A stretch of DNA of 64,000 bases. Origin: Bacteroidales bacterium. Its GTDB lineage: Bacteria > Bacteroidota > Bacteroidia > Bacteroidales > Marinilabiliaceae. Made by a program: the position numbers and the translations under genes. The stretch is from the NCBI GenBank assembly GCA_015061285.1, contig SUWW01000017.1, positions 1-64,000 of the forward strand, written 5' to 3'. Shown here one piece after another: positions 1 through 64,000 of this stretch. The notes under the pieces were generated by a model that was given only the letters and a program-made list of their open reading frames with translations, made no database searches and was not told the DNA's origin. Every line of letters starts with the position of its first letter. The first letter of the stretch is position 1.

Positions 1-114
1 TTACTGAAAGCTGCTACTAACGACTCATAAATCTACCCTTAATCGTGTATTGGATGATAGTTGCGGATTTTAGGAAGCCCATAAAAGAAGTTGACGTATA
101 TACAAAAAGAAACG

Positions 115-250
115 CGGGCCTGTTCTGCTGTTCCCGAGGTCTTCGACTACCTAAACAACCACAGAACAATGCCCACGCCTAAACAGAGGCATGGGCGTTG
201 TTGCTGACTCACGGTTGTTTTTGAAAGTTGTCGAAGTTTTCAGGAAACGA
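115..250 (-). ncRNA. possible structured RNA (6S-like long hairpin)
   Basis: No protein gene is visible in 1-401. The stretch folds into one long imperfect hairpin: AACAATGCCCACGCC (165-179) pairs with 188-202, AAACAACC (153-160) with 213-220, CTTCGAC (141-147) with 230-236 and GTTCC (130-134) with 243-248, with an unpaired bubble between the last two helices. A long rod with an internal bubble is the 6S RNA architecture. The strand is uncertain; the minus strand ends in a T-rich stretch (TTTCTTTTTG), which favours minus. I have not matched it to a known family. Confidence 0.3.
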
Positions 251-401
251 TGAGTTTTGCTAATAACGCTTCTTCCTACTCTTTGAGTATATATGTCATT
301 GTGTATTTCTACTTCATTTGCATCGGTTTTTGGTTTTACATAGAGGCAAAAATAATGTCATTTATTTTTATTGTAGTGTTTATAGTTTATGCTTTCGCTC
401 A

Positions 402-1196
402 TTAGGCGAAAAAGTGCTTCACAGGTCCATGTCCGTGGCCAATAGTGTAGGCAGCACCTTCGGCTATAGCTCGGGTGATATATTCTTTGCCAGCAACAAT
501 GGCTGCGGTGAGCGTTTTGCCAAGAGCCAAATGTGTGGCTATGGCAGCCGAGAGTGTACAACCAGTGCCGTGAGTATTTTTAGTATTTACGCGGTCGGAC
601 GGCAATTCTATCACGGTGCGATTTTCGGCATTGGCAAACACGTCAATCATAGTTTCGCCAGTGAGGTGACCGCCTTTGAGCATTACGGAGCAACCAAATT
701 CAGCAAGGTCGGTGGCGCACTCTTTCATGTCGTCTACGTTTTTTATAGGCTTGCCCCAAAGCATTTCGGCTTCGGGTATATTAGGTGTAATTACGCGAGC
801 TATAGGAAGTAAATGTTTTTTCATAGCCTCGGCAATGTCGCCCAATGTGAGTGCGTCGCCCGATGTGGCCACCATGACAGGGTCTACTACAAGATTCTTT
901 ACCGCAAACTCTTTCATAAGTTTACCAACGGCTTCGATATGTTCGGTAGAAAAAAGCATTCCTGTCTTCACGGCGTCTACGCCTATGTCGTTTATCACGG
1001 TGCGAACCTGAGCAATAACAAATTCGGTGGACATGGCTTGCATGCCATACACTTTTTGCGTGTCTTCGTCAACCACGGCTGTTATAGCAGCAGCGGCATA
1101 ACCGCCATTTGCCGAAATAGCCTTTATGTCGGCTGCTATTCCTGCGCCGCCCGTTGGGTCGCTACCTGCTATTGTTAGTACTCTTGCGTAATTCAT
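402..1196 (-). CDS. thiD: hydroxymethylpyrimidine/phosphomethylpyrimidine kinase
   Basis: ThiD phosphorylates HMP and HMP-phosphate to HMP-pyrophosphate for thiamine synthesis in the cytosol. The 264-aa protein has the usual family length. It opens with LTIAGSDPTGGAGIAADIK, the ribokinase-fold ThiD signature, and ends with the NTHGTGCTLSAAIA anion-hole and catalytic segment. VDPVMVATSGD and the TPNIPEAE motif are also in place. No other thiamine gene lies beside it and I see no TPP riboswitch upstream. The downstream neighbour on the same strand is only the putative structured RNA. Confidence 0.93.
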   Translation of the reverse strand: MNYARVLTIAGSDPTGGAGIAADIKAISANGGYAAAAITAVVDEDTQKVYGMQAMSTEFVIAQVRTVINDIGVDAVKTGMLFSTEHIEAVGKLMKEFAVKNLVVDPVMVATSGDALTLGDIAEAMKKHLLPIARVITPNIPEAEMLWGKPIKNVDDMKECATDLAEFGCSVMLKGGHLTGETMIDVFANAENRTVIELPSDRVNTKNTHGTGCTLSAAIATHLALGKTLTAAIVAGKEYITRAIAEGAAYTIGHGHGPVKHFFA

Positions 1197-1202
1197 GGTG
1201 AG

Positions 1203-1347
1203 TTATAAGTTGGTAAGGTTCTAAGTTATAAGTTGGTAAGTTATAAGTTTAGAGTTCAGAGTTTAGAGTTGAAAGTTCAACGTTTAACCACGGAACTCAC
1301 GGAAAACACGAAAACAATTTTCCGTAATTTCTATGCTTTCTGTGGTT
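1203..1347. repeat. short tandem repeats and an inverted repeat between thiD and the phosphatase-like gene
   Basis: 1203-1275 is built from degenerate copies of AAGTTATAAGTTGGT and GAGTTTAGAGTT. 1286-1347 is an inverted repeat: AACCAC (1286-1291) with GTGGTT (1342-1347) and ACGGAAAA (1299-1306) with TTTTCCGT (1318-1325). The inverted repeat ends at the stop codon of the next minus-strand gene, so it may also act as a transcript end. Confidence 0.6.
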
Positions 1348-2974
1348 ATAAATTTTCAATTTTCAATTTTATAGGTGTTCCGCTGCATCCATTAGGTTGA
1401 GCCACGCGTATGTATTGGCAAATTGTTGGAGCCACGTCGGCCATATTGTGACGCTCGTAAATGGTGGCGCGAGGTACTTTCCAACCGTAGAAAGCCAACG
1501 GAACAAACTCTTGTCCCCAAAGTTGCGTTAGTTGCGATCCGTCGTCTTGTTCCGAAGCCCAACCTGGTTCGAGGTGAATAAGTATGTCGCCCGAACGTTT
1601 TGGGTGATAGTTGCGTCGCAAGACTTCTATCACAGGCGAAGTGGAGTAGATATTTCGCAAATCTTTAGCAGCAAAAGCATCGCCAATACCCTTTATTTGA
1701 GTTAGGAAAGCGGCCGATTCGTTGAGCAGAGTATCCCAATTTACTTTTCGTTCGTCGGCAAGTTGGCGGTCTAAGTATATGGAATAGTCGTTGTAGTTAC
1801 GCACCCATTGAGCTTGTCCGTGTATGGCCATCAGATATAAGTTGAGAAGGGCAGTAGTGCGACGCATACTTACGGCACCTTTGCTTTTCCATTGCTCCGA
1901 GTCGGTCGATTTTATGTCGTAGCAGCCTTGCGCGGCAGTGAACACCACCAACGTGTTGTCCATACCAATAGAGCTATCGATAGCTTTTAGGAGCGAGGCA
2001 ATATTTTCGTCCAGCCCGATGAGTAAGTCTTCCGTCTCCATGTCTAAAGGTTGTTTTTTCAGTCCGCAAGATGGTTGCGCAGTAAACTCAACGGTAAGTA
2101 TGTCGGGTATGTCGTCTTTGCCGAAATTGCCACAGAGCAGAGCCGAAGCGGCAAAGTCGCGTATTAGTTGGTTGCCGAATGGCGATCCAGCCACAAGAGA
2201 GTATTTTTCGTGTATTGGAATTGCTGAACGCATAGGGTAGTAGAAAGTGCGAGCACTGCCGTGTTCGTTGCTAAAGTATAGTTTCTCGTGGTATTTGTTT
2301 ATGTCGTTGCGTGGTGCCCATATTTTGTTTATGTATATGTCGCACATTTTTTTGCTGTTGAAGTCGTTAAGCCAAGCAAAAGTAGCAGAGTCGGTGATGT
2401 TTTGTTGGCGCATAAGTCCTGTTACATCGTCGAGCCAAGCAACGGGTTCTCCCATATTGGTGCCGCTGCTCCAGAGAAGCATTTCGGGGTGAAAACCGCA
2501 CGAGAATATATGAGCGTTGTGGTTGTATATCTTGCGAATTTCGTTTCCAATGGTGCTGCAAAGCAGTTGTCCATTGCGAGGCAAAGCCAAAGTGTCTACT
2601 TTGCCATCTTTATTAATAGCATCACCATAAATAGCATCAACTCTCTTATTTGTGAAACTGTCAATCCATTGTCGACCTACTATGCCGTGAGTCGACGCAG
2701 GAGCACCAGTGAATAGAGTCGCGAGGTTTTTGCCTGCGTAGTTGCCGCCAGCGTCGTAGTAGGCATTGGTGAACTGAGTGCCGTGGTTATATATACGGTT
2801 AATGCCGTCGCGACCACATTCGCGGCGCACAATCTCGAGTTGCTCGTTGTTGAGGTTGTCTACTACAATTATTAGCACCAAACGCGGTTTTTCGCTGCAT
2901 AGCTTAGCTATTTGTTGAGCATGCATCGAGGCTGCCATAAGCAGAGTGGTTAGTGCTACGATAAGTTTTTTCAT
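1346..2974 (-). CDS. alkaline-phosphatase-superfamily protein, predicted catalytically dead
   Basis: A 542-aa exported protein (signal peptide MKKLIVALTTLLMAASMHAQ) of the type I phosphodiesterase/PafA-like branch of the alkaline phosphatase superfamily. The fold landmarks are visible: VVDNL near the N-terminus, TGAPASTHGIVGRQW, and the C-terminal FYGWKV..DVAPTI. The active-site positions are not conserved. The nucleophile region, normally YTxxGHAS, reads YAGKNLAT; the SxxDxxGH metal motif reads AQPSCGL; TADHG reads TAAQG; the last His before VP reads EFVP. From family knowledge these carry the nucleophile and zinc ligands, so a structural or binding role is inferred rather than phosphatase activity. 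Confidence 0.75.
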   Translation of the reverse strand: MKKLIVALTTLLMAASMHAQQIAKLCSEKPRLVLIIVVDNLNNEQLEIVRRECGRDGINRIYNHGTQFTNAYYDAGGNYAGKNLATLFTGAPASTHGIVGRQWIDSFTNKRVDAIYGDAINKDGKVDTLALPRNGQLLCSTIGNEIRKIYNHNAHIFSCGFHPEMLLWSSGTNMGEPVAWLDDVTGLMRQQNITDSATFAWLNDFNSKKMCDIYINKIWAPRNDINKYHEKLYFSNEHGSARTFYYPMRSAIPIHEKYSLVAGSPFGNQLIRDFAASALLCGNFGKDDIPDILTVEFTAQPSCGLKKQPLDMETEDLLIGLDENIASLLKAIDSSIGMDNTLVVFTAAQGCYDIKSTDSEQWKSKGAVSMRRTTALLNLYLMAIHGQAQWVRNYNDYSIYLDRQLADERKVNWDTLLNESAAFLTQIKGIGDAFAAKDLRNIYSTSPVIEVLRRNYHPKRSGDILIHLEPGWASEQDDGSQLTQLWGQEFVPLAFYGWKVPRATIYERHNMADVAPTICQYIRVAQPNGCSGTPIKLKIENL

Positions 2975-3076
2975 GATTAAGTATATTACAAAAAGAGCTA
3001 CGCATTCTCACAACGCATAGCCCCGAAGAGATTATTTATAAAATATAAAATATGATACGAGTCTGATTATTGACTA

Positions 3077-3823
3077 TTACATATTCATGCCACCGTCGAC
3101 TTGGATAACCTGACCGGTAACGTATGACGACAAGTCGCTTGCGAGGAATGTAGCCACGTCAGCGATGTCTTCAGGTTTGCCACCACGACGGAGAGGAATT
3201 TTCTTCATCCAATCTTCGCGAACGGCCTCTGGAAGTTGAGCGGTCATTGCAGTTTCGATGAAGCCAGGAGCAATAGCGTTTGCACGGATGCCCTTAGGAC
3301 CCATCTCTTGTGCTACCGATTTAGCAAGAGCAATCATACCAGCCTTAGATGCAGCGTAGTTAGACTGACCAGCGTTACCGTGAACACCAACAACACTCGC
3401 CATGTTGATGATAGAGCCTTTGCGTTGGCGCATCATGATAGGTACAACGGCGTGAATGAAGTTGAATGCCGATTTGAGGTTAACGTTGATAACGGCGTCC
3501 CACTGCTGTTCGGTCATGCGAAGCATAAGACCGTCTTTGGTTATACCAGCGTTGTTTACAAGTATATCTATAGAACCAAATTCCTCTTTGATTGCAGCTA
3601 CAACTTGTTCTGTCTGAGCAAAGTCGGCAGCATTAGAAGCAAATGCTTTTACCTTAACACCAAGAGCAGCAATCTCTTTTTCGGTTTGCTGAGCATCTTC
3701 GTTGATAACGAGGTCGGTGAATGCAATGTTAGCACCTTCTGAGGCAAACTTGAGTGCCAAAGCTTTGCCAATACCGCGTGCAGCACCTGTTACAACTGCG
3801 GTTTTTCCTTCTAATAGTTTCAT
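3077..3823 (-). CDS. fabG: 3-oxoacyl-[acyl-carrier-protein] reductase
   Basis: FabG reduces 3-oxoacyl-ACP with NADPH in type II fatty acid elongation. The 248-aa short-chain dehydrogenase has the TGAARGIG nucleotide-binding motif near residue 12, NNAG (about residue 90), the catalytic Ser of NMASVVG (about residue 142) and YAASK (about residues 156-160). It ends with the typical VTGQVIQVDGGMNM. No other fab gene adjoins it. A TAnnTTTG promoter lies 33-40 bases upstream of the start. Confidence 0.95.
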   Translation of the reverse strand: MKLLEGKTAVVTGAARGIGKALALKFASEGANIAFTDLVINEDAQQTEKEIAALGVKVKAFASNAADFAQTEQVVAAIKEEFGSIDILVNNAGITKDGLMLRMTEQQWDAVINVNLKSAFNFIHAVVPIMMRQRKGSIINMASVVGVHGNAGQSNYAASKAGMIALAKSVAQEMGPKGIRANAIAPGFIETAMTAQLPEAVREDWMKKIPLRRGGKPEDIADVATFLASDLSSYVTGQVIQVDGGMNM

Positions 3824-3855
3824 TTTCTTTATCTGATTTATTCAAATTTTGCGCG

Positions 3856-3863
3856 CAAAAGTA
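3856..3863 (-). promoter_or_regulatory. Bacteroidota -7 promoter element for fabG
   Basis: On the minus strand the sequence TACTTTTG fits the Bacteroidota consensus TAnnTTTG and lies about 35 bases before the fabG start. A T-rich segment sits at the -33 distance. Confidence 0.55.
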
Positions 3864-3953
3864 ACTTTCTATTTATAAAACAGAAAATAGATTTTTCAGG
3901 CTGATGCTTTTGACTATGATTTGCTATGTAACTTTGCCTTGTTTTACAGTCAT

Positions 3954-3993
3954 AATTCGTAACTCGTAACTCATAACTCATAACTCATAACTA
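3954..3993 (+). repeat. heptanucleotide tandem repeat (AACTCAT) before the DUF4250 gene
   Basis: About five copies of AACTCRT run directly into the ATG at 3994. The array would form the 5' leader of the next gene, so copy number could change leader length. 3864-3953 shows nothing else. Confidence 0.7.
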
Positions 3994-4194
3994 ATGGACT
4001 ACTTACCTAAAGACCCAGCCATACTTGTGTCGAGCATAAATATGCTCTTGCGCGACGATGAGTTCGATACGCTCGATGCGCTTTGCTATAATTTCAATCG
4101 TGAGCCAAGCGAATTGTGCGCCTATTTACAGGACAATGGCTACGTATACAACGCAGAACAACGGCAGTTTCGCCCAATAGGTTTCGACGCATGA
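3994..4194 (+). CDS. DUF4250 domain-containing protein
   Basis: A 66-aa protein matching DUF4250 along its length: LPKDPAILVSSINMLLRD, a central LDALCYNFN segment, and the NGYVYNAEQRQFRPIG end. The function of the family is unknown. Its stop overlaps the next start by four bases (ATGA), indicating translational coupling with the following small gene. Confidence 0.85.
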   Translation: MDYLPKDPAILVSSINMLLRDDEFDTLDALCYNFNREPSELCAYLQDNGYVYNAEQRQFRPIGFDA

Positions 4195-4445
4195 TTACGA
4201 AGGAGTGTATAGAGACTACCTATAGTTTCTTTCATCAGAAACGCCGTATCTACGAGCATTCCACGCTCGAATGGCAACGCGACGACATAGAATATGCCAT
4301 AGCATCGTATGTAGACGAAATGAACGCCGAGCTCTACCAACAACTCTCGCACGGACGTAAAGATTTTCTGAAAGACCACCAAAATTTTCTACGCGACATC
4401 ACCGAGGCAGAGGAGACCTTAGAGAAAGTGATGTTTAGCTTGTAG
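4191..4445 (+). CDS. conserved small protein; carries one arm of a 62-bp direct repeat
   Basis: 84 aa, starting at 4191 in ATGA overlap with the DUF4250 gene. The upstream reading of this frame is not needed. It is helical and charged (YSFFHQKRRIYEHS, DDIEYAIASYVDEMN), resembling a conserved Bacteroidales hypothetical family, with no assigned function. Bases 4332-4393 recur exactly at 43012-43073. Beyond that point the two copies diverge, encoding ITEAEETLEKVMFSL here and IADAEAQLEQLL at 43 kb. This looks like a gene whose original 3' end has been displaced by an insertion and replaced. Confidence 0.75.
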   Translation: MITKECIETTYSFFHQKRRIYEHSTLEWQRDDIEYAIASYVDEMNAELYQQLSHGRKDFLKDHQNFLRDITEAEETLEKVMFSL

Positions 4446-4502
4446 AAATATAGAGCGCCTAGCCTACTATAAAAATACTGTCCGTTTAACTATTGATATT
4501 CT

Positions 4503-6024
4503 ATGAATAGAACAGCTCTTGTCATCCTTTGTGTGTTACCCTTTTTCTCATTATTTGCAGAAAATAGAGTCTTATTAGACTTTACTATTACTACAAACGC
4601 CGATAGTGACAATGTCGCCAAAACAGAATGCGTGTATGATCAAAGAGGAAATCGTATTTTATCTACTGAATATAAATGGAATGAGGAGAACAATAATTGG
4701 GAAATTATAGCGAAAAATTATTTCACCTATGATGATAGTAATCATATGACTCTTGAGGCATATTACAAATGGGATTCTACGCAGGATTCTTTGGGTATTG
4801 CAAAGAGAGAATATGCCTTTGACCAAAGTGGCAATAGAACACTCTATGCAGAATATAAATGGGATAGCTCTAAACATCTATGGGGTTCGAAATCAGAAAC
4901 CGAATACGATGTAAAAGGACAAAAAACGCTTTCTGCAAATTATAAATGGGATAGTCAGTATTATTGTTGGGTAGTGACTTCGAAAAGCGAATTTGCCTAT
5001 GACGAACTAGGAAATGATACTCTTACTATACAATACGAATGGAGTCGCAAGCATAGAGCATTGTTTGGTGTATGGAAAAGAGTCTGTTCCTACGACAATA
5101 ATGGAAATAAGACACTTAATGCACGATACAAATGGAATCAAGAAAATAGCTCTTGGATAGGTGTTTATAAAACTGAAACTGCCTATAATGCTAATAATAA
5201 GGCGATAATTGAACAAAAGGTACAATTGGAATGATGATAATGATTCTTGGATTTTCTCATCAAAATTAGAAATAGGCTACAATGAACGTGGAGATGAAAC
5301 GTATTATGTAGAATTTGATTGGAATAACGAACTCAATTCTTGGATTGAAGGACAGAAACGTATATACACTTATGATAAGAGTGGTAACAAGATTATGTGC
5401 GACTGTTATAATTGGGATATGGGAAATGGTAAAGGAGAGCGCTTAAGAATTGAGTATACATACAATGATAATGGCGGAGTGACTTTTAGTGTATGCAAAA
5501 CATTTGATAGTATAAATCACGTTTGGAATGATTACTCTAAATATAAATATGAATACACCTATGATGGGAAAGGCAACCTCACTCTTCAATATGGCTATAA
5601 ATGGAATAGCGAAAACACATCTTGGATTGAAGATAGTAAATACCAATACATGTATGATGAAAGTGACAGTATAATGTTACATGTGATTTATAAATGGAAT
5701 AGTGATAACAAATCTTGGTATGGAATATCGAAAGAAGAATTTGCTTACGATGAGATGAATCGCAGAACTCTTAAGGCTAAATATAAGTGGAATGACAATG
5801 ATCGTTCATGGGTTGGACTGTACAAGTATGAGACCGCTTACGATGCAAAAGGGCGCCAAACTCTTGGTGTAAACAGTGTTGGTAGTGTGATAGATGAATC
5901 TTGGATTGGTGTGTCGAAGTGTGAAAATGCCTATGACGAGAATGATAATAAAACTCTTGATGTGACATACATTGGAAAAAATAATGTATGGCGCACATTC
6001 CATTCGTTATCGCAACGCGGTTTC
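4503..6024 (+). pseudogene. secreted WN/YD-repeat protein, frameshifted and truncated by IS30
   Basis: The gene begins with a signal peptide (MNRTALVILCVLPFFSLFAE). It continues as tandem repeats of roughly 30-40 residues with the pattern YKWN....SW.....K.E.AYD..GN.TL. The reading frame 4503-5234 stops, and the same repeat pattern resumes in another frame from about 5209. One extra base near 5213-5222 (CAAAAGGTACAA) explains the break. The second part runs to the IS30 end near 6024 and loses its natural C-terminus. A fragment of the same repeat family is at 42731-42985, beyond the element. The role is unknown; surface or periplasmic location is inferred from the signal peptide. Confidence 0.75.
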
Positions 6025-6996
6025 TGATGCAAATGTAATTGTTAATAATTGTTCTAAACAAACATTTTGTGGATTTTTATATGATAATTTTTTGCGAGGT
6101 CGATTATTTAGCTCATACACAATGCGTTGCAGTTCGTCTTGCGTAATATCATCTAATGATATTTTCTTTGGTAAATACTGCCTTATTAGTTGATTTGTTT
6201 TCTCGATAAGTCCTTTTTGCCACGATTTATATGGTTGAGTAAAGTAAATCGGGCAATGTAATCGCCGGCTTATATACCTATGTTCGGCAAATTCAACTCC
6301 GTTGTCTGTCGTGATTGAACGAATGCTGCCTTTGAAAACATCAAGTGCTTTTACGACCTCTTTTGCCAATTCGTGTGCATTGTGTCCGTATGGCAATTTT
6401 ACAGCTATGAGGAATTGAGTGGTGCGTTCCACGATCGTAAGTATTGCGCCCTTTTGCTTTGCTCCAACAATCAAATCCATTTCAAAGTTGCCGAAATATG
6501 GAGGATTGCAACTTTCGGGACGTTCAGATATATCAAGTCTGTGCGGAATGTGTTTTACTCCTGCCGTGCTTATGATAATATGCCTTCTATGCTTCAGTCC
6601 GAATCGACAATATTTGTAGAGTGAACCGCCTTGCTTTTTATCGGCTCTGATGAATTTATATATTGTCTCGGTGCAAATTTTTTCACCATCGCGACTGAGT
6701 ACATTTGCAATCTGCTCAGGTGACCAATGTTGTTTTAGTTTCTCAACTACCAATTTCCAAACATACGAAGGCTTCTGAGGGTTATGCTTCAGTATTTTTT
6801 CGCGTAGTGTTGCCGCTCGATGCGCTTTACCACAAGAGTATTTGCCATTGATAGTATTGCGCTCTATTTCACGCGATATGGTCGATTTGTGAACACCAAT
6901 AAGGTTCGCTATTTCGCTATATTTTAGTTTGTATTGTAAACATAATTGAATATTGCGTCGCTGCACAAGAGTAAGATGCTGATATTTTTTTGCCAT
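6007..6996 (-). CDS. IS30 family transposase
   Basis: The 329-aa protein has an N-terminal helix-turn-helix (YSEIANLIGVHKSTISREIER) and an rve-type catalytic core. The DDE residues are visible in FEMDLIVG, TTDNGVEF and LIEKTNQLIRQYLP. The family normally acts on its own terminal repeats. The last residues (SETALR) read through the inverted repeat into flanking DNA, so the native C-terminus probably ends near TFAS. The gene appears intact. Confidence 0.93.
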   Translation of the reverse strand: MAKKYQHLTLVQRRNIQLCLQYKLKYSEIANLIGVHKSTISREIERNTINGKYSCGKAHRAATLREKILKHNPQKPSYVWKLVVEKLKQHWSPEQIANVLSRDGEKICTETIYKFIRADKKQGGSLYKYCRFGLKHRRHIIISTAGVKHIPHRLDISERPESCNPPYFGNFEMDLIVGAKQKGAILTIVERTTQFLIAVKLPYGHNAHELAKEVVKALDVFKGSIRSITTDNGVEFAEHRYISRRLHCPIYFTQPYKSWQKGLIEKTNQLIRQYLPKKISLDDITQDELQRIVYELNNRPRKKLSYKNPQNVCLEQLLTITFASETALR

Positions 6997-7050
6997 AGCT
7001 ATTTTATTGTCATTGGTCTTGTAACAGCGTAAAATACTATATTTGCACTA
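6025..7050 (-). mobile_element. IS30-family insertion sequence
   Basis: The ends are inferred from imperfect terminal inverted repeats: TGATGCAAATGTAATTGTTA at about 6025 and, read on the minus strand, TAGTGCAAATATAGTATTTT at about 7050. A single transposase gene fills it. It sits between the truncated repeat-protein gene and the large element. I could not recognise a target duplication. Confidence 0.7.
7038..7045 (+). promoter_or_regulatory. outward-facing promoter element at the IS30 end
   Basis: TATATTTG matches the Bacteroidota -7 consensus on the plus strand. A TTGG lies roughly 20 bases upstream. It points out of the IS into the element, antisense to the element genes, and runs into two terminators at 7086-7180. 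Confidence 0.5.
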
Positions 7051-7085
7051 TTGTTTCCATAACAACAAAGATTGTTATGATAAGG

Positions 7086-7114
7086 GCGTGCTGTGACAGT
7101 GTCGCTCTTTTTTT
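7086..7114 (+). terminator. intrinsic terminator-like hairpin 1
   Basis: GCG..CTG/CAG..CGC dyad (7086-7105) followed by CTC and seven T. It resembles the hairpin at 7149-7180 in sequence, as if the two were diverged tandem copies. Confidence 0.55.
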
Positions 7115-7148
7115 AGGTTTATTAGTCAATAATATTCTATTCAATTTG

Positions 7149-7180
7149 GAGTGTGCCGTGATTGGTGCGCTCTTTTTTTT
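7149..7180 (+). terminator. intrinsic terminator-like hairpin 2
   Basis: GAGTG (7149-7153) pairs with CGCTC (7168-7172), followed by eight T. The decamer GGAGTGTGCC at 7148-7157 recurs at 42745-42754 at the other end of the element, a possible attachment core. Confidence 0.55.
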
Positions 7181-7203
7181 GGGGGTCGGAGTGCGGAAAA
7201 CAG

Positions 7204-7230
7204 AAAAGGCTACCTGCGAACAGATAGCCT
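7204..7230 (-). terminator. terminator of the long leftward transcription unit
   Basis: AGGCTA..CTG..CAG..TAGCCT forms a tight hairpin with a CGAA loop (7207-7230). On the minus strand it is followed by TTTCTGTTTTCC. It lies about 100 bases beyond the last element gene. Confidence 0.65.
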
Positions 7231-7248
7231 AATTCTCCAAAATCTTTG

Positions 7249-7314
7249 TATAGTCTATATATACTATATAATGATTTTGTGTTTTTCCCTTTTGTAGTGA
7301 ACGTTCACTACAAA
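7249..7314. promoter_or_regulatory. two palindromes at the left end of the element
   Basis: 7249-7268 has TATAGT and ACTATA arms around an AT-rich centre. 7291-7314 is a perfect 24-base palindrome with core GTAGTGAACGTTCACTAC. They lie between the last gene and the operon terminator. The second resembles operators of dimeric regulators (TGAACGTTCA type), but no such regulator is encoded nearby. They could also be recombination or processing sites. Confidence 0.5.
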
Positions 7315-7324
7315 AACATTGTGG

Positions 7325-8851
7325 TTAGTCAACACGACATTCGCCCTGTGCGCCAAAGCGGTTTTTCTCAGTGTAGGCGTGCATATCTTCTACACGGATA
7401 GAGGTGTCTACGTCGTGCAGATATTCTTGTGAGCCACGGAATGTGCCATCTTTGGTGGTTTGGAACACATACACGTACGAACGACTTGCGTCGAGCTTTC
7501 GCAAATCTTCTGCTGATAATCCCGCGTGGTTGACGCTATCAATGAAGATAACATCGTATGCGCTAAGGTCTTTGGGCAGATAGTCGGTGATTTGAAGATT
7601 CGCACTGCTGATGCCCAATCGGTTGAGTTTCTCTTGCATTGTGTAGTTCAAGCCCTCTTCGCTTGCTACGTAGAGTACACGCTGATTGAGCGAATTTGCG
7701 AGATAGCCCGCATACTGCAACGCGAGTGTAGATTTGCCGTGTCCTGCCTTGCCGTATATCATCAACTTGTATGGTGATGATGGTTTACCGATGATGCGCG
7801 CCCATTTGCCTGTAAGGTCGATTGTGTCAAACTCTACGCCCGAAAGTTGCGAAGCGTTCATTGAGTGGCTACGCACAGGCTTTGGCTTGGTGGTGTGTTT
7901 CGTCTCAAAGATGCCATTCAGACCTTCCAATGCTTCAAGCGAAGCGGTTATAGAATCTAATTTGCCATCTATGTAATCAGAAAGGCTTATAACGGCATCT
8001 TTGACTAAAGAACTATATTCACTACCATTGTATGCAGTCAATTTATCACGCAATTTTTTTGCTTCCTCTTTTACTCCGCTCTTGCCAATGAGACGAACAT
8101 AGGCTTGCAATAGCTTGACAATAGGCATAACTACGTGCGTAGTGCCTATCTCACGAAGATGCTCAATGTCGGCTATCTCGATGGGCTGTCCCGATGCACG
8201 ATTGTTGACGAGTATGAGTAAATTTTCTTGTATTTTCTCAATCTCGTCTGCGTATGGGTCGGTCTTGCGAATATCGTGGGCAAGTATAGCCTTTTGCAAA
8301 GCTCGAAGAATGCTTATTGCCTTCTCTTTCGTATCTCCGTTGTATGCTTTGCCGTGAAGAGAACCATAGCGTTTGATAATCTTTATGCTTGCGCTAATGC
8401 TGTTGCTCTCTTTCTTGGGCTTTATCTCTTTTTTTGCCTTCTTCGGTGCTTTGGTTAGTTGCTCTTCGCCCCATTCGCCGCTCGACTGAGATAGCTTGTA
8501 ATGCCAATTGTGACCGGTCCAAATAACCTCTGTTATGGTTTGAAGAGTATCGTCATGGTCAGTTACAACTTTGCTGCCTTTTTGGAATTTTGCCTTTGGC
8601 TTCTTTGCCTTCGGCTCTTTCTTCGGTTTGTCAGCTTTCTTTGGCTCTTCGGCTTTGGGGGCTGCTTGAGGTTCGCTAACATTCTCCAATTGCCGATTTA
8701 TGTCTTTGATAAAAGGGTCTACAACGTCAGCCCAATCGGGGTCTGTGAAGTCTTCGGGTGCGGCTTGCGCATAAGTGTCGTGCGTCTCTTTGTTGAGATA
8801 TTTTTCTATCTCATTCCATTTCTCTACAATGTTTTCTTTAGTAACTTTCAT
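7325..8851 (-). CDS. RadA-like RecA-superfamily ATPase with lysine-rich N-terminus
   Basis: 508 aa. Residues 1-150 are acidic, then Lys/Pro-rich, with a small beta module (GSKVVTDHDD..). Residues 160-320 are helical. The C-terminal ATPase has Walker A GKAGHGKST, Walker B DVIFIDS, and late segments TTKDGTFRGSQEYLHDVD and EKNRFG, the latter matching the KNRFG motif of RadA/Sms. The protein stops right after it, so the RadA Lon-like domain is absent. Last gene of the leftward unit, starting after a CCTATAACCTAAA leader. A role in recombination or genome handling is inferred; I do not think it is a packaging ATPase. Confidence 0.7.
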   Translation of the reverse strand: MKVTKENIVEKWNEIEKYLNKETHDTYAQAAPEDFTDPDWADVVDPFIKDINRQLENVSEPQAAPKAEEPKKADKPKKEPKAKKPKAKFQKGSKVVTDHDDTLQTITEVIWTGHNWHYKLSQSSGEWGEEQLTKAPKKAKKEIKPKKESNSISASIKIIKRYGSLHGKAYNGDTKEKAISILRALQKAILAHDIRKTDPYADEIEKIQENLLILVNNRASGQPIEIADIEHLREIGTTHVVMPIVKLLQAYVRLIGKSGVKEEAKKLRDKLTAYNGSEYSSLVKDAVISLSDYIDGKLDSITASLEALEGLNGIFETKHTTKPKPVRSHSMNASQLSGVEFDTIDLTGKWARIIGKPSSPYKLMIYGKAGHGKSTLALQYAGYLANSLNQRVLYVASEEGLNYTMQEKLNRLGISSANLQITDYLPKDLSAYDVIFIDSVNHAGLSAEDLRKLDASRSYVYVFQTTKDGTFRGSQEYLHDVDTSIRVEDMHAYTEKNRFGAQGECRVD

Positions 8852-8886
8852 AAATACAATATTTTAGGTTATAGGTTATGTAATAT

Positions 8887-11800
8887 TTATGCTGCTAATT
8901 GCAGTTGCAATTTCAATTTGAATACAAATTTGCGTTTACGAGCGGAAAAAGCATTGCTGTTGCTCGTAGTTGGCTTTGATTTGCTCTGTGGTATGCGTGA
9001 GCGGTCAACGCGAAGCGGTTTCCAATCGCCGCCGTGTTCAATTGGCGTATCGTCCGTATCATCGGCAAAATACTGCTCAGCCTGTTGTGCGTTGAGTTCT
9101 ACTTTCACTCCAACACTCTGCAACGAAGAGATAATATCATCGAGTTTGGCGTGTATCATTTCTTCTGTTACAGGATGATTATTATAGCGCACTCTCAAAT
9201 TGTATTTGCCGTTGTGGTGTTCCCAACCACGCCCAAATTTGAGCCATACGGAGTTGTTAGCAATCTTTTTGTCGGCTGCCTTGTCGCTGCGTGTGGTAAG
9301 TTCAAGATAACCACCTGTGCCGATTTCAAAATCAACGCCTTGCGATAGGTTTATTTTGGTCCACTCCCTATTTGCGGTAACATCGTCCAATATCTTGTGC
9401 AGCATCTTGCGGCATTTCTGCATATCGTAGGCTTTGTAAGCAATCACGTTGCCGCCTTTCTCGTCAGAGCCATCGCTTTTGGGCAATAGTAAGCCTTTGC
9501 GCACTTCGCCATTCTCCATTGTAAAGCTTATGAGTTTCGACTTTTCTTTGCCGTATTTGAAGCCTTTCAAGATGTTACCTGTTATGATTTCACGCAATTC
9601 GCGGTTGGCTGTCGATGCTTTTATTGTCTCGTCCCAATCATCGAGCGTGCGTTTGTCGTGGTCTACATAATCATCGAGCAAGTTGGTAGCTTCCTTGATT
9701 GTCAGTAGTTCTTTGTAGCCGTCATCGGCAAGATTGAAGTCGAGCGAACGTAAGCTACTTGCAACAGCAAACGAGATAGTGAGGTTCGATGGTGCAAATG
9801 GGTTATTGGCTTTCTTGTTCTGCTCGCAACCAAGGCAAATGCCTTTTGTAGTGCGGTCGATAAGCACGCCACGCCCAGCATAGAAGTATTTTATTATGCC
9901 TGCTTTGATAGCCTTGTTATTTGCATCGTTGCGCTGCTTTTCTATCTGCGCATCATACTTGTTGTTAATCTCTAATTCTATCTCGTCCCAAGTGCTTTTG
10001 CCATCAGCAACGAGTTTCTTGTTGCGTGGTGACTGATGGGCTGCTTCGAGGTCGTTTTGGCGGCTTTCTTCTTTGTCGGCAAGTCGTTTCTGCAAATCTT
10101 CATCAATGCGCTCGCGGAAAGCGTTTGCGAGGTCGGCTGCGGCTTGTTTTGGGTCAACGCCTGTTGTGGCTTTGCTGAGGAGCGATAAAACAACGTCGCG
10201 TGTGTACGGCTTGCGTAACACATTGCATTCGTATGTACCTAAATAGGCTGCATCGGCAAAGACTGATTGTCCACTTGTGCGTGGTACGAGTGCGCTCTCA
10301 CGAAGGAACTTCGCATCAAGTTTCATTGCTTCAACTTCAAGGTCAAATTCGCCGCGCAATTTTAGTTGGTTGACCTTTTGCAGATAGTTCTCCATAACTG
10401 TGTTATAGAAAAGTTCTTGGTCGTCGGCTGAAAGCACAGCTACTTTGCCCGACACGGCTTTTGCTATGTCCTCAGTGAGTATCTTGTTCTTATTCTTTGG
10501 CGGTTCATTGAAGAGGAAACAAGGGTCGTTGATGGCTTCGGTGAAGTCTTGGTTATCTTTCATATAGTTCAAAACCACTTCATCGCCATACTTATTGATA
10601 AAATCTTCGGTATCAATGACCTGAGTAGAGTTCTTTTGGTTCGATGCCGTGTTTGCGTCGAGCGAACGGAGTTTCTTCTGAAGCATCATCATCATACGAG
10701 CTTCGGCAGGGATTGACGAAATGAGATAGTCGTACGATGGTGGAAGTTCGGGGAATTGTCCTGTTCGGTTGATGCGTCCGCGCTTCTGTACCTCGGTGCT
10801 TACGTTGAGTTCACATTGTGCGATAATCATTACACGAGGCTTTACCTCTTCGCGCTTTAGGTTCGTGCCTTTGTTGGTGGCGTGAGCCGATGCACCTGTT
10901 GAGCCGCTTGTGTTGATGATAAGCACGTCTTGTTGGTTGTTTTGGAATTGGGCAAAAGCAATATTCGCTTTTATCTTCTTGCGTGGCATAATGCGTCCGC
11001 GCGTGCCTTGCTCGTTGGTAAACTCAATACGTGAGCTACGTCCCGTAACCTCTGCAACGCGATAGCCTGCTCGCTCAATCTTGCGGATAATGTAGTCGAT
11101 AGGCGAAATGGTAATGCCTGTTGTCGATTGCTTTATCTTTCCTTCAAGTTCGATGTATGCGCGCTGTGCTTCGGGCGAGAGATTATCGAAATTCAGTGTC
11201 TCGGTATGTTGCTTATTCTTGCCATCTTTCACGGTGTATTTCAGCGTTCCGCGCAAACCACGTAACAGAGCTTCGCTGTAATCGGTTTTCACCTCTTCGC
11301 CCATAGTTTTGCGTGCCTTGCCGTTGAGTTCGGTTGTGCTACCATCGTTCCAAACAATAGTGTTGTCGATTTGAATACCTGCACCATCTTCGTACTCGTT
11401 GGTTCGATCGGGAGCGTCTGCGAGGTCGGAATATAGGGTCTCGAAAGTCGATGCACAGGCGATAACAACTTTCTTATCCTCTTTCAATCGACGGATAGCG
11501 TGTTCGGCTACTGCATCGGCTTTTATGCTAAACAGAACTTGGTTTATGATATTGAAAACCTTTGAGAAATACGATGCACGACTTACGCCCAAATCCTTAT
11601 TCGTTTGGTCGGCGCTCTCGCCCTCTTCGGCTAAATCGTCATTCATACCACTGATAAGCGGTGTTATGTATTTACGCTCAAAGTCGATGATGTCACGCAT
11701 AAGCCCAGTAATTACGTCGCTTACTGCGCGGTGCTGCTTTTCGAGGTCGGGAACGTTGAACTCTTGTGCGCCCTTGCTATTGAGGTACATATAGTTAACC

Positions 11801-13005
11801 TTGATACCATCATACGTACGCTCACGACGTAGCATCTGTCCTTCAGATACGAGCTCGGACGAAAGTATCTCTTGCAATGCTTCGCCGCCCTTGCTTATGC
11901 CATTGATAAGTTCGGTGTTGTTGAGTTCCGATTCGCTTATGCAAGTGCGGAGTGCGAAAATTGGGAAATTGTCGGGACGCTTGGCAAACGTAGCCGAAAG
12001 GAAACAGACGTTTTGCGCTGTCTGTACGGCTTTTGAGAATACTTTGTAGGTATTCGAGCCTTCCACATTGCGTGCATCTTCGCCGTTCTCGTCGGTCTTG
12101 GCAAATCCTGTCTTTGCTGAGCCACCCGCGTTGTGCGCTTCGTCGAGAATGATGGTGTTATGCTCGCAAATAGCGTTGAGAAAGGCTATTTTGTCTGCAT
12201 CGCGCTTGGGGCTGTTGAATTGCGTATATGTTGCAAGTACATAGTCGCAATCTTTGGGTACACGCTGCGAAGCAAATACTTTTTTACTCTCTTTGCTGTC
12301 GAGTGGCTTATATACCACGCGAATATTATCATCTTCGTCAATCTCGGTGATTTTAGCCTTATCGTCGGAGTTGACAATGAACGGACGGAAGTCGGCACAG
12401 CCTATATCCTTCAAGTCGCGATAAATGTCGGTGAAAAGGTTCGATTTCTCGGTAACGAATATTGGCTTCATTCCGTGTACGTGACCATAGCGGATAAGGC
12501 AAGCCGCCATACGACCTTTGCCAATACCTGTTTGGTCACCAATAATCATAGCTTGGTTACGAGCTTCCATATTGTAGATGGCAAGTGCAACGCTATCGAC
12601 TTGCTCGGCAAATAGGCGCTCTTCTATCTCGTCTCTGCTCCATTGCAGACGTTCGCACACAAAGTCGGTCACGTTGCCGCCAACTGCTTTTTTGAGTTTG
12701 GCGAGTGCTGCGTGCGTATCATCGCCCATACTATCAGGAACGGAGGTGTCGAGTTTGCGTATTTCAGATGCAGGCATATACGCCATACCTAAGCCTTCGC
12801 CCACGAGAATGTTGTCTATCGCTTTGTCGCGAATGGTTTGCGTGGGCATATTTGCCCAATTGTCGGGCAAAGTGTAGTCGCGGTTGGCTTTGATGTAATG
12901 TACTGCTATTGCATTGAGATTGTGGCTCTCTGCTTCGGTGCAGAAATAGATGTTTTTGTCACCTCGTAGAGTGAAAAAATGTCGTTGAATGTCGATTAGC
13001 TTCAT
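8887..13005 (-). CDS. strawberry-notch-type SF2 helicase (DarB-like antirestriction partner)
   Basis: 1372 aa from the ATG at 13005 (MKLIDIQRHFF); the longer reading from 13185 would overlap the methylase gene. The helicase core shows GDQTGIGKGRMAACLIRYG (Walker A), LDEAHNAGG (motif II), FLSATFAKRP, and a second RecA domain with INTSGSTGASAHA and QKRGRINRTGQ (motif VI). This pattern is typical of strawberry notch proteins. In phages such as P1 a related helicase is joined to an N6-methylase (DarB), goes into the particle and protects DNA from type I restriction. Here the methylase is the adjacent gene. The C-terminus ends with ARKRKFVFKLKLQLQLAA, nearly the same peptide as inside the methylase. 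Confidence 0.85.
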   Translation of the reverse strand: MKLIDIQRHFFTLRGDKNIYFCTEAESHNLNAIAVHYIKANRDYTLPDNWANMPTQTIRDKAIDNILVGEGLGMAYMPASEIRKLDTSVPDSMGDDTHAALAKLKKAVGGNVTDFVCERLQWSRDEIEERLFAEQVDSVALAIYNMEARNQAMIIGDQTGIGKGRMAACLIRYGHVHGMKPIFVTEKSNLFTDIYRDLKDIGCADFRPFIVNSDDKAKITEIDEDDNIRVVYKPLDSKESKKVFASQRVPKDCDYVLATYTQFNSPKRDADKIAFLNAICEHNTIILDEAHNAGGSAKTGFAKTDENGEDARNVEGSNTYKVFSKAVQTAQNVCFLSATFAKRPDNFPIFALRTCISESELNNTELINGISKGGEALQEILSSELVSEGQMLRRERTYDGIKVNYMYLNSKGAQEFNVPDLEKQHRAVSDVITGLMRDIIDFERKYITPLISGMNDDLAEEGESADQTNKDLGVSRASYFSKVFNIINQVLFSIKADAVAEHAIRRLKEDKKVVIACASTFETLYSDLADAPDRTNEYEDGAGIQIDNTIVWNDGSTTELNGKARKTMGEEVKTDYSEALLRGLRGTLKYTVKDGKNKQHTETLNFDNLSPEAQRAYIELEGKIKQSTTGITISPIDYIIRKIERAGYRVAEVTGRSSRIEFTNEQGTRGRIMPRKKIKANIAFAQFQNNQQDVLIINTSGSTGASAHATNKGTNLKREEVKPRVMIIAQCELNVSTEVQKRGRINRTGQFPELPPSYDYLISSIPAEARMMMMLQKKLRSLDANTASNQKNSTQVIDTEDFINKYGDEVVLNYMKDNQDFTEAINDPCFLFNEPPKNKNKILTEDIAKAVSGKVAVLSADDQELFYNTVMENYLQKVNQLKLRGEFDLEVEAMKLDAKFLRESALVPRTSGQSVFADAAYLGTYECNVLRKPYTRDVVLSLLSKATTGVDPKQAAADLANAFRERIDEDLQKRLADKEESRQNDLEAAHQSPRNKKLVADGKSTWDEIELEINNKYDAQIEKQRNDANNKAIKAGIIKYFYAGRGVLIDRTTKGICLGCEQNKKANNPFAPSNLTISFAVASSLRSLDFNLADDGYKELLTIKEATNLLDDYVDHDKRTLDDWDETIKASTANRELREIITGNILKGFKYGKEKSKLISFTMENGEVRKGLLLPKSDGSDEKGGNVIAYKAYDMQKCRKMLHKILDDVTANREWTKINLSQGVDFEIGTGGYLELTTRSDKAADKKIANNSVWLKFGRGWEHHNGKYNLRVRYNNHPVTEEMIHAKLDDIISSLQSVGVKVELNAQQAEQYFADDTDDTPIEHGGDWKPLRVDRSRIPQSKSKPTTSNSNAFSARKRKFVFKLKLQLQLAA

Positions 13006-13063
13006 AATTAACACTTTATATTTTGTGGATATAAATTTTCTTGGTTCTTTTGCATCATAATCA

Positions 13064-16000
13064 TCAAGAGCAGGAAGGCTTCTGCCGTGTGCTTTTAGTA
13101 CGAATGATGGAGGAACACCCTTGTAGGTGTGGAAGGTCGCCGTCCTCCGATGATACAATATAGAGCCGTGTGCCAACGTTCGCATACGGCTTTTTCTTTT
13201 GGTCGAAAAACGACTTATGCAAAATCATTTTGCCATTATCAGAGACCTCTAACGCTAATACAATAGCATTGTATCTGTTTAATTTCTTGATAAATATGTA
13301 CGAGTTATGTCCGTCTGTTATGGTTTCCCTTATTTCATCGGGGTCATTCAAAACGTCTTGTATTAATAAATACTTTTCGGGCGAAATGCTGCTATGATGA
13401 TTTACTGCGTGGTCAATAAAATAACCTTTGCCGCAATAGACATAAAAATCCGTCAGTTCGCTATCAATCTTGTTGGCAAAGTACTTAGGAACATAGGCTA
13501 TTGGCAATAATTCATTGCCATACATTTCAATAATTTCGTCTCGTGTTTTGCCAGTTGCTTCCGACAATATTTTGGGGGAAAGCCATTCTGTAATCCTTTG
13601 TTTCATTGCGAGTAAATCGTCATCTATTTCGCCCATTGCGCTTTCTCCTGCCCATTGTGGTGGGTCTATTTTGGTATGGATTTGTAAGAATATTTCAGAG
13701 TCTGTAAACTCATTTGAACTCTTGTATTGTCCGTTCATATAAATACGTCTTTGGTACTTGCCGCCCCAATTGTCGTAGATATACGTTACCATATCGTGGT
13801 GTTTGTTATTTACATACCAAGCACCTACTTGCACTTGCGGCTTTTGCATTGCGTGGGTTTGCAACATTTGTTGGCATTCGGCTATTCTCTCTTCGTACGC
13901 ATCTATCTTGCTCTGCGAAGCTCGTTTGCCTTTCTCCCTCTCCTTTGCAATTTTCTCTTGACAATATGCAATATTGTTTCGTAGATAGCCACGTTTCTCG
14001 GCTGTTTTATCTATATCTATTGGGTGCTTTTCAAAATATTCGTCTATCATTCTACTCACTTCCGCGTGAGTTTTTCGCACAAGTTCTTTGTCTTGCTCTT
14101 TCAGTTGCAATTGGAGTTTTAGCTTGAAAGCAAATTTGCGCTTGCGTGCGGCTATATCGCGTTCGCGCTTTTCCTCTTCTTCTGCTGCTGCGTTCGCTTT
14201 TTGATAGATTTGGTCAACCATAGATGCTGCTGTTCCATCTTCGAGTTTTCGCTTGATTTCTTCAACGTTAATATCATCAAGACTCGATGGTGCAGATTGC
14301 AAGTGCTTCATCATACGTTCAAATAGTTGGTCGAACGTGTCGATGATGGTATCGCGTTCGGGGCCGAATACGTAGTTTGGCTTATGCTCTTCGCTGTATT
14401 CGTTCCAACGGCGGTCGATAAGTATCACAACAATAGGGTATGTTGTGCCTTGCTTGCGGTAGATATTGTCACCATTGATGTAGATAACGTCCTCAACGTT
14501 GTACGTGGCGTATAGGTATCCTAAAAATGTTTTCCACTGACCGAACAGCACACGCTTTTTGCTCGTCTCGCTCTGCTGTTTCCAATAGGAGTTCCACATT
14601 TTGCCACCAACGATGATGGCTGCACGTCCGTGATTTGCCATATTGTCGAGTGCGAGAACAGCCATTTTGTAATCGAGCGTGTTAATCTCCCATCCGTGGC
14701 GTTCTATTTTGTCTTTGGGTGCGAGCTTTGCAAACGGCGGATTGGTAATGATGCCACGGAAATTGGGATTGGGTATCATACGTAGTGCATCGCCATTCTC
14801 CACTTTGTGGAAGCCCTGCACTAAAAGGTTCTGATAGCGGATTTCGTCGAGGTCGTTGACAAATACTTTGTCGGTTGGTAGTGCTATTGTGAGCATACCA
14901 TTGCCCGCCGATGGTTCAAGGTAGTACTGCTGATGCTCTTTCAAATCGGTTGCACCTTTCACGTATTCGCCCAAAAGGAAAGCAAGCGGACAAGGTGTGC
15001 TGTACTGCTGCAATAGTTTGCTTTGTGTGTCGAGCGGACGAATAGTAACTTGCTGCTCATAGAGGTCTTTCAGTGCTGCATATCGTTGCGCAATAGATTG
15101 CCCATTTTGCGCAATCTTGCGTGCTGCAAGCACTACGGCAAGTTCACAAGCCTGCATAATAGCTTGCTCGGTGGCTATGTTGTGTGATGCGGCTATCTTC
15201 TTGGCTTTTGCCCAATCGAGCCTTTCGCCCTGCTCGTAGAGTGCGGCAATCTGCTTAGCAAAGGTGAATGTAGAGTTGCCATCGGATTGTTGCAAACGTG
15301 CAATAAGTTCTTTGTATTCGGGCAGCACGTCACAATCAACTCTCACTTCATTTGTGTTGAATTTGTACGCAACTCGTAGATAATCCCACCCATTACCTTC
15401 TGAGCAAAGTTCAAAGCGAGTGTCGGCATATGCTGTACCTGTTGGATATGAGTAAGCGTGAATCGGACTTTTGCTGCCATCTTTGGGTGGAATTTCGTTG
15501 ATGCGTACTTTATAGTTATATCTTTTGTCTTTGTCTCTGTCTCTAAAGAACTTACGCAATACCGATAGCTTTGCGTTCAAATCATCAATTTCAACAAACT
15601 GCTTATCTGTGCCAAAAATCTCGTATTTTACGGTTTCGGGCATAGGGTCGGCAATGCCAACGTTGTAGGTTTTGCAATACCATTCAAACGTTTCTTTGCC
15701 CTCTTTTTCGCCAAGTTCTTTCACAAGTTGATTGAGTGCAAAACGCATCGTTTCGCGTTCGTCATAAAGTTCTGAGTTGCCCAAATCTTCATCTCTTTTT
15801 ACTACATACTCTCCCATTTCGCCTTTTACAAAAAGACCTGTGCAGAGAGCGTGTTGTAAGCCTTGCAAAATTTCGGTTAGAGTTTGCTCGCGGTTCTCGT
15901 CACTAAAACACTCAGAACGATAAACAATCTCTGAATAAATGTGAGAATAAGTTGCAGACTCGATGATTATTTCATCTGCTTTCTTGCCAATAAGAATACT

Positions 16001-16252
16001 CACATTGTACTTAGCTCTAAAGTTTTTTTCGTTAGCAGGGTGGTCGCTGATTCTGATAGTGAGAGATTCTCCATCAGTTGTCTGCATAGTACCCTCAAAA
16101 GGGTATGCAGAATTGTGTCCACTATGTTTTCTTAATCCCAACAGAGAAACAAGGCGTTCTCGCACTTTTCCGCTTGATGAATAGTTGAAATAGCTAAGTA
16201 TTCCAACGTTTAGCTTATTCTGTATCTTCTGTATGAGTTGTTTAGCGTTCAT
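13064..16252 (-). CDS. large N6-adenine DNA methyltransferase paired with the strawberry-notch helicase
   Basis: 1062 aa. The SAM-binding motif I is YLEPSAGNGML and the catalytic motif IV is NPPF (in GIITNPPFAK), both in the middle third. The first 400 residues are unlike anything I recognise. After the methylase core come helical charged stretches and, at about residues 700-716, ARKRKFAFKLKLQLQL, which recurs at the C-terminus of the helicase. A C-terminal region of about 300 aa is of unknown role. Together the two genes look like a split DarB-type antirestriction system. Modification of incoming DNA is inferred from that family. Confidence 0.8.
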   Translation of the reverse strand: MNAKQLIQKIQNKLNVGILSYFNYSSSGKVRERLVSLLGLRKHSGHNSAYPFEGTMQTTDGESLTIRISDHPANEKNFRAKYNVSILIGKKADEIIIESATYSHIYSEIVYRSECFSDENREQTLTEILQGLQHALCTGLFVKGEMGEYVVKRDEDLGNSELYDERETMRFALNQLVKELGEKEGKETFEWYCKTYNVGIADPMPETVKYEIFGTDKQFVEIDDLNAKLSVLRKFFRDRDKDKRYNYKVRINEIPPKDGSKSPIHAYSYPTGTAYADTRFELCSEGNGWDYLRVAYKFNTNEVRVDCDVLPEYKELIARLQQSDGNSTFTFAKQIAALYEQGERLDWAKAKKIAASHNIATEQAIMQACELAVVLAARKIAQNGQSIAQRYAALKDLYEQQVTIRPLDTQSKLLQQYSTPCPLAFLLGEYVKGATDLKEHQQYYLEPSAGNGMLTIALPTDKVFVNDLDEIRYQNLLVQGFHKVENGDALRMIPNPNFRGIITNPPFAKLAPKDKIERHGWEINTLDYKMAVLALDNMANHGRAAIIVGGKMWNSYWKQQSETSKKRVLFGQWKTFLGYLYATYNVEDVIYINGDNIYRKQGTTYPIVVILIDRRWNEYSEEHKPNYVFGPERDTIIDTFDQLFERMMKHLQSAPSSLDDINVEEIKRKLEDGTAASMVDQIYQKANAAAEEEEKRERDIAARKRKFAFKLKLQLQLKEQDKELVRKTHAEVSRMIDEYFEKHPIDIDKTAEKRGYLRNNIAYCQEKIAKEREKGKRASQSKIDAYEERIAECQQMLQTHAMQKPQVQVGAWYVNNKHHDMVTYIYDNWGGKYQRRIYMNGQYKSSNEFTDSEIFLQIHTKIDPPQWAGESAMGEIDDDLLAMKQRITEWLSPKILSEATGKTRDEIIEMYGNELLPIAYVPKYFANKIDSELTDFYVYCGKGYFIDHAVNHHSSISPEKYLLIQDVLNDPDEIRETITDGHNSYIFIKKLNRYNAIVLALEVSDNGKMILHKSFFDQKKKPYANVGTRLYIVSSEDGDLPHLQGCSSIIRTKSTRQKPSCS

Positions 16253-16454
16253 TTTTTATTACTTTTGCATCGTGGTTCTAAGTCGAAAGAGTAGCCCCGC
16301 GACGGAGTTTGTTTTTACAAATTGAGCTCGCTACACTTAGAGCTAAGGCAGACAAGATTTGCCGTCAGTTCCATTTCGAGGTCTGTCAGATATACCCCTC
16401 TCACCATTGCGGCGAGAGGGAATTTTTGTTTTATGCCTTATTAATTTGATTGGG
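16253..16454. other. intergenic stretch with hairpins
   Basis: Contains CCCTCTC (16396-16402) pairing with GAGAGGG (16414-16420), followed by a T-run on the plus strand, and a weaker GGCA..TGCC dyad near 16347-16361. No minus-strand promoter was recognised. It separates the cytosine methyltransferase unit from the methylase-helicase unit. Confidence 0.4.
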
Positions 16455-17057
16455 TTATTTCGCTGCGTTGTAAATCTCGGGAGCAGTGGTGACATTGTAG
16501 ATGTAGTCACCGCATCGTACGAGCAGAGCCATTCTGCCGTAGTATTTTTTGCGCATACCTGTAACGCTACCACTCTTGCTAAAGTTGGGGTAATCGCTAA
16601 TGTTCCAACGCTTGCCTTCGGCTGTGGTCATTGTCTTTACTCGCGGCGTACGACCTTTGTTGGCTGTGCCGTTCAGCCCTTTCTTAGTGCTGACAATGAA
16701 ATGCCATTTGCCGTGTGCGAAGTGGTCGCTCACGATGCGAAAGCCATTTGGCAGTTCGCTTTTCAAGTTCAGATTGGCAAAGCGTTTTGCGGCTGCGTAG
16801 CGTTCCTCAGAATAGCCCTCGACTATGGCTTCTCCGCGTTCCCAATCGTAGTAAAATAATGGTTCGCCATAGAAATCACGGTCTTGCTTGCGTGCGCGAC
16901 GCTCCACTTGCACCTTTACGGAGCGTTTGCGAGTGTTTTTGCGAGTTGCACCGCTCAGACCTTTCTTGGTCGTTTTCTTAGTTGTGCTGCGTTTACGCTT
17001 AGCAGCAAGTTTTTTTCGCCCATCTGCGAGGGCTTTGAGTTGTTTTTGTGTTGCCAT
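16455..17057 (-). CDS. possible internally started basic protein (nested in the methyltransferase fusion)
   Basis: In-frame ATG (MATQKQLKALADGRKK) at the exact end of the methyltransferase domain, with an upstream TAACCTAACCCAAAAGAAT leader. The 200-aa product would be strongly basic, with KGLSG and KGLNG motifs shared with particle-type proteins. Whether it is expressed on its own is inferred only from the leader. Confidence 0.4.
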   Translation of the reverse strand: MATQKQLKALADGRKKLAAKRKRSTTKKTTKKGLSGATRKNTRKRSVKVQVERRARKQDRDFYGEPLFYYDWERGEAIVEGYSEERYAAAKRFANLNLKSELPNGFRIVSDHFAHGKWHFIVSTKKGLNGTANKGRTPRVKTMTTAEGKRWNISDYPNFSKSGSVTGMRKKYYGRMALLVRCGDYIYNVTTAPEIYNAAK

Positions 17058-17501
17058 ATTCTTTTGGGTTAGGTTAGTATTTGTAAATGCTTGACGGAAG
17101 ATGTGGTAAAGCACGTCTACCACAATTGAATTGCCCGCCATCTTATACTGCTGCGTCTTGCTAATGCCGGCTGCTTGTATGGTGTCGATGTCTTTGTCTG
17201 CTACGCCCATCAAGCGGAAGCATTCACGTTCGGTGAGTTTGCGAACACGACAACCATCAACAACGCCAGTTGCCTTATAGCCATCATCACTATGCTTGGC
17301 AATGTTTGCTTGGCTGACTTTGTAATAATTGGCGCGAATGCAGTTTGCATTACCATCAGTAGTAGCATTGATAACATATTGGTCGGTATTGCCACCGCTG
17401 CCAGTCGATGAATGCAGAGTATTAGCTACTGCTTTTGTGTGGTAGTTCTGAATTTTGCCTTTGCGGTCGCGTGTATAGCTTATTATTTGTGGGTTTTTCA
17501 T
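16455..17501 (-). CDS. C-terminal half of a split C5-cytosine methyltransferase fused to a basic protein
   Basis: 348 aa. Residues 1-145 carry the end of a C5 methyltransferase: two TLHSSTGSGGNTDQYV-like segments of the target-recognition region, RKLTERECFRLMG (motif IX) and AGNSIVVDVL (motif X). The N-terminal half is the preceding gene, coupled by an ATGA overlap. From residue 149 a different protein follows: very Lys/Arg-rich, with KKGLSG (about 180) and KKGLNG (about 274). An ATG at 17057 starts this part and is preceded by CTAACCTAACCC, the leader seen before other late genes. It may therefore also be made as a separate 200-aa protein. Confidence 0.7.
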   Translation of the reverse strand: MKNPQIISYTRDRKGKIQNYHTKAVANTLHSSTGSGGNTDQYVINATTDGNANCIRANYYKVSQANIAKHSDDGYKATGVVDGCRVRKLTERECFRLMGVADKDIDTIQAAGISKTQQYKMAGNSIVVDVLYHIFRQAFTNTNLTQKNMATQKQLKALADGRKKLAAKRKRSTTKKTTKKGLSGATRKNTRKRSVKVQVERRARKQDRDFYGEPLFYYDWERGEAIVEGYSEERYAAAKRFANLNLKSELPNGFRIVSDHFAHGKWHFIVSTKKGLNGTANKGRTPRVKTMTTAEGKRWNISDYPNFSKSGSVTGMRKKYYGRMALLVRCGDYIYNVTTAPEIYNAAK

Positions 17502-18271
17502 TTGCTCAATAAATAGTTATCGCAATTGCCGTTTGCACCATTGGCGCGTATGGCATGTGCTATTACGTTTCCATTGGTCGGCTCAAAATGAAAGCCATTG
17601 CCTTTTTTCTCATTGCGTTTGTTGGCTTTGGCAAAACCTTTTATCGCTACGTCTGAGAGGTAATATTTCTCGTCAACATCGGTTTCAAGTACGTCTTTCA
17701 AACGCTTTTTTGAAACGATTGGCTGCGGAAATGCGAATTTGCCACCGCCCAATATGGAGAATACAAACACGCGCTCGCGGTTCTGTGGTACGCCATAGTC
17801 TTTGGCGTTAAGCACTTGCACGTAGTTCTGATAGCCGTAGCTTTCGAGTTCTTTGAGCCACTTTTGCAAGAGCGGCATAAACTTCTTGCTCGTCAAGGCT
17901 TTTACGTTCTCCATAAGCAAATACTTAGGTTTCTTTGCTACGATGGCTTTGCGGCATTCCCACAATAGCGATGAGCGTGTGCCACTACCTTCTTTGCCAC
18001 CTCGTTGTTTGCCTGCCGTGCTGAAATCTTGGCAAGGTGACGAGTATGTAAAGAGGTCAAAATCGGGCGTTTTGCGCCAATCGATTTTGCTGATGTCTCC
18101 ATAGTTTTTGTTGGTTGCATCGGGGGAAAGTGCATTATGAGCTATGATAGCATACTTATCAATCTCACTCCAACCAACAAGCGAATATTGCACGCCGTGA
18201 GAACGTTTTAGGCGTTCGAGAGCTAAGCATTGGCTATCGTAGCCGCTAAATGCTGTAAATACACGTAACAT
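17498..18271 (-). CDS. C5-cytosine DNA methyltransferase, N-terminal half
   Basis: 257 aa. Motif I FSGYDSQ, the catalytic PCQ loop in YSSPCQDFSTAGKQRGG, motif VI LMENVKAL and motif VIII QNRERVFV are all present in order. The protein stops before motifs IX and X, which lie in the next gene (ATGA overlap). The two chains would have to associate to make an active enzyme. Likely modifies the element genome to evade host restriction. Confidence 0.85.
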   Translation of the reverse strand: MLRVFTAFSGYDSQCLALERLKRSHGVQYSLVGWSEIDKYAIIAHNALSPDATNKNYGDISKIDWRKTPDFDLFTYSSPCQDFSTAGKQRGGKEGSGTRSSLLWECRKAIVAKKPKYLLMENVKALTSKKFMPLLQKWLKELESYGYQNYVQVLNAKDYGVPQNRERVFVFSILGGGKFAFPQPIVSKKRLKDVLETDVDEKYYLSDVAIKGFAKANKRNEKKGNGFHFEPTNGNVIAHAIRANGANGNCDNYLLSK

Positions 18272-18283
18272 AGATTGAGGTTG

Positions 18284-18508
18284 TTAGAGTACATACCATA
18301 CATACCAAATCAACTCACATACAACTATTGTAATGAGCGATGTCACGACGCAAGCGAACACCTTATCGTTTCGTTCGCTTTTTGCGCGACGTCGGCATTC
18401 AGAGCTACAACAATAGAAGATGCTGTTTGTCTTGTACGTTCTAAATTTTCGTCCACAATGTGGACAAATTCGGGTTTCAAGAGAGCGGTATTTCTTGGGG
18501 TATTTCAT
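18284..18508 (-). CDS. small zinc-ribbon membrane protein
   Basis: 74 aa. CPHCGRKF and a second Cys pair (CCSSEC) form a likely zinc ribbon. The last third is one hydrophobic helix (VVTSLITIVVCELIWYVWYVL). Tightly spaced between two methyltransferase genes. No function recognised. Confidence 0.65.
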   Translation of the reverse strand: MKYPKKYRSLETRICPHCGRKFRTYKTNSIFYCCSSECRRRAKSERNDKVFACVVTSLITIVVCELIWYVWYVL

Positions 18509-18523
18509 TTGTTGTCTGTTGAA

Positions 18524-19114
18524 TTAGTTAATCCATTTGATTTTTGTGTCGCCTTTCCAACCTTTCTGCCATACAAACCACGCATAAAGAGCTGCGCTGC
18601 TGCTAATAGATTTGAAGTCGCCATTCATAGCACACTTGATGCGACTTGTAGATATATAGATGGTTTGTGGTGGGTTTTCGTCAAAGAATTTGCGGCGTTC
18701 TTTGCCTTCGAGAAATTGTATGCGGAGGAACATTGCCACCTTGCGCCCTTTGGGGATTACGTCGAGCGATTTTTGCACAAATTCCAAGGCATAACGATAT
18801 GGAGGATTGGTAACAATATCGCCATTGTGATGGCATTTGCATAGCAAGAAGTCGAGTTGTGTGCCATAACCTCGGTCTATCAAGTCCGTAGCTATGGCAA
18901 GTTTGTTGTGTCGAGCAAATACAGATGCCAAATGACCTTTACCGCACGCGGTTTCCCAAATGTCGTGCAAACTTGGTTCTACTTTGAGTAGTAGTTCGGC
19001 TGCTATTGGGTCTGTTGCGTAGAAGTCGTTTGTCTCGCGCTCGTTCGACGAATGATTACTTGCGCCGATAGCCACGAACGTCGAATGCGCATTGCCTAAC
19101 CAATCCTTTTTCAT
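18524..19114 (-). CDS. phage-type N6-adenine methyltransferase
   Basis: 196 aa from the ATG at 19114, which overlaps the stop of the M15 gene by four bases; a longer reading from 19132 is less likely. The substrate-side start NDFYATDPIAAELLL, the SAM motif ETACGKGHLA and the NPPY catalytic motif (DIVTNPPYRYALEFV) are typical of small phage adenine methyltransferases. It is the third methyltransferase of the element. Confidence 0.8.
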   Translation of the reverse strand: MKKDWLGNAHSTFVAIGASNHSSNERETNDFYATDPIAAELLLKVEPSLHDIWETACGKGHLASVFARHNKLAIATDLIDRGYGTQLDFLLCKCHHNGDIVTNPPYRYALEFVQKSLDVIPKGRKVAMFLRIQFLEGKERRKFFDENPPQTIYISTSRIKCAMNGDFKSISSSAALYAWFVWQKGWKGDTKIKWIN

Positions 19115-19689
19115 TTCACGTAGTTTTTCCAATTACTTGCAATGTTGGTATATCCGTTGCCGTTGTAGTAGAGAATTTCGCGACGTGGATTGTCGGCATA
19201 GCTGACGTGTACCCATTTAGTGGAGGAGTTTTTCGGTCCTTCCCAAATAAGTTGGTCGAAGTTGTTGCAAGCGATTGCTGCTTTGAATATGTCGGCAAGT
19301 GAGCCGCCATTGGTAGCTACGAGGTCGGCTGCCTGCCCTGTAAGGTGCTGTGAGTTGCTTACTCCACCAACAGCCTTATTGAGAGCGTCAGAACGATAAC
19401 CACTACTAACACGAATAGGCTTGCCATACTTTTCGCGGATTGGGTTAAGCGTGTTGTTGATGAGTTTTACGAGGTTAGATTGCACCTGTGCACTCGGAGT
19501 GTTGTCTATTCCTTTTGCTTTGGCTGTGTCGGAATAGCATAGTTCGTCGATTGTGAAATAGTTGCCCATTACTGAATTGATAAATGTTGACATATTGGCA
19601 TAGCTGCTCGTCACTTTGCGAAAGATGAGTACGGCGATTGCCGTTGCCGCTGCGATAGAGCCTGCTATGATGAGTTTCTTTTTATCCAT
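19111..19689 (-). CDS. membrane-anchored M15-type peptidase (endolysin-like)
   Basis: 192 aa starting MDKKKLIIAG at 19689. Residues 4-22 are a transmembrane helix. The rest matches peptidase M15_3: YFTIDELCYSDTAKAKGIDN, RVSSGYRSDALNKAVGG, the zinc-binding SQHLTGQAAD and a late His in WVHVSYA. Such enzymes cleave peptidoglycan peptides. Tailed Bacteroides phages use soluble relatives for lysis; an N-terminal anchor is unusual and suggests a particle-bound or inner-membrane enzyme. Confidence 0.85.
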   Translation of the reverse strand: MDKKKLIIAGSIAAATAIAVLIFRKVTSSYANMSTFINSVMGNYFTIDELCYSDTAKAKGIDNTPSAQVQSNLVKLINNTLNPIREKYGKPIRVSSGYRSDALNKAVGGVSNSQHLTGQAADLVATNGGSLADIFKAAIACNNFDQLIWEGPKNSSTKWVHVSYADNPRREILYYNGNGYTNIASNWKNYVK

Positions 19690-19700
19690 TGGTATACGAG

Positions 19701-20024
19701 TTATGGTTCTGTGGTAGGAGAGATATTTTGGCTTGGGTCTACCATATCTTTCCACGCGGTTGTTGGCGCATAAAGCACACTGCCGTTCTTGCGGTCACTC
19801 CACGCAACGTTCATCTTTCGGCTCCCATTTGACAAAAAGATTGTCTTTTCGCCATTGTCGTTGGTGACGATGCGCTTGATGAGCCATTTCTTGTCGGCTA
19901 TCGATGTGCAGTCCGGTGCGCAATAGCCAATGTACATTTCGTTTTCGCTTACTTCCTCGACTATCGATGGCTGCATTTCATCGGCACGGATAGCCGATAG
20001 ATATAGAGTATTTGCTGTGTTCAT
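19701..20024 (-). CDS. hypothetical protein, 107 aa
   Basis: Soluble and beta-rich, without cysteine pairs beyond CAPDC. It sits 4 bases downstream of a membrane-protein gene and 11 before the peptidase start. No family recognised. Probably part of the lysis or particle group by position. Confidence 0.6.
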   Translation of the reverse strand: MNTANTLYLSAIRADEMQPSIVEEVSENEMYIGYCAPDCTSIADKKWLIKRIVTNDNGEKTIFLSNGSRKMNVAWSDRKNGSVLYAPTTAWKDMVDPSQNISPTTEP

Positions 20025-20028
20025 TGGT

Positions 20029-20487
20029 TTAGTGTTTGAATACGAATAAACTCATTACTACTATGGCTATAAGCACCGATATTATAGCCCACCCGATAGC
20101 CATTCCACCTGCTTCTTGCTTTATGTTCTGCCAACGTGTCATTGGCTCTTTGACATATACCCGGCGCACGATGTAGATTGTGTCGGTGTTGAGACAATAG
20201 CAAGTGTCAATCTTTATTCGCTCGGTGTAGCGATCACGCCATCTGTTGACGTAGATTGTGTCGGCTGTCTCTTTTACATAGATGCTATCGCGCACATAGG
20301 TAGTATCGCGTACAAGTCGGTCTCGATATTCGATGCGCATTTGGGTTGATTGTGGCAATTCCTCGCAATTGTTTGAAAAAATAGGGGTTGCCGATTTACA
20401 GCGCGTCATAAGCAGTATAACGAGCATAACAAACAGCACGAAATACCACCAGCGTGGGGGACGTTTGAATGTAATAGCCATTTTCAT
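20029..20487 (-). CDS. two-helix membrane protein, possible spanin- or lysis-type
   Basis: 152 aa with an N-terminal membrane helix (WYFVLFVMLVILLMTR), a polar middle with YRDRLVRDTTYVRDSIYVKE-type repeats, and a C-terminal helix (GWAIISVLIAIVVMSLFVF). This middle resembles small phage membrane proteins of Bacteroides that lie next to lysis genes. That assignment is inference. Confidence 0.6.
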   Translation of the reverse strand: MKMAITFKRPPRWWYFVLFVMLVILLMTRCKSATPIFSNNCEELPQSTQMRIEYRDRLVRDTTYVRDSIYVKETADTIYVNRWRDRYTERIKIDTCYCLNTDTIYIVRRVYVKEPMTRWQNIKQEAGGMAIGWAIISVLIAIVVMSLFVFKH

Positions 20488-20489
20488 AG

Positions 20490-21026
20490 TTATAGGATTA
20501 CAAAAGGTTCGTTGTTTTGGGGCGTTGATGTGCTGCCCAAATTTGAGCTCAGAAGTTGTTGGTCGAAGTTTACCATCTTATCAAGCAAATCGCCAGTCAA
20601 CTCTTTTCGCGCCCATTCGGTTAGGTTCATTGGTGTACCGCTTCCCCACATAGGTTTACCAAATGTGCCATATTCGGGCGTGCCGAAGCATTTCTTCACA
20701 ACGTAATAGTCTCCTTTGGTTTTGATGTGTGAAAGCACTTCGCGTACAGCATTGGTGTCAGTACCTGTTCGGTCGAATGCGTTGAGAAGTGTATTAGCGT
20801 ATGACTGCGCTTGCGCATCAGTGATTGATGAGTCGACACCTGCTGCTTTCAGTACTTTTTGCGCATTCTCGGCTGCGTGTTTGGCTTCATTCTCGGCTCT
20901 CTTCTGCTTGATGTAGTTGTAAATCTTCTTACCACCAATGAAGAGCAATATGCCACCAATGAGTATTAGCGCGCCTTTTTGTACGGTCTTATTTTGGGCG
21001 AGTGCTAATGCTTGTTCTTTGTTCAT
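20490..21026 (-). CDS. membrane protein with N-terminal helix, 178 aa
   Basis: Start chosen at MNKEQALALAQ (21026), which follows a TTAACCCAAAACTTTACAATA leader; the frame is open to 21056. ALILIGGILLFIGGKKIYNYIKQKR is one membrane helix with a positive flank, then a coiled-coil and a soluble domain (YGTFGKPMWGSG). No family recognised; particle membrane protein by context. Confidence 0.6.
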   Translation of the reverse strand: MNKEQALALAQNKTVQKGALILIGGILLFIGGKKIYNYIKQKRAENEAKHAAENAQKVLKAAGVDSSITDAQAQSYANTLLNAFDRTGTDTNAVREVLSHIKTKGDYYVVKKCFGTPEYGTFGKPMWGSGTPMNLTEWARKELTGDLLDKMVNFDQQLLSSNLGSTSTPQNNEPFVIL

Positions 21027-21116
21027 TATTGTAAAGTTTTGGGTTAACACACCCACAAGAAGCCCGAATTAACGAGCTTCCGTGTAGTGTGTAATGATTT
21101 CTGATTGATGGATTGA

Positions 21117-22238
21117 TTATGCAGTGATTTTCAACTCTGCACCCGACAGCGAATTGGTTGGTGAAGATGCTTCACCTGTATTGTTCTTAGCAATATAAAT
21201 CTTGTATCCGCTTATGCCGGCTGCATTTGGCATATATTTTTCACTTGCAATCTTTTGCGTGATTTCAACGTCAGTAAATGCAGCTTTACCATCGCCATCG
21301 CCCTCTTTCGAACCTAACGACTGAGAACTTAGCTGTTTGAGGTCGGCTGTGCCGTGCGTAACTATGACAAAACGGCTCTGATGCTCAAACGGATTGATGA
21401 ATTTGCCATTGCTAATTGAGAATGCAGATGTGGTGTATAACTTGCCTTTATACTTCGCATCTTTACCATCATCGCCAAGTTTTGCCCAATAATCAGCTGA
21501 AAAAATCTTGCTGAGAATAGTTTGTGATGAACTTGTCCATTCGGTTGACGTCGCATCAGGGCGAACAGCCGAATCGGGAATAAAGCCGTAATATATAGGA
21601 TATTGGGCTGTTATAGATTGCTGAATAGACGATTTTGAGACTTCAAGACCATTGAATTTCTTGAGTTCATCTTTGTCTGATTGAATGATGTACTTGAACT
21701 CTTGTGATGGTATTTTCGTTCCATTACCACCTGTAGCTTCTTTGTAGTATTCACCTACATTCTCACCTTTCTTCCAACCATTTCCTAAAACGTCCTTCTC
21801 GTTCGATGGAGTAACAGCCGTTCCATCAAATACTACACGAATAGTGTACTTCATTGTGGTTTCTGCCACTTCGTCGATATGGAACGTGTTGCCAGTCAAT
21901 TCAACTTTTACAACGTCAAATAGTTTTTGGGCTTCTTCCAACAAGATTTCTGCTCGGTGTTCTTTTACCCATTCGAGAAGTGCCAATTGGTCTGAATCAA
22001 GACCACTATCACCACCATTACCACCTATTGCGCCTGCGAGAGCTTCATTGATTGTGCTTTGGTCGAATTGTCCAGTTTCATCTCCTAAGATTTTCGATAG
22101 TTTGGTATTCCCTTTTACTATGTCCCATACGTGTTCATCGTATGCTATTGGATAGTCTTTTTCATTTGATGGTGCGAATGTGTGCGCCATCTGAGTTAGA
22201 CCATTCTTAATATGATTAGTTTTCTTTGGTTTAGCCAT
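21117..22238 (-). CDS. modular spike protein with shared N-terminal anchor
   Basis: 373 aa. Residues 10-75 (NGLTQMAHTFAPSNEKDYPI..EHVWD) are nearly the same as the N-terminus of the protein at 26515-27057. The rest (QLALLEWVKEHR.., YPIYYGF, SGYKIYIAKNNTG) is homologous to the protein at 27070-27855. It therefore looks like a recombinant of two modules, common for receptor-binding proteins. Preceded by a TCTAACCTAAATATT leader. Exposed attachment protein is inferred. Confidence 0.6.
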   Translation of the reverse strand: MAKPKKTNHIKNGLTQMAHTFAPSNEKDYPIAYDEHVWDIVKGNTKLSKILGDETGQFDQSTINEALAGAIGGNGGDSGLDSDQLALLEWVKEHRAEILLEEAQKLFDVVKVELTGNTFHIDEVAETTMKYTIRVVFDGTAVTPSNEKDVLGNGWKKGENVGEYYKEATGGNGTKIPSQEFKYIIQSDKDELKKFNGLEVSKSSIQQSITAQYPIYYGFIPDSAVRPDATSTEWTSSSQTILSKIFSADYWAKLGDDGKDAKYKGKLYTTSAFSISNGKFINPFEHQSRFVIVTHGTADLKQLSSQSLGSKEGDGDGKAAFTDVEITQKIASEKYMPNAAGISGYKIYIAKNNTGEASSPTNSLSGAELKITA

Positions 22239-22261
22239 AATATTTAGGTTAGATTAGACGT

Positions 22262-22438
22262 TTACATAAATTTCAATGCAGTCTTAATGATTGCCGGCTT
22301 TTTGCTTGCTGCGGAGAGTAGTTTTACCATATCGGCAAATGATACTTTGTTTGCCACGTCTTGCAAGAGTTTCGCAAGTTGTTGTGCATCTTCGGTTGAT
22401 GCTGCAGGTATGATGATGCCTATTTTGTAATTGCTCAT
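22262..22438 (-). CDS. small conserved-looking protein, 58 aa
   Basis: Starts MSNYKIGIIIP in a four-base ATGA overlap with the preceding membrane gene and ends KTALKFM. Amphipathic helices; no family recognised. The overlap is the main support that it is real. Confidence 0.6.
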   Translation of the reverse strand: MSNYKIGIIIPAASTEDAQQLAKLLQDVANKVSFADMVKLLSAASKKPAIIKTALKFM

Positions 22439-22713
22439 TTGTCTTGACGTTTAAGTTGTTGATATTGTATTAACTGCTCGGGAGTTAGTATAGCTATTAG
22501 GCGTGCTTGCTCGCGTTGCAGGTCGAGATTGTCGCGCTGTAGGCGTATAATCTCTTCGTATAGCTCATTGTTGCGTTTAGCCAAACTTTCGATTGAATGT
22601 TGTAAGTTGTCGATGTCGTCGGTTCGTCGCTTGCGACGGCTCGCATACCACGTTACAACGCTGCTGATGGGCGCAAGGAGTAATGAGAGATACAGATATA
22701 TGGGGTCTGTCAT
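22435..22713 (-). CDS. small membrane protein with coiled coil, 92 aa
   Basis: An N-terminal membrane helix (PIYLYLSLLLAPISSVVTWY), an Arg/Lys cluster (SRRKRR), then a long coiled coil with leucine heptads. Single-helix plus coiled-coil layout is common among phage holin-like or particle membrane proteins. No specific family recognised. Confidence 0.6.
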   Translation of the reverse strand: MTDPIYLYLSLLLAPISSVVTWYASRRKRRTDDIDNLQHSIESLAKRNNELYEEIIRLQRDNLDLQREQARLIAILTPEQLIQYQQLKRQDK

Positions 22714-22771
22714 AAGAGAGATAGAAAAGACTAACGAGTATGTTTCAACTCGTTAGTCGTGTAATTAATAA

Positions 22772-23335
22772 TTAGCCTTCATAGAAGATGCTGCCTTTGC
22801 CAACTTGATTGTTGAATGCAGTTACAAACTGCTCGTATGTGCCAATGTTTTCGGCTAAATCATTAACCGAAACTCTGGTAAATCTTTGTCCTGCATCTTG
22901 CGCAATAGCAATCTCTCCTTCAAGTTTCTCATACTTCTCGTTAATAAGTTCGCGCAAAGTAGCTACAACGTCGCTGTTGTCGGTGAGTGCATCTGCAACT
23001 TCTTTGAGAGTGTCGAGCGTTTCGGGCGCGCCGTTTACGAGGTCGGCTATTGCTTGCTTCATTTGTGCCACGTTAACAGCATCGGTATCTTTTATACCTG
23101 CGGTGACGTTAGCAATGAAGCGAGTAACCTTGTCGTTCTCTGAGCCAACAGATACTTCGTTGTTGCGCGTCGATAGGCTGTTTTCGCCGATGGTTGCGCT
23201 GCCAGTCTTTGTGTCGTACTTGAAATACGCTGCTGCCGATGCAACTTTCTCGTCTACATACTGCGTAATTTCTTTGAACTTGCGACCAAGGAAGTCGCCA
23301 ATCTGCATTAAGATTGTTTTCGTCGTTTCTGCCAT
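22772..23335 (-). CDS. trimeric fibre protein with YadA-type head motif
   Basis: 187 aa. NSLSTRNNEVSVGSENDK, RFIANVTAGIKDTDAVNVAQ is the head-to-stalk signature of trimeric YadA-like adhesins, followed by a stalk of helical repeats (ETLDTLKEVADALTDNSDV) also found in phage fibres. A short C-terminal cap ends in GSIFYEG. Preceded by CCTAACCTAAATTTTAC. A trimeric attachment fibre is likely. Confidence 0.7.
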   Translation of the reverse strand: MAETTKTILMQIGDFLGRKFKEITQYVDEKVASAAAYFKYDTKTGSATIGENSLSTRNNEVSVGSENDKVTRFIANVTAGIKDTDAVNVAQMKQAIADLVNGAPETLDTLKEVADALTDNSDVVATLRELINEKYEKLEGEIAIAQDAGQRFTRVSVNDLAENIGTYEQFVTAFNNQVGKGSIFYEG

Positions 23336-23404
23336 TTTTGTAAAATTTAGGTTAGGTAATTAATTAATTTATAAAAGGTTATTAGTTTTATATTGTAAAG
23401 TTCA

Positions 23405-23719
23405 CTATTCAGAGATTGGTTCGTTGGTATAGGTTATTTTGCTTGCATCAACACCGAGCGTTTTAGCTATACAAGTTTTCCAAGCATCAATAATCTTCAA
23501 ATATTGATTATCTTGTACAGATGCAACAAGATAACGACATACAGCTTGTAAGTGAGAATCATGTGAACCTCCATAATATGTGAGACAATCGCATATTTGA
23601 GAGTATTTTCTCATACTTGTGCTGGTGTACATTTTACCTGTAGAATATGAGACATTACAAGAATTGGGTGCTATTGTTTTAGTTTCAGATTGTACAGCCG
23701 ATGCCGCAGCACACCACAA
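23405..23719 (-). CDS. small Cys-containing protein, possibly the frameshifted tail of the preceding gene
   Basis: 104 aa in a frame with no ATG near its start (TTG at 23719). It overlaps the preceding gene by 35 bases at an A6-TTTG run. Five cysteines and a YSTGKMYTSTSM segment; no family recognised. Either an alternative-start gene or the C-terminal part of a 200-aa protein split by a frameshift. Confidence 0.45.
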   Translation of the reverse strand: MWCAAASAVQSETKTIAPNSCNVSYSTGKMYTSTSMRKYSQICDCLTYYGGSHDSHLQAVCRYLVASVQDNQYLKIIDAWKTCIAKTLGVDASKITYTNEPISE

Positions 23720-24011
23720 ATTTTTTATTCTTTAATAGAGAATATTTCGAGCCTTGAATTAAGGCTGTAAGTCTCTCTTCGTACTCTTTGATATTGTCAG
23801 AAGCTGCATTTGTGCAATAAACGTAAATTTCGCCTTTGCTATTTACAGAAATCGTTCCTGTAAAACTAACGCTTGTATTATTTGGGTCAATGTTATCAAT
23901 ATTGCTACTACTCTTAGCAAGAATAGCGCATTGCATTAGATAACTTTCTAATGCAAAATACTTCGGAGCTTCATCATTAACGGAAACCTTTATTGTAAAT
24001 GCTTTTGCCAT
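23685..24011 (-). CDS. small beta-rich protein, 108 aa
   Basis: MAKAFTIKVSVNDEAPKYF start, beta-strand pattern (SVSFTGTISVNSKGEIYVY), ends KKFVVCCGIGCTI. Lies in the fibre/spike cluster. No family recognised; see the overlapping downstream frame for a possible frameshift. Confidence 0.55.
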   Translation of the reverse strand: MAKAFTIKVSVNDEAPKYFALESYLMQCAILAKSSSNIDNIDPNNTSVSFTGTISVNSKGEIYVYCTNAASDNIKEYEERLTALIQGSKYSLLKNKKFVVCCGIGCTI

Positions 24012-24015
24012 AATA

Positions 24016-24753
24016 TTATTGTTTTATAGTTCGTGTAAATTCTGCTTTTATTGCAAGTTCGATTTTCCTTTCGTATTGAGCCATTATTTCAAAACCAATT
24101 TGACGCTCAAATTCTGCTGTTGCTGTTAGCTCTTCGGGTTCGCTTGGCTCTTCTGAGGGCTCTTGTTTCGGCAATTCTTCCAATTTGTGAGCATACACAA
24201 CACTAATGCCTTTGCTCTTTGCCTCTATAAGTTCATCGCCAGTAACGTATAATCCTGTGTAGCAATACATATTATCATTGCTGCTGCACTTAACAACAAT
24301 CTCATATAAATAGCCGCTGTTTAATAATACGCTATCAACTTTTAGTGTGCCACCTCCGAAGTTTGTATAGCACGAATAGTAATAATACTCATCGTCCCAA
24401 CAATATGTCTCTCCAACAAGAAGGCGGAGAGTGTGGTCTAATTCAGAATACGTATCCCCATTTGCATTTGTAACTCTCATCGCTAAAGAATACATCGTAG
24501 TGTCGTTTTCGGGCAAAACGATGCTTGATGCCGATTTGGGGAATGCTACCCAAAAACCACTTTGGGGCGGATTGGTGGTTGGCGTGTCGGGAATAGGCTC
24601 ATCGGGTTCGTTCTCACCACACATTTTTTTGCGGCATTCTTCGCACTTCGCAACAATTTCTTCCACTGCTTTCAAACGAGCTTCCATAAGCATCAGTTTG
24701 CGAGCAATGAAATCGCCTTGTAATTCGGTTAATGTTTTCAGTGTATTAGCCAT
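24016..24753 (-). CDS. putative spike protein with coiled-coil base, 245 aa
   Basis: Residues 1-45 form a coiled coil with a C..C pair (KCEECRKKMC). A Pro-rich linker and a beta-rich domain with many Tyr/Trp (CWDDEYYYYSCYTNF) follow. The C-terminus repeats the pattern ATAEFERQI..AQYERKIELAIKAEFTR. Overlaps the preceding gene by 8 bases. Attachment role by context. Confidence 0.55.
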   Translation of the reverse strand: MANTLKTLTELQGDFIARKLMLMEARLKAVEEIVAKCEECRKKMCGENEPDEPIPDTPTTNPPQSGFWVAFPKSASSIVLPENDTTMYSLAMRVTNANGDTYSELDHTLRLLVGETYCWDDEYYYYSCYTNFGGGTLKVDSVLLNSGYLYEIVVKCSSNDNMYCYTGLYVTGDELIEAKSKGISVVYAHKLEELPKQEPSEEPSEPEELTATAEFERQIGFEIMAQYERKIELAIKAEFTRTIKQ

Positions 24754-26494
24754 TATTCTTCTCCTTTTCTGCGTTGTTGAATGCGTTCTCGAAATCGTTC
24801 CAATCGCCGTATTCGTCTATTTTGTGACGCGTTTCTTCGTCGTACACCCAATAGTCCTCGCCATCTACGTTAACTTTTGGCGTATACTTCTTGTTGTTCT
24901 TTGCCTGCTCTTCCCATACTGCAATGAGCGTGATAGAGGTAAACACGTTGCTGAGCATACCGCAATCGGGGTATTGCACCTTTTGAGAATATTTGGTGCG
25001 CCAACCTTTGAATGTGTAGCCATCGCGCGTGTAGTTGCAGCGCGGAAGCATAAGCGAAGTATAGGCGTAGCCATAGAGGTCTTTCATCAAGCCTTCGCCG
25101 CCGTTGGCATCGAACGACACAAGCACAACTTTATTGCTCCACCTCGAATAGAGGTTTATAGCATCATTCTCGCCCACCTCTATCACGGCGTCGGGTTTGT
25201 AGGCAATCTCGTTGGCATCGAACGACGTAGCCCAACCAAGCAGTGTGAACGGACCGAAGTTTTCTTCGTCGTTGTCCCATTCGTTTATATATGCTTCAGT
25301 GAGAGCCTTTATTGACGAGCCTTTCTTAACATTGTGATGCTCTATCTTGTATGGTTTTGTCTTGCAATCGAAGCTCGTATAGTTGCTAAGGCATTTGTCC
25401 GTTTGGCTCTCAAAATCGCGTAGATAGAACGTCACGCAACAATTGGGCGAAACAGGCGTAGGCTCTTCGGGCGTTGGCTCGGGAGTCTTATCCTCTTCGT
25501 ATATGGTGAGTGGCTTTAGCTTGCCTAAGTCTGCACCGCTCCACCCTGACATAAAGCGGTATTCGCCCTTCATCGTATTGGGTACAATGAATGTTATAGT
25601 GCAGGGTATATAGCACGATGGATATGCAGACGTAGTAGTGCTTATATCATCGACATTGTAGGTGAGTGTACCTTTCAGACTGCTGCCAAGATATAAGTAC
25701 TGCTCTAAGTATTCGCGAATATGGTTTCGCGTGCGGTGTTCCACCTCGATGGGCGAAGCGTTAGGCGTAGAGGTCTGTCCGCGGAATGTGCAACTTAGCA
25801 ACACTTCGGTACGTTCATCATATACTTTACCAAGTTTATAGTCGAAGTTGAAAGCATCATAGCTCATCATCAAGTTACCATTCTCGGGGAATGTAACCTT
25901 GCTTGCGTCGCCCTCCATATTGAGAGTAACAGCAACGTCCTTTCCAAATTCTTCGGTTGTGACAGAACTTGCGATTCTGCTTTTACCTTTTACACAGAAA
26001 GTGAACGGAATTTCGCCTATATGGTTGCCGCTATACGTGATATGGTAAGCTATCTCACACGATAGATTATTAGCGTTTTTCGACGTTTCCTCAATCTTAA
26101 TATCACTAAGGCGTACACTTTGCCAACTATCTATGCCGTGATTGCCATAGTAAGGGTCGGGCAATGGGAAGTCGAACGAACCGAAGTTGCAATTTGCCGA
26201 AAACTTAACAATAACGTCGCATTCAGCAGGCTCGTTGTTATCTACATTGCCTATGACTTTATCCTCGATAATTACGCTAACATTAATCTCACGTCCAATG
26301 TTTGATAGTATATTGTTGGGGTCCGTCGGTTTGGTAGGATTGGTGGTAGAGCCACCACCGCTGGCGCCACCACCATCTATAATGAGGTCGTCGCCATTCC
26401 AATTTGTCTTGATATGGGTTTCTGTATCTGCTGTAAACCAATCTTGCCTACGTTCGTGTTTCTCATCGTTGGTATATCCGTTGTCTGCACTCAT
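24746..26494 (-). CDS. large spike/adhesin with Listeria-Bacteroides (InlB B-type) repeats
   Basis: 582 aa, with a Gly-rich hinge near residue 50 (GGGASGGGS), a long beta-rich middle, a Pro/Glu hinge (PEPTPEEPTPV) near 345, and two repeats of the Listeria-Bacteroides type. The second is plain: VSFDANGGEGLM..GYTFKGWRTKY..SITLIAVWEE. These repeats are usually found in surface adhesins. In this cluster a receptor-binding spike is likely. Confidence 0.65.
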   Translation of the reverse strand: MSADNGYTNDEKHERRQDWFTADTETHIKTNWNGDDLIIDGGGASGGGSTTNPTKPTDPNNILSNIGREINVSVIIEDKVIGNVDNNEPAECDVIVKFSANCNFGSFDFPLPDPYYGNHGIDSWQSVRLSDIKIEETSKNANNLSCEIAYHITYSGNHIGEIPFTFCVKGKSRIASSVTTEEFGKDVAVTLNMEGDASKVTFPENGNLMMSYDAFNFDYKLGKVYDERTEVLLSCTFRGQTSTPNASPIEVEHRTRNHIREYLEQYLYLGSSLKGTLTYNVDDISTTTSAYPSCYIPCTITFIVPNTMKGEYRFMSGWSGADLGKLKPLTIYEEDKTPEPTPEEPTPVSPNCCVTFYLRDFESQTDKCLSNYTSFDCKTKPYKIEHHNVKKGSSIKALTEAYINEWDNDEENFGPFTLLGWATSFDANEIAYKPDAVIEVGENDAINLYSRWSNKVVLVSFDANGGEGLMKDLYGYAYTSLMLPRCNYTRDGYTFKGWRTKYSQKVQYPDCGMLSNVFTSITLIAVWEEQAKNNKKYTPKVNVDGEDYWVYDEETRHKIDEYGDWNDFENAFNNAEKEKNNG

Positions 26495-26514
26495 AAATTC
26501 CTCCTTTCCTCGCT

Positions 26515-27057
26515 TTATTTGGTAAATACTATGGTGTACATATTGGCTTTGCCCTCGATAGGAACAGCCGAAACAGATAGACTTCCACGCCCATTACCCG
26601 ACGAGATAAGCACCCATTGAGCTTTGCCATCTTTCTTGCGCCAAATCCATCGGTTTATAGTATTGTTGGTTTCGTTATAGACTTCATACAAATCGCCCAA
26701 TTCGGGCGAGCCAATTGTTTTGAGCGCGTCTTTGTCGGTCTCGGGGTCGCTGATATATAGTACACCTCTGTAATTGGTGAGATAGTTGTTAATGAGGTCG
26801 ATGATAGTTTGTTTATCAATCTTCTCGCCATCATCGTCCCTTATATCAAGGGCATCAATAGCCTTAGCAATAGCTTCGTTTATTTCGTGTTGACCATATT
26901 GACCTACGTTTCCCAACATCTTAGCGAGTTCGGAATCGGCATTGGTAATGCAGTCCCAAATATGCTCAGCGTATGCTATTGGATAGTCTTTTTCATTTGA
27001 TGGTGCGAATGTGTGCGCCATCTGAGTTAGACCATTCTTATGTAAACTATTGTGCAT
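26515..27057 (-). CDS. spike protein with shared N-terminal anchor, 180 aa
   Basis: Its first 70 residues (NGLTQMAHTFAPSNEKDYPI..EHIWD..INEAIAKAI) match those of the 373-aa protein at 21117-22238, even at DNA level around the HTFAPSNEKD codons. The rest differs, with a WIWRKKDGKAQWVLISSG segment of carbohydrate-binding look. This supports a common docking domain with exchangeable heads. Confidence 0.6.
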   Translation of the reverse strand: MHNSLHKNGLTQMAHTFAPSNEKDYPIAYAEHIWDCITNADSELAKMLGNVGQYGQHEINEAIAKAIDALDIRDDDGEKIDKQTIIDLINNYLTNYRGVLYISDPETDKDALKTIGSPELGDLYEVYNETNNTINRWIWRKKDGKAQWVLISSGNGRGSLSVSAVPIEGKANMYTIVFTK

Positions 27058-27069
27058 AATAGATAGACT

Positions 27070-27855
27070 TTATTTCAATTTGATTGATAACATTACGCTT
27101 GACATCTTTTGTCCCTTTCCTACGGAATTGGGAGCTATGTAAACGTTGTAGCCAGTAAGTGTTATATCTACGTTTTTGGGCGAAGTAAAACTTGCGTCTG
27201 TAGCCACACATTTTGTTATTTCTGTCGTGAATTGAACAGCCTTAGACGTACCACGCGAAACAATCCAAAACCAAGCTGTTTCCCCGGCATTATTATCTAT
27301 ATCTCGCGTAGTATCGGTGTCAGAATCGTTTATTGGTGCAGATATGCGAGTTGCACCATAAACTACTTCTTGTACTTTGCTGCTATCTGATGCAGCTACA
27401 AGCCCATAATAGGCAGGATATACCGTCGTAATCTCCTTTTTTTCGCTCCATTTTGTCACCTTGATACCTTCGTAGTCACCGCTTGGGATAGTATAGCTAA
27501 ATGCAGCCGCATCTATAGTTCCGCTATCAGAATTGAGTTGGCGAGTATATTCACCTGTGCTTGATTTAGACCAACCATCGGGCGTTTCGTCGGCATCTAC
27601 TCTTGTGCTGTCGAACGTAACCACAGCCGTAACAATCATCGTTGTAGTTTTGGCTTCGTCGGCATAAATAACATCGCCCTTAACGGACGTCTTAACAGAA
27701 AAGCGAGCCAATGCTTCTTTCTCTAACGTCCCCAAACGCTCACGCTCTGCCCATTCCAATGTGGCGCGTTGAGCTGCTGTCAGCGCACTTTCTGTAGCTT
27801 TGCCCGTCATATCTATTTTACCCGTAACTGGGTTGAAATCGTACTTATTAGCCAT
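27070..27855 (-). CDS. spike protein related to the 373-aa spike, 261 aa
   Basis: Start taken at MANKYDFNPVTGKID (27855), 16 bases after the preceding stop; a longer reading from 27885 overlaps that gene. Its body (RATLEWAERERL.., YPAYYGLV, TGYNVYIAPNSVGKG) is homologous to the 373-aa protein, but the N-terminal anchor is different. Beta-rich. Attachment protein inferred. Confidence 0.6.
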   Translation of the reverse strand: MANKYDFNPVTGKIDMTGKATESALTAAQRATLEWAERERLGTLEKEALARFSVKTSVKGDVIYADEAKTTTMIVTAVVTFDSTRVDADETPDGWSKSSTGEYTRQLNSDSGTIDAAAFSYTIPSGDYEGIKVTKWSEKKEITTVYPAYYGLVAASDSSKVQEVVYGATRISAPINDSDTDTTRDIDNNAGETAWFWIVSRGTSKAVQFTTEITKCVATDASFTSPKNVDITLTGYNVYIAPNSVGKGQKMSSVMLSIKLK

Positions 27856-27871
27856 AGAGCGCGGTGTTATA

Positions 27872-28870
27872 TTATTGTTGCTCAACTATTGGAGTTGCCA
27901 TTGTTTGTGGCTCTTCTACTACTTCTACTTGTGGGTCTGGCGTAGTCTGTTGTGTCTCGTCATTTTGCTCCTCCTCGTCTACTCCATCTAAAATTTTGCG
28001 CACTTGTTCGGGCGTACCGCCCAAAGCCTTACCAATAAGGCGTGTACCCATATCTGATTTTGCGAAAGAGCCTATTGCGTTAGAAAGTAAACCTGTAAGA
28101 GCAACACCCATAAATGACGCTTCGGGCTTCATCTTTTCGAGCTCTTCTACACGCTCGGCGTATTGCTCTGCCTTTTGTTGTGCGTTCGTAAATTCCGCTC
28201 TGCGTTGCTCTAACTCTTGTTTATATCTGTCGCGCTCAGCCTTCAGTGCAGCAATTTCTTCTTCGACACGCTTACGCTCGTACTCTTCGCGTATGGCATC
28301 ATTTTCCAACTTGTGCTGACGTTCCATATCGCGGCGTTCGTACTCGTTTCGGAGTATTTGGTCGCGAAAACCTATAACAGCGCCAAGTCCGCTGTTTTCC
28401 GTGCCACCAAGTCCAAGTCCGCCCAACAGCGATCCTATTAATTGGTTAGCTACGTCCAATGAACCTTGCGCAAAGAGCGCATTGCCGCCATTAATACCAC
28501 CAATGTTTTGATTTTGCGAAGATTGGTTTGGCTCATCGTATTCATCGCGTAGAGCTATCTCGTATTGTCCCTTTGTGGTGTTGCCACCATCTTTGATGGT
28601 AACGATGATGCGCGTATGCGTCTTGTTGTTGATAGCTTCGCGTAGCTTTTGCTCAAAAACTTTAGGCATATCATCGCCATAGTTTATGGCTGATTTGCGT
28701 ACCAAATTGTCATTCGACACGTTGCAGCCGCGAGCAAAGTCGATAGGCTCACGACCAAGTGTAGGGTTAACAATGCTGATGCAAAATCTGATGCGTCCAG
28801 TCTGTGAAAAAGAGCGTACAGCGTCTATTATGGCTGATGCTTGCTCGTTGATTTTTTCTCTTGTAATCAT
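27872..28870 (-). CDS. coiled-coil structural protein, 332 aa
   Basis: Residues 1-120 form a globular part (RIRFCISIVNPTLGREPIDFARG). A Gly-rich stretch (GGINGGN, GGLGLGGTENSGLG) follows, then a long charged coiled coil (residues 180-260) and an acidic Gln/Pro-rich tail. ATGA overlap with the previous gene. No family recognised; a spacer or scaffold protein would fit. Confidence 0.55.
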   Translation of the reverse strand: MITREKINEQASAIIDAVRSFSQTGRIRFCISIVNPTLGREPIDFARGCNVSNDNLVRKSAINYGDDMPKVFEQKLREAINNKTHTRIIVTIKDGGNTTKGQYEIALRDEYDEPNQSSQNQNIGGINGGNALFAQGSLDVANQLIGSLLGGLGLGGTENSGLGAVIGFRDQILRNEYERRDMERQHKLENDAIREEYERKRVEEEIAALKAERDRYKQELEQRRAEFTNAQQKAEQYAERVEELEKMKPEASFMGVALTGLLSNAIGSFAKSDMGTRLIGKALGGTPEQVRKILDGVDEEEQNDETQQTTPDPQVEVVEEPQTMATPIVEQQ

Positions 28871-29259
28871 TTTACTATGGTGTTAGGGTTTGGTATAGGG
28901 GTAATCTTTATGAAGTCGAGCGTGTATGGTGGTATGCTTGCACCATCTTCCCACGCTTCGTTGCCTGCTGTGCGGATAACGAGGAACGAACGCAATGTTT
29001 TATACACCGCTTGCCCCATAAGGCTTATATCGCGCTGCGAAGCGGTAAATCCATCAGTGGCAGATACGAGTGTAATAATGTGTCGGTCCTCACTCACATC
29101 GGCATCGCTAAGACGCACGCCTGTAAGAATGTACGTATCGTTGCCGAGCGCAATGTTTTTGATACTCTTATCTACACGTAGCGAGATAGGCGTAACCACG
29201 CTATTGTAGCCGAGAGCCGCAAGGCGTTGTTGTTCGAGTGCTACAAGTCTGCTAATCAT
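28867..29259 (-). CDS. hypothetical structural-block protein, 130 aa
   Basis: Soluble alpha/beta pattern (NDTYILTGVRLSDADVSEDRHIITLVSATDG). Overlaps its neighbours on both sides by 8 and 4 bases, so it is firmly in the operon. No family recognised. Confidence 0.55.
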   Translation of the reverse strand: MISRLVALEQQRLAALGYNSVVTPISLRVDKSIKNIALGNDTYILTGVRLSDADVSEDRHIITLVSATDGFTASQRDISLMGQAVYKTLRSFLVIRTAGNEAWEDGASIPPYTLDFIKITPIPNPNTIVK

Positions 29260-29776
29260 AGTCTATATAGATTTTTGCGGTGTAGGAATTGGTAAAAACA
29301 GGCATTTCACTCTCTTTGTCAGTGTCGAAATAGGCTTTGGCGAGTTTTGAATAAAACTCGCCATCAGACTTGTAAAACAATTGCTTGCCAACAAACGGCG
29401 TTTTATGCTGTTCCTCAATCACTATTCGAGCAAGTTCGCCTGTCGGAACAGATATTCTATCAGTCTTAACAAGATTGTGCTTATAACCACTCTTGCGAAG
29501 CTCTGCTATTGCACACAAAGGAACATTCGCACTAACAATGTTGGTATTGCCCAACGATATAGAGAATACACCTATCTGCACAGAATAAGGGTTGTGAACT
29601 TCAAGTTCACCTTTTTCAATGGCTTGCAACCTCTTGAAATAGGTCTTTTCTCTTAGCAAAACATTGCCAAGGACACCGCGTATATGATGAATATTCGATG
29701 GCATAACAAAGTCGTAAGTTATCACTTCACCCCATCGCTCTTTGTTTGGCACGTCTATTTCTATCGTATAAATCAT
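29252..29776 (-). CDS. hypothetical beta-rich protein, 174 aa
   Basis: Start MIYTIEIDVPNKERWG at 29776, four bases after the preceding stop; the frame is open further upstream but would overlap that gene. Alternating strands with few charged patches (SVQIGVFSISLGNTNIVSANVPL). No family recognised; capsid-associated role by position. Confidence 0.55.
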   Translation of the reverse strand: MIYTIEIDVPNKERWGEVITYDFVMPSNIHHIRGVLGNVLLREKTYFKRLQAIEKGELEVHNPYSVQIGVFSISLGNTNIVSANVPLCAIAELRKSGYKHNLVKTDRISVPTGELARIVIEEQHKTPFVGKQLFYKSDGEFYSKLAKAYFDTDKESEMPVFTNSYTAKIYIDYD

Positions 29777-29780
29777 ACTC

Positions 29781-30143
29781 TTAGATATTTTCGAGAATGA
29801 AATACATATTGAACTTCTGTTCGGTAGTGCCATTGTTGGTTATAGTCAGTTGCACGTCCGACGATTTTGCAGGAATATTCTCTTCTTTGAAGTCGTATGT
29901 TGCATCTGCACGACTGATATAATCGGTCAGCGCGATAAGAGAAGCATCAACGCCGTTGGGCAAAACCTCAGTTTGCGCAATGTTCAAACCCAATGTAAGT
30001 TGCGAGAAGTCGGTGTTTCCTCGGAATGGGACGACAAATACGCCTGTACATTTAGCATAGTTTTCCTTTAGCTGAAAGTTGTACACTTTCGTTTGATTAG
30101 CAGGCACAACTAAGCCACGCTCTATCTGATATGATTTTTTCAT
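29781..30143 (-). CDS. small beta-sandwich protein, capsid candidate, 120 aa
   Basis: KKSYQIERGLVVPANQTKVYNF..LTITNNGTTEQKFNMYFILENI gives eight to nine predicted strands and almost no helix, the profile of a single jelly-roll protein. It lies directly downstream of the 397-aa beta-rich protein. Minor capsid protein is inference. Confidence 0.5.
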   Translation of the reverse strand: MKKSYQIERGLVVPANQTKVYNFQLKENYAKCTGVFVVPFRGNTDFSQLTLGLNIAQTEVLPNGVDASLIALTDYISRADATYDFKEENIPAKSSDVQLTITNNGTTEQKFNMYFILENI

Positions 30144-30163
30144 TTTATTTGTCTGTTAATTAG

Positions 30164-31357
30164 TTAGATAAGTTTCTTGTAGATAAAAAAGAGATACAAC
30201 GTTTCGTTCACATCAATGGAGTTATAGCGATAGTTGTCATTGAGTGCTATTTGTAGCGTTTTGGGCATAGTACTATCGAATGTATGTACCGCTTTGCGCC
30301 ACGGCACATTGTCTTTCGCCATAAAACAATCTAAGTCCGTATTTGGGGGCAATACTTGTTCGTCGCTACCACTAATAGTGAGATTTAAGCGTTGATTGCT
30401 GCACTCTTGCAAAACAGACGAGTTTCCGAATGATTTTCGATACAAAGAGAACATCATTTGCGGTGCATGGTCGAGTTTTATTGTATGCTCAACACCCAAC
30501 GACCACGTATGTATGATAGATTGAATTTCGCGCGTCAAGTAACTAATGATAGTCGCCCAATCAGATGGGTCTGATACTTTCCTTGTTGCCCAATAATGTC
30601 CATCTTCGTCGTTATAATAGAAATTAGAACGAGTGAGAAAATTTTTGTATCCATCGGAGAATATTTCTCCTTGTTCAAAATCTTTCAAGTAAAATTGGGG
30701 ATAACGCAACGAGCCACATACTATATCAGAAGTATCTTCATTTATAGTAGACAAGATGTCGAACATTTCTTCCGATATTTCAGCATCATCAGACATTGCA
30801 GCATCGTATTGTTCTTTCGATATTTCAGTACGAAACTCTATTGTATTACCAAGTTCAAGACCTTCTACTTGCGTTTTGTCGAATATACTAACACGCTTAT
30901 TTGCTGATGCATTAGCTTGTTTGTACAGTAATTCTGCTTCTTCTTTGCTCAAGGAAAAGTTCTTTTCTAACACAAACTTCTTACACTCCACAAAGTCGAA
31001 CCCTTTGAAGTCTTCATTAGGTTTATCAGAGCAGACAAACACCACATTGAAATCGTTGTTGCAGTCGGCAGCCGAAATCTTAATCTCGCTCATATTGACG
31101 TTGATGCCTATTTCGAGGGCTACGTCTTGCCAATTGTGGCGGTTAACGCCGTATGGGGTTGAAGAGAGGAACGGCAGAATAACCATATCACGACAGACCA
31201 TCTTGCCACCGATGGTTATAGTTACCGCGTCTTGCTTCTCTTTATAGAAAAAAACGCCATCATTCTTGCTCTCAAAGAACAGATGCGTAACACACTTTGC
31301 GCCTATTGGCGTAGTGGTAATTGTCTGTTGATTGCTTATGGGTATGCTGTAAAACAT
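30164..31357 (-). CDS. beta-rich protein, candidate large capsid protein, 397 aa
   Basis: The N-terminal 130 residues (ISNQQTITTTPIGAKCVTHLFF.., KMVCRDMVILPFLSSTPYG) and the C-terminal 120 residues (LNLTISGSDEQVLPPNTDLD..ETLYLFFIYKKL) are both strand-rich, joined by a more helical acidic middle. Two beta halves could be a double barrel. I see no sequence match to known capsid proteins. A fold search is needed before calling it more than a candidate. Confidence 0.5.
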   Translation of the reverse strand: MFYSIPISNQQTITTTPIGAKCVTHLFFESKNDGVFFYKEKQDAVTITIGGKMVCRDMVILPFLSSTPYGVNRHNWQDVALEIGINVNMSEIKISAADCNNDFNVVFVCSDKPNEDFKGFDFVECKKFVLEKNFSLSKEEAELLYKQANASANKRVSIFDKTQVEGLELGNTIEFRTEISKEQYDAAMSDDAEISEEMFDILSTINEDTSDIVCGSLRYPQFYLKDFEQGEIFSDGYKNFLTRSNFYYNDEDGHYWATRKVSDPSDWATIISYLTREIQSIIHTWSLGVEHTIKLDHAPQMMFSLYRKSFGNSSVLQECSNQRLNLTISGSDEQVLPPNTDLDCFMAKDNVPWRKAVHTFDSTMPKTLQIALNDNYRYNSIDVNETLYLFFIYKKLI

Positions 31358-31396
31358 TGTTGTCGTTTATAATTGAAAATTGGCAATTGATATTAG

Positions 31397-31440
31397 GCGC
31401 GGTAGATGGAGTCGAACCATCTACGAGAACCATTCCGCGC
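31397..31440 (-). ncRNA. tRNA T-arm-like mini-hairpin downstream of the 196-aa gene
   Basis: On the minus strand GCGCGG and CCGCGC close an outer helix. Inside, GTAGATGG and CCATCTAC form an 8-bp helix with the loop TTCGACT, which fits the T-loop consensus TTCRANY. No D-arm or anticodon arm exists, so it is not a normal tRNA. It begins 11 bases after the stop of the gene at 31451-32041. Confidence 0.45.
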
Positions 31441-31450
31441 TTGCAAAGGC

Positions 31451-32041
31451 TTACGCCTTGTTCGTCTTCACACCATAGAGGACGATTTTGAGAGCCTTGT
31501 TCTCTGCCGATTTAGGCAAGTAAATCCAAGGCACGATGTCGGTAAGAGGTGAGATAATTTTCGGACAATTGAGTTCGTAGAAGCCCTCGCGTTTGTCTGA
31601 GTTCTTAGGAGTGCGGAACACTTCCATAGAGTTGCGAGGAACGAGAACTTTATCGCCGACCTTCAGCTCAAACTCACCATTTGCGATAAGATTGCTGATA
31701 ACACCATACTCAGCACTATCGACAGAAAGGTCTGCACTGATAGCTTTGGTTGACTCCAACACTTGAATACCTGTTACGAGGAAGTAAGTGTTAGCTTCCA
31801 ACTGACGCTTGTTAAGGTTAGTTACACCAACTTTCTTATCGTCCGAAGATTGGAATGCTTCAATGGTGGTTGACTTTTCCAAGTTGCGAGAGCAATAAAG
31901 AGCATAGTCTACTACTTGTACACTACCACTTTTGATTGCATCTGCGAGATTTTTGTCGATTTTGCTCATACGAGCTGCAAATTCGGTAATACCGCTTGCG
32001 ATTTTTGTACCCACGAATGAGGTACGTGCTGCTTCTGCCAT
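31451..32041 (-). CDS. candidate major structural protein, 196 aa
   Basis: Residues 1-50 are helical, the rest strand-rich (ANTYFLVTGIQVLES, GEFELKVGDKVLVPRNSMEVF, PWIYLPKS..LKIVLYGVKT). The gene has its own leader with three CCTAA units (CCTAACCTAACCTAAATTTT) and is framed by strong hairpins at 32080-32108 and 31397-31440, a layout suited to high expression from a processed transcript. No known family recognised. Confidence 0.5.
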   Translation of the reverse strand: MAEAARTSFVGTKIASGITEFAARMSKIDKNLADAIKSGSVQVVDYALYCSRNLEKSTTIEAFQSSDDKKVGVTNLNKRQLEANTYFLVTGIQVLESTKAISADLSVDSAEYGVISNLIANGEFELKVGDKVLVPRNSMEVFRTPKNSDKREGFYELNCPKIISPLTDIVPWIYLPKSAENKALKIVLYGVKTNKA

Positions 32042-32079
32042 TTTGTAAAAATTTAGGTTAGGTTAGGTTCGTTATAAGG

Positions 32080-32108
32080 GTTTGGGGGCTTTGGGTATAC
32101 CCCCAAAC
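32080..32108 (-). promoter_or_regulatory. hairpin in the leader of the 196-aa gene
   Basis: GTTTGGGGG pairs perfectly with CCCCCAAAC over a 11-base loop. It lies between the preceding stop and the CCTAACCTAA leader. Either a stabilising 5' structure or an attenuator; there is no T-run after it on the minus strand. Confidence 0.55.
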
Positions 32109-32132
32109 TCGTTTTTGGGTTGGTTAGTTAGA

Positions 32133-32609
32133 TTACAAGCATGCTTCAAGAGAGCCTACTGCTTCGTCGGGAAGTCCGTTGTCGGCTTCATACTGCGGAG
32201 AGTAAGTTGTTTGCAATTCATTGTCGGTTGGAAGTGTGTCATACTCTATGTCACCTATGCCAGGCAAGAGAGGTACGATTGGTTGGTCTTCTGTGTCACC
32301 AAGCGAAACAAGCGTTTTGCCTGTTGCTGCGTTGATGATACCTGCACCGCCAGTAGCAATCATACCAAGTGCAGCGTCTTTGAGCATCTGATTTTTAGCC
32401 ATTGTCATACCAGCTAAACCTGCTACTGCTACGATAGCAGGAGTAGTGTATGCCGATGTTGATCCGTCCAAACCGAGCAAGTCAGTGCCATTGACACCTT
32501 TCTTGCCGATAGTGTTTTTGATGGCTGTACCGACAGCCATACCGCCGATAATACAAAGAGCGCGTTGTGCTATGCTCTTGTAATTGTTGCTTATCTTTTT
32601 CTTTGCCAT
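32133..32609 (-). CDS. hydrophobic membrane protein, 158 aa
   Basis: Two to three membrane segments (ALCIIGGMAVGTAI, AIVAVAGLAGMTMA, ALGMIATGGAGIINAA), with a short KKGVNGTDLLGLDG stretch near residues 36-49 that matches the [KR]G[LVF][NS]G motif seen in other late proteins. The tail is acidic and soluble. A virion membrane protein would fit; not recognised. Confidence 0.6.
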   Translation of the reverse strand: MAKKKISNNYKSIAQRALCIIGGMAVGTAIKNTIGKKGVNGTDLLGLDGSTSAYTTPAIVAVAGLAGMTMAKNQMLKDAALGMIATGGAGIINAATGKTLVSLGDTEDQPIVPLLPGIGDIEYDTLPTDNELQTTYSPQYEADNGLPDEAVGSLEACL

Positions 32610-32653
32610 TGTTGTTGTTGTTTAGATAGTTGATTTAGGATTTGATTTATGGC

Positions 32654-33757
32654 TTAGTTAAGTCTCAACGGCTTCTTCTTGATGCCGCTCAAACCTTTTC
32701 TGCCACTCTTCTTTTTGCCGCCATTGCCCGAGAATGCTTTGTAGCCGAAATATCCTGCCGCAATCACTCCCGCGCCTATTACACCCCATTTGATGTACTT
32801 CTTAGCGTTGTCTGTAAGTCCCATTTGCTTGTTGCTTTGGTTGTTGTCTGTTGATGAATTGTAGTCCGTAACAGAGGGCGTATTGTTTGTGGTCGTAGAA
32901 CTGCTATTTGTCGTGGTCGTAGACTTCGATGGAGAGGTCTTAGACGAATTAGTCGTTGTAGTCGTAGACTTCGACGTAGACGATGAAGATGTCGATGTAG
33001 ACGGCTTCGATGCCGACAAATAATTACTTGCCACATAACCACTCTTTGTTCCGTAGGTTACTTTTATCCACTGATAGCCATTAGCCGAAGTAAGAGTTGC
33101 ATCTGCTACACTCACAGCCGAGCCGCGTGGAATACTCGTAACCTTAGTACCTGATGTGGAAGCGGACGAGCGCATTGTTAGTGGGTCTTTCTGTGTATTT
33201 ACATACAAAGTCTGACCTTTTGAGAAGCCTGCCAAACCGCCAAATCCCAAAGTCTTTTTCACCTTTCGGAATGCCGATTTTATGCTATCGAATAATCCAT
33301 TGAGAGCTAACTGCTCGTATGCATCGTAATCATTGTCAATACCACTGACATTGCTTGTTTTTACAGCATCGGTAGCCGTGTTAGCTGCTGTCTTGACGTT
33401 ATCCTTAACTTTTTGCAGTGCTTCTCGCAATTTGCTTCTGCGCTTCACACTCGAATTAGCGCGTTGGGTAGATGTAACTTTCTTTGCAACCTTCTTAGTA
33501 GTCCCCTTTTTCAAGGTCTTTTTGAATCTTGAAAAGATTTTGCCTACGTCACCGGTCGTATCAGACTCAAGTACGACAAAATTGCTATCTACCCACCCTT
33601 CAGTGCCTTCCCAAACGATATTAGTCCAATTGCCTTGTGTGGCTTTTGCGTCCACCATATCACCGCTTTCGAGGTCGGCGATAACTTCAGCGTTGGCGTT
33701 TGGGCTGACACGCATACTTATTACACTTCCCTTGGGGGTAAGTATTACTGCTTTCAT
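32654..33757 (-). CDS. SH3-domain protein with C-terminal membrane helix, 367 aa
   Basis: Two SH3-like domains (about residues 1-65, with RVSPNANAEVIADLESGDMV and GTEGWVDSNFV; and about 178-250, with MRSSASTSGTKVTSIPRGS). A basic linker lies between them. A Ser/Thr-rich stretch, one membrane helix (WGVIGAGVIAAGYFGYKAF) and a basic end with GRKGLSGIKKK follow. Bacterial SH3 domains often bind peptidoglycan, so a wall-contacting particle protein is plausible. Confidence 0.6.
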   Translation of the reverse strand: MKAVILTPKGSVISMRVSPNANAEVIADLESGDMVDAKATQGNWTNIVWEGTEGWVDSNFVVLESDTTGDVGKIFSRFKKTLKKGTTKKVAKKVTSTQRANSSVKRRSKLREALQKVKDNVKTAANTATDAVKTSNVSGIDNDYDAYEQLALNGLFDSIKSAFRKVKKTLGFGGLAGFSKGQTLYVNTQKDPLTMRSSASTSGTKVTSIPRGSAVSVADATLTSANGYQWIKVTYGTKSGYVASNYLSASKPSTSTSSSSTSKSTTTTTNSSKTSPSKSTTTTNSSSTTTNNTPSVTDYNSSTDNNQSNKQMGLTDNAKKYIKWGVIGAGVIAAGYFGYKAFSGNGGKKKSGRKGLSGIKKKPLRLN

Positions 33758-33763
33758 TTGGGT

Positions 33764-36469
33764 TTACTTTTTACGTGTCATATAAATTGTTAAGCCTGCA
33801 AGTGCCAACACGCCTAAACCGATGCCAATCTTAGCACCTATCGAAAGTCCGCTCTTTTGCTGTTGTGGCTGCGGAGCGAGCATTGCCGCGTTGGGCTGAG
33901 TTGCAATTTGCGGTGCTGCGGCTTGTTGTGGTGCGGCTTGTTGTGGCGCGACTGCTTGCGTTGTTGGAGTAGTAGCCGCTGCTTGTTGTGGTTGTTTCTG
34001 TTGCACTTGCTGTTGTGTGCGTGGCTTCGACGTTGCACTTGTTGTCGTTGTTGTCTGCGTTTTAGCAGGCGTAACGATGTTTGTGTTCGTCTTGACAACT
34101 GGCGTTGTTGCGATGGGTTTTACCGCTTGTACAGCCGCTTTAGCCACATTCTGATTAACTGTACTTACAGCGGTTTTTGCAATATCCTTTGTTTGGTTAA
34201 CAAGTTGCTTTGCTGTCTGTACGTTACTCTTTATTGCGTTTGCGGTGTTCTTTGCAGTATTGACCGCTTTAGCAACATTCTGCACCGCTTTTACATTCTG
34301 TATAGCCGATGTTGCCGTTGCTTTGGCTGTGTTCACAGCACTCTTAATGTTAGATGCTGCGCCATTGGTTATTTTGTCGGCTGCTTTTGTTGCTGCACTT
34401 TTGAGCGCGGCTTTCGGGTCTTTCACTACGTTAGCCACGTTCTTTGCCGTATTTGCAACCTTTTTAGCCGTACTTGCAACAGCCTTAACCTTATCTACTA
34501 CATTCTTAGCTACGCCAAAAATGCTCTTGATTTTTGCCATTATGGAAGCAATGACGCTCGATGCCGAAGCAACAGCGGTTGCAGTGGCAGGCTCGCCAAG
34601 TCCCATAGTAGTGTACTCATCGTAGATTGCGCCAAGACCAATGACTGCAACACTCTCTGCATCGCAATTGCCAAGCCCTGCGAGGTCGTTTTTGGTTACC
34701 CAACCATTTTTACCATTGTAAGTGGCTGCAATGAAGTTGCCGCTCGTCTGCGCCGTGTCTACAAGCACTTTAGCTGCTTTAGGTATAGTTACAAGCACTT
34801 TACCAGTAGTTTCGTCAGTCTCGTAGAGTTTGGTAGCTGCCTTTGCGGTACGCTCATTTTCGATAATCGTAACTTCCTCTTTTTTCTGTTGTGTGGCGGT
34901 GTCGGTGCTGATGGTGGAATCGGAAACGTAACCATTCTTTTGGTATTCCTTCAAAGTTTCATCGTAGTCCATATCAGCCTGTGCTTCCTTGTTGTCGGCT
35001 GCATTGACGTTCTGAGCTGCGCTCTTGATGGAGTTACCATCGGTCGGGTATTCCGTGCCGTTCCACTTCTTTTTGTTGCCCTTTTCGAGTACCTTTTTCA
35101 GTTTGCTCTCTTTACCGCCAATCTTAGTATAGGCGTTTTTGAGATGTCCGTAGGCTTTGTTAGACTTCTCCCATTCGGCTGCGGTTGCGCCTTTCTTTAG
35201 TGCTTCCTCTTTGCTCAGTGAGCCTATATAGCACTTGTTTGCAACTTTGAACATATTTAGGCGGCAAAAGCCCAATATGCCTGCGCGAATAAGCAATGTG
35301 AGAGGATTGAATCGTACGATAAACTTCCAAACCTTTTTAGCCACTTTTGCTATCGCTTTACCTACTTTCTTTACCGCTTTCTTAACCGCCGTAGCTACTT
35401 TTTTAGCGGCTGTCTTTACGGCAGAGCCTACTTTCTTTGCCGCCGATTTTATCTTCTTTGCTGCTTTCTTTAGAGCCTTACGTAATCTTCCGTTCAACTC
35501 GCTGTTAACATCATCACAAGCCATAATGATGGAATCGAAAGCTGCATTGCGGAGTTTCTCATTCTCCCACGAACGGAGCAGTATTGAGCAAGCGTTTGCA
35601 ACCGCTTGGCTGTCGGCAGCCGAATCAAAGTATTCGGGGTGCTGTTCTGCAACACGCTGTGTTCGCTGTATGTAGCGAGCAATGCTTGTTAGAGGGTTTT
35701 CGCCTGTGAACGCATATTGTAGGTCTGTGCCGTTCATCAAGCATTCGATGTCTGAATCGTCCGTGCCGTTTAATCCACGTACATCGGCATCGTTCGCACG
35801 CCCTTTTGCCCGACGTGCTTGTGCTATCGCATTGCGTCTTTCGGCGCGAATGCGTTGTAGTGCAGGATTGGACGCTACTATGTCTTGTGCTTCTGTTGTT
35901 AGGTTTGGCTTGAGTGCTCTTTTTACGCTTGCAAAAAATGTGTTTTTGGCAGCTCCAAGTCCATACATATATGAATCCACGTCATAGTAAGCCTCCGCCG
36001 TAAGTTCACCTCGTTGTGTATCGGCGTTAGTGTCTATGCGTCCTAATCCTTCAAGTTTCTTTTCTTCTGCTATCATATAGTCGATAGCATCTTCGCGCTC
36101 TGGCGTGTCCCAACGATTGAGAACATACCCAATCATATTGGAAAGCGTCTGCGGATTGCCGTATGTAGCCACCATCGATGGTGCGTAATCTGCAACTTCG
36201 CGTGTGCGTTCCAAGTGTCGGCGTATCATTTCTTCGTCAGCCACAGAGCCATCGCCATTGAAGCCACGGAAATCGTTTCCGTTTGCAATGTCCTCTGCCT
36301 GTGCAGCTATCGTGTTTGTCAATCCGCGAGTGAGAGCCTGTATGGTTGCTACTCGATGGTCGGCTCTGCGTCTTGCCAAGCCGTTTATTCGGTCCAACAC
36401 AACCTCGTTAGCCGCGTTTGTGCCATCAAGATATTGAATGTCTATGCCGTCTAAGTATTGAATATCCAT
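33764..36469 (-). CDS. large polyprotein-like structural protein, 901 aa
   Basis: Starts with a tandem IQYLDG-type repeat. Two homologous units follow: about residues 81-140 (RRHLERTREVADYAP..) and 260-322 (ARYIQRTQRVAEQHP..), each preceded by an Arg-rich helix and RGFNG (68-72) or RGLNG (231-235). Residues 325-385 are a histone-H1-like KKAAKK region. Then comes a conserved-looking RFNPLTLLIRAGILGFCRLN segment, an SH3-like domain (about 540-600) with GLG turns, KNVAN-type Ala/Lys repeats, a Gln/Ala-rich stretch, and a C-terminal membrane helix with a positive end. DNA binding and membrane anchoring are inferred. Confidence 0.6.
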   Translation of the reverse strand: MDIQYLDGIDIQYLDGTNAANEVVLDRINGLARRRADHRVATIQALTRGLTNTIAAQAEDIANGNDFRGFNGDGSVADEEMIRRHLERTREVADYAPSMVATYGNPQTLSNMIGYVLNRWDTPEREDAIDYMIAEEKKLEGLGRIDTNADTQRGELTAEAYYDVDSYMYGLGAAKNTFFASVKRALKPNLTTEAQDIVASNPALQRIRAERRNAIAQARRAKGRANDADVRGLNGTDDSDIECLMNGTDLQYAFTGENPLTSIARYIQRTQRVAEQHPEYFDSAADSQAVANACSILLRSWENEKLRNAAFDSIIMACDDVNSELNGRLRKALKKAAKKIKSAAKKVGSAVKTAAKKVATAVKKAVKKVGKAIAKVAKKVWKFIVRFNPLTLLIRAGILGFCRLNMFKVANKCYIGSLSKEEALKKGATAAEWEKSNKAYGHLKNAYTKIGGKESKLKKVLEKGNKKKWNGTEYPTDGNSIKSAAQNVNAADNKEAQADMDYDETLKEYQKNGYVSDSTISTDTATQQKKEEVTIIENERTAKAATKLYETDETTGKVLVTIPKAAKVLVDTAQTSGNFIAATYNGKNGWVTKNDLAGLGNCDAESVAVIGLGAIYDEYTTMGLGEPATATAVASASSVIASIMAKIKSIFGVAKNVVDKVKAVASTAKKVANTAKNVANVVKDPKAALKSAATKAADKITNGAASNIKSAVNTAKATATSAIQNVKAVQNVAKAVNTAKNTANAIKSNVQTAKQLVNQTKDIAKTAVSTVNQNVAKAAVQAVKPIATTPVVKTNTNIVTPAKTQTTTTTSATSKPRTQQQVQQKQPQQAAATTPTTQAVAPQQAAPQQAAAPQIATQPNAAMLAPQPQQQKSGLSIGAKIGIGLGVLALAGLTIYMTRKK

Positions 36470-36511
36470 AGCTTTATACTTTTGAAATCAGATGCTTGTG
36501 CATCACATTAT

Positions 36512-36559
36512 AAGTCTTCGGGTTATAGGGCTGATTGCAGTCCCACGTTCCGAAGACTT
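36512..36559. other. strong intergenic hairpin
   Basis: AAGTCTTCGG (36512-36521) pairs with CCGAAGACTT (36550-36559), with an inner GGGCT/AGTCCC helix. It separates the protease gene from the 901-aa gene. A T-run follows only on the plus strand, so on the minus strand it is more likely a processing or stability element. Confidence 0.5.
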
Positions 36560-36568
36560 TTTATTTTC

Positions 36569-37699
36569 TCATACGTCAAGGAATTTGGTGGTTGGTTTCT
36601 CGTCAAAGCATTTGTCGAGTACAGGGTCTACAACATAGTAGCCGCGCACATTGTCGGTTGTCGGTACAATCACATAGACGTGCTGAAAACGTCCTGCCGA
36701 GTATGCCGCTATGCGGAATTTGTACGGAATATTCAGAGCTTCGAGCATAGAGCCAATGAGCGTTGCAAAGCAGTCACAATCGCCCTTTTGGTCGTAGAGC
36801 GCACGTAGCGGTCGGCGCACTTGCTCAGTAAATCGGCTGTCGAGTTCGTATTGTATGTGTGTGTAGACGAAATCAAAGATTGATTGCAGCGTAGCGGTGA
36901 GAGTGTCGCGTTGTAGCGATTGTGCCAAACGGCGAACACTCTCCACGTCCGCTGATGCGGCTTGGTGCATAATGTTTGCAGTGTCTACAACCGAGCCGTT
37001 TGCCTTCACGATATAGTCGTGGTGGCGGAGATTTGTTTTTTCGGGGATTAGTGAAATATAGTCGGAAAGAGGTCTAATTGTCCTTTTCGATGCGGCGGTA
37101 AGTCCCAAACCGCTAATGGTCACTGCGCCTGTCGTGTCAACTTGACCACTCTTACCCAAGTCGAGCATAATATCAAACGTAAAAGCATCGTTGAGTATCG
37201 CGCCAATCTTAATCTTTAGGTCTTTGGTAATGTTGTCGAAGTTGCCCTTCGTGAGCCAATCTTGTATGTTCGTGCCGAAAATCGAGAGCAATGTGCGTGT
37301 GCCTATCTGCATCTTGATGCCTTCAAGCGTAGAAACGGCGTTTGCCTTTACCACAACGCTCGAAACAGCAGGCACGCTGCTTGCAACCATCGCTTCGCCT
37401 ATGTACGCCATAACTGACTGCACGGAAATCTTCATTTCTTGCGACGAGCGGTTTGCAAAATCAACGTCGATAGGCACAACGACGTATGCGCTATCGGTCA
37501 CGTAGTTTACAACCTTCTGCAAAAACTTTCCAATCTTATTAGATGTGGTCGTTGAGCCTGCATCAAGTTTCAAACTACCTCCCAAACGTGGGGTGATAGT
37601 TAGCTTATCTATCATATTGGTCACTGATGACTTCTTACTCCACAAGTAAAGAAGTCCAAGTGCGCCACCTATAAGTCCAAATACTAAACCTTTTTTCAT
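36569..37699 (-). CDS. membrane-anchored transglutaminase-like cysteine protease
   Basis: 376 aa. The N-terminal helix (GLVFGLIGGALGLLYLW) anchors it. Residues 30-230 are a beta-rich domain of unknown type. The C-terminal domain is transglutaminase/papain-like, with Cys308 or Cys310 in KGDCDCFATLIG, His340 in RFQHVYV and Asp358 in YYVVDPV, in the usual order and spacing of the Cys-His-Asp triad. First gene of the late block, right after the decamer array. It is the only protease candidate for particle maturation here; wall remodelling is the alternative. Confidence 0.75.
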   Translation of the reverse strand: MKKGLVFGLIGGALGLLYLWSKKSSVTNMIDKLTITPRLGGSLKLDAGSTTTSNKIGKFLQKVVNYVTDSAYVVVPIDVDFANRSSQEMKISVQSVMAYIGEAMVASSVPAVSSVVVKANAVSTLEGIKMQIGTRTLLSIFGTNIQDWLTKGNFDNITKDLKIKIGAILNDAFTFDIMLDLGKSGQVDTTGAVTISGLGLTAASKRTIRPLSDYISLIPEKTNLRHHDYIVKANGSVVDTANIMHQAASADVESVRRLAQSLQRDTLTATLQSIFDFVYTHIQYELDSRFTEQVRRPLRALYDQKGDCDCFATLIGSMLEALNIPYKFRIAAYSAGRFQHVYVIVPTTDNVRGYYVVDPVLDKCFDEKPTTKFLDV

Positions 37700-37748
37700 T
37701 TGTTAGTTGCTAAGTGCATTTAAGTGCATTTCTTTTGCTTGCACGTAG

Positions 37749-37775
37749 CAAAATTACAGCGCATAAATATTCAAA
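37749..37775 (-). promoter_or_regulatory. late promoter of the structural block
   Basis: On the minus strand TAATTTTG (37756-37749) matches TAnnTTTG and TTTG occurs at 37775-37772, 15 bases upstream, slightly short of the usual 19-21. Transcription would begin about 40 bases before the protease start. Confidence 0.5.
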
Positions 37776-37860
37776 GTCGCGCTAAGTCGCTTTCAGTCAC
37801 GCTAAGTCGCGATAAATCACTTTAAGTCACGCTAAGTCACTTTCGTTATGTTAAGTACGC
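37771..37860. repeat. decamer repeat array with exact 10-bp phasing
   Basis: Nine consecutive 10-base blocks from 37771 follow the pattern NNTAAGTCRC: for example GCTAAGTCGC at 37781, 37801, GCTAAGTCAC at 37831 and TTTAAGTCAC at 37821; the last two are degenerate. One helical turn per unit puts all copies on one face of the DNA. It abuts the late promoter. A second small direct repeat (TTAAGTGCAT) lies at about 37711-37735. Likely an activator site or iteron array. Confidence 0.75.
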
Positions 37861-38035
37861 ACGAAAAGTGTTAATCAAATGTTAATTTTTCTGTTGTTTT
37901 GGATAATTATAAGCGTGTTTTTGCATTTATATGCTATGATTTTGGGGTAAAAAGCAAGAGCCGACGAATTTTACTCCATCGGCTCTCGAAAAAACACCTT
38001 TTAGTTTACATCGTTAATTGTGCCCAATAGTCGGG
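37861..38035 (-). terminator. terminator closing the early gene block, in a non-coding stretch
   Basis: GAGCCGA (37958-37964) pairs with TCGGCTC (37979-37985) and on the minus strand is followed by TTGCTTTTTAC. It ends the small early genes before the late promoter region. The rest of 37861-38035 is AT-rich without a gene. Confidence 0.6.
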
Positions 38036-38200
38036 CTACATTCGCCATGTCATAACATCGAGTAGCATAAAGCCTACAAAGGCTATTGCATCGATAACAA
38101 TGTATTTGAGTTGCTTATCTCTATTTTTGCTATCCTCAAACATTGTTACTAAAAAATGCGAATGCAGCATCAAAATCCAAGCAACGAATAACGGACTCAT
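38036..38200 (-). CDS. small membrane protein, 54 aa
   Basis: ATG at 38200 to TAG at 38036. Two hydrophobic helices (LFVAWILMLHSHFLVTMF and VIDAIAFVGFMLLDVM) around a charged turn. Too small for family assignment. Placement between an early gene and the early terminator supports it. Confidence 0.5.
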   Translation of the reverse strand: MSPLFVAWILMLHSHFLVTMFEDSKNRDKQLKYIVIDAIAFVGFMLLDVMTWRM

Positions 38201-38219
38201 ACTATCAAATCTATTTTCT

Positions 38220-38432
38220 TCATTCCCTTTCCTTTAGATATTTGACTATTGGCGCATCTGCACCAAACACATACTCAATTTCTCTTTCTACTGCACTTTT
38301 ATAGAGAGCATAGTCAGCAACGTACTCTAACATCATTTTATCGCCTGTTAGTTTCGAGTTTTCCACCTCGCGGCATACGTTGTCCACTATCTCATCACGT
38401 ATGCTCTCTATGTTTTGATATATGTAACTCAT
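38220..38432 (-). CDS. small early protein, 70 aa
   Basis: Start taken at MSYIYQNIESIRDE (38432); the longer reading from 38501 has an unlikely hydrophobic start. Helical and acidic. No family recognised. Confidence 0.55.
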   Translation of the reverse strand: MSYIYQNIESIRDEIVDNVCREVENSKLTGDKMMLEYVADYALYKSAVEREIEYVFGADAPIVKYLKERE

Positions 38433-38545
38433 AATTAATCTTTGATTGAAATCGAAAAGCACCGAAAGCACACGCGAGAACTCAAAAAACCAATAAAACA
38501 AATAAAACTAACAACAAAATATCGTGTGCAGTCGGGCTTTCGTGG

Positions 38546-38713
38546 TTAATACTCTTTCTCTCTAATCCTCTGCATCATTCTGTGAAAATACCATTGTCCG
38601 AACACCTCAATCATTGTTTTGCATCTTGGTTTCTCGCAATAGATGGTACATTCAATCACTACGTGATGATTTATCGGGATATACCGAGTAAATAAACACT
38701 TGATTGTTTCCAT
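38546..38713 (-). CDS. small early protein, 55 aa
   Basis: ATG at 38713 (METIKCLFTRYIP) to TAA at 38546. CEKPRCKTM gives a Cys pair. It starts with the same GTTATGGAAACA context as neighbouring early genes, which supports it. Confidence 0.5.
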   Translation of the reverse strand: METIKCLFTRYIPINHHVVIECTIYCEKPRCKTMIEVFGQWYFHRMMQRIREKEY

Positions 38714-38724
38714 AACGTTATTCT

Positions 38725-38949
38725 TTATAGTTCATAATATTCGTTCGTTTTGAGCAGTTGCGCCCAATCGCGACCAGTTGCGTAATTATCGTAATAGTTG
38801 AAGTCTATGCGGCTTAGTCTTATGGTTCTATATTTCGCATAAGGCTTGCCATCTACTCCAATCTTGCGAATGGTAAACGTTCGAGTTCTTTGGTTGCTCG
38901 TAACTCGTATTATACCGAATGTGCCTTTGTACTCTTTTGGTGCTTTCAT
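38725..38949 (-). CDS. small early protein, 74 aa
   Basis: Basic beta-rich protein (GTFGIIRVTSNQRTRTFTIRK), 11 bases downstream of the preceding stop. No family recognised; a small nucleic-acid-binding fold is possible. Confidence 0.55.
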   Translation of the reverse strand: MKAPKEYKGTFGIIRVTSNQRTRTFTIRKIGVDGKPYAKYRTIRLSRIDFNYYDNYATGRDWAQLLKTNEYYEL

Positions 38950-38960
38950 TCTCCTTGAAC

Positions 38961-39218
38961 TTATTCTACACCCATTAGTCGTTTTTTGAACGCTTCTAAC
39001 AGTTCCTCTTTTGTCGCGAAGAGTTCACACTCATAAAAAGGCATTTTCCTTAATGAACTACAAGCGCAATAATCATCATTAAATTCTAAGTCGTAGCTTT
39101 CTTCATCATCTACACCAGAACTCGAAAAACGAATCCGACATACATATCCTGTTGCAGGACCTTTGCACCCCACATAATAGACTTTATCACCAATATTGAA
39201 TTTTGTCTTTATTTCCAT
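38961..39218 (-). CDS. small KOW/SH3-like early protein, 85 aa
   Basis: KFNIGDKVYYVGCKGPATGYVCRI has the look of a KOW-like beta-barrel, with a C-terminal helix (TKEELLEAFKKRL). No specific family recognised. Confidence 0.55.
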   Translation of the reverse strand: MEIKTKFNIGDKVYYVGCKGPATGYVCRIRFSSSGVDDEESYDLEFNDDYCACSSLRKMPFYECELFATKEELLEAFKKRLMGVE

Positions 39219-39240
39219 AACTCTTTTCCTCCTATTGTTT

Positions 39241-39543
39241 TTAGATTAATTCGGGATAATTCAGACGTATATAGTCTGCCATTTCGCGCACTTTGTGAGC
39301 AAGTTTTGATGCGAGTTTTCGCACATCGTCATCGCACATAACATTAGTATGCAAACTCGTTCGTTCTAACTTGGCATCTTGAGTTGCGTTGAACTCTCTA
39401 TAAGTATGCAAGCTCGTTCGGTCTAACTTGGCACCTTGAGTTGCGTTGAACTCTCCTGCTGTCCACTCTATAATCAACCCTGTATTTGGGTCGGTCAGAG
39501 TGCATTTGCCGTAATGCTGTTCAAATAAATACTTTGCTTCCAT
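39241..39543 (-). CDS. early protein with internal 19-residue duplication, 100 aa
   Basis: EFNATQGAKLDRTSLHTY is followed at once by EFNATQDAKLERTSLHTN. At DNA level the unit is 57 bases long (39351 and 39408). The duplication looks recent because most third positions agree. Function not recognised. Confidence 0.6.
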   Translation of the reverse strand: MEAKYLFEQHYGKCTLTDPNTGLIIEWTAGEFNATQGAKLDRTSLHTYREFNATQDAKLERTSLHTNVMCDDDVRKLASKLAHKVREMADYIRLNYPELI

Positions 39544-39558
39544 AATCTTTTTGTTTGT

Positions 39559-40374
39559 TTATTGATTGTTATTGTTATTAGTTGTTGAAAATTTCACGCT
39601 TTGTAACTGCGCGTCTCGAAATGAATTTTTTCCATCAAATTCTATCATTCGGCATAAGCCTTTCAGTCGGTCGCACACTCGTTCGCCGTAACGTTCGTAC
39701 ATCGATGCAAAATCAAGATTTGTACTTGCTATCAGTATGCCTTTCTTCTTTTCAAGGCTGTCTACCAACATACCGAACGACATATTGCGAAATGCACTGA
39801 TAAACTCTGTGCCAATATCATCAACAAAGACAATTCGCGATTGGCGCAAGTCGGATATTCGGCTGTCAAGGTCTACTGCATCTATGATTTGCTGTACGAA
39901 TATTCCATATAGAAGTGGCAATAAACGACTGATAATCTTCATCATCAACGTTTTACCTTGACCACAAGTGCCATAGAGTAGTAGCCCTTTGCCATCATTG
40001 TTGCATAGCCAATCCACAATTGCATCGTATTGTGGAAGCCAAGCATATCGATTACCGCCACTTTCTTGCACTTCCAATGCTAATTCCCAATGAACCAATG
40101 CTCTAATACCTTGTTCGGCAGTAAACGTCTCTGGAACAGGAACACCACAACATTTGCAATGCCAATTAAACACTGGGACCATTCTGTCAATCGCGACTTG
40201 TCTTAAACTTTTGATTTTATCACTGAAATCTCGGGTATTGATATTCCACACAATGCCTTTGCGAGTGTAATTAGCTACTCGCTCAGCCTTTTGTGGTGTA
40301 TCTATCAGTTGCTGAATACCAACTCTTTGTGCGTATGCGTCAGCTCTTGATTGTTGCGTAACTGCTGTTTCCAT
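39559..40374 (-). CDS. DnaC-like helicase loader ATPase
   Basis: 271 aa from METAVTQQS (40374). Walker A GTCGQGKT, Walker B RIVFVDDIG, sensor segment ILIASTNLDF and a C-terminal RLKGLCRMIEF box follow the DnaC/IstB AAA+ pattern. DnaC loads the replicative helicase at an origin. It follows the replication initiator-like gene, a standard phage replication pair. No helicase gene is in the element, so it presumably recruits the host DnaB. Confidence 0.85.
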   Translation of the reverse strand: METAVTQQSRADAYAQRVGIQQLIDTPQKAERVANYTRKGIVWNINTRDFSDKIKSLRQVAIDRMVPVFNWHCKCCGVPVPETFTAEQGIRALVHWELALEVQESGGNRYAWLPQYDAIVDWLCNNDGKGLLLYGTCGQGKTLMMKIISRLLPLLYGIFVQQIIDAVDLDSRISDLRQSRIVFVDDIGTEFISAFRNMSFGMLVDSLEKKKGILIASTNLDFASMYERYGERVCDRLKGLCRMIEFDGKNSFRDAQLQSVKFSTTNNNNNQ

Positions 40375-40376
40375 AA

Positions 40377-41450
40377 CTACCAACCTTTGAAGTTCTTGTT
40401 TTTGTTAATCACGCCATTGTTTTGTGTCACATTATTGCGAACGTTGTTGCCATCGCCAATGAACGGATTATAGCTTTGCCACCCACTACCACTCGTTTTC
40501 TTCACGATTTTCATAGCTATTTCGGGGTCTCCACCCGATAAATGCATCAACTCATCATAGCTATCGTGCGCTTGTTTTTCTGACCGAAAAGCCTTTCCCA
40601 TATCCCTTCGGTAATCGACGTAATCCTTGAAAATTTGCGCCATATTTTCAGCAATCCATTCGGGACGCGCATCGACTTCAAAACTGAATTTTGCGCCGCC
40701 CCTTGGTTTTTTCGGTAGGTCGGGCTTAGCATCTACCGCCGTGGGCAAAGCATCATTTTCGCCATCGCCCTTTCCATCATCGATTTTTTTATTTTCAATT
40801 TCGATTTTGGTTTCGTTCAAAAATTTCCCCCTTTGGGGGATTATAGGGGGTATAATATTATTTTCTATTTCTCTTTTACTTTTATTTTGGTTATCGTTTG
40901 TTATTTTGTTATCCATAACAAAATCATTGTTGTTATCTTTTGTTATAACATCGTTTATAACAGACTCTTTTTTGTTATCGTTTGTTATCTCTTTGTTATT
41001 CGTAACAAAATCATTGTTGTTATCGGTTGCTATTTTTTTGTTATCGGAATTTTGCGTAATAGACTTTGCGCTATAATCTGTCCCCCAACGAGTTTCCATA
41101 CCTTTTTTACCTGCTATACTGCGTTTATACGATAGGTCATTTTGGCGTTCTTTGCGTTCTTCCATTCGTCGGTTGATGCTCGTAGAATAAACTATTGAGC
41201 CTTTTTCAGTCTGCTCTGTTGTGAACAGACTGAAATCGGTTATTAGTTGCGTCAATTTGTCAGCATCGGCGTGTAGCTCATCTGCTATGAGTTCTAAATC
41301 TTCGTAGGCTACTCTATTGCCGTTTTCCCACAGATATTCTGTGAACGTCCAAAACAGTCCGATACCTTCAAAGCCCATCTTATTACGTAGGCGCACAAGT
41401 TTCAAGTCGCGGTGCGCATTGTAATCGTGCGAGAAGTATTGCGTTTCCAT
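40377..41450 (-). CDS. Lin1244/DUF4373-type replication protein
   Basis: 357 aa. The N-terminus (YFSHDYNAHRDLKLVRLRNK, GFEGIGLFWTFTEYLWEN) is the winged-helix domain of Lin1244/Lin1753-like proteins found in phage and plasmid replication genes. A long low-complexity linker follows, with repeated Asn-rich units (NNNDFV, TNDNK), then a basic C-terminal domain with DnaD-like character (FKDYVDYRRDMGKAF). The linker DNA is itself repetitive around TTGTTATC. Initiation at the element origin is inferred. Confidence 0.75.
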   Translation of the reverse strand: METQYFSHDYNAHRDLKLVRLRNKMGFEGIGLFWTFTEYLWENGNRVAYEDLELIADELHADADKLTQLITDFSLFTTEQTEKGSIVYSTSINRRMEERKERQNDLSYKRSIAGKKGMETRWGTDYSAKSITQNSDNKKIATDNNNDFVTNNKEITNDNKKESVINDVITKDNNNDFVMDNKITNDNQNKSKREIENNIIPPIIPQRGKFLNETKIEIENKKIDDGKGDGENDALPTAVDAKPDLPKKPRGGAKFSFEVDARPEWIAENMAQIFKDYVDYRRDMGKAFRSEKQAHDSYDELMHLSGGDPEIAMKIVKKTSGSGWQSYNPFIGDGNNVRNNVTQNNGVINKNKNFKGW

Positions 41451-41453
41451 AAT

Positions 41454-41672
41454 TTATAACGATGAATTAATGTTGTGGATAACTTGGTCAAATTCTCGCG
41501 CGGTAAGTCCGACTTCGCGCATTACTATACGTCCTGTTGCGGCTTCGACGCAACAAAAAACGTCAGTGTTGAAGTCGTACTCTGCGTTGTACATTCCTTT
41601 CGCTAATCCGTTGAAAATCATTTTTCTGTTTTTTCCTTCTGTGTAGAAGCATTCATAATCTTTTGTCTCCAT
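41454..41672 (-). CDS. small early protein, 72 aa
   Basis: Start at METKDYECFYTEG (41672), in the same GTTATGGA context as its neighbours. Ends four bases before the replication gene. GRIVMREVGLTAREFDQVI suggests an alpha/beta fold. Not recognised. Confidence 0.55.
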   Translation of the reverse strand: METKDYECFYTEGKNRKMIFNGLAKGMYNAEYDFNTDVFCCVEAATGRIVMREVGLTAREFDQVIHNINSSL

Positions 41673-41710
41673 AACGTTTTGAATTTTTAGATTGTTATTT
41701 ATGATTTGAA

Positions 41711-41983
41711 TTATTGTTTCCTCAGTATTCCCAATGCAGCACTTATCCAATCTTCGCCGCGCGATACCTTTAGCAGAGCTTCACCCACTTGCCCTATTAT
41801 TTCAAGTTGGTTTTTCGATAGACCTTTGGGCGTGTTAGCTTCTATGCGTTGCTTTGCTCGTAAGTATTCTGCATGTGCGCGTTGAAAATCGGCAGCGTTG
41901 CCACCCTTATCGGGGTGAAGCCGTAAGGCTTGTTTGCGCCACTCCTTTTGGAGTTCGTCTATATTTTGGCAATTGTTGAACAT
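41711..41983 (-). CDS. J-domain protein
   Basis: 90 aa. The J-domain signature LRLHPDKGGNAADFQRAHAEYLRAKQ is complete with the HPD tripeptide needed to stimulate DnaK ATPase. A short C-terminal helix region follows. A phage-borne J-protein may recruit host DnaK for replication or assembly. Confidence 0.8.
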   Translation of the reverse strand: MFNNCQNIDELQKEWRKQALRLHPDKGGNAADFQRAHAEYLRAKQRIEANTPKGLSKNQLEIIGQVGEALLKVSRGEDWISAALGILRKQ

Positions 41984-42201
41984 GGGTTATCTATTTGGTC
42001 GAATACTTCGGGATAACCGAGGTATTCACAAATTATCTCTATTTGTTTGGGCGTAAGTATCCGCGAAGAAGTGTTATATCCTGCCTTAATCAACTTGGAT
42101 ATAATCTCCTTGTTGGTGTGCAACTTGCGGAAGAAATAAGTCTTGTTGACTCCGTATGCTTCCGCAAGTTGCTGCTTACTGACTATTATAGCACGCCCCA
42201 T
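41959..42201 (-). CDS. DUF4248 family protein (putative DNA-binding)
   Basis: 80 aa. SKQQLAEAYGVNKTYFFRKLH and RILTPKQIEIICEYLGYP match DUF4248, a small helix-turn-helix-like family of Bacteroidota mobile elements. Overlaps the J-domain gene by 25 bases. An early regulator is likely. Confidence 0.75.
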   Translation of the reverse strand: MGRAIIVSKQQLAEAYGVNKTYFFRKLHTNKEIISKLIKAGYNTSSRILTPKQIEIICEYLGYPEVFDQIDNPCSTIAKI

Positions 42202-42209
42202 AACTATAA

Positions 42210-42419
42210 CTATTTGGAAGTGATGTAGTAAGTATGCTTGTGTTCGTCTTGAGTTATTGAAAATTTGTAGCTCCCATCAAGATGGTAACCTTCTTTGTTT
42301 GCCATCGTTTTGCGCAATACCGAGAATGCTGCTTGCGCAAGAGCTAAACTTGTAAATTGACGTTCAATTGTAGTTGTTGAGACACCATTGATAGTCTCTT
42401 TTCTAATAATCTTAGCCAT
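42210..42419 (-). CDS. first gene of the element, 69 aa
   Basis: MAKIIRKETINGVSTTTIERQ followed by a helix and the strand pair SYKFSITQD..HTYYIT. A small alpha/beta protein, no family recognised. Leads the early transcript. Confidence 0.6.
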   Translation of the reverse strand: MAKIIRKETINGVSTTTIERQFTSLALAQAAFSVLRKTMANKEGYHLDGSYKFSITQDEHKHTYYITSK

Positions 42420-42744
42420 AGTGATTTATTTGTTGATTAGTGATAAACAAAATGGATATGTAAAAAAGAGAGCGGAAGCCCCACGCGCTACAAACTTCCT
42501 TACGTCCTCACGACATTGCTCCCTCAACGAAACCAGCGTGGTATGTAACTTTCTAACAAAAATCGAATGCCCGAAACAACATTTTGAGAAAAGTTGTTCG
42601 GGTGATATATATTTAGAATTAGTAGTAATAATCTGATTGGATAGCGAATTGCTATCTGTTTGATTGATTTCGCAGCTAAAAGCGTGCCAATTTGATAGAA
42701 AGTTATGTTTCATTTTTCATTTTATAGCTGTTGCGCTATAAAAT
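42420..42744. promoter_or_regulatory. control region and right end of the element
   Basis: Contains an inverted repeat CCCGAAACAAC (42570-42580) with GTTGTTCGGG (42593-42602) and, at the right edge, ATTTTATAGC and GCTATAAAAT around a 6-base centre (42719-42744). I could not see a clear TAnnTTTG promoter for the early genes. An open frame here (42426-42713) looks fortuitous. The second dyad straddles the junction with the interrupted host gene and could be a recombination site. Confidence 0.45.
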
Positions 42745-42985
42745 GGAGTGTGCCTGGATAGGATATTCTAAAGAAGAATGTGTATATGATAAAAACAATA
42801 ATAAGATTTCGGAATTGTCATACGAGTGGGACAATGAAAAACAGACATGGATTGAAGACAGAAAGAGCGTTAACTCGTACAATGAATATGGGTATATATT
42901 ATCTTCTATAAAATACAGATGGAATGCAGGAATAAGCGATTGGGAGAAAGAGCGTATCACTAAGTATGTTTATCGTAATAAATAG
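42731..42985 (+). pseudogene. 3' fragment of the interrupted WN/YD-repeat gene
   Basis: Translates to two more repeats of the pattern found at 4503-6024: CAWIGYSKEECVYDKNNNK and TWIEDRKSVNSYNEYGY, then ends KYVYRNK. There is no start or signal peptide. Its first codons follow a damaged TATAAATGG (YKW) codon run, placing the junction near 42730. With the left fragment it shows that the element entered this gene. Confidence 0.75.
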
Positions 42986-43011
42986 AAAATTGCTTTTCGA
43001 ACTCGAGAATA

Positions 43012-43116
43012 CTCTACCAACAACTCTCGCACGGACGTAAAGATTTTCTGAAAGACCACCAAAATTTTCTACGAGACATAGCCGATGCAGAAGCTCAGCT
43101 CGAACAATTGCTCTAA
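43012..43116 (+). pseudogene. displaced 3' end of the small conserved gene (direct repeat copy)
   Basis: 43012-43073 is identical to 4332-4393. The frame continues as RDIADAEAQLEQLL and stop, a plausible native C-terminus. No 5' part is present. This is the signature left when a segment inserts into the 3' part of a gene and supplies a replacement end. Confidence 0.75.
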
Positions 43117-43142
43117 AATGCAAAACACCAATCTGTCGTTGG

Positions 43143-43173
43143 TTGGTGCAGTGCGTGTTTTATTGTAGTTTTG
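43143..43173 (+). promoter_or_regulatory. promoter of the sodium:solute symporter gene
   Basis: TTGG (43143-43146) and TAGTTTTG (43166-43173) are 19 bases apart, the Bacteroidota -33/-7 arrangement, about 40 bases upstream of the start. Confidence 0.6.
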
Positions 43174-43211
43174 CGACAACTATTTTTTTTGAATATTTAT
43201 AAACAACGGCA

Positions 43212-44750
43212 TTGCACTGGATAGACCTATTCATAGTTATTATTTCGTTGGTGTTGGCGCTTGCCGTGGGCTTGCGTTTTGCACGTCGTCAGCGCACTAC
43301 CGATACCTATTTCAAAGCGGGAGGTCGCATACCATCGTGGGCGGTGGGCATGTCGATGTTTGCCACTATCATAAGCAGTGTGACGTTTTTGGCTTATCCT
43401 GGCAGTGCCTATGGAGGCAATTGGATTTTGCTCGTTCAAGGGTTGATGGTGCCTTTGGTGCTTGTGGCCATCATAGGCTTTGTCATACCGCTATTTCGCC
43501 GAGTGATACATCTGAGTACGTATGAGTATTTCGAATTGCGTTTTGGCTCATTTGCTCGCATTTATAGCTCTGTAGCCTTCATATTCAATCATTTATCTCG
43601 TTCGGGCACAATACTATATCTGTTAGGACTTGCAATAGCTACATTTTTTGCCGAGGCCGATGTGCGTATGATAATCACAGTGGTAGGTTTTGTGGTGATA
43701 TTTATGACATTTCTTGGTGGTATGGAGGCCATTGTGTGGATGGATGTGGTGCAAGGCGTCTTGTTGATTGTGGGCGGCATCATAACTATAGTGATGATAT
43801 TCATAGGAGCCGAAGGAGACATGCTGCCAATGATAGCCGATGCCATAAAGAGCGACAAAATAGGTTTCGGCCCATACGATTTCGACCTCTGCCGATTGAC
43901 GTTTTGGGTGATGGCATTCAATGGTATTTTCTACGCTGTGCAAATGTATGGCACAGATCAAAGCATGGTGCAGCGCTATCTGACAGCCTCAACCGATGCG
44001 AAAGCAAAACGTGCTACATATTTAGGAATATTTCTAAGTATACCCACTTGGGCTCTTTTCATGTTTATAGGCACCAGCTTGTATCTGTTCTACACAAGCG
44101 GACAAGGCGAGTTGCCAAGCGACATAAGTAGCGATGCCGTATTCCCTTACTTCATTGCTACACAGATGCCCGTAGGAGTAACAGGTTTGGTCATAGCTGC
44201 ACTGGTAGCGGGAGCAATATCGAGTCTCGATTCTGATATAAATTGCATTTCGGCCATTGTGGTGCAAGATTTCTACAAAAAATTGCGACCACTCGCCAAC
44301 GATCGTCGTCAATTGCGCATCGGGCGCATGTCGGCCATAGTGGTGGGATTGCTATCTGTAATTATTGCACTTGTGTATGTGCAAAGCAGTTCGCAAGGCA
44401 CACTCAGCACGCTGTTTGCTCTCTACGCAATATTTTCGGCAGGTATAATAGGTATGTTTTTGCTTGGCATTTTCAGCCGCCGAGCCAACTGGCAAGGACT
44501 ATACATAGGAATTGCTGCTTCGGTGCTGTTTTCGGCCTATGCAGTGCTTACTACCACTCACACCGCCAATGGAAACCTTTTGCTCGATTTGGGAGAATAT
44601 AATTTCCCTCATCATCAGTATATGCTTGGGGTATATAGCCACATAATAGTGCTTGTTGTGGGTTATATAGCAAGTCTTTTCTTTCCTAAGCAAAACATCA
44701 ATTCGAGGCTTTTGTATAGACGAAAAAAAAGAAGTCAATCGGCACAATAG
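43212..44750 (+). CDS. sodium:solute symporter family protein
   Basis: 512 aa with about 13 membrane helices. The segments FKAGGRIPSWAVGMSMFATIISSVTFLAYPG near the start and TGLVIAALVAGAISSLDSDINCIS are SSS-family landmarks; the latter holds the Na2-site serines. The start is a TTG (43212) because no ATG fits the first helix. The substrate cannot be read from sequence; sugars or sialic acid are possible in gut Bacteroidales. Confidence 0.88.
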   Translation: MHWIDLFIVIISLVLALAVGLRFARRQRTTDTYFKAGGRIPSWAVGMSMFATIISSVTFLAYPGSAYGGNWILLVQGLMVPLVLVAIIGFVIPLFRRVIHLSTYEYFELRFGSFARIYSSVAFIFNHLSRSGTILYLLGLAIATFFAEADVRMIITVVGFVVIFMTFLGGMEAIVWMDVVQGVLLIVGGIITIVMIFIGAEGDMLPMIADAIKSDKIGFGPYDFDLCRLTFWVMAFNGIFYAVQMYGTDQSMVQRYLTASTDAKAKRATYLGIFLSIPTWALFMFIGTSLYLFYTSGQGELPSDISSDAVFPYFIATQMPVGVTGLVIAALVAGAISSLDSDINCISAIVVQDFYKKLRPLANDRRQLRIGRMSAIVVGLLSVIIALVYVQSSSQGTLSTLFALYAIFSAGIIGMFLLGIFSRRANWQGLYIGIAASVLFSAYAVLTTTHTANGNLLLDLGEYNFPHHQYMLGVYSHIIVLVVGYIASLFFPKQNINSRLLYRRKKRSQSAQ

Positions 44751-44778
44751 AATTTGAATATCTACGTTATAGATATAT

Positions 44779-46935
44779 ATGATAACCCAAAATACATTTT
44801 CTGCAAAAGCGTTTTCTATGTATAAGATGTTGAGCTATAGCGTTATTGCTTTAGTAGCTATGGCAATGGTGGAGAATGCAGCCGCTCAGTCACCCATAAT
44901 TATAGCAGCTTCCGATACCAATGTTGTGCTTGAGCGCGACACACTTGCCGAGGTTGTGGCTGTGTCGCCAGCTGCAAAGCGTAGAATGGCTAATACTACC
45001 ATAGGAGCAGAAAAAATTGAGATAAAAGAACTGGCAAAGATGCCCGTACTCTTTGGCGAGCGCGACCTTATGAAGTCAATACAGCTATTGCCAGGAGTGA
45101 AGAGCGAAAGCGATGGTTCGAGTGGTTATCAGGTGCGAGGTGGTACGTCGGCGCAAAATCTTGTCTTGCTCGATAATGCTATTATCTACAATTCTGGTCA
45201 TTTGATGGGTCTCTTCTCAACCTTCAACGAAGAGGCTCTCACCAATGCAACGCTATACAAAGGACAAATTCCAGCGCAGATAGGTGGGGCAGTGTCGTCG
45301 GTGTTCGACATATCTACCAAGTCGGGCGACATGCAGAAGTGGCATTGGGGCGTTGGCATAGGTTTGTTGTCGGCCAAGGCTAATGTCGAAGGACCTCTTG
45401 TGCGCGACAAAGCTTCGTTTCTTGTCACTGCACGTCGCTCATATTTAGATCTGTTTCTCAAAGCCACAGAGGATTATAAAGACACAAAGCTCAATTTTTT
45501 TGATGTGAATGCTAAGATCAGTATTCGATTGAAAAACAACGACGATTTGGCCATCTCCTATTTTCAGGGACGTGACAATTTAGGTCTTAAGGATATTATG
45601 TCTCTTAAGTGGGGAAACCAAGCTCTATCAATGCGCTGGTTTCATGTGGCAAATGATAGGCTCTTTAGCACAACTTCGGCTCAGCTGACCAACTATAAGA
45701 GTTCGGTTACTATGACGATGCTATCTACCGATTACGAAATGAGTGGTTTTGTGCGACACATTGGCGTACAAGAGATGTTGACTTTTCTGCCTAACGAATC
45801 GCATAGTATGAAGTTGGGCGCTCAAAGTCAGATTGTTGTGCTGAGGTCAGCCGAATGGAAGATTAATACTTTGCACGAAAAAGAGCAACGCCGCGCTTGG
45901 CAAAACGACTTTTGGCTCAACGACGATTGGCGTCTCGGTGAGTCGTTCGATATTTCGCTTGGCATACGTATGAATCTCTTTTCGGCCCTTGGCGGTTCGC
46001 CATATTATAACATCGATGCCGATGGCAACATTGCCGATACGCTCCATTATGCTAACGGCAGCATAGTGCATACGTATGTTACCCCTGAACCACGTTTCAG
46101 TGTGAAGTATAAATTCGGCATTCATAGCAGTATAAAGTTTGGCTATAGCCGCACAAGTCAACATATACAAGCTATTCGCAATAGCACAAGTTCGTCGATG
46201 CCGTTCGATAGATATACTATGAGTAGCAACATCGTCAAACCGCAGATAGCCAATCAGTTTAGTGCGGGATTCTTCAAAGCCACTTCCGACGAGAAATACG
46301 ATTTTAGTCTTGAGGCATATTACAAAAATGTCGACAACATGAGTGACTATAAAGATGGTAAGACATTCTATTCGGAAATAGAGATAGAACGATTGCTGCT
46401 TACGGGCAAGAGTCGCTCATACGGATTGGAGTTTTGTGCTCATAAAAATGCAGGACGTTTCACTGGTTGGGCTGCATATACGCTCGCTTGGTCGGAAAAC
46501 AAAATAGATGGCATCGATGGCGGACGATGGTATTGGGCAAGCAACGATAGACGTCACGACATATCTATTGTTGCTATGTATAATCTCAATAACAATTGGA
46601 ACTTCACGGCAGCGTGGGTCTACAACACAGGTCAGGCTCTGACGGCTCCGAGTGCAAAATATGAACTCGCAGGACAAACATATTATTATTATGCCGAACG
46701 CAATGGTTATCGTGCTCCATCGAATCACCGATTGGACGTAAGTGCTACGCATACTAAAAAAATTGAGGGTAGGTTCGAACGTCAACTCTCGTTGGGCATA
46801 TATAACCTCTATGCTCGCCAAAATCCATACATGATTATGTTCTCCGACGACGAAGAGTCTAACTCTGGTACAAAAGCTGAGCAAGTGGCGCTGTTTAGCA
46901 TTGTGCCCTCTATTTCGTATGTTATAAAATTCTGA
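44779..46935 (+). CDS. TonB-dependent outer-membrane receptor
   Basis: 718 aa, or 705 from the ATG at 44818 which gives a cleaner signal peptide (MYKMLSYSVIALVAMAMV..AAAQ). The plug domain is seen in GERDLMKSIQLLPGVKSES, SGYQVRGGTSAQNLVLLDNAIIY and FNEEALTNATLYKGQIPAQ. The rest is a 22-strand-type barrel ending in ISYVIKF. It lacks the carboxypeptidase-like domain and is shorter than SusC. The next gene, 2 bases on, is a DUF4249 lipoprotein, a common pairing. Confidence 0.88.
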   Translation: MITQNTFSAKAFSMYKMLSYSVIALVAMAMVENAAAQSPIIIAASDTNVVLERDTLAEVVAVSPAAKRRMANTTIGAEKIEIKELAKMPVLFGERDLMKSIQLLPGVKSESDGSSGYQVRGGTSAQNLVLLDNAIIYNSGHLMGLFSTFNEEALTNATLYKGQIPAQIGGAVSSVFDISTKSGDMQKWHWGVGIGLLSAKANVEGPLVRDKASFLVTARRSYLDLFLKATEDYKDTKLNFFDVNAKISIRLKNNDDLAISYFQGRDNLGLKDIMSLKWGNQALSMRWFHVANDRLFSTTSAQLTNYKSSVTMTMLSTDYEMSGFVRHIGVQEMLTFLPNESHSMKLGAQSQIVVLRSAEWKINTLHEKEQRRAWQNDFWLNDDWRLGESFDISLGIRMNLFSALGGSPYYNIDADGNIADTLHYANGSIVHTYVTPEPRFSVKYKFGIHSSIKFGYSRTSQHIQAIRNSTSSSMPFDRYTMSSNIVKPQIANQFSAGFFKATSDEKYDFSLEAYYKNVDNMSDYKDGKTFYSEIEIERLLLTGKSRSYGLEFCAHKNAGRFTGWAAYTLAWSENKIDGIDGGRWYWASNDRRHDISIVAMYNLNNNWNFTAAWVYNTGQALTAPSAKYELAGQTYYYYAERNGYRAPSNHRLDVSATHTKKIEGRFERQLSLGIYNLYARQNPYMIMFSDDEESNSGTKAEQVALFSIVPSISYVIKF

Positions 46936-46937
46936 TT

Positions 46938-47747
46938 ATGAAATTGTTGAGGTATATATTTATATACATAATGATATGTAGCTGCACCAAAGAAATCGAC
47001 ATCGACTATCATAGTGTGGCTTCGATGCCTGTGATAGAAGCTCATTTGAACGAAAGTGGTGTTGTGGTTGGCATTAGTCGCACGCGCGACATTGACGATA
47101 ACGAAAAGAATAAGTATGTCGATGATGCCGTGCTGTGTCTATCGTCGAGCATTGGCGATAACGTGAGGTTGAATTATGCCGATAGTGGAAAATATGTAGG
47201 TCTTGTGGCTCCTATCGTTGGGGTTGAATATACTCTCGATGTCGATATTGATGGCACAACCTACACTGCCAATTCCACAATGCAGCCTTCGCCTATTATT
47301 GAGTCGGCAAGGTTTAAGGTGTCGCCCATTTTCACATCCAACGTTGTATCTCTCAACTTCGAGGTGCAAACGCCTACCAACATGCAATATTTCTATGTAT
47401 ATCAGATCTATCGCAACGGCAAACTCTATAAGTGGAACACATTCGAAAACCGCGGAAGCGACAATGGTCGTGTGACGAAGTCGGTGTTGTGCTTCTATAT
47501 CGGTGATGCCGAAGACGATGAGGATGAAATAATTGCCGATGGCGACGCTATGACATTGAGCATTGCCTGCATAGAGCGCAAGGCCTACGAGTATCTCTAC
47601 GGACTGAAGATGAGCGCGCGAACCACAGCTAATCCAGCGAGTATGTTTTCTGGCAATGCTATTGGCTACTTTGCTGCCGAAGGTGTAGCTTTTCGCGATC
47701 TTGGACTATTCAACTTAGATTCAGCCTGGCTAAATGATGGCGAATAA
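46938..47747 (+). CDS. DUF4249 family lipoprotein
   Basis: 269 aa with a lipoprotein-type signal ending at ICSC. DUF4249 features: IDYHSVASMPVIEAHLNESG, YTLDVDIDGTTYTANSTMQPSP and PTNMQYFYVYQIYRNGK. It follows the TonB receptor by two bases and is probably its surface or periplasmic partner. The ligand is unknown. Confidence 0.85.
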   Translation: MKLLRYIFIYIMICSCTKEIDIDYHSVASMPVIEAHLNESGVVVGISRTRDIDDNEKNKYVDDAVLCLSSSIGDNVRLNYADSGKYVGLVAPIVGVEYTLDVDIDGTTYTANSTMQPSPIIESARFKVSPIFTSNVVSLNFEVQTPTNMQYFYVYQIYRNGKLYKWNTFENRGSDNGRVTKSVLCFYIGDAEDDEDEIIADGDAMTLSIACIERKAYEYLYGLKMSARTTANPASMFSGNAIGYFAAEGVAFRDLGLFNLDSAWLNDGE

Positions 47748-47865
47748 GCCTCAATGTGGCTGTTGGTAAAATTTTCAGCCTATTTTGCCAAAATTGTCTA
47801 CACTCATTCTGTCGCATTTCAGCGCTACTTCCTATACTTTTGGTGCTGTTATAAAAAGATATTCT

Positions 47866-50700
47866 ATGAATAAAAAACAGCTACTAATCTTTGCATTGGG
47901 CGGCATGTTTGTGTTGCCTACTTATGCGCAAAAAATCGATTTCGACACGAGCAACAGAGTCGGTCAACTCACCGAACTCAACTACACTTCGTGGGTAGTG
48001 TCGGCTGGCGAGAGTTCTTCGCTCGAAACCGTCGATGCCGATGGAAATGCTATAACCATAACTATTGATGCAAATAATGTCAACGACTGTGTGGTAAACT
48101 CCAATTGGGGAAACAAGTGCTCAAATTCGATTCTTCTCGAGGATGCTGCTATCGTCTATGGTAAAGATGGCACTGATTTGAAGAAAAACTATACCGATAA
48201 GTCCGTCACGATGAATTTCAGCTTCTCAGGACTAAAGTCGGGTGTACATACCATTCAATTCTATCTAAATATCACTGATAGAGGAGTATACGATAATCCT
48301 GCTCCACTTTCGATCTATGCCAACGGCGTGGAGGTTCAGAGTGGTATAATTATGTCGAAATGTGTCAATGCTATAGCCGATGTTACTACTGTAAGTACTT
48401 CGTTTACAGCTGTCGAAGGCGAAACTTCGATTGTTAGCATAGTATCGAAACCCGTCGAAGGTAACACATATAGCACTACCAATATCTACGTTAGTGCTAT
48501 GATGCTCGATGAAGCTAATGTGGCCGATCAAGCTCATACGCCTAACATAGGCACAGAAAACTATCATGCTCCAGCTACCAATGGCTCTATGACTTTAGGC
48601 TGGACTTCAGCTGCAAGTGCCGTTGAAAGCCGCGTGTATATTGGTGAAGAACCTTTCACTATCGATTCCGATGCATCGTCTGTAGAAATGGAATTCTTAG
48701 GCAATACTACGGGTAATACATACGTAGTAACAGGATTGTCGAACCTCAAGAAGTATTATTGGCGAGTAGACCAAGTAAATGCCGAAGGAGTTGTAACACG
48801 TGGCGAAAATTGGATTTTCCGTCCACGCCAAGTAGCATTCCCTGGTGCCGAAGGCTATGGCCGTTTTGCTAATGGTGGTCGTGGCGGCAAGGTGGTGCAC
48901 GTAACTAACCTCGAAGATAATGGCGACGACATTAATCCTACCGAAGGTTCGCTTCGATATGCTCTAAAGGCTGTTAGTGGTCCTCGCACAATTGTGTTCG
49001 ACGTCTCTGGTGTTATTAAGTTGAAGGCTCGCTTAACTTGTTCCGATAGCTATGTTACTATAGCAGGACAAACAGCACCTGGAAAGGGCATACTTATAAC
49101 CAATGGCGCTCTTGGCGTCAACACCGATGGCATCACACGTTTCATTCGTGCGCGTCTTGGCTATCCCGAAGATGGTACCCAAAATACCGATAGAGGTCTC
49201 GATGGTCTTGGTGTGGCAGGCGCTACACACTCCATTGTCGATCACTGCTCTGTAGGCTGGACTATCGATGAGGCTTTCAGTAGCCGAAATTGTAAAAACA
49301 TCACGCTGCAGCGTACTCTAATATCCGAAGCCCTCAACGTGGCCGACCATCCTAACTATAGCAGTGGTACTGCTCATGGTTATGCTGCTACCATTGGTGG
49401 CGACACTGCTTCATATCACCACAATTTGCTTGTTCACAACGAAGGCCGAAACTGGAGCCTTTCGGGGGGTCTTGATGCTACGGGTAGTTATGCTGGCCAT
49501 CACGATGTGTTCAACAACGTTGTATACAACTGGGGCGGTCGTGCTACCGATGGCGGTACTCACGAATGCAATTTTGTAAACAACTACTACAAAATGGGCC
49601 CTGCTACTACTAAGACTGTGCTTTTGCAAGCCGACCTTGAAGGAACGGGCTCTGGCACTCAAGAGTATTATGTGAGTGGTAATATTCGTCAAGCTAAAAA
49701 CAATGGCGCTCTCACCGAAGATAAGAGTGGTGATACGTATAACTATCGCTGTACAAATGGGCAGGAACTCAACTGGACGGTGTTTGTGTCTGAACCCTAT
49801 TTCGAGTCGTATGCAACAATTGAAACGGCTCGTGCTGCATATAAAAACGTGCTCTCCGATGCTGGCTGCTCTCAACCATCGCTCGACGACCACGACATAC
49901 GTATGGTAAATGAAACGCTATCTGGTACTACTTCTACTGTTGGAAGCAAAAGCGGAAAAGCTGGTTTGATAGATCGCGAAACTGATGACGGATGCGAAGG
50001 CCTCGATTGGTATTACGATATTGATAATTTCCCTTGGCTCAAGCGTACCGATAATTTCGATACCGATTCCGATGGTATGCCCGATTGGTGGGAGGCGATT
50101 GTGGGATCAAATGCCGCCCAAGCCGACAACAACAACGATCCCGATGGCGATGGATATACACTCCTCGAAGACTACCTCAACTGGCTCGCTCAGCCTCATT
50201 ATGCCATTGCTGCTGGCGAAACTGCTATCATCGATTTGAAGCAACTTTTTGCTGGTTACGATAATCAACCTTCGTTCTCGATTGTGTCTGCCGATGAGGC
50301 TCTGAATGCTAATATCGATAATACTTCATTGTCGTTGACGCCAGAACAGACGGCTCTCGATAAGTTGTTTACTATCAGCGTTGAAGCGACCGATGCCGAT
50401 AACGTATCTACGCTTTCTCGTGAGATTAATTTCTACGTCACCTCTACGCCCGACGAAACATATTCCGAAGCAATAGCTATTAATAATGATAACGATGAAA
50501 CCGACGACAACAACGATACCGGTAACGATACGCCAACTGCTGTCGACAATATTGTTTTCGATGACAATGCTCAGTATGAGGTCTACACTCTCGGTGGTGT
50601 TTATGTAGGTCGTGTCTCGCAAATTGATAATCTCGTAAAAGGTCTATATATACTCCACAAAGTGGGTGACACGGGAAATTCAACTCTGTTCGTAAAGTAG
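47866..50700 (+). CDS. secreted pectate-lyase-like protein with sorting tail
   Basis: 944 aa from MNKKQLLIFALGGMFVLPTYAQ. Residues about 30-240 are a beta-sandwich, followed by a fibronectin-like unit. The lyase part starts at FPGAEGYGRFANGGRGGKVV and shows EGSLRYALKAVSGPRTIVFDVSG, a right-handed beta-helix of PL1 type. A calcium-binding DTDSDGMPDWWE segment and a cadherin-like domain follow. The end, YEVYTLGGVYVGRV..GLYIL, resembles a type IX secretion tail. Pectin or related polysaccharide cleavage is likely. Confidence 0.85.
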   Translation: MNKKQLLIFALGGMFVLPTYAQKIDFDTSNRVGQLTELNYTSWVVSAGESSSLETVDADGNAITITIDANNVNDCVVNSNWGNKCSNSILLEDAAIVYGKDGTDLKKNYTDKSVTMNFSFSGLKSGVHTIQFYLNITDRGVYDNPAPLSIYANGVEVQSGIIMSKCVNAIADVTTVSTSFTAVEGETSIVSIVSKPVEGNTYSTTNIYVSAMMLDEANVADQAHTPNIGTENYHAPATNGSMTLGWTSAASAVESRVYIGEEPFTIDSDASSVEMEFLGNTTGNTYVVTGLSNLKKYYWRVDQVNAEGVVTRGENWIFRPRQVAFPGAEGYGRFANGGRGGKVVHVTNLEDNGDDINPTEGSLRYALKAVSGPRTIVFDVSGVIKLKARLTCSDSYVTIAGQTAPGKGILITNGALGVNTDGITRFIRARLGYPEDGTQNTDRGLDGLGVAGATHSIVDHCSVGWTIDEAFSSRNCKNITLQRTLISEALNVADHPNYSSGTAHGYAATIGGDTASYHHNLLVHNEGRNWSLSGGLDATGSYAGHHDVFNNVVYNWGGRATDGGTHECNFVNNYYKMGPATTKTVLLQADLEGTGSGTQEYYVSGNIRQAKNNGALTEDKSGDTYNYRCTNGQELNWTVFVSEPYFESYATIETARAAYKNVLSDAGCSQPSLDDHDIRMVNETLSGTTSTVGSKSGKAGLIDRETDDGCEGLDWYYDIDNFPWLKRTDNFDTDSDGMPDWWEAIVGSNAAQADNNNDPDGDGYTLLEDYLNWLAQPHYAIAAGETAIIDLKQLFAGYDNQPSFSIVSADEALNANIDNTSLSLTPEQTALDKLFTISVEATDADNVSTLSREINFYVTSTPDETYSEAIAINNDNDETDDNNDTGNDTPTAVDNIVFDDNAQYEVYTLGGVYVGRVSQIDNLVKGLYILHKVGDTGNSTLFVK

Positions 50701-50726
50701 AGCATTTATAGTTATTTATATAGAAA

Positions 50727-50776
50727 CGTCGATGGTGTAGGTATGCTTAAACCTATTGCCATCGATGTTTTTTTTT
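50727..50776 (+). terminator. terminator after the lyase gene
   Basis: CGTCGATGGTGTAGG pairs imperfectly with CCTATTGCCATCGATG, followed by nine T. Confidence 0.7.
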
Positions 50777-50875
50777 GTGTGCCTATAATGCCTATTATAT
50801 TCATTAGTTGAACTATATCTTCTGTCTCTCATTTTTCTTAACTTCGCTAAACCTAACCTAAAAACCACTCACCAC

Positions 50876-53086
50876 ATGAAAATGCCATTGGTCGATGAGA
50901 AAACGCAGTTGTTTTCTGCATATAGAAAACTATTGAAGACGACTGCTGATATGCGCGAAGAAGACGATATACATAAAATACGCGCTTTCTTCGCTACAAT
51001 TCCAAACTTGAATTTGAAAGAGTGTAAGGCTACAGGCTATACGTGTTTGCAGCATATGCTCGAAGTGGCCAATGTGGTAGTTGATGAAATAGGTCTTGGA
51101 CGTGTGGCGGCGTTAGCGGCAATTCTATACGAAATAATGCAGCATTCCACCATTCAACGCGATGAAGTTGTTCGCTTGTTTGGTGAGCAAACAGCAACCG
51201 TTGTCGATGGATTGTCGAAAGTTTGCGAACTCTACCAACGTAATACCTCTATCGAGAGTGAAAACTTTCGTAAGTTGCTATTCACCTTTGCACAAGATGT
51301 GCGAGTTATTCTTGTCATTCTTGCCGACCGCTTGGCTCTGATGCGTCATTTGCGTCAATTTCCCGAAGACGATCAATTGCGCATAGGTCGCGAAGTGGGC
51401 CAGTTGTATGCTCCTATGGCTCACCGTATGGGATTGTATGGTATGAAGAGCGAGATGGAAGACCTCTCTATGAAGTATACCAATCGTGAGGTCTATCTCG
51501 AAATAGCCCGCAAACTGAATGAAACAAAGCGCAGCCGCGATGCCTACATCGATAATTTTATTGCTCCTCTGCGCGAACGCCTCGATGCCACTGGCATGAA
51601 ATACGAGATGAAGGGGCGCACTAAGACTATTAGTTCTATATACAACAAACTCAAAAAATCGAACGTCGATATTGAAGGCATTTACGATCTCTTTGCTATA
51701 CGTATAATAATAGACTGCCCGCTCGATATGGAGAAAGCTGCCTGCTGGCGTGCTTATTCTATTGTTACCGACCTCTATCAACCCAACCCTACACGCCTAA
51801 AAGATTGGATTTCGGTGCCTAAGGGTAATGGTTATGAAAGCCTACATATCACTGTGCTCGGCCCACAAAATCGTTGGGTTGAGGTGCAAATACGTACGGC
51901 TCGTATGGACGAAGTGGCCGAAAAGGGTTTTGCTGCACACTGGAAATACAAGGGTATCAAGACAGAATCGAGTATGGAAAAATGGCTCTCGAATATCCGA
52001 GAAGTGCTTGAAAATCCAGAACTTACGACTGTCGATTTTATCGAAGATTTCAAACTTAACCTCTACGACAAAGAGGTGTTCGCCTTCACACCCAAAGGCG
52101 AACTGCGACGCTTGGCCAAAGGGGCTACAGTGCTCGATTTTGCATTCGACATACACTCTAAAGTTGGCTGCCATTGTGTAGGAGCTATAGTCAACGAGCG
52201 AAATGTAACCATCAAGTATGTAATACAAAATGGCGATCAGGTCGAAATACTCACTTCGCCGCGTCAGGAGCCAAAGCAAGATTGGATGTCGTTGGTTACC
52301 ACAAGCCATGCGCGTGCTAAGTTGCGTCAAGCACTCAAGGAAAAGATATTCAAGCAGAGTGAAGTCGGACGCGAGATGCTCGACCGTAGGTTCAAAAATT
52401 GGAAAATAGATCTCACCGACACTCTTCTGCATGATATGATGCATAAGTTTGGCTATAAGGATATTAACATATTCCTTAGCGATGTTGGTGAGGAAAAAAT
52501 ACAACCGCAGCAGATAAAGAATTTTGTCGATGAACAGATGCGCGAAGAACAAGAGAAAACACCCGAAAAGGCTATCTCTGCCGATAAATTTCGCCATCGC
52601 GAAGAAGCACGAACAGAGGACAGCCGCAATGTGTTGCGTATCGATAGTTCGCTCACCGACATCAACTTTACTCTCGCTAAATGTTGTTCGCCTATTTATG
52701 GTGATAATATTTTCGCCTTCATCACTGCCGCTGGAGGTCTAAAAGTTCACCGTATTGGTTGTCCTAACGAAGCTGAGATGCGTCGTAAGTTTCCGTATCG
52801 CATTCAGCCTGCTGAGTGGGTTGGTTCTAATGGCGACTTGAAGCCTATCGATATGCGCATCACTGGTTCTAACGATATTGCTATTCTGTCTAATATCACT
52901 CAACTTTTAACCAAAGATGGTTCATTGCGTGTGCGTTCCATTAATGTTAATTCTACCGAAGGTGGCTTCGAAGGCGATGTCACAATTCTTGTGGCCTCCG
53001 ATGCTACACTCGATAATGTTGTGAAGAAAATAAAAACGGTAAGAGGTGTTTATAATGTTGAATTGCTCAACAAGGGTGGTAAGTAG
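50876..53086 (+). CDS. RelA/SpoT family (p)ppGpp synthetase with degenerate hydrolase domain
   Basis: 736 aa. The N-terminal HD domain has lost its metal ligands: the usual LLHDxxEDT reads ILYEIMQHST and DRLHNMR reads DRLALMR. The synthetase domain is intact, with KTISSIYNKLKK, YDLFAIRI, PKGNGYESLHIT and VEVQIRTARMDEVAEKGFAAHWKYK. TGS (EVFAFTPKGELRRLAKGATVLDFAF) and C-terminal ACT-like domains follow. It should make but not degrade (p)ppGpp, like RelA. The leader CTAAACCTAACCTAAAAACC resembles that of several element genes. Confidence 0.92.
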   Translation: MKMPLVDEKTQLFSAYRKLLKTTADMREEDDIHKIRAFFATIPNLNLKECKATGYTCLQHMLEVANVVVDEIGLGRVAALAAILYEIMQHSTIQRDEVVRLFGEQTATVVDGLSKVCELYQRNTSIESENFRKLLFTFAQDVRVILVILADRLALMRHLRQFPEDDQLRIGREVGQLYAPMAHRMGLYGMKSEMEDLSMKYTNREVYLEIARKLNETKRSRDAYIDNFIAPLRERLDATGMKYEMKGRTKTISSIYNKLKKSNVDIEGIYDLFAIRIIIDCPLDMEKAACWRAYSIVTDLYQPNPTRLKDWISVPKGNGYESLHITVLGPQNRWVEVQIRTARMDEVAEKGFAAHWKYKGIKTESSMEKWLSNIREVLENPELTTVDFIEDFKLNLYDKEVFAFTPKGELRRLAKGATVLDFAFDIHSKVGCHCVGAIVNERNVTIKYVIQNGDQVEILTSPRQEPKQDWMSLVTTSHARAKLRQALKEKIFKQSEVGREMLDRRFKNWKIDLTDTLLHDMMHKFGYKDINIFLSDVGEEKIQPQQIKNFVDEQMREEQEKTPEKAISADKFRHREEARTEDSRNVLRIDSSLTDINFTLAKCCSPIYGDNIFAFITAAGGLKVHRIGCPNEAEMRRKFPYRIQPAEWVGSNGDLKPIDMRITGSNDIAILSNITQLLTKDGSLRVRSINVNSTEGGFEGDVTILVASDATLDNVVKKIKTVRGVYNVELLNKGGK

Positions 53087-53110
53087 GAATTTTATTTGAG
53101 ATATATATAA

Positions 53111-53147
53111 GCAAACAGCCTCGACACAATTTCGTCGAGGCTGCTTG
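53111..53147. terminator. bidirectional terminator between the (p)ppGpp synthetase gene and kdsA
   Basis: CAGCCTCGAC and GTCGAGGCTG form a perfect helix; A-run on one side and T-run on the other serve both convergent genes. Confidence 0.8.
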
Positions 53148-53151
53148 TTTT

Positions 53152-53967
53152 TTAGAATTTTGCTACTGTTTCGTGTATGGCAATCAAATGCTGCATCAAT
53201 CCTCTGAAGAGGTCTATTTGTAGCATATTAGCTCCGTCCGATTTGGCATTTTTAGGATCAGGGTGAGTCTCCAAGAATATACCATCGAGACCGACAGCAA
53301 CACCAGCGCGAGCTATTGTCTCTATAAGTTCGGGTTTGCCTCCCGTCACACCCGACGATTGGTTGGGCTGTTGCAGCGAGTGCGTGATGTCGAGCACCAC
53401 AGGGGCAAATTGGCGCATCACAGGCAATCCGCGGAAATCTACCACCAAATCTTGGTAACCCATCATTGTGCCTCGGTCGGTTATGAGCACATTGCTGTTG
53501 CCGCTATCTATCACTTTACGAACAGCGTGTTGCATAGCTTCTGGTGCAAGGAATTGCCCTTTCTTTATGTTTACCACTTTGCCTGTGGCTGCTGCAGCTT
53601 GAAGTATGTCAGTTTGGCGGCAGAGAAATGCTGGCACTTGTAGCACATCTACATATTCTGCTGCCATAGGAGCCTCAGCCGCTGAATGAAAATCGGTGAC
53701 CACGGGAATGTCGAATTCTTTGCCCACGCGTGCAAGTATTTTGAGTGCCTTCTCGTCGCCTATGCCGCTGAACGAATCGATGCGCGAGCGATTAGCTTTT
53801 CTATACGAGCCTTTGAAGATGAGTGGCAATTTCAGTTCGTCGCACTCTTTCACAAGTCGTTCGGCAATCTTGAGAGCCATCTCTTCTCCCTCTATTACGC
53901 AAGGTCCTGCCATAACAAAGAATCGTCCGGCATCGGTGTGCTTGAGCTTGGGTATGTTTATGTTCAT
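53152..53967 (-). CDS. kdsA: 3-deoxy-D-manno-octulosonate 8-phosphate synthase
   Basis: KdsA condenses PEP with arabinose 5-phosphate for lipopolysaccharide Kdo. Start MNINIPKLKHTDAGRF at 53967, with TAATTTTG (53999-53992) as promoter element; the frame is open to 53994. FVMAGPCVIEGEEMA, FKGSYRKANRSRIDSFSG, NIKKGQFLAPEAM and the DITHSLQQPN segment are diagnostic. Confidence 0.95.
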   Translation of the reverse strand: MNINIPKLKHTDAGRFFVMAGPCVIEGEEMALKIAERLVKECDELKLPLIFKGSYRKANRSRIDSFSGIGDEKALKILARVGKEFDIPVVTDFHSAAEAPMAAEYVDVLQVPAFLCRQTDILQAAAATGKVVNIKKGQFLAPEAMQHAVRKVIDSGNSNVLITDRGTMMGYQDLVVDFRGLPVMRQFAPVVLDITHSLQQPNQSSGVTGGKPELIETIARAGVAVGLDGIFLETHPDPKNAKSDGANMLQIDLFRGLMQHLIAIHETVAKF

Positions 53968-54185
53968 TGTTTCGTTTTTTTTGTTTTGACGCAAAATTAA
54001 TGTGTAGTTGTCATTATTTGTATAATTACGCGAATGGCTTCATAATGAAAAAAATCGCACGCACAGTATGAGAATTTGTTGCAGACAATCATTGGTGTTT
54101 TTGTGAAATATGTAATCGGTAATTAATATAATTTTACGCCTTGGAATAAATAAAACATAATTCATTACTAAAAATACCTCTAAAA

Positions 54186-55028
54186 ATGGAAAACGCATCC
54201 GATTTTGGAAATGTGTCAAGCTTGGTAAAAGAGTTTTTACCAGTTGCATTGAGCTATGGCAAGATGCTCATAGTGGCTATATTAATGCTTGTTGTCGGCT
54301 TCTGGCTGATAAAAAAAGTTGTTTTGGCTTTGCGTAAGGTGTTGTTAACTCGCAATATCGATTCTACGCTTACTCCGTTCATCATTAGTCTTGTAACTAT
54401 TTCGCTAAAAGTTCTTCTCGTTATTAGTGCCGTCACTTATGTAGGCATACCAATGACGTCGTTTGTAGCCATCTTGGGTGCAGCATCGTTGGCTATAGGT
54501 ATGGCATTTTCGGGAACGTTGCAGAATTTTGCAGGTGGCGTAATGATTCTTGTCTTTCGTCCTTTCAAAGTAGGCGATTTTATTGAGGCTCAAGGCTATA
54601 TGGGTGTAGTTAGAGAGATTCAGATATTCAACACTATAGTAACTACGGGCGACAACAAGACCATAATTATTCCTAACGGTGGCCTCTCAACTGGTTCGCT
54701 CATCAACTATTCTCACATGCCAGAGCGCCGAGTCGACCTTACGTTCGGTATTGGTTATGGCGACGACATTGATAAAGCTTATGCAGCTATAAAGGCAGTT
54801 ATCGACCGCAACGAAAAAATCATCAAAGATCAGCCAGGTCGTGAACCTTTCATGCATGTAGGCAACCTCGGCGACAATAGCGTAGATATTACCGTGCGTG
54901 TGTGGGTCGAGAGCGCAAACTATTGGGATGTGTTCTTCTACATGAACGAGTTTGTGAAGAAAGAGTTCGACGCTCAAGGCATCTCTATTCCTTTCCCTCA
55001 GCGCGATGTACATATTGTGAAAGATTAG
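54186..55028 (+). CDS. small-conductance mechanosensitive channel (MscS family)
   Basis: 280 aa with three membrane helices. The pore helix is glycine/alanine-rich (FVAILGAASLAIGMAFSGTLQNFAGGVMIL), then the cytosolic beta domain starts with FKVGDFIEAQGYMGVV and contains TTGDNKTIIIPNG. It releases solutes on osmotic downshift from the inner membrane. It lies upstream of the DUF3078 gene, about 45 bases apart. Confidence 0.93.
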   Translation: MENASDFGNVSSLVKEFLPVALSYGKMLIVAILMLVVGFWLIKKVVLALRKVLLTRNIDSTLTPFIISLVTISLKVLLVISAVTYVGIPMTSFVAILGAASLAIGMAFSGTLQNFAGGVMILVFRPFKVGDFIEAQGYMGVVREIQIFNTIVTTGDNKTIIIPNGGLSTGSLINYSHMPERRVDLTFGIGYGDDIDKAYAAIKAVIDRNEKIIKDQPGREPFMHVGNLGDNSVDITVRVWVESANYWDVFFYMNEFVKKEFDAQGISIPFPQRDVHIVKD

Positions 55029-55074
55029 AGAGAATAGAAAGTTCGAAATACTACATACATATAAATACTAAACA

Positions 55075-56007
55075 ATGAAAAAAGTTCTATTCACCATTAT
55101 CGCTGCAATGTCCACTATTGGTGTTTTTGCTCAGGAAGCTGCCGCGACAACAGAGAATAAAGAGCCTGAAAGTCCTTGGAAAACAGGTGGCAATGGCTCT
55201 TTCACGTTCAATCAAATTTCGTTCAAAAACTGGGCTGCCGGTGGTAAAAACTCAGTCACTGGTACGTTCCTATTCAAGACATTCGCCAACTATAAGTCAG
55301 AAAATGCTACGTGGGACAACACCCTCGACCTTGGTTATGGTCTGACGAAATATAAAAGTGAAGATGTGCAAAAGTCGGAAGATAAAATCCAATTTACTTC
55401 TAACTATGGCTACAACGCCTACAAGCACAAGTGGTACTATTCGGTGCTCTTCGATTTCAAAACGCAGTTCGCCAATGGTTATAAATATGATGGTAGCCAA
55501 ATAGTGGATACGGTTTCTAAGTTTATGAACCCTGCATATATCAATCTCTCGATAGGTATGCTTTATAAACCTTCGGATGTATTATCGCTCTTCATCTCGC
55601 CTCTCACTGGTCGTACGACAATTGTTTCAGACACCATCTTCGCTCCAAGCTACGGCGTCGATGCAAATAAGCATGCTCGTTTTGAGTATGGTGCTACTGT
55701 GAAACTTACTGTAGATAAAAAGGAGATTGTTAAGAATGTTGATTATTTCCTCAATGCTACGGCTTTCTCTAACCTTGCCGACCATCCTGAGCACATAGAT
55801 ATTGATATGGAAACTGGTTTCAATATGCACGTTAACGATTGGCTTACTGCTATATTGAAATTCAACGTTCTCTTCGATGACGATATTAAGTACAAAGAGG
55901 CTTATACCTATGAAGAAGATGGCGAACTCAAAACTGGCATTCGCGAACGTGGTGCTCGTGTTCAGTTCAAAGAGCTCTTCGGTTTTGGTTTAGCATTCCA
56001 TTGGTAA
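55075..56007 (+). CDS. DUF3078 domain-containing outer-membrane protein
   Basis: 310 aa with signal peptide (MKKVLFTIIAAMSTIGVFAQ). The GNGSFTFNQISFKNWAAGGKN start and WDNTLDLGYGLTKYKSED segment match DUF3078, a beta-barrel family of Bacteroidota with unknown function. Ends in GFGLAFHW, an aromatic last residue typical of outer-membrane barrels. A strong terminator follows. Confidence 0.88.
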   Translation: MKKVLFTIIAAMSTIGVFAQEAAATTENKEPESPWKTGGNGSFTFNQISFKNWAAGGKNSVTGTFLFKTFANYKSENATWDNTLDLGYGLTKYKSEDVQKSEDKIQFTSNYGYNAYKHKWYYSVLFDFKTQFANGYKYDGSQIVDTVSKFMNPAYINLSIGMLYKPSDVLSLFISPLTGRTTIVSDTIFAPSYGVDANKHARFEYGATVKLTVDKKEIVKNVDYFLNATAFSNLADHPEHIDIDMETGFNMHVNDWLTAILKFNVLFDDDIKYKEAYTYEEDGELKTGIRERGARVQFKELFGFGLAFHW

Positions 56008-56032
56008 TAACTACTATTGCGGATAATTGTTC

Positions 56033-56063
56033 AGACGGGTAGCTTTGCGCCCGTCTTTTTTTT
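56033..56063 (+). terminator. terminator of the DUF3078 gene
   Basis: AGACGGG pairs with CCCGTCT, followed by eight T. Confidence 0.85.
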
Positions 56064-56072
56064 ATGTATACA

Positions 56073-56240
56073 ATGACAAACGAAGAGTTGGAGCGAGGAA
56101 TGTGCGATAGAACCGAACGCCTCCTTGGTGCTGATGCGATGGAAAAAATCAGGTAGAAACGTGTTATAATATTTGGTGTAGGTGGTGTAGGTAGCTGGTG
56201 CGCCGAGAGTTTAGTTCGCTCAGGCTTCCGTCTTAGAATA
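56073..56240 (+). pseudogene. remnant of a tRNA threonylcarbamoyladenosine dehydratase gene (tcdA-like)
   Basis: The plus strand from ATG 56073 reads MTNEELERGMCDRTERLLG then DAMEKIR, TAG, then KRVIIFGVGGVGSWCAESLV. This is the N-terminus of the TcdA/MoeB-type E1-like family, where the Gly-rich loop binds ATP. An in-frame stop and the loss of everything after about 55 codons show it is dead. The scrap lies between two terminators. Confidence 0.75.
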
Positions 56241-56258
56241 AGCACGATTCTATATATC

Positions 56259-56302
56259 AAAAAAAATTCTGCCCACCATTTCAGTGAGCAGAATTCTTTT
56301 TA
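56259..56302. terminator. bidirectional terminator
   Basis: AATTCTGC (56265-56272) pairs with GCAGAATT (56288-56295), flanked by A- and T-runs. It ends the beta-barrel gene on the minus strand. Confidence 0.7.
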
Positions 56303-56322
56303 TTGCGCTTATTTATAAATAA

Positions 56323-57000
56323 TTACAATGTGTATTTGAAACCTAAGCCTACAGCAGTAATGGTGTTGTCGATGCCCCAGCTGAAGCTGTTGGTTGAGTT
56401 GTCGTCGTAGTCACCAGTAGTCTCTTTTCCATCTTCTTCCTTGCCCCATTTGGTAGATTTTGAATGGCGGAAGCTAATCCAACCCAAACCAAGACTTGCG
56501 CTAACATAAAGGCGGTCGGTGGCGCGATATTCAAAGTTTGCAAGGTTGACGCCGAAACCAAAGCCAACACTCTTGTGCCAATCTTTGTTTTTGTCGTCTT
56601 GAATGCTGGTATACTTGTTAAGACTGAGTGTTACGTTAGCCTTTGGAGCCCAATAGAGTTTCTCGGTCAAACCTACATAGTAGTTAGCCACAGGACCGAA
56701 AGCAAATGTTCTGTTACGGTCTTTAGCATTGCCGTAGGTGCTTTCAGGTGCGCTATCTTTGCTTACGCTTACGCTTGCAGTAGCTTGAAAACCAAGGCTA
56801 AACTTGTCGCTAAAGAAATAACCAAATTCTGGGTTGAGTGAGAATGAGAAGTTGCCACTTTTCACTTTTTCGTCGGAGCCAGAAGATGTGCGGCTACCAC
56901 CAAATTCAAAAGTATTTCCCAAATAGAGAGAACCGGCTCTTTGAGCCATCATGCTGCCAGCGCACATTGCACAAGCAGCGATGAGAATAAGTTTTTTCAT
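56323..57000 (-). CDS. outer-membrane beta-barrel protein
   Basis: 225 aa with a signal peptide (MKKLILIAACAMCAGSMMAQ), alternating amphipathic strands and a final LGFKYTL. It resembles small OmpA/OmpW-like porin-family barrels of Bacteroidota. Function unknown. A TATATTTG promoter element lies about 35 bases upstream. Confidence 0.8.
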   Translation of the reverse strand: MKKLILIAACAMCAGSMMAQRAGSLYLGNTFEFGGSRTSSGSDEKVKSGNFSFSLNPEFGYFFSDKFSLGFQATASVSVSKDSAPESTYGNAKDRNRTFAFGPVANYYVGLTEKLYWAPKANVTLSLNKYTSIQDDKNKDWHKSVGFGFGVNLANFEYRATDRLYVSASLGLGWISFRHSKSTKWGKEEDGKETTGDYDDNSTNSFSWGIDNTITAVGLGFKYTL

Positions 57001-57031
57001 CGTATTGTTAATAATGTATAATAAAATATTG

Positions 57032-57039
57032 CAAATATA
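57032..57039 (-). promoter_or_regulatory. -7 promoter element of the beta-barrel gene
   Basis: TATATTTG on the minus strand matches TAnnTTTG. Confidence 0.55.
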
Positions 57040-57160
57040 ACAAAATTCGATGTATAGCTTATCATCAATGGTTGATGATTTGCCTATGTTGTCGTAGTTG
57101 TTGTTATTAATATCGATTATCTACACGCCAAATAATGTAACAAATTCATTCCAAAACGAA

Positions 57161-57188
57161 TTGCGGTGTAATAAATATATTACATTTG
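57161..57188 (+). promoter_or_regulatory. promoter of the toxin-antitoxin unit
   Basis: TTGCGG at 57161 and TACATTTG at 57181-57188 on the plus strand. The toxin ATG at 57193 is so close that the transcript would be almost leaderless. Confidence 0.5.
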
Positions 57189-57192
57189 CGGC

Positions 57193-57545
57193 ATGGGCGA
57201 GTATATAAGAGAAACCATCCATTCTCATGAATATGATGAATATTATGAGGGCCTCGATGCAAGGACGAAAACAAAATTCGACTATGTAGAGGCTATCATA
57301 AAACTCAGTATGTAGTGAACTCGAAGTTTGTGAAAAATATCGAAGGAACAGAATTTTATGAGGCTCGCATTTCAGTGGGTACCGATGAACATCGAACGAT
57401 AGTTTTTGCAATAGATTCTCGCTCGTTTATAGAATGCAAGCGAGTACTTTTTCTGAATACGTTTCTAAAAAAGAGTACCAAACAGTATAAAAGTGAAGTA
57501 GAAATTGCGCGACATATTTTGAACAAATATACCATAGGAGGATAG
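57193..57545 (+). pseudogene. HigB/RelE-type toxin, frameshifted
   Basis: The first frame (57193-57315) reads YIRETIHSHEYDEYYEGLD..FDYVEAIIK and then stops. The second frame (open to 57545) reads TQYVVNSKFVKNIEGTEFY, ARISVGTDEHRTIVFAI, NTFLKKSTKQYKSE. Joined by a one-base correction near 57297-57306 they form one protein of about 117 aa of the phage Gp49-like HigB family, an mRNA-cleaving toxin. As it stands the toxin is probably not made. Confidence 0.75.
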
Positions 57546-57546
57546 G

Positions 57547-57861
57547 ATGATGATAGTGTTTGACGAAAATAAACTTGCTAATCTAACTACTGGTTCACAG
57601 CATCTCGACGAGAAGTATGGCACAGTAGGTACGCCCTCGCGCGAAGAGTTTGAAGCCAAAGCCGAGGCTTGGTATTACGCCGAATTGTTGCGCGATGAGC
57701 GCAAACGCCAAAAGCTCACACAGCAGCAATTGGGTGAGCGCATAGGCAAAAAACGCGAATATATCTCTTCGCTCGAGCAAGGGCGCACGGATATGCAATT
57801 GTCTACATTTATACTCATTGCCAAGGCATTAGGTTTGAAGTTTACGTTGGAGGTTGGGTGA
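57547..57861 (+). CDS. HigA-type antitoxin, XRE family
   Basis: 104 aa. The C-terminal helix-turn-helix is clear: LTQQQLGERIGKKREYISSLEQGRTDMQLSTF. The N-terminal part (TPSREEFEAKAEAWYYAELLRDERK) matches antitoxins of the Gp49/HigB pairs. It starts one base after the toxin stop. Antitoxins of this kind bind their own promoter. It is intact although the toxin is broken. Confidence 0.85.
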   Translation: MMIVFDENKLANLTTGSQHLDEKYGTVGTPSREEFEAKAEAWYYAELLRDERKRQKLTQQQLGERIGKKREYISSLEQGRTDMQLSTFILIAKALGLKFTLEVG

Positions 57862-57865
57862 AATA

Positions 57866-57893
57866 GTAGAGACGTTTCATGAAACATCTCTAC
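57866..57893. repeat. palindromic repeat of the GTAGAGACG family
   Basis: GTAGAGACGTTTCA followed by TGAAACATCTCTAC, a nearly perfect palindrome between two convergent genes. A related perfect palindrome lies inside the next gene at 59190-59219. Confidence 0.7.
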
Positions 57894-57920
57894 ATGCAAA
57901 CGCCACGGTTGTAAACATCT

Positions 57921-60455
57921 CTACCTCAAAAATCCGTACTCATACACTTTGGGCTTTATCTGTTCGCCTAAGGCTTTGAGCGCGGATTTTAGGTTGTCTA
58001 AAAGTTCAGTGTAGTGCGCATCTTCCGACGATGGGTTCATCTTGCCTTTGTCGTTGCGACCTTGGAAATACTCCTTTATGTCGTAGAGCGAGGCGTTCGG
58101 ATTGGCATCGGGCATGGTGTGGTAGTAGCGCCACAATTCGCGACCAGCACCGAGAACCGCATTCGATTCTGTGGTGAATTGTAGCTGCGGAGCGCTCGTT
58201 GTGTCGGGCGTGGCCGATTCGAACAGATTGCCTTCGTTGCTCTGGGTTGGTTTTGTTTTCCCTGCTAAAAAATCGCTCATGAAATGGCTCTCGAATCTGT
58301 CTTTGGCGTCTACCTCCGTTTCGGAGAACGGTATCCAATGGTTGGTGCCTTGCGATGCTGATATTCTGTTTTGTCCGTGGAATAATGTGTATATCAAGCA
58401 ATTCGTTTGAAACGCCATATCCGTTTTCCAACCATCGTTTGGATAAAGAAATTGGTCGCGGTCGTTGAGCCAAGTATTGGGATATACTTGTCTTACTGCT
58501 AAATACATACCTATATTCAAAAGGTTATTAGCGGTAATACCAACGAAAATGCCATGACGAGTTCCTTTTTCATTCAATATAGACACGTACTTATTGTTTT
58601 GAAAGTCTGGACAGTCAGCCATAAGGTAACCAACATTATCAGACGTTTTAGTATTGAAAGTTGAAAGCCATTTATTTATACGTGGAAGATTATCATCATC
58701 AACTTCAATAGTTTTTGTCTGATAAAAATTACCATCGGTATCATATGCATCAGCTATAATGCGGCTGAATTTTTCCTTTTCGCAAGTGTTCCAAATCAAG
58801 AAACCTATTGGGAATGTGCCAGAAACGTTGTCGAACGTTTTAGCAGGTACGACAAAAATTTTTTCGAGCTTCGCTCGAAAGGCGTTCCTGAAATCCTGGA
58901 AATTGGACGCTTGCAGAATTTTCAAAGTTGAAAATTCTGCAAGCGTAGTTGTAGGGATTTCATCATAAATACGTATGAAGAATTGCGCAAAAACTTCGTT
59001 ACTCGCCTTGCCAATAATGTCTTTATATTTTGCAAATGTTTTATTTTCAATAGCAACGCCAGCTTTGTGTTTTCCTTGTCCGCTTCCTGCTTCCGCATAC
59101 GGCGGATTAATGTAAATAACTAATTTCTTACGTTTTTCGGGGTCGTTGATAATTCTGTATAGGTCGGGCGGCAATTTGCCATATTGCGCTGTAGAGACGC
59201 GGCGCGCCGCGTCTCTACAATCGGCGAAAACATTGCCATCCATCGGCAAAAATTCGTCGTTGAGGAAATCGAACTGAAAAACGTGATTCTCCAATAGGTT
59301 GGCGCCGTTGCGAATGCGGTCTTTCATCACGTCTACATCTTGCAGGTCGAGCGTCGAAGCCCATACGTTGTATTTGTTGGTGAGGCCGTTGAGCAAGTTG
59401 CCAGTGCCAGCGCAGCAATCCCATACGTAGTACTCGTCTTGCCAATTGTCGCCAAGCACATCGGCTATGTATTGTTGGCTCTTCTCAACCCAAATTTGCG
59501 GCGTGAAATATGCGCCCTTGCGTTCGCGAACGTCCTGAGGCACAAGCAAATCGGCGCGTTCTACTATGTAGTTCCAATAGTCGTTTTGTGGCGGACGGTG
59601 GTAGCGCTTCCAAAAATCGGTATAGTGCTGAAGTCCAACGCTTTTGAAGCCAAATGGAATTATAAACTCGGTGCCCAGATTGTCGGTTCGTTTCAGTTGG
59701 TAGGGCTTATCGGCGCTGGCGTCGAAGGTGATGTAGAAATTGGAGTTCACCGTTTTGTCGTCGCTCACGTCGGGCGTTCCGTTGTCGTCTACGTTGAGTT
59801 CGGCAAGGAAGAAATCGCGGTCGTAGATACTATAATTCTTCTTCAGCTTCTCCCAATCGGCTGCAATGTAGGGCATTACCATCTTTTGCCACTTCTGATA
59901 TACGAAAATGAAGTTGTTTTTGTCGATGAGCGTGGCGAGCATAGAGCCGTCGTCGATGGCAAAATTGGCTTTGATGAAGTTTTTCAGCTCAAGGCTGTCG
60001 GAGTCGAAAAAGAATGTAAAGACGCGGTTTGGGTCGATGGCATTGCGCACCGTCTCAACGGTTTTGTCGTCGACAGCCGATGGTGTTTGCGTCCAGTTGA
60101 AGTCGTTTATTTGGTAGATATGCAGCGCGTAGTGATACTCGATGAAGGCAATCTTCTCGTTGTCGAAGCAGCCGATGAACTTGGGCGGCACGCGGTCGAA
60201 TGCATCGGCTTTTATGGTGATGATGAGCTGCGCGAGCATTCGGTATATGTCGGTAGGCTGCTGCTTTGCCTCTGCCCAAAGTATCTATTCGGTGTCGGTG
60301 GAGGTGGCTTTTTTATTTTCTGACAAGGGGGCATGCCCCCTTGCTTTCACCGCGAAATCTATGCGTCCGATAAGGTCGGTGCAGTCGAATTTGGGGAACC
60401 AGTCGGCTGCCACTTTGAGTTTTAGCGACTCCTCGCGTATGTTTTCGTAGAGCAT
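57921..60455 (-). pseudogene. restriction-modification fusion enzyme with a nonsense codon at its nuclease motif
   Basis: The frame runs from MLYENIREESLKLK (60455) to 57921, about 844 codons, but is broken by one TAG at 60287-60285. The N-terminal part has a PD-(D/E)xK-like end, ILWAEAKQQ, directly after the stop. The rest is an adenine methyltransferase with RKGAYFTPQIWV, WDCCAGTGNLL (motif I) and INPPYAEAGSG (motif IV), then a target-recognition-like region. This is the layout of type IIG or similar single-chain systems. Restart at 60239 would give a 772-aa methylase without nuclease. Confidence 0.75.
59190..59219. repeat. perfect 30-bp palindrome inside the restriction-modification gene
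   Basis: TGTAGAGACGCGGCG followed by its exact complement. It encodes DCRDAARRVSTAQ in frame, lengthening the protein between the SAM motif and the NPPY motif. Same family as 57866-57893. Confidence 0.75.
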
Positions 60456-60494
60456 GACGTGATTGATAGATTGGGCATTTACTATCAATCACTT

Positions 60495-60642
60495 GCGATA
60501 GGGTAAAAAGAAAGGTGTAGGCCTTTCTATCGCATTCACGAGGAGCGTCGGATGAACCCCGTTCCACCTATAGAAATGTGCCCACACCACGCGGTGCGAG
60601 CATCAACTAAATTAGGTGGAAACGAGAGCGCAATAAACGCTC
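60495..60642 (-). ncRNA. structured region upstream of the restriction-modification gene
   Basis: Three helices: GCGATAG/CTATCGC (60495-60533, with inner GAAAGG/CCTTTC), CGTTCCACCTA (60560-60570) with TAGGTGGAAACG (60613-60624), and GAGCG/CGCTC (60626-60642). On the minus strand it would be the leader of the gene that starts at 60455, or a separate RNA. Not matched to a family. 60643-60901 holds no gene, only AT-rich sequence. Confidence 0.35.
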
Positions 60643-60867
60643 AGCGCGAATAGCTAATTACTCTATCGACTTCAAAATCAAGAGTTTCCGACGCTTTTGT
60701 TTTGAATGCGAATAATAGCTAATGCTTAGTTTATGTTAAGGTCTTTTGTTTCTGTTTTTGTATGAATAATTTTTGCGGTCGTAAAATTAGCATCATTAGT
60801 AGATTATAAAAAGAGTGCCAGCGCGGCATGTTATATAATTACGAAAAAGGCGAACGACACGAGAAAA

Positions 60868-60905
60868 TTCAATTTTCAATTTTCAACTTTCAACTTTCAA
60901 CTTAC
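60868..60905. repeat. short tandem repeat (CAACTTTCAA)
   Basis: Several copies of TTTTCAA and CAACTTTCAA lie directly against the stop codon of the lipoprotein gene; similar TTTTCAA repeats lie at 1355-1371 beside another stop codon. Confidence 0.6.
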
Positions 60906-61564
60906 TTATCCATCACAGCGCGAATAGTGTGACCATAATAGCGATTGTAGTGGTCGGCTTGAACATATTCAGAGTTCATAGTTATGAACCAAGCTTGCTT
61001 CAAGTTTTGGTTGAAAATCGACGAAGACCAGTAGCTGCCGTAGTCGTCCACTAAATCTATATCGTTTTCGATGCGATAGCCAGCGGCAGGCAGAAAAATC
61101 GATTTGTCGGTATAGCCATCAACATTGCTAACAATCACGTAGCCATAGACTAAATCGCCTTTAGAGTTTTTCATATTAGTCCAAGTCCACGTGCAATTAC
61201 TCACAAGTTCCAAAACTTGGTCGTAGTTAGGCATGTGCCACCCGCCGCCCCAATTGCAAGTGGCAGCATCGAAAGAGGTGCCAGCGATGTCGGTCAGTTT
61301 TGCCATATCGTCATTGTCTTTGCCGCACTCGCTGTTTTCGTATACATATTCATTCCATGAGTAGGTTCTTTTTGTTGAGGTCTCGCCCCAGGCAAAATAG
61401 TCGCCCATTTCGGTCTCTTCTGTAGCGCCTACATTCATATTCGCCCATTTCACCGAAAGCCCCAAATCAACTGCTTCTACGTTTGAAGGTGCTTTTGCCG
61501 TGCAACCAATTAGTGCGAAAGTCAAGATTAATAGCGATAGTATGTGTATGGTGCGAATGTTCAT
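60902..61564 (-). CDS. lipoprotein with FISUMP-like domain
   Basis: 220 aa. A lipoprotein signal ends at ALIGC. The body has VDLGLSVKWANMNVGATEETEMGDYFAWGET and SYWSSSIF..AWFITMN, found in many Bacteroidales surface lipoproteins related to the Fibrobacter major paralogous domain. Function unknown. Confidence 0.75.
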   Translation of the reverse strand: MNIRTIHILSLLILTFALIGCTAKAPSNVEAVDLGLSVKWANMNVGATEETEMGDYFAWGETSTKRTYSWNEYVYENSECGKDNDDMAKLTDIAGTSFDAATCNWGGGWHMPNYDQVLELVSNCTWTWTNMKNSKGDLVYGYVIVSNVDGYTDKSIFLPAAGYRIENDIDLVDDYGSYWSSSIFNQNLKQAWFITMNSEYVQADHYNRYYGHTIRAVMDK

Positions 61565-61747
61565 CTATTTTATATGTATAACACTGCGAATTTAGCAATT
61601 AATATTCATTGCTCGATAATAAGATATAAAACAAGCACCGTTTACTAACGTCCACTTGTTTATGCTTCTAATTGATTAATAGCTCCATTTGTCGAAATAA
61701 GTAGGCAGTTTGCCGATTTTGTCTACATCGTATGGTAGGTACATATA

Positions 61748-61755
61748 TAAATTTG
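61748..61755 (+). promoter_or_regulatory. -7 promoter element of the last gene
   Basis: TAAATTTG, 29 bases before the ATG, fits TAnnTTTG. 61565-61747 shows no gene. Confidence 0.5.
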
Positions 61756-61783
61756 ACCTACAACCAACAACAAGAACATAAAT

Positions 61784-64000
61784 ATGAAAAGTCGAGACAT
61801 TTTGAAATCGGCAACAACACTATTGCTATTATCGGCAACATTTGTGACGGCATACTCACAAGTAAAAATTACAGGTAAAATCATCGATGGCTCCAACAAT
61901 CAGCCGCTACCATCGGCAACCATACTACTTACCAACGACAACGGACAACAGTTTGGACAAACTACCGATGCTGATGGCGTGTTCAGCTTTTCGCGTGTGA
62001 AAGCAGGCAAATACAAGTTGAAAATGGCTTTTCTTGGCTATATAGCGGTGGAGAAAAGCGTGGAGGCAAGTGCAGCCGATGTGAATATAGGTACGATAAA
62101 GCTTGAACTCGAGAATAAGAATTTGGCAGAGGTGAAAGCCGTGGCCGAAGTGGTTCGACAAGAGCAGCGAGGCGACACAATCATATTCAATGCAGCAGCA
62201 TTCAAAGTGAATCCCGATGCTACAACGGCCGATTTGCTTAAGAAAATGCCTGGTATGCAGGTGAAAGATGGCACCGTGACTCAAGCTGGCGAGACTATCA
62301 AGAAGGTGCTTGTAGATGGCGAAGAATTTTTTGGCTCCGACCCTATGATTGCGCTAAAAACTATCGATGCCAGCATGGTGGACAAAATTGAAGTCTACGA
62401 CAAACAGAGCGACCAGTCGGAGTTTACTGGATTTTCTGATGGCAACGAAGAGCGTACTATCAATATACTTACCAAAATGGGTGTAAAGAAAGGTCGTTTT
62501 GGTCGTGCTTATGGAGGCTATGGAACTGGCGAACATTATGAAATGGGAGGCAACATGAACTTCTTTGCGGGGCTACATCGTTTGTCGGTGATAGGTATGC
62601 TCAACAATGTGAATCAGCAAAGTTTCTCGTTCGACGATGTCACAGGAGCAATGGCTGCTGGCGGCCGTGGAATGACGGGCTCGTTCGGTGGTGGACGCGA
62701 TGGTTTGAATACCACTGGCGCGTTAGGCATCAACTATAACTATAGCAAGAAAAACAAGCTCAAAATTGCAGCAAGCTATTTCTATAACTACAATAAGAAT
62801 CAGAGCAATTCGGGAAGTGTGCAAGAGTATTTTACTGATGATGATGACGCCGATTCTTTACATGTATACGATAGCCAGACGCAGAGCGATGGAAAGAACT
62901 TCAACCATCGCGCCAACTTGCGCTTGAATTGGACCATAAACAGCAACAATAGCTTGGTGTTTGACCCGAATATCAGTTGGCAAATCTACAAGCAAAACCG
63001 CTTCAACACAGGTGCAGACCTTCTCAACGCTGAGCGCTACAAACTCACTACGCAGAACAACGACAACAAGACTATTGGTTATGGCTTAGGTGGCAACCTC
63101 ACGTGGCGACATAAGTTCAGCATCGATAAACGTACAATATCCTTGCGTGTGGGGTCGACAGTCAACAATTCTGATGCCGATGGCGTTAGCAGTTCGTCGA
63201 TACAGGACGACAACAACGATGCTAATAGTCTTATGACAAGTCAGCTGACTGACAACGAGAGCCGTAGCAACAAAATGAGCGCAAGCCTTATGTATACAGA
63301 ACCTTTTGGCAACAATGCTGTGCTACAACTTAACTATAGTCCTACATATACACATAGTTCTGGTAATAAGTATGTTATGGCTGATAGCTTGCTCGAAGTA
63401 ACAGACGCGCCCGAATTCAACAATTACCAATTTTCGCAGCTCCTAAGTACTAAAAAAGAGAGCAACTATTTGCAACATAAAGCTGGTATAGGTTTGAACA
63501 TATTCAATACCAAAGAGATAGAACGCGGAGAACCAGGCGAAGAACGAGGTCAGCGTGGCATGAAAGGCGAGGGTAGAGAAGGTGGCGAGAATAGCACCGA
63601 CAAAGTGCGAGTGAATGCTACCATAGGTCTCGATTTTCAAAAATCGATTCTCGATGGCAATCAGACATATCCATATAGTTTCGAAACGCATAAAACGTAC
63701 AATAGTTTGCTGCCATCGGCTGAGTTTCGCATACGTAAAAACAAAGATTTCAATCTGCGACTCATCTATCGCACGAGCACCAAAGCACCGAGCATATCCA
63801 ACCTGCAAAAGGTTGTTGATGTTAGCAACGTGCGTAAATACACAGCAGGAAATCCCGACCTCGACCAGTCGCTTACGCACCAAATTCGATTCCGTGTGGG
63901 CATCAACAACACGGCAACATCGCGCTTCATGTTCGTAAGTTCCGAATTGTCGGCCACACGCGACTACATAGCCACGTCGACCGTCATAGCTACACAAGAT
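61784..64000 (+). CDS. TonB-dependent receptor-like outer-membrane protein (partial)
   Basis: 739 codons open to the window edge. A signal peptide is followed by a carboxypeptidase-like regulatory domain (KITGKIIDGSNNQPLPSATILL, then GVFSFSRVKAGKYKLKMAFLGY), a plug (DLLKKMPGMQVKDGTVTQAG, KVLVDGEEFFG, KTIDASMVDKIEVYD) and barrel strands. It is of the outer-membrane barrel family 3 type. It lacks a SusD partner within view; the downstream context is cut off. Confidence 0.88.
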   Translation, partial: MKSRDILKSATTLLLLSATFVTAYSQVKITGKIIDGSNNQPLPSATILLTNDNGQQFGQTTDADGVFSFSRVKAGKYKLKMAFLGYIAVEKSVEASAADVNIGTIKLELENKNLAEVKAVAEVVRQEQRGDTIIFNAAAFKVNPDATTADLLKKMPGMQVKDGTVTQAGETIKKVLVDGEEFFGSDPMIALKTIDASMVDKIEVYDKQSDQSEFTGFSDGNEERTINILTKMGVKKGRFGRAYGGYGTGEHYEMGGNMNFFAGLHRLSVIGMLNNVNQQSFSFDDVTGAMAAGGRGMTGSFGGGRDGLNTTGALGINYNYSKKNKLKIAASYFYNYNKNQSNSGSVQEYFTDDDDADSLHVYDSQTQSDGKNFNHRANLRLNWTINSNNSLVFDPNISWQIYKQNRFNTGADLLNAERYKLTTQNNDNKTIGYGLGGNLTWRHKFSIDKRTISLRVGSTVNNSDADGVSSSSIQDDNNDANSLMTSQLTDNESRSNKMSASLMYTEPFGNNAVLQLNYSPTYTHSSGNKYVMADSLLEVTDAPEFNNYQFSQLLSTKKESNYLQHKAGIGLNIFNTKEIERGEPGEERGQRGMKGEGREGGENSTDKVRVNATIGLDFQKSILDGNQTYPYSFETHKTYNSLLPSAEFRIRKNKDFNLRLIYRTSTKAPSISNLQKVVDVSNVRKYTAGNPDLDQSLTHQIRFRVGINNTATSRFMFVSSELSATRDYIATSTVIATQD

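Follow-up and report, generated by a model that had tools for sequence, protein, structure and literature searches.

Phased 10-bp repeats before a putative structural operon: a probable multi-site operator for a DUF4248 winged-HTH protein on Bacteroidota mobile elements

Apl of phage 186 is both a recombination directionality factor (RDF) and a transcription regulator, and acts on seven direct-repeat operators spaced 10–11 bp apart, at which single sites are weak and cooperativity is strong (PMC7498355). BldC, a MerR-like winged-HTH (wHTH) protein of Streptomyces, assembles head-to-tail on direct repeats at smeA-sffA with one subunit per helical turn (PMC5859096), and RdfS occupies DNA at about one molecule per 10 bp (PMC11963761). 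Repression is among the effects of Apl and BldC (PMC7498355, PMC5859096). The locus described here lies in a window of 64,000 nucleotides (the whole stretch analysed) from Bacteroidales contig SUWW01000017.1. As at operators of the Apl, Cox, and Xis type, its direct repeats are one helical turn apart, with an exact 10-bp period, and the window encodes a small wHTH protein, here DUF4248, of the kind represented by Xis, HTH_17, and MerR. The array is probably a multi-site operator, bound head-to-tail by the element's own wHTH protein, that switches the structural operon beside it.

The array (37771–37860) is contiguous and comprises seven good 10-bp units and two decayed ones, which bears out an earlier note describing nine 10-base blocks with decay at the distal end. 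In order towards the gene, the core units read GTGACTTAGC GTGACTTAAA GTGATTTATC GCGACTTAGC GTGACTGAAA GCGACTTAGC GCGACTTTGA. Compared with itself at a lag of 10, the array matches at 48 of 80 positions (composition shuffles: mean 19.8, sd 3.8, maximum 38, n=20,000), with further peaks at lags 20 (44/70) and 30 (40/60) and every other lag close to background; it is the top lag-10 signal within the window. In pattern and DNA searches, on which all genome-wide array counts are based, the phased pattern had no second site in the 3.55-Mb genome. The window element showed no second array, whether in front of its wHTH gene or elsewhere, and an Rfam search returned no match. Two exact decamers in the leader, on which the earlier note is silent, are possible extra operators (Table). 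Gene-internal tandem repeats also occur in the window: a 57-bp duplication at 39346–39455 and a 42-bp repeat in the Lin1244-type gene at 40890–41044.

Table. Features of the window around the array and the putative structural operon.
Feature	Position	Strand	Remarks
Conserved 196-aa protein	31451..32041	-	AF2 model pLDDT 87, weakly like jelly-roll capsid proteins
Gene 1 of the putative structural operon: N-terminal domain and transglutaminase-like cysteine protease (PF01841)	36569..37699	-	
Two exact leader decamers, TAAGTGCATT x2 (sense AATGCACTTA)	37711..37730	-	ACTTA common to decamers and array
TAATTTTG, presumed Bacteroidetes-type -7 box (TAnnTTTG)	37749..37756	-	14 bp from array
Core of the probable operator array, seven contiguous 10-bp units	37771..37840	-	Sense consensus GTGACTTARM
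Two decayed distal units, GCGTACTTAA and CATAACGAAA	37841..37860	-	
Intrinsic terminator, end of upstream leftward operon	37955..37988	-	
J-domain-like protein, 90 aa	41711..41983	-	Adjoins wHTH gene, likewise in relatives L018, L024, L028, L038, L047
DUF4248 (PF14053) winged-HTH protein, 80 aa	41959..42201	-	Proposed array-binding regulator

All genes around the array are leftward, and the array is framed by a terminator on one side and, on the other, by the -7 box of the transglutaminase/structural operon. The box, TAATTTTG, is one that we take to be of the Bacteroidetes type from the generally known consensus TAnnTTTG; no TTTG -33 box was found at the usual distance from it. The array had been said to abut a promoter element: the box is indeed nearby, although separated from the last unit by 14 bp. 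Upstream lies a small-gene and replication-type module (DnaC-like, Lin1244-type) with the terminator at its end, and since this terminator closes the upstream operon, the structural operon needs a promoter of its own. After the transglutaminase-like gene, the operon encodes conserved proteins without known function. The 196-aa protein model bears a weak fold resemblance to the FLiP penton and to NCLDV major capsid proteins; because this similarity to jelly-roll capsids is weak, "structural operon" is used here as a provisional label for an operon presumed to be capsid-like. Among the proteins scanned, no tailed-phage hallmark genes were recognised; the element is possibly a non-tailed virus not yet described, or a relative of one. 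A search with the 196-aa protein matched two replicons of Persicobacter psychrovividus and found no relatives among phage records; a relative resides on the complete 53-kb plasmid pPP10 of that species. Fragments of similar host-type genes occur on both flanks of the window element (4116–6027 and 42731–43117), which suggests insertion inside a repeated gene region, and an IS30-type transposase lies at 6007–6996.

Relatives were gathered from viral contigs and genomes as homologues of the transglutaminase gene. Their operons carry direct repeats at the same place and with the same period, and the units differ in sequence: GGGACTTAAA (L014/L084), AAAAGGTAAA (L005), GCGTCAACGT (L007), ATACTTTCTT (L115), and CAATTAACTA (L111), with an CACTAATCTC-like unit in a second element of the window's own genome. 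The number of units ranges from four to nine, and a few relatives have other periods (for example, 11 bp in L006). The exact decamer was considered as a family signature and rejected: it is the spacing, not the sequence, that relatives keep. In a near-identical element (L003/G057), in which the protease is at least 99.7% identical and the flanks are nearly so, the array is longer than that of the window by exactly one 10-bp unit, and several bases are substituted within units. Arrays close to their operon usually stop 14–24 bp short of a TAnnTTTG-like box that has a short leader; the box is perfect in the window, L090, L050, L026, L086, L081, and L108.

Under a strict test (at least 25 of 40 lag-10 matches within 250 bp of the operon start), 20 of 59 non-redundant elements carried an array, against 0.3 expected from the rate elsewhere; 15 passed at lag 20, 12 at lag 30, and 0–2 at any other lag. 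Among control regions taken upstream of other genes in these loci, two of 181 passed, compared with 20 of the 59 operon upstream regions (Fisher p 6e-12), although some of the 59 elements are closely related, so that the tests are not fully independent and p values overstate independence. The 39 elements below threshold may have short or degenerate arrays, or none. A later phylum-level search provided a held-out test, in which five of seven new loci had a strong array, one a weak array, and one none (lag-10 scores out of 40: L166 28, L167 26, L168 30, L169 37, L171 27); in L166, the array precedes genes that lead via the wHTH gene into the operon. The array is a real, conserved regulatory feature. 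The earlier note had staked its case on the array not being absent upstream of the homologous protease gene in related elements; it is present there, with its geometry conserved but its decamer changed.

Most array-bearing elements encode a wHTH protein of 60–100 aa, either DUF4248 or HTH_17/MerR-like. Among the aligned members, 22 of 26 match PF14053 at E 0.1 or better, with HTH_17 or MerR_1 matches in some relatives; DUF4248 is a separate Pfam family. It is uncommon: of 119 genomes sampled from the order, 12 have it. In the window, its gene is 4 kb upstream of the array; in many other elements, the wHTH gene adjoins the array, either divergently (L086, L087, L088, L090, L103, L105, L171) or co-directionally (L111, L116, and the DUF4248-DnaJ-operon elements L018, L024, L028, and L038, in which the repeats are weak). 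Similarity of units and similarity of wHTH sequences are only weakly correlated (Mantel rho 0.14, p 0.008, 25 elements). Of the binders that had been put forward earlier—the DUF4248, 69-aa, and Lin1244-type proteins—the DUF4248 wHTH protein alone is conserved with the arrays. In L053 and L121, the interval between a 300-aa gene and the DUF4248 (wHTH) gene contains 9- to 10-bp GTTACATTC repeats, about 500 bp upstream of the latter.

A structure search with the DUF4248 model gave no significant match (best E 1.0), and a PDB sequence search with the wHTH profile gave nothing useful. The top, non-significant fold match was CbpM, a J-domain-binding wHTH protein, to be taken as no more than a lead, and BldC (6ama) ranked tenth (E 2.1). 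CbpM binds the J-domain of CbpA; in the window, the wHTH gene is adjoined by one for a J-domain-like protein (Table).

In genome G138, a DNA search with one array found exactly three copies of an array of about 70–100 bp. Two stand directly before DUF4248 genes (C110, C115), with a -7-like box following each copy, and the third precedes the structural operon of an element that encodes DUF4248 (C136). When the C136 and C115 copies are aligned, the similarity extends over about 99 columns and is largely confined to the array. These copies are the best evidence that array and DUF4248 protein belong together, and they suggest that DUF4248 may also regulate its own gene.

It is unlikely, though the best placed of the alternatives, that the same array is bound by something else, with another small element-encoded protein or a host factor forming the row of subunits. 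Further small proteins are encoded near the window array, and several array elements have no recognised wHTH near the array (L008, L045, L104, L117, L167, L168). The G057 element also keeps its array while no DUF4248 was found in that genome, where the upstream module of the element is cut at the Lin1244 gene. However, no other small gene was found to recur with the arrays, and the G138 copies track DUF4248. A single host factor is further argued against by the two elements of the window's genome, which have different units and different DUF4248-like proteins (the Pfam match of the second is weak, E 0.058).

Binding by the wHTH protein is the reading preferred here. The DUF4248 protein would bind as a cooperative row of head-to-tail monomers, one per 10-bp unit, and form a nucleoprotein filament ending about 15 bp upstream of the -7 box, the assembly of which would switch the structural operon. 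Many imperfect units, strict phase, variable number, and sequence drift that is tolerated if neighbours cooperate would all suit such a filament. Both the binding and its cooperativity are presumed. Counting against this reading are the 4 kb between gene and array in the window, the G057 array, the weak correlation of units with wHTH sequences, the non-significant structure search, the elements below the strict threshold, and those in which no wHTH was recognised nearby. Since the -33 box is missing, activation is slightly favoured, and repression is nearly as likely. The suggestion that a protein filament or subunit row, one per helical turn, sits at the promoter holds as a reading of the array at the structural operon, without the exact repeat being kept in relatives; the narrower one of an activator array names a possible outcome, yet repression is as compatible with the anatomy.

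An improbable alternative is that the array is mainly a recombination site, that is, an excisionase (RDF) binding region with a secondary effect on the promoter. Sites of Apl and other RDFs resemble the array (PMC7498355), and the G138 DUF4248 genes are near integrases. L093 and L095 have a second 10-bp array (AAAGGTCAGG-like) next to a tyrosine integrase gene, about 3.7 kb upstream of the operon; it is possibly an excisionase site and has GGTCAG in common with short repeats at the L095 operon. The main arrays, however, stand before a -7 box and operon rather than at an attachment site. Integrases are present in L093, L095, and L175; none was seen in the element of the window.

Even less credit can be given to a partition centromere (parC/tubC-like) or to intrinsically curved DNA. 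ParR and TubR use repeated short sites, and some arrays, such as that of L005, contain phased A-tracts; the window unit has no A-tract, though, no ParM/TubZ-type partner was recognised, and the constant feature is position before a promoter. It is scarcely tenable that an initiator protein binds the repeats as replication-origin iterons. The earlier note had also proposed iterons, and the tandem direct repeats in the window adjoin a replication-type module (DnaC-like, Lin1244-type), but the array goes with the structural operon, not with a replication gene: in relatives, the genes upstream of it change completely, and L167 and L168 have only host-type genes there.

Taken across the phylum, the arrays may tentatively be viewed, at somewhat under even chances, as the mark of undescribed Bacteroidota virus-like elements whose structural operon is governed by filaments of element-encoded wHTH proteins on 10-bp operator arrays. 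Geometry would be fixed, each lineage would have its own unit and matching protein, many orthogonal pairs would result, and the J-domain partner would possibly remodel the filament (compare CbpM/CbpA). The proposal offers a testable function for DUF4248, a domain of unknown function, and points to the likely switch of mobile elements that are widespread but barely described. If the pairs are orthogonal, the system shows how the sequence of a cooperative filament operator can be replaced entirely with its geometry intact.

The binding geometry is known from phage RDF-regulators and BldC. Literature searches on DUF4248, and on repeats of this kind in Bacteroidota or phages, turned up no relevant work; in the papers searched, neither this family of regulators, nor its use at such a place, nor a fixed geometry with changing sequence appears to have been described. 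With Apl, the locus shares direct repeats one helical turn apart at promoters and a small DNA-binding protein of the element's or phage's own; Apl sites, however, are found at attP and in the interval between the early promoters pR and pL, whereas the window array stands before the structural operon, and Apl represses, whereas the array could serve activation or repression. BldC is likewise a wHTH domain of similar size on direct repeats at helical-turn spacing, but it is a chromosomal developmental regulator that uses two to four sites of 9-bp repeats with one loose consensus; the present arrays are on mobile elements, with four to nine units and a different unit per element. Filaments of RdfS, P2 Cox, and lambda Xis are also built from element-encoded wHTH oligomers at about one molecule per 10 bp (PMC11963761). 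These proteins are best known as excisionases, and RdfS has no apparent consensus, whereas the present arrays have a clear unit consensus within each element.
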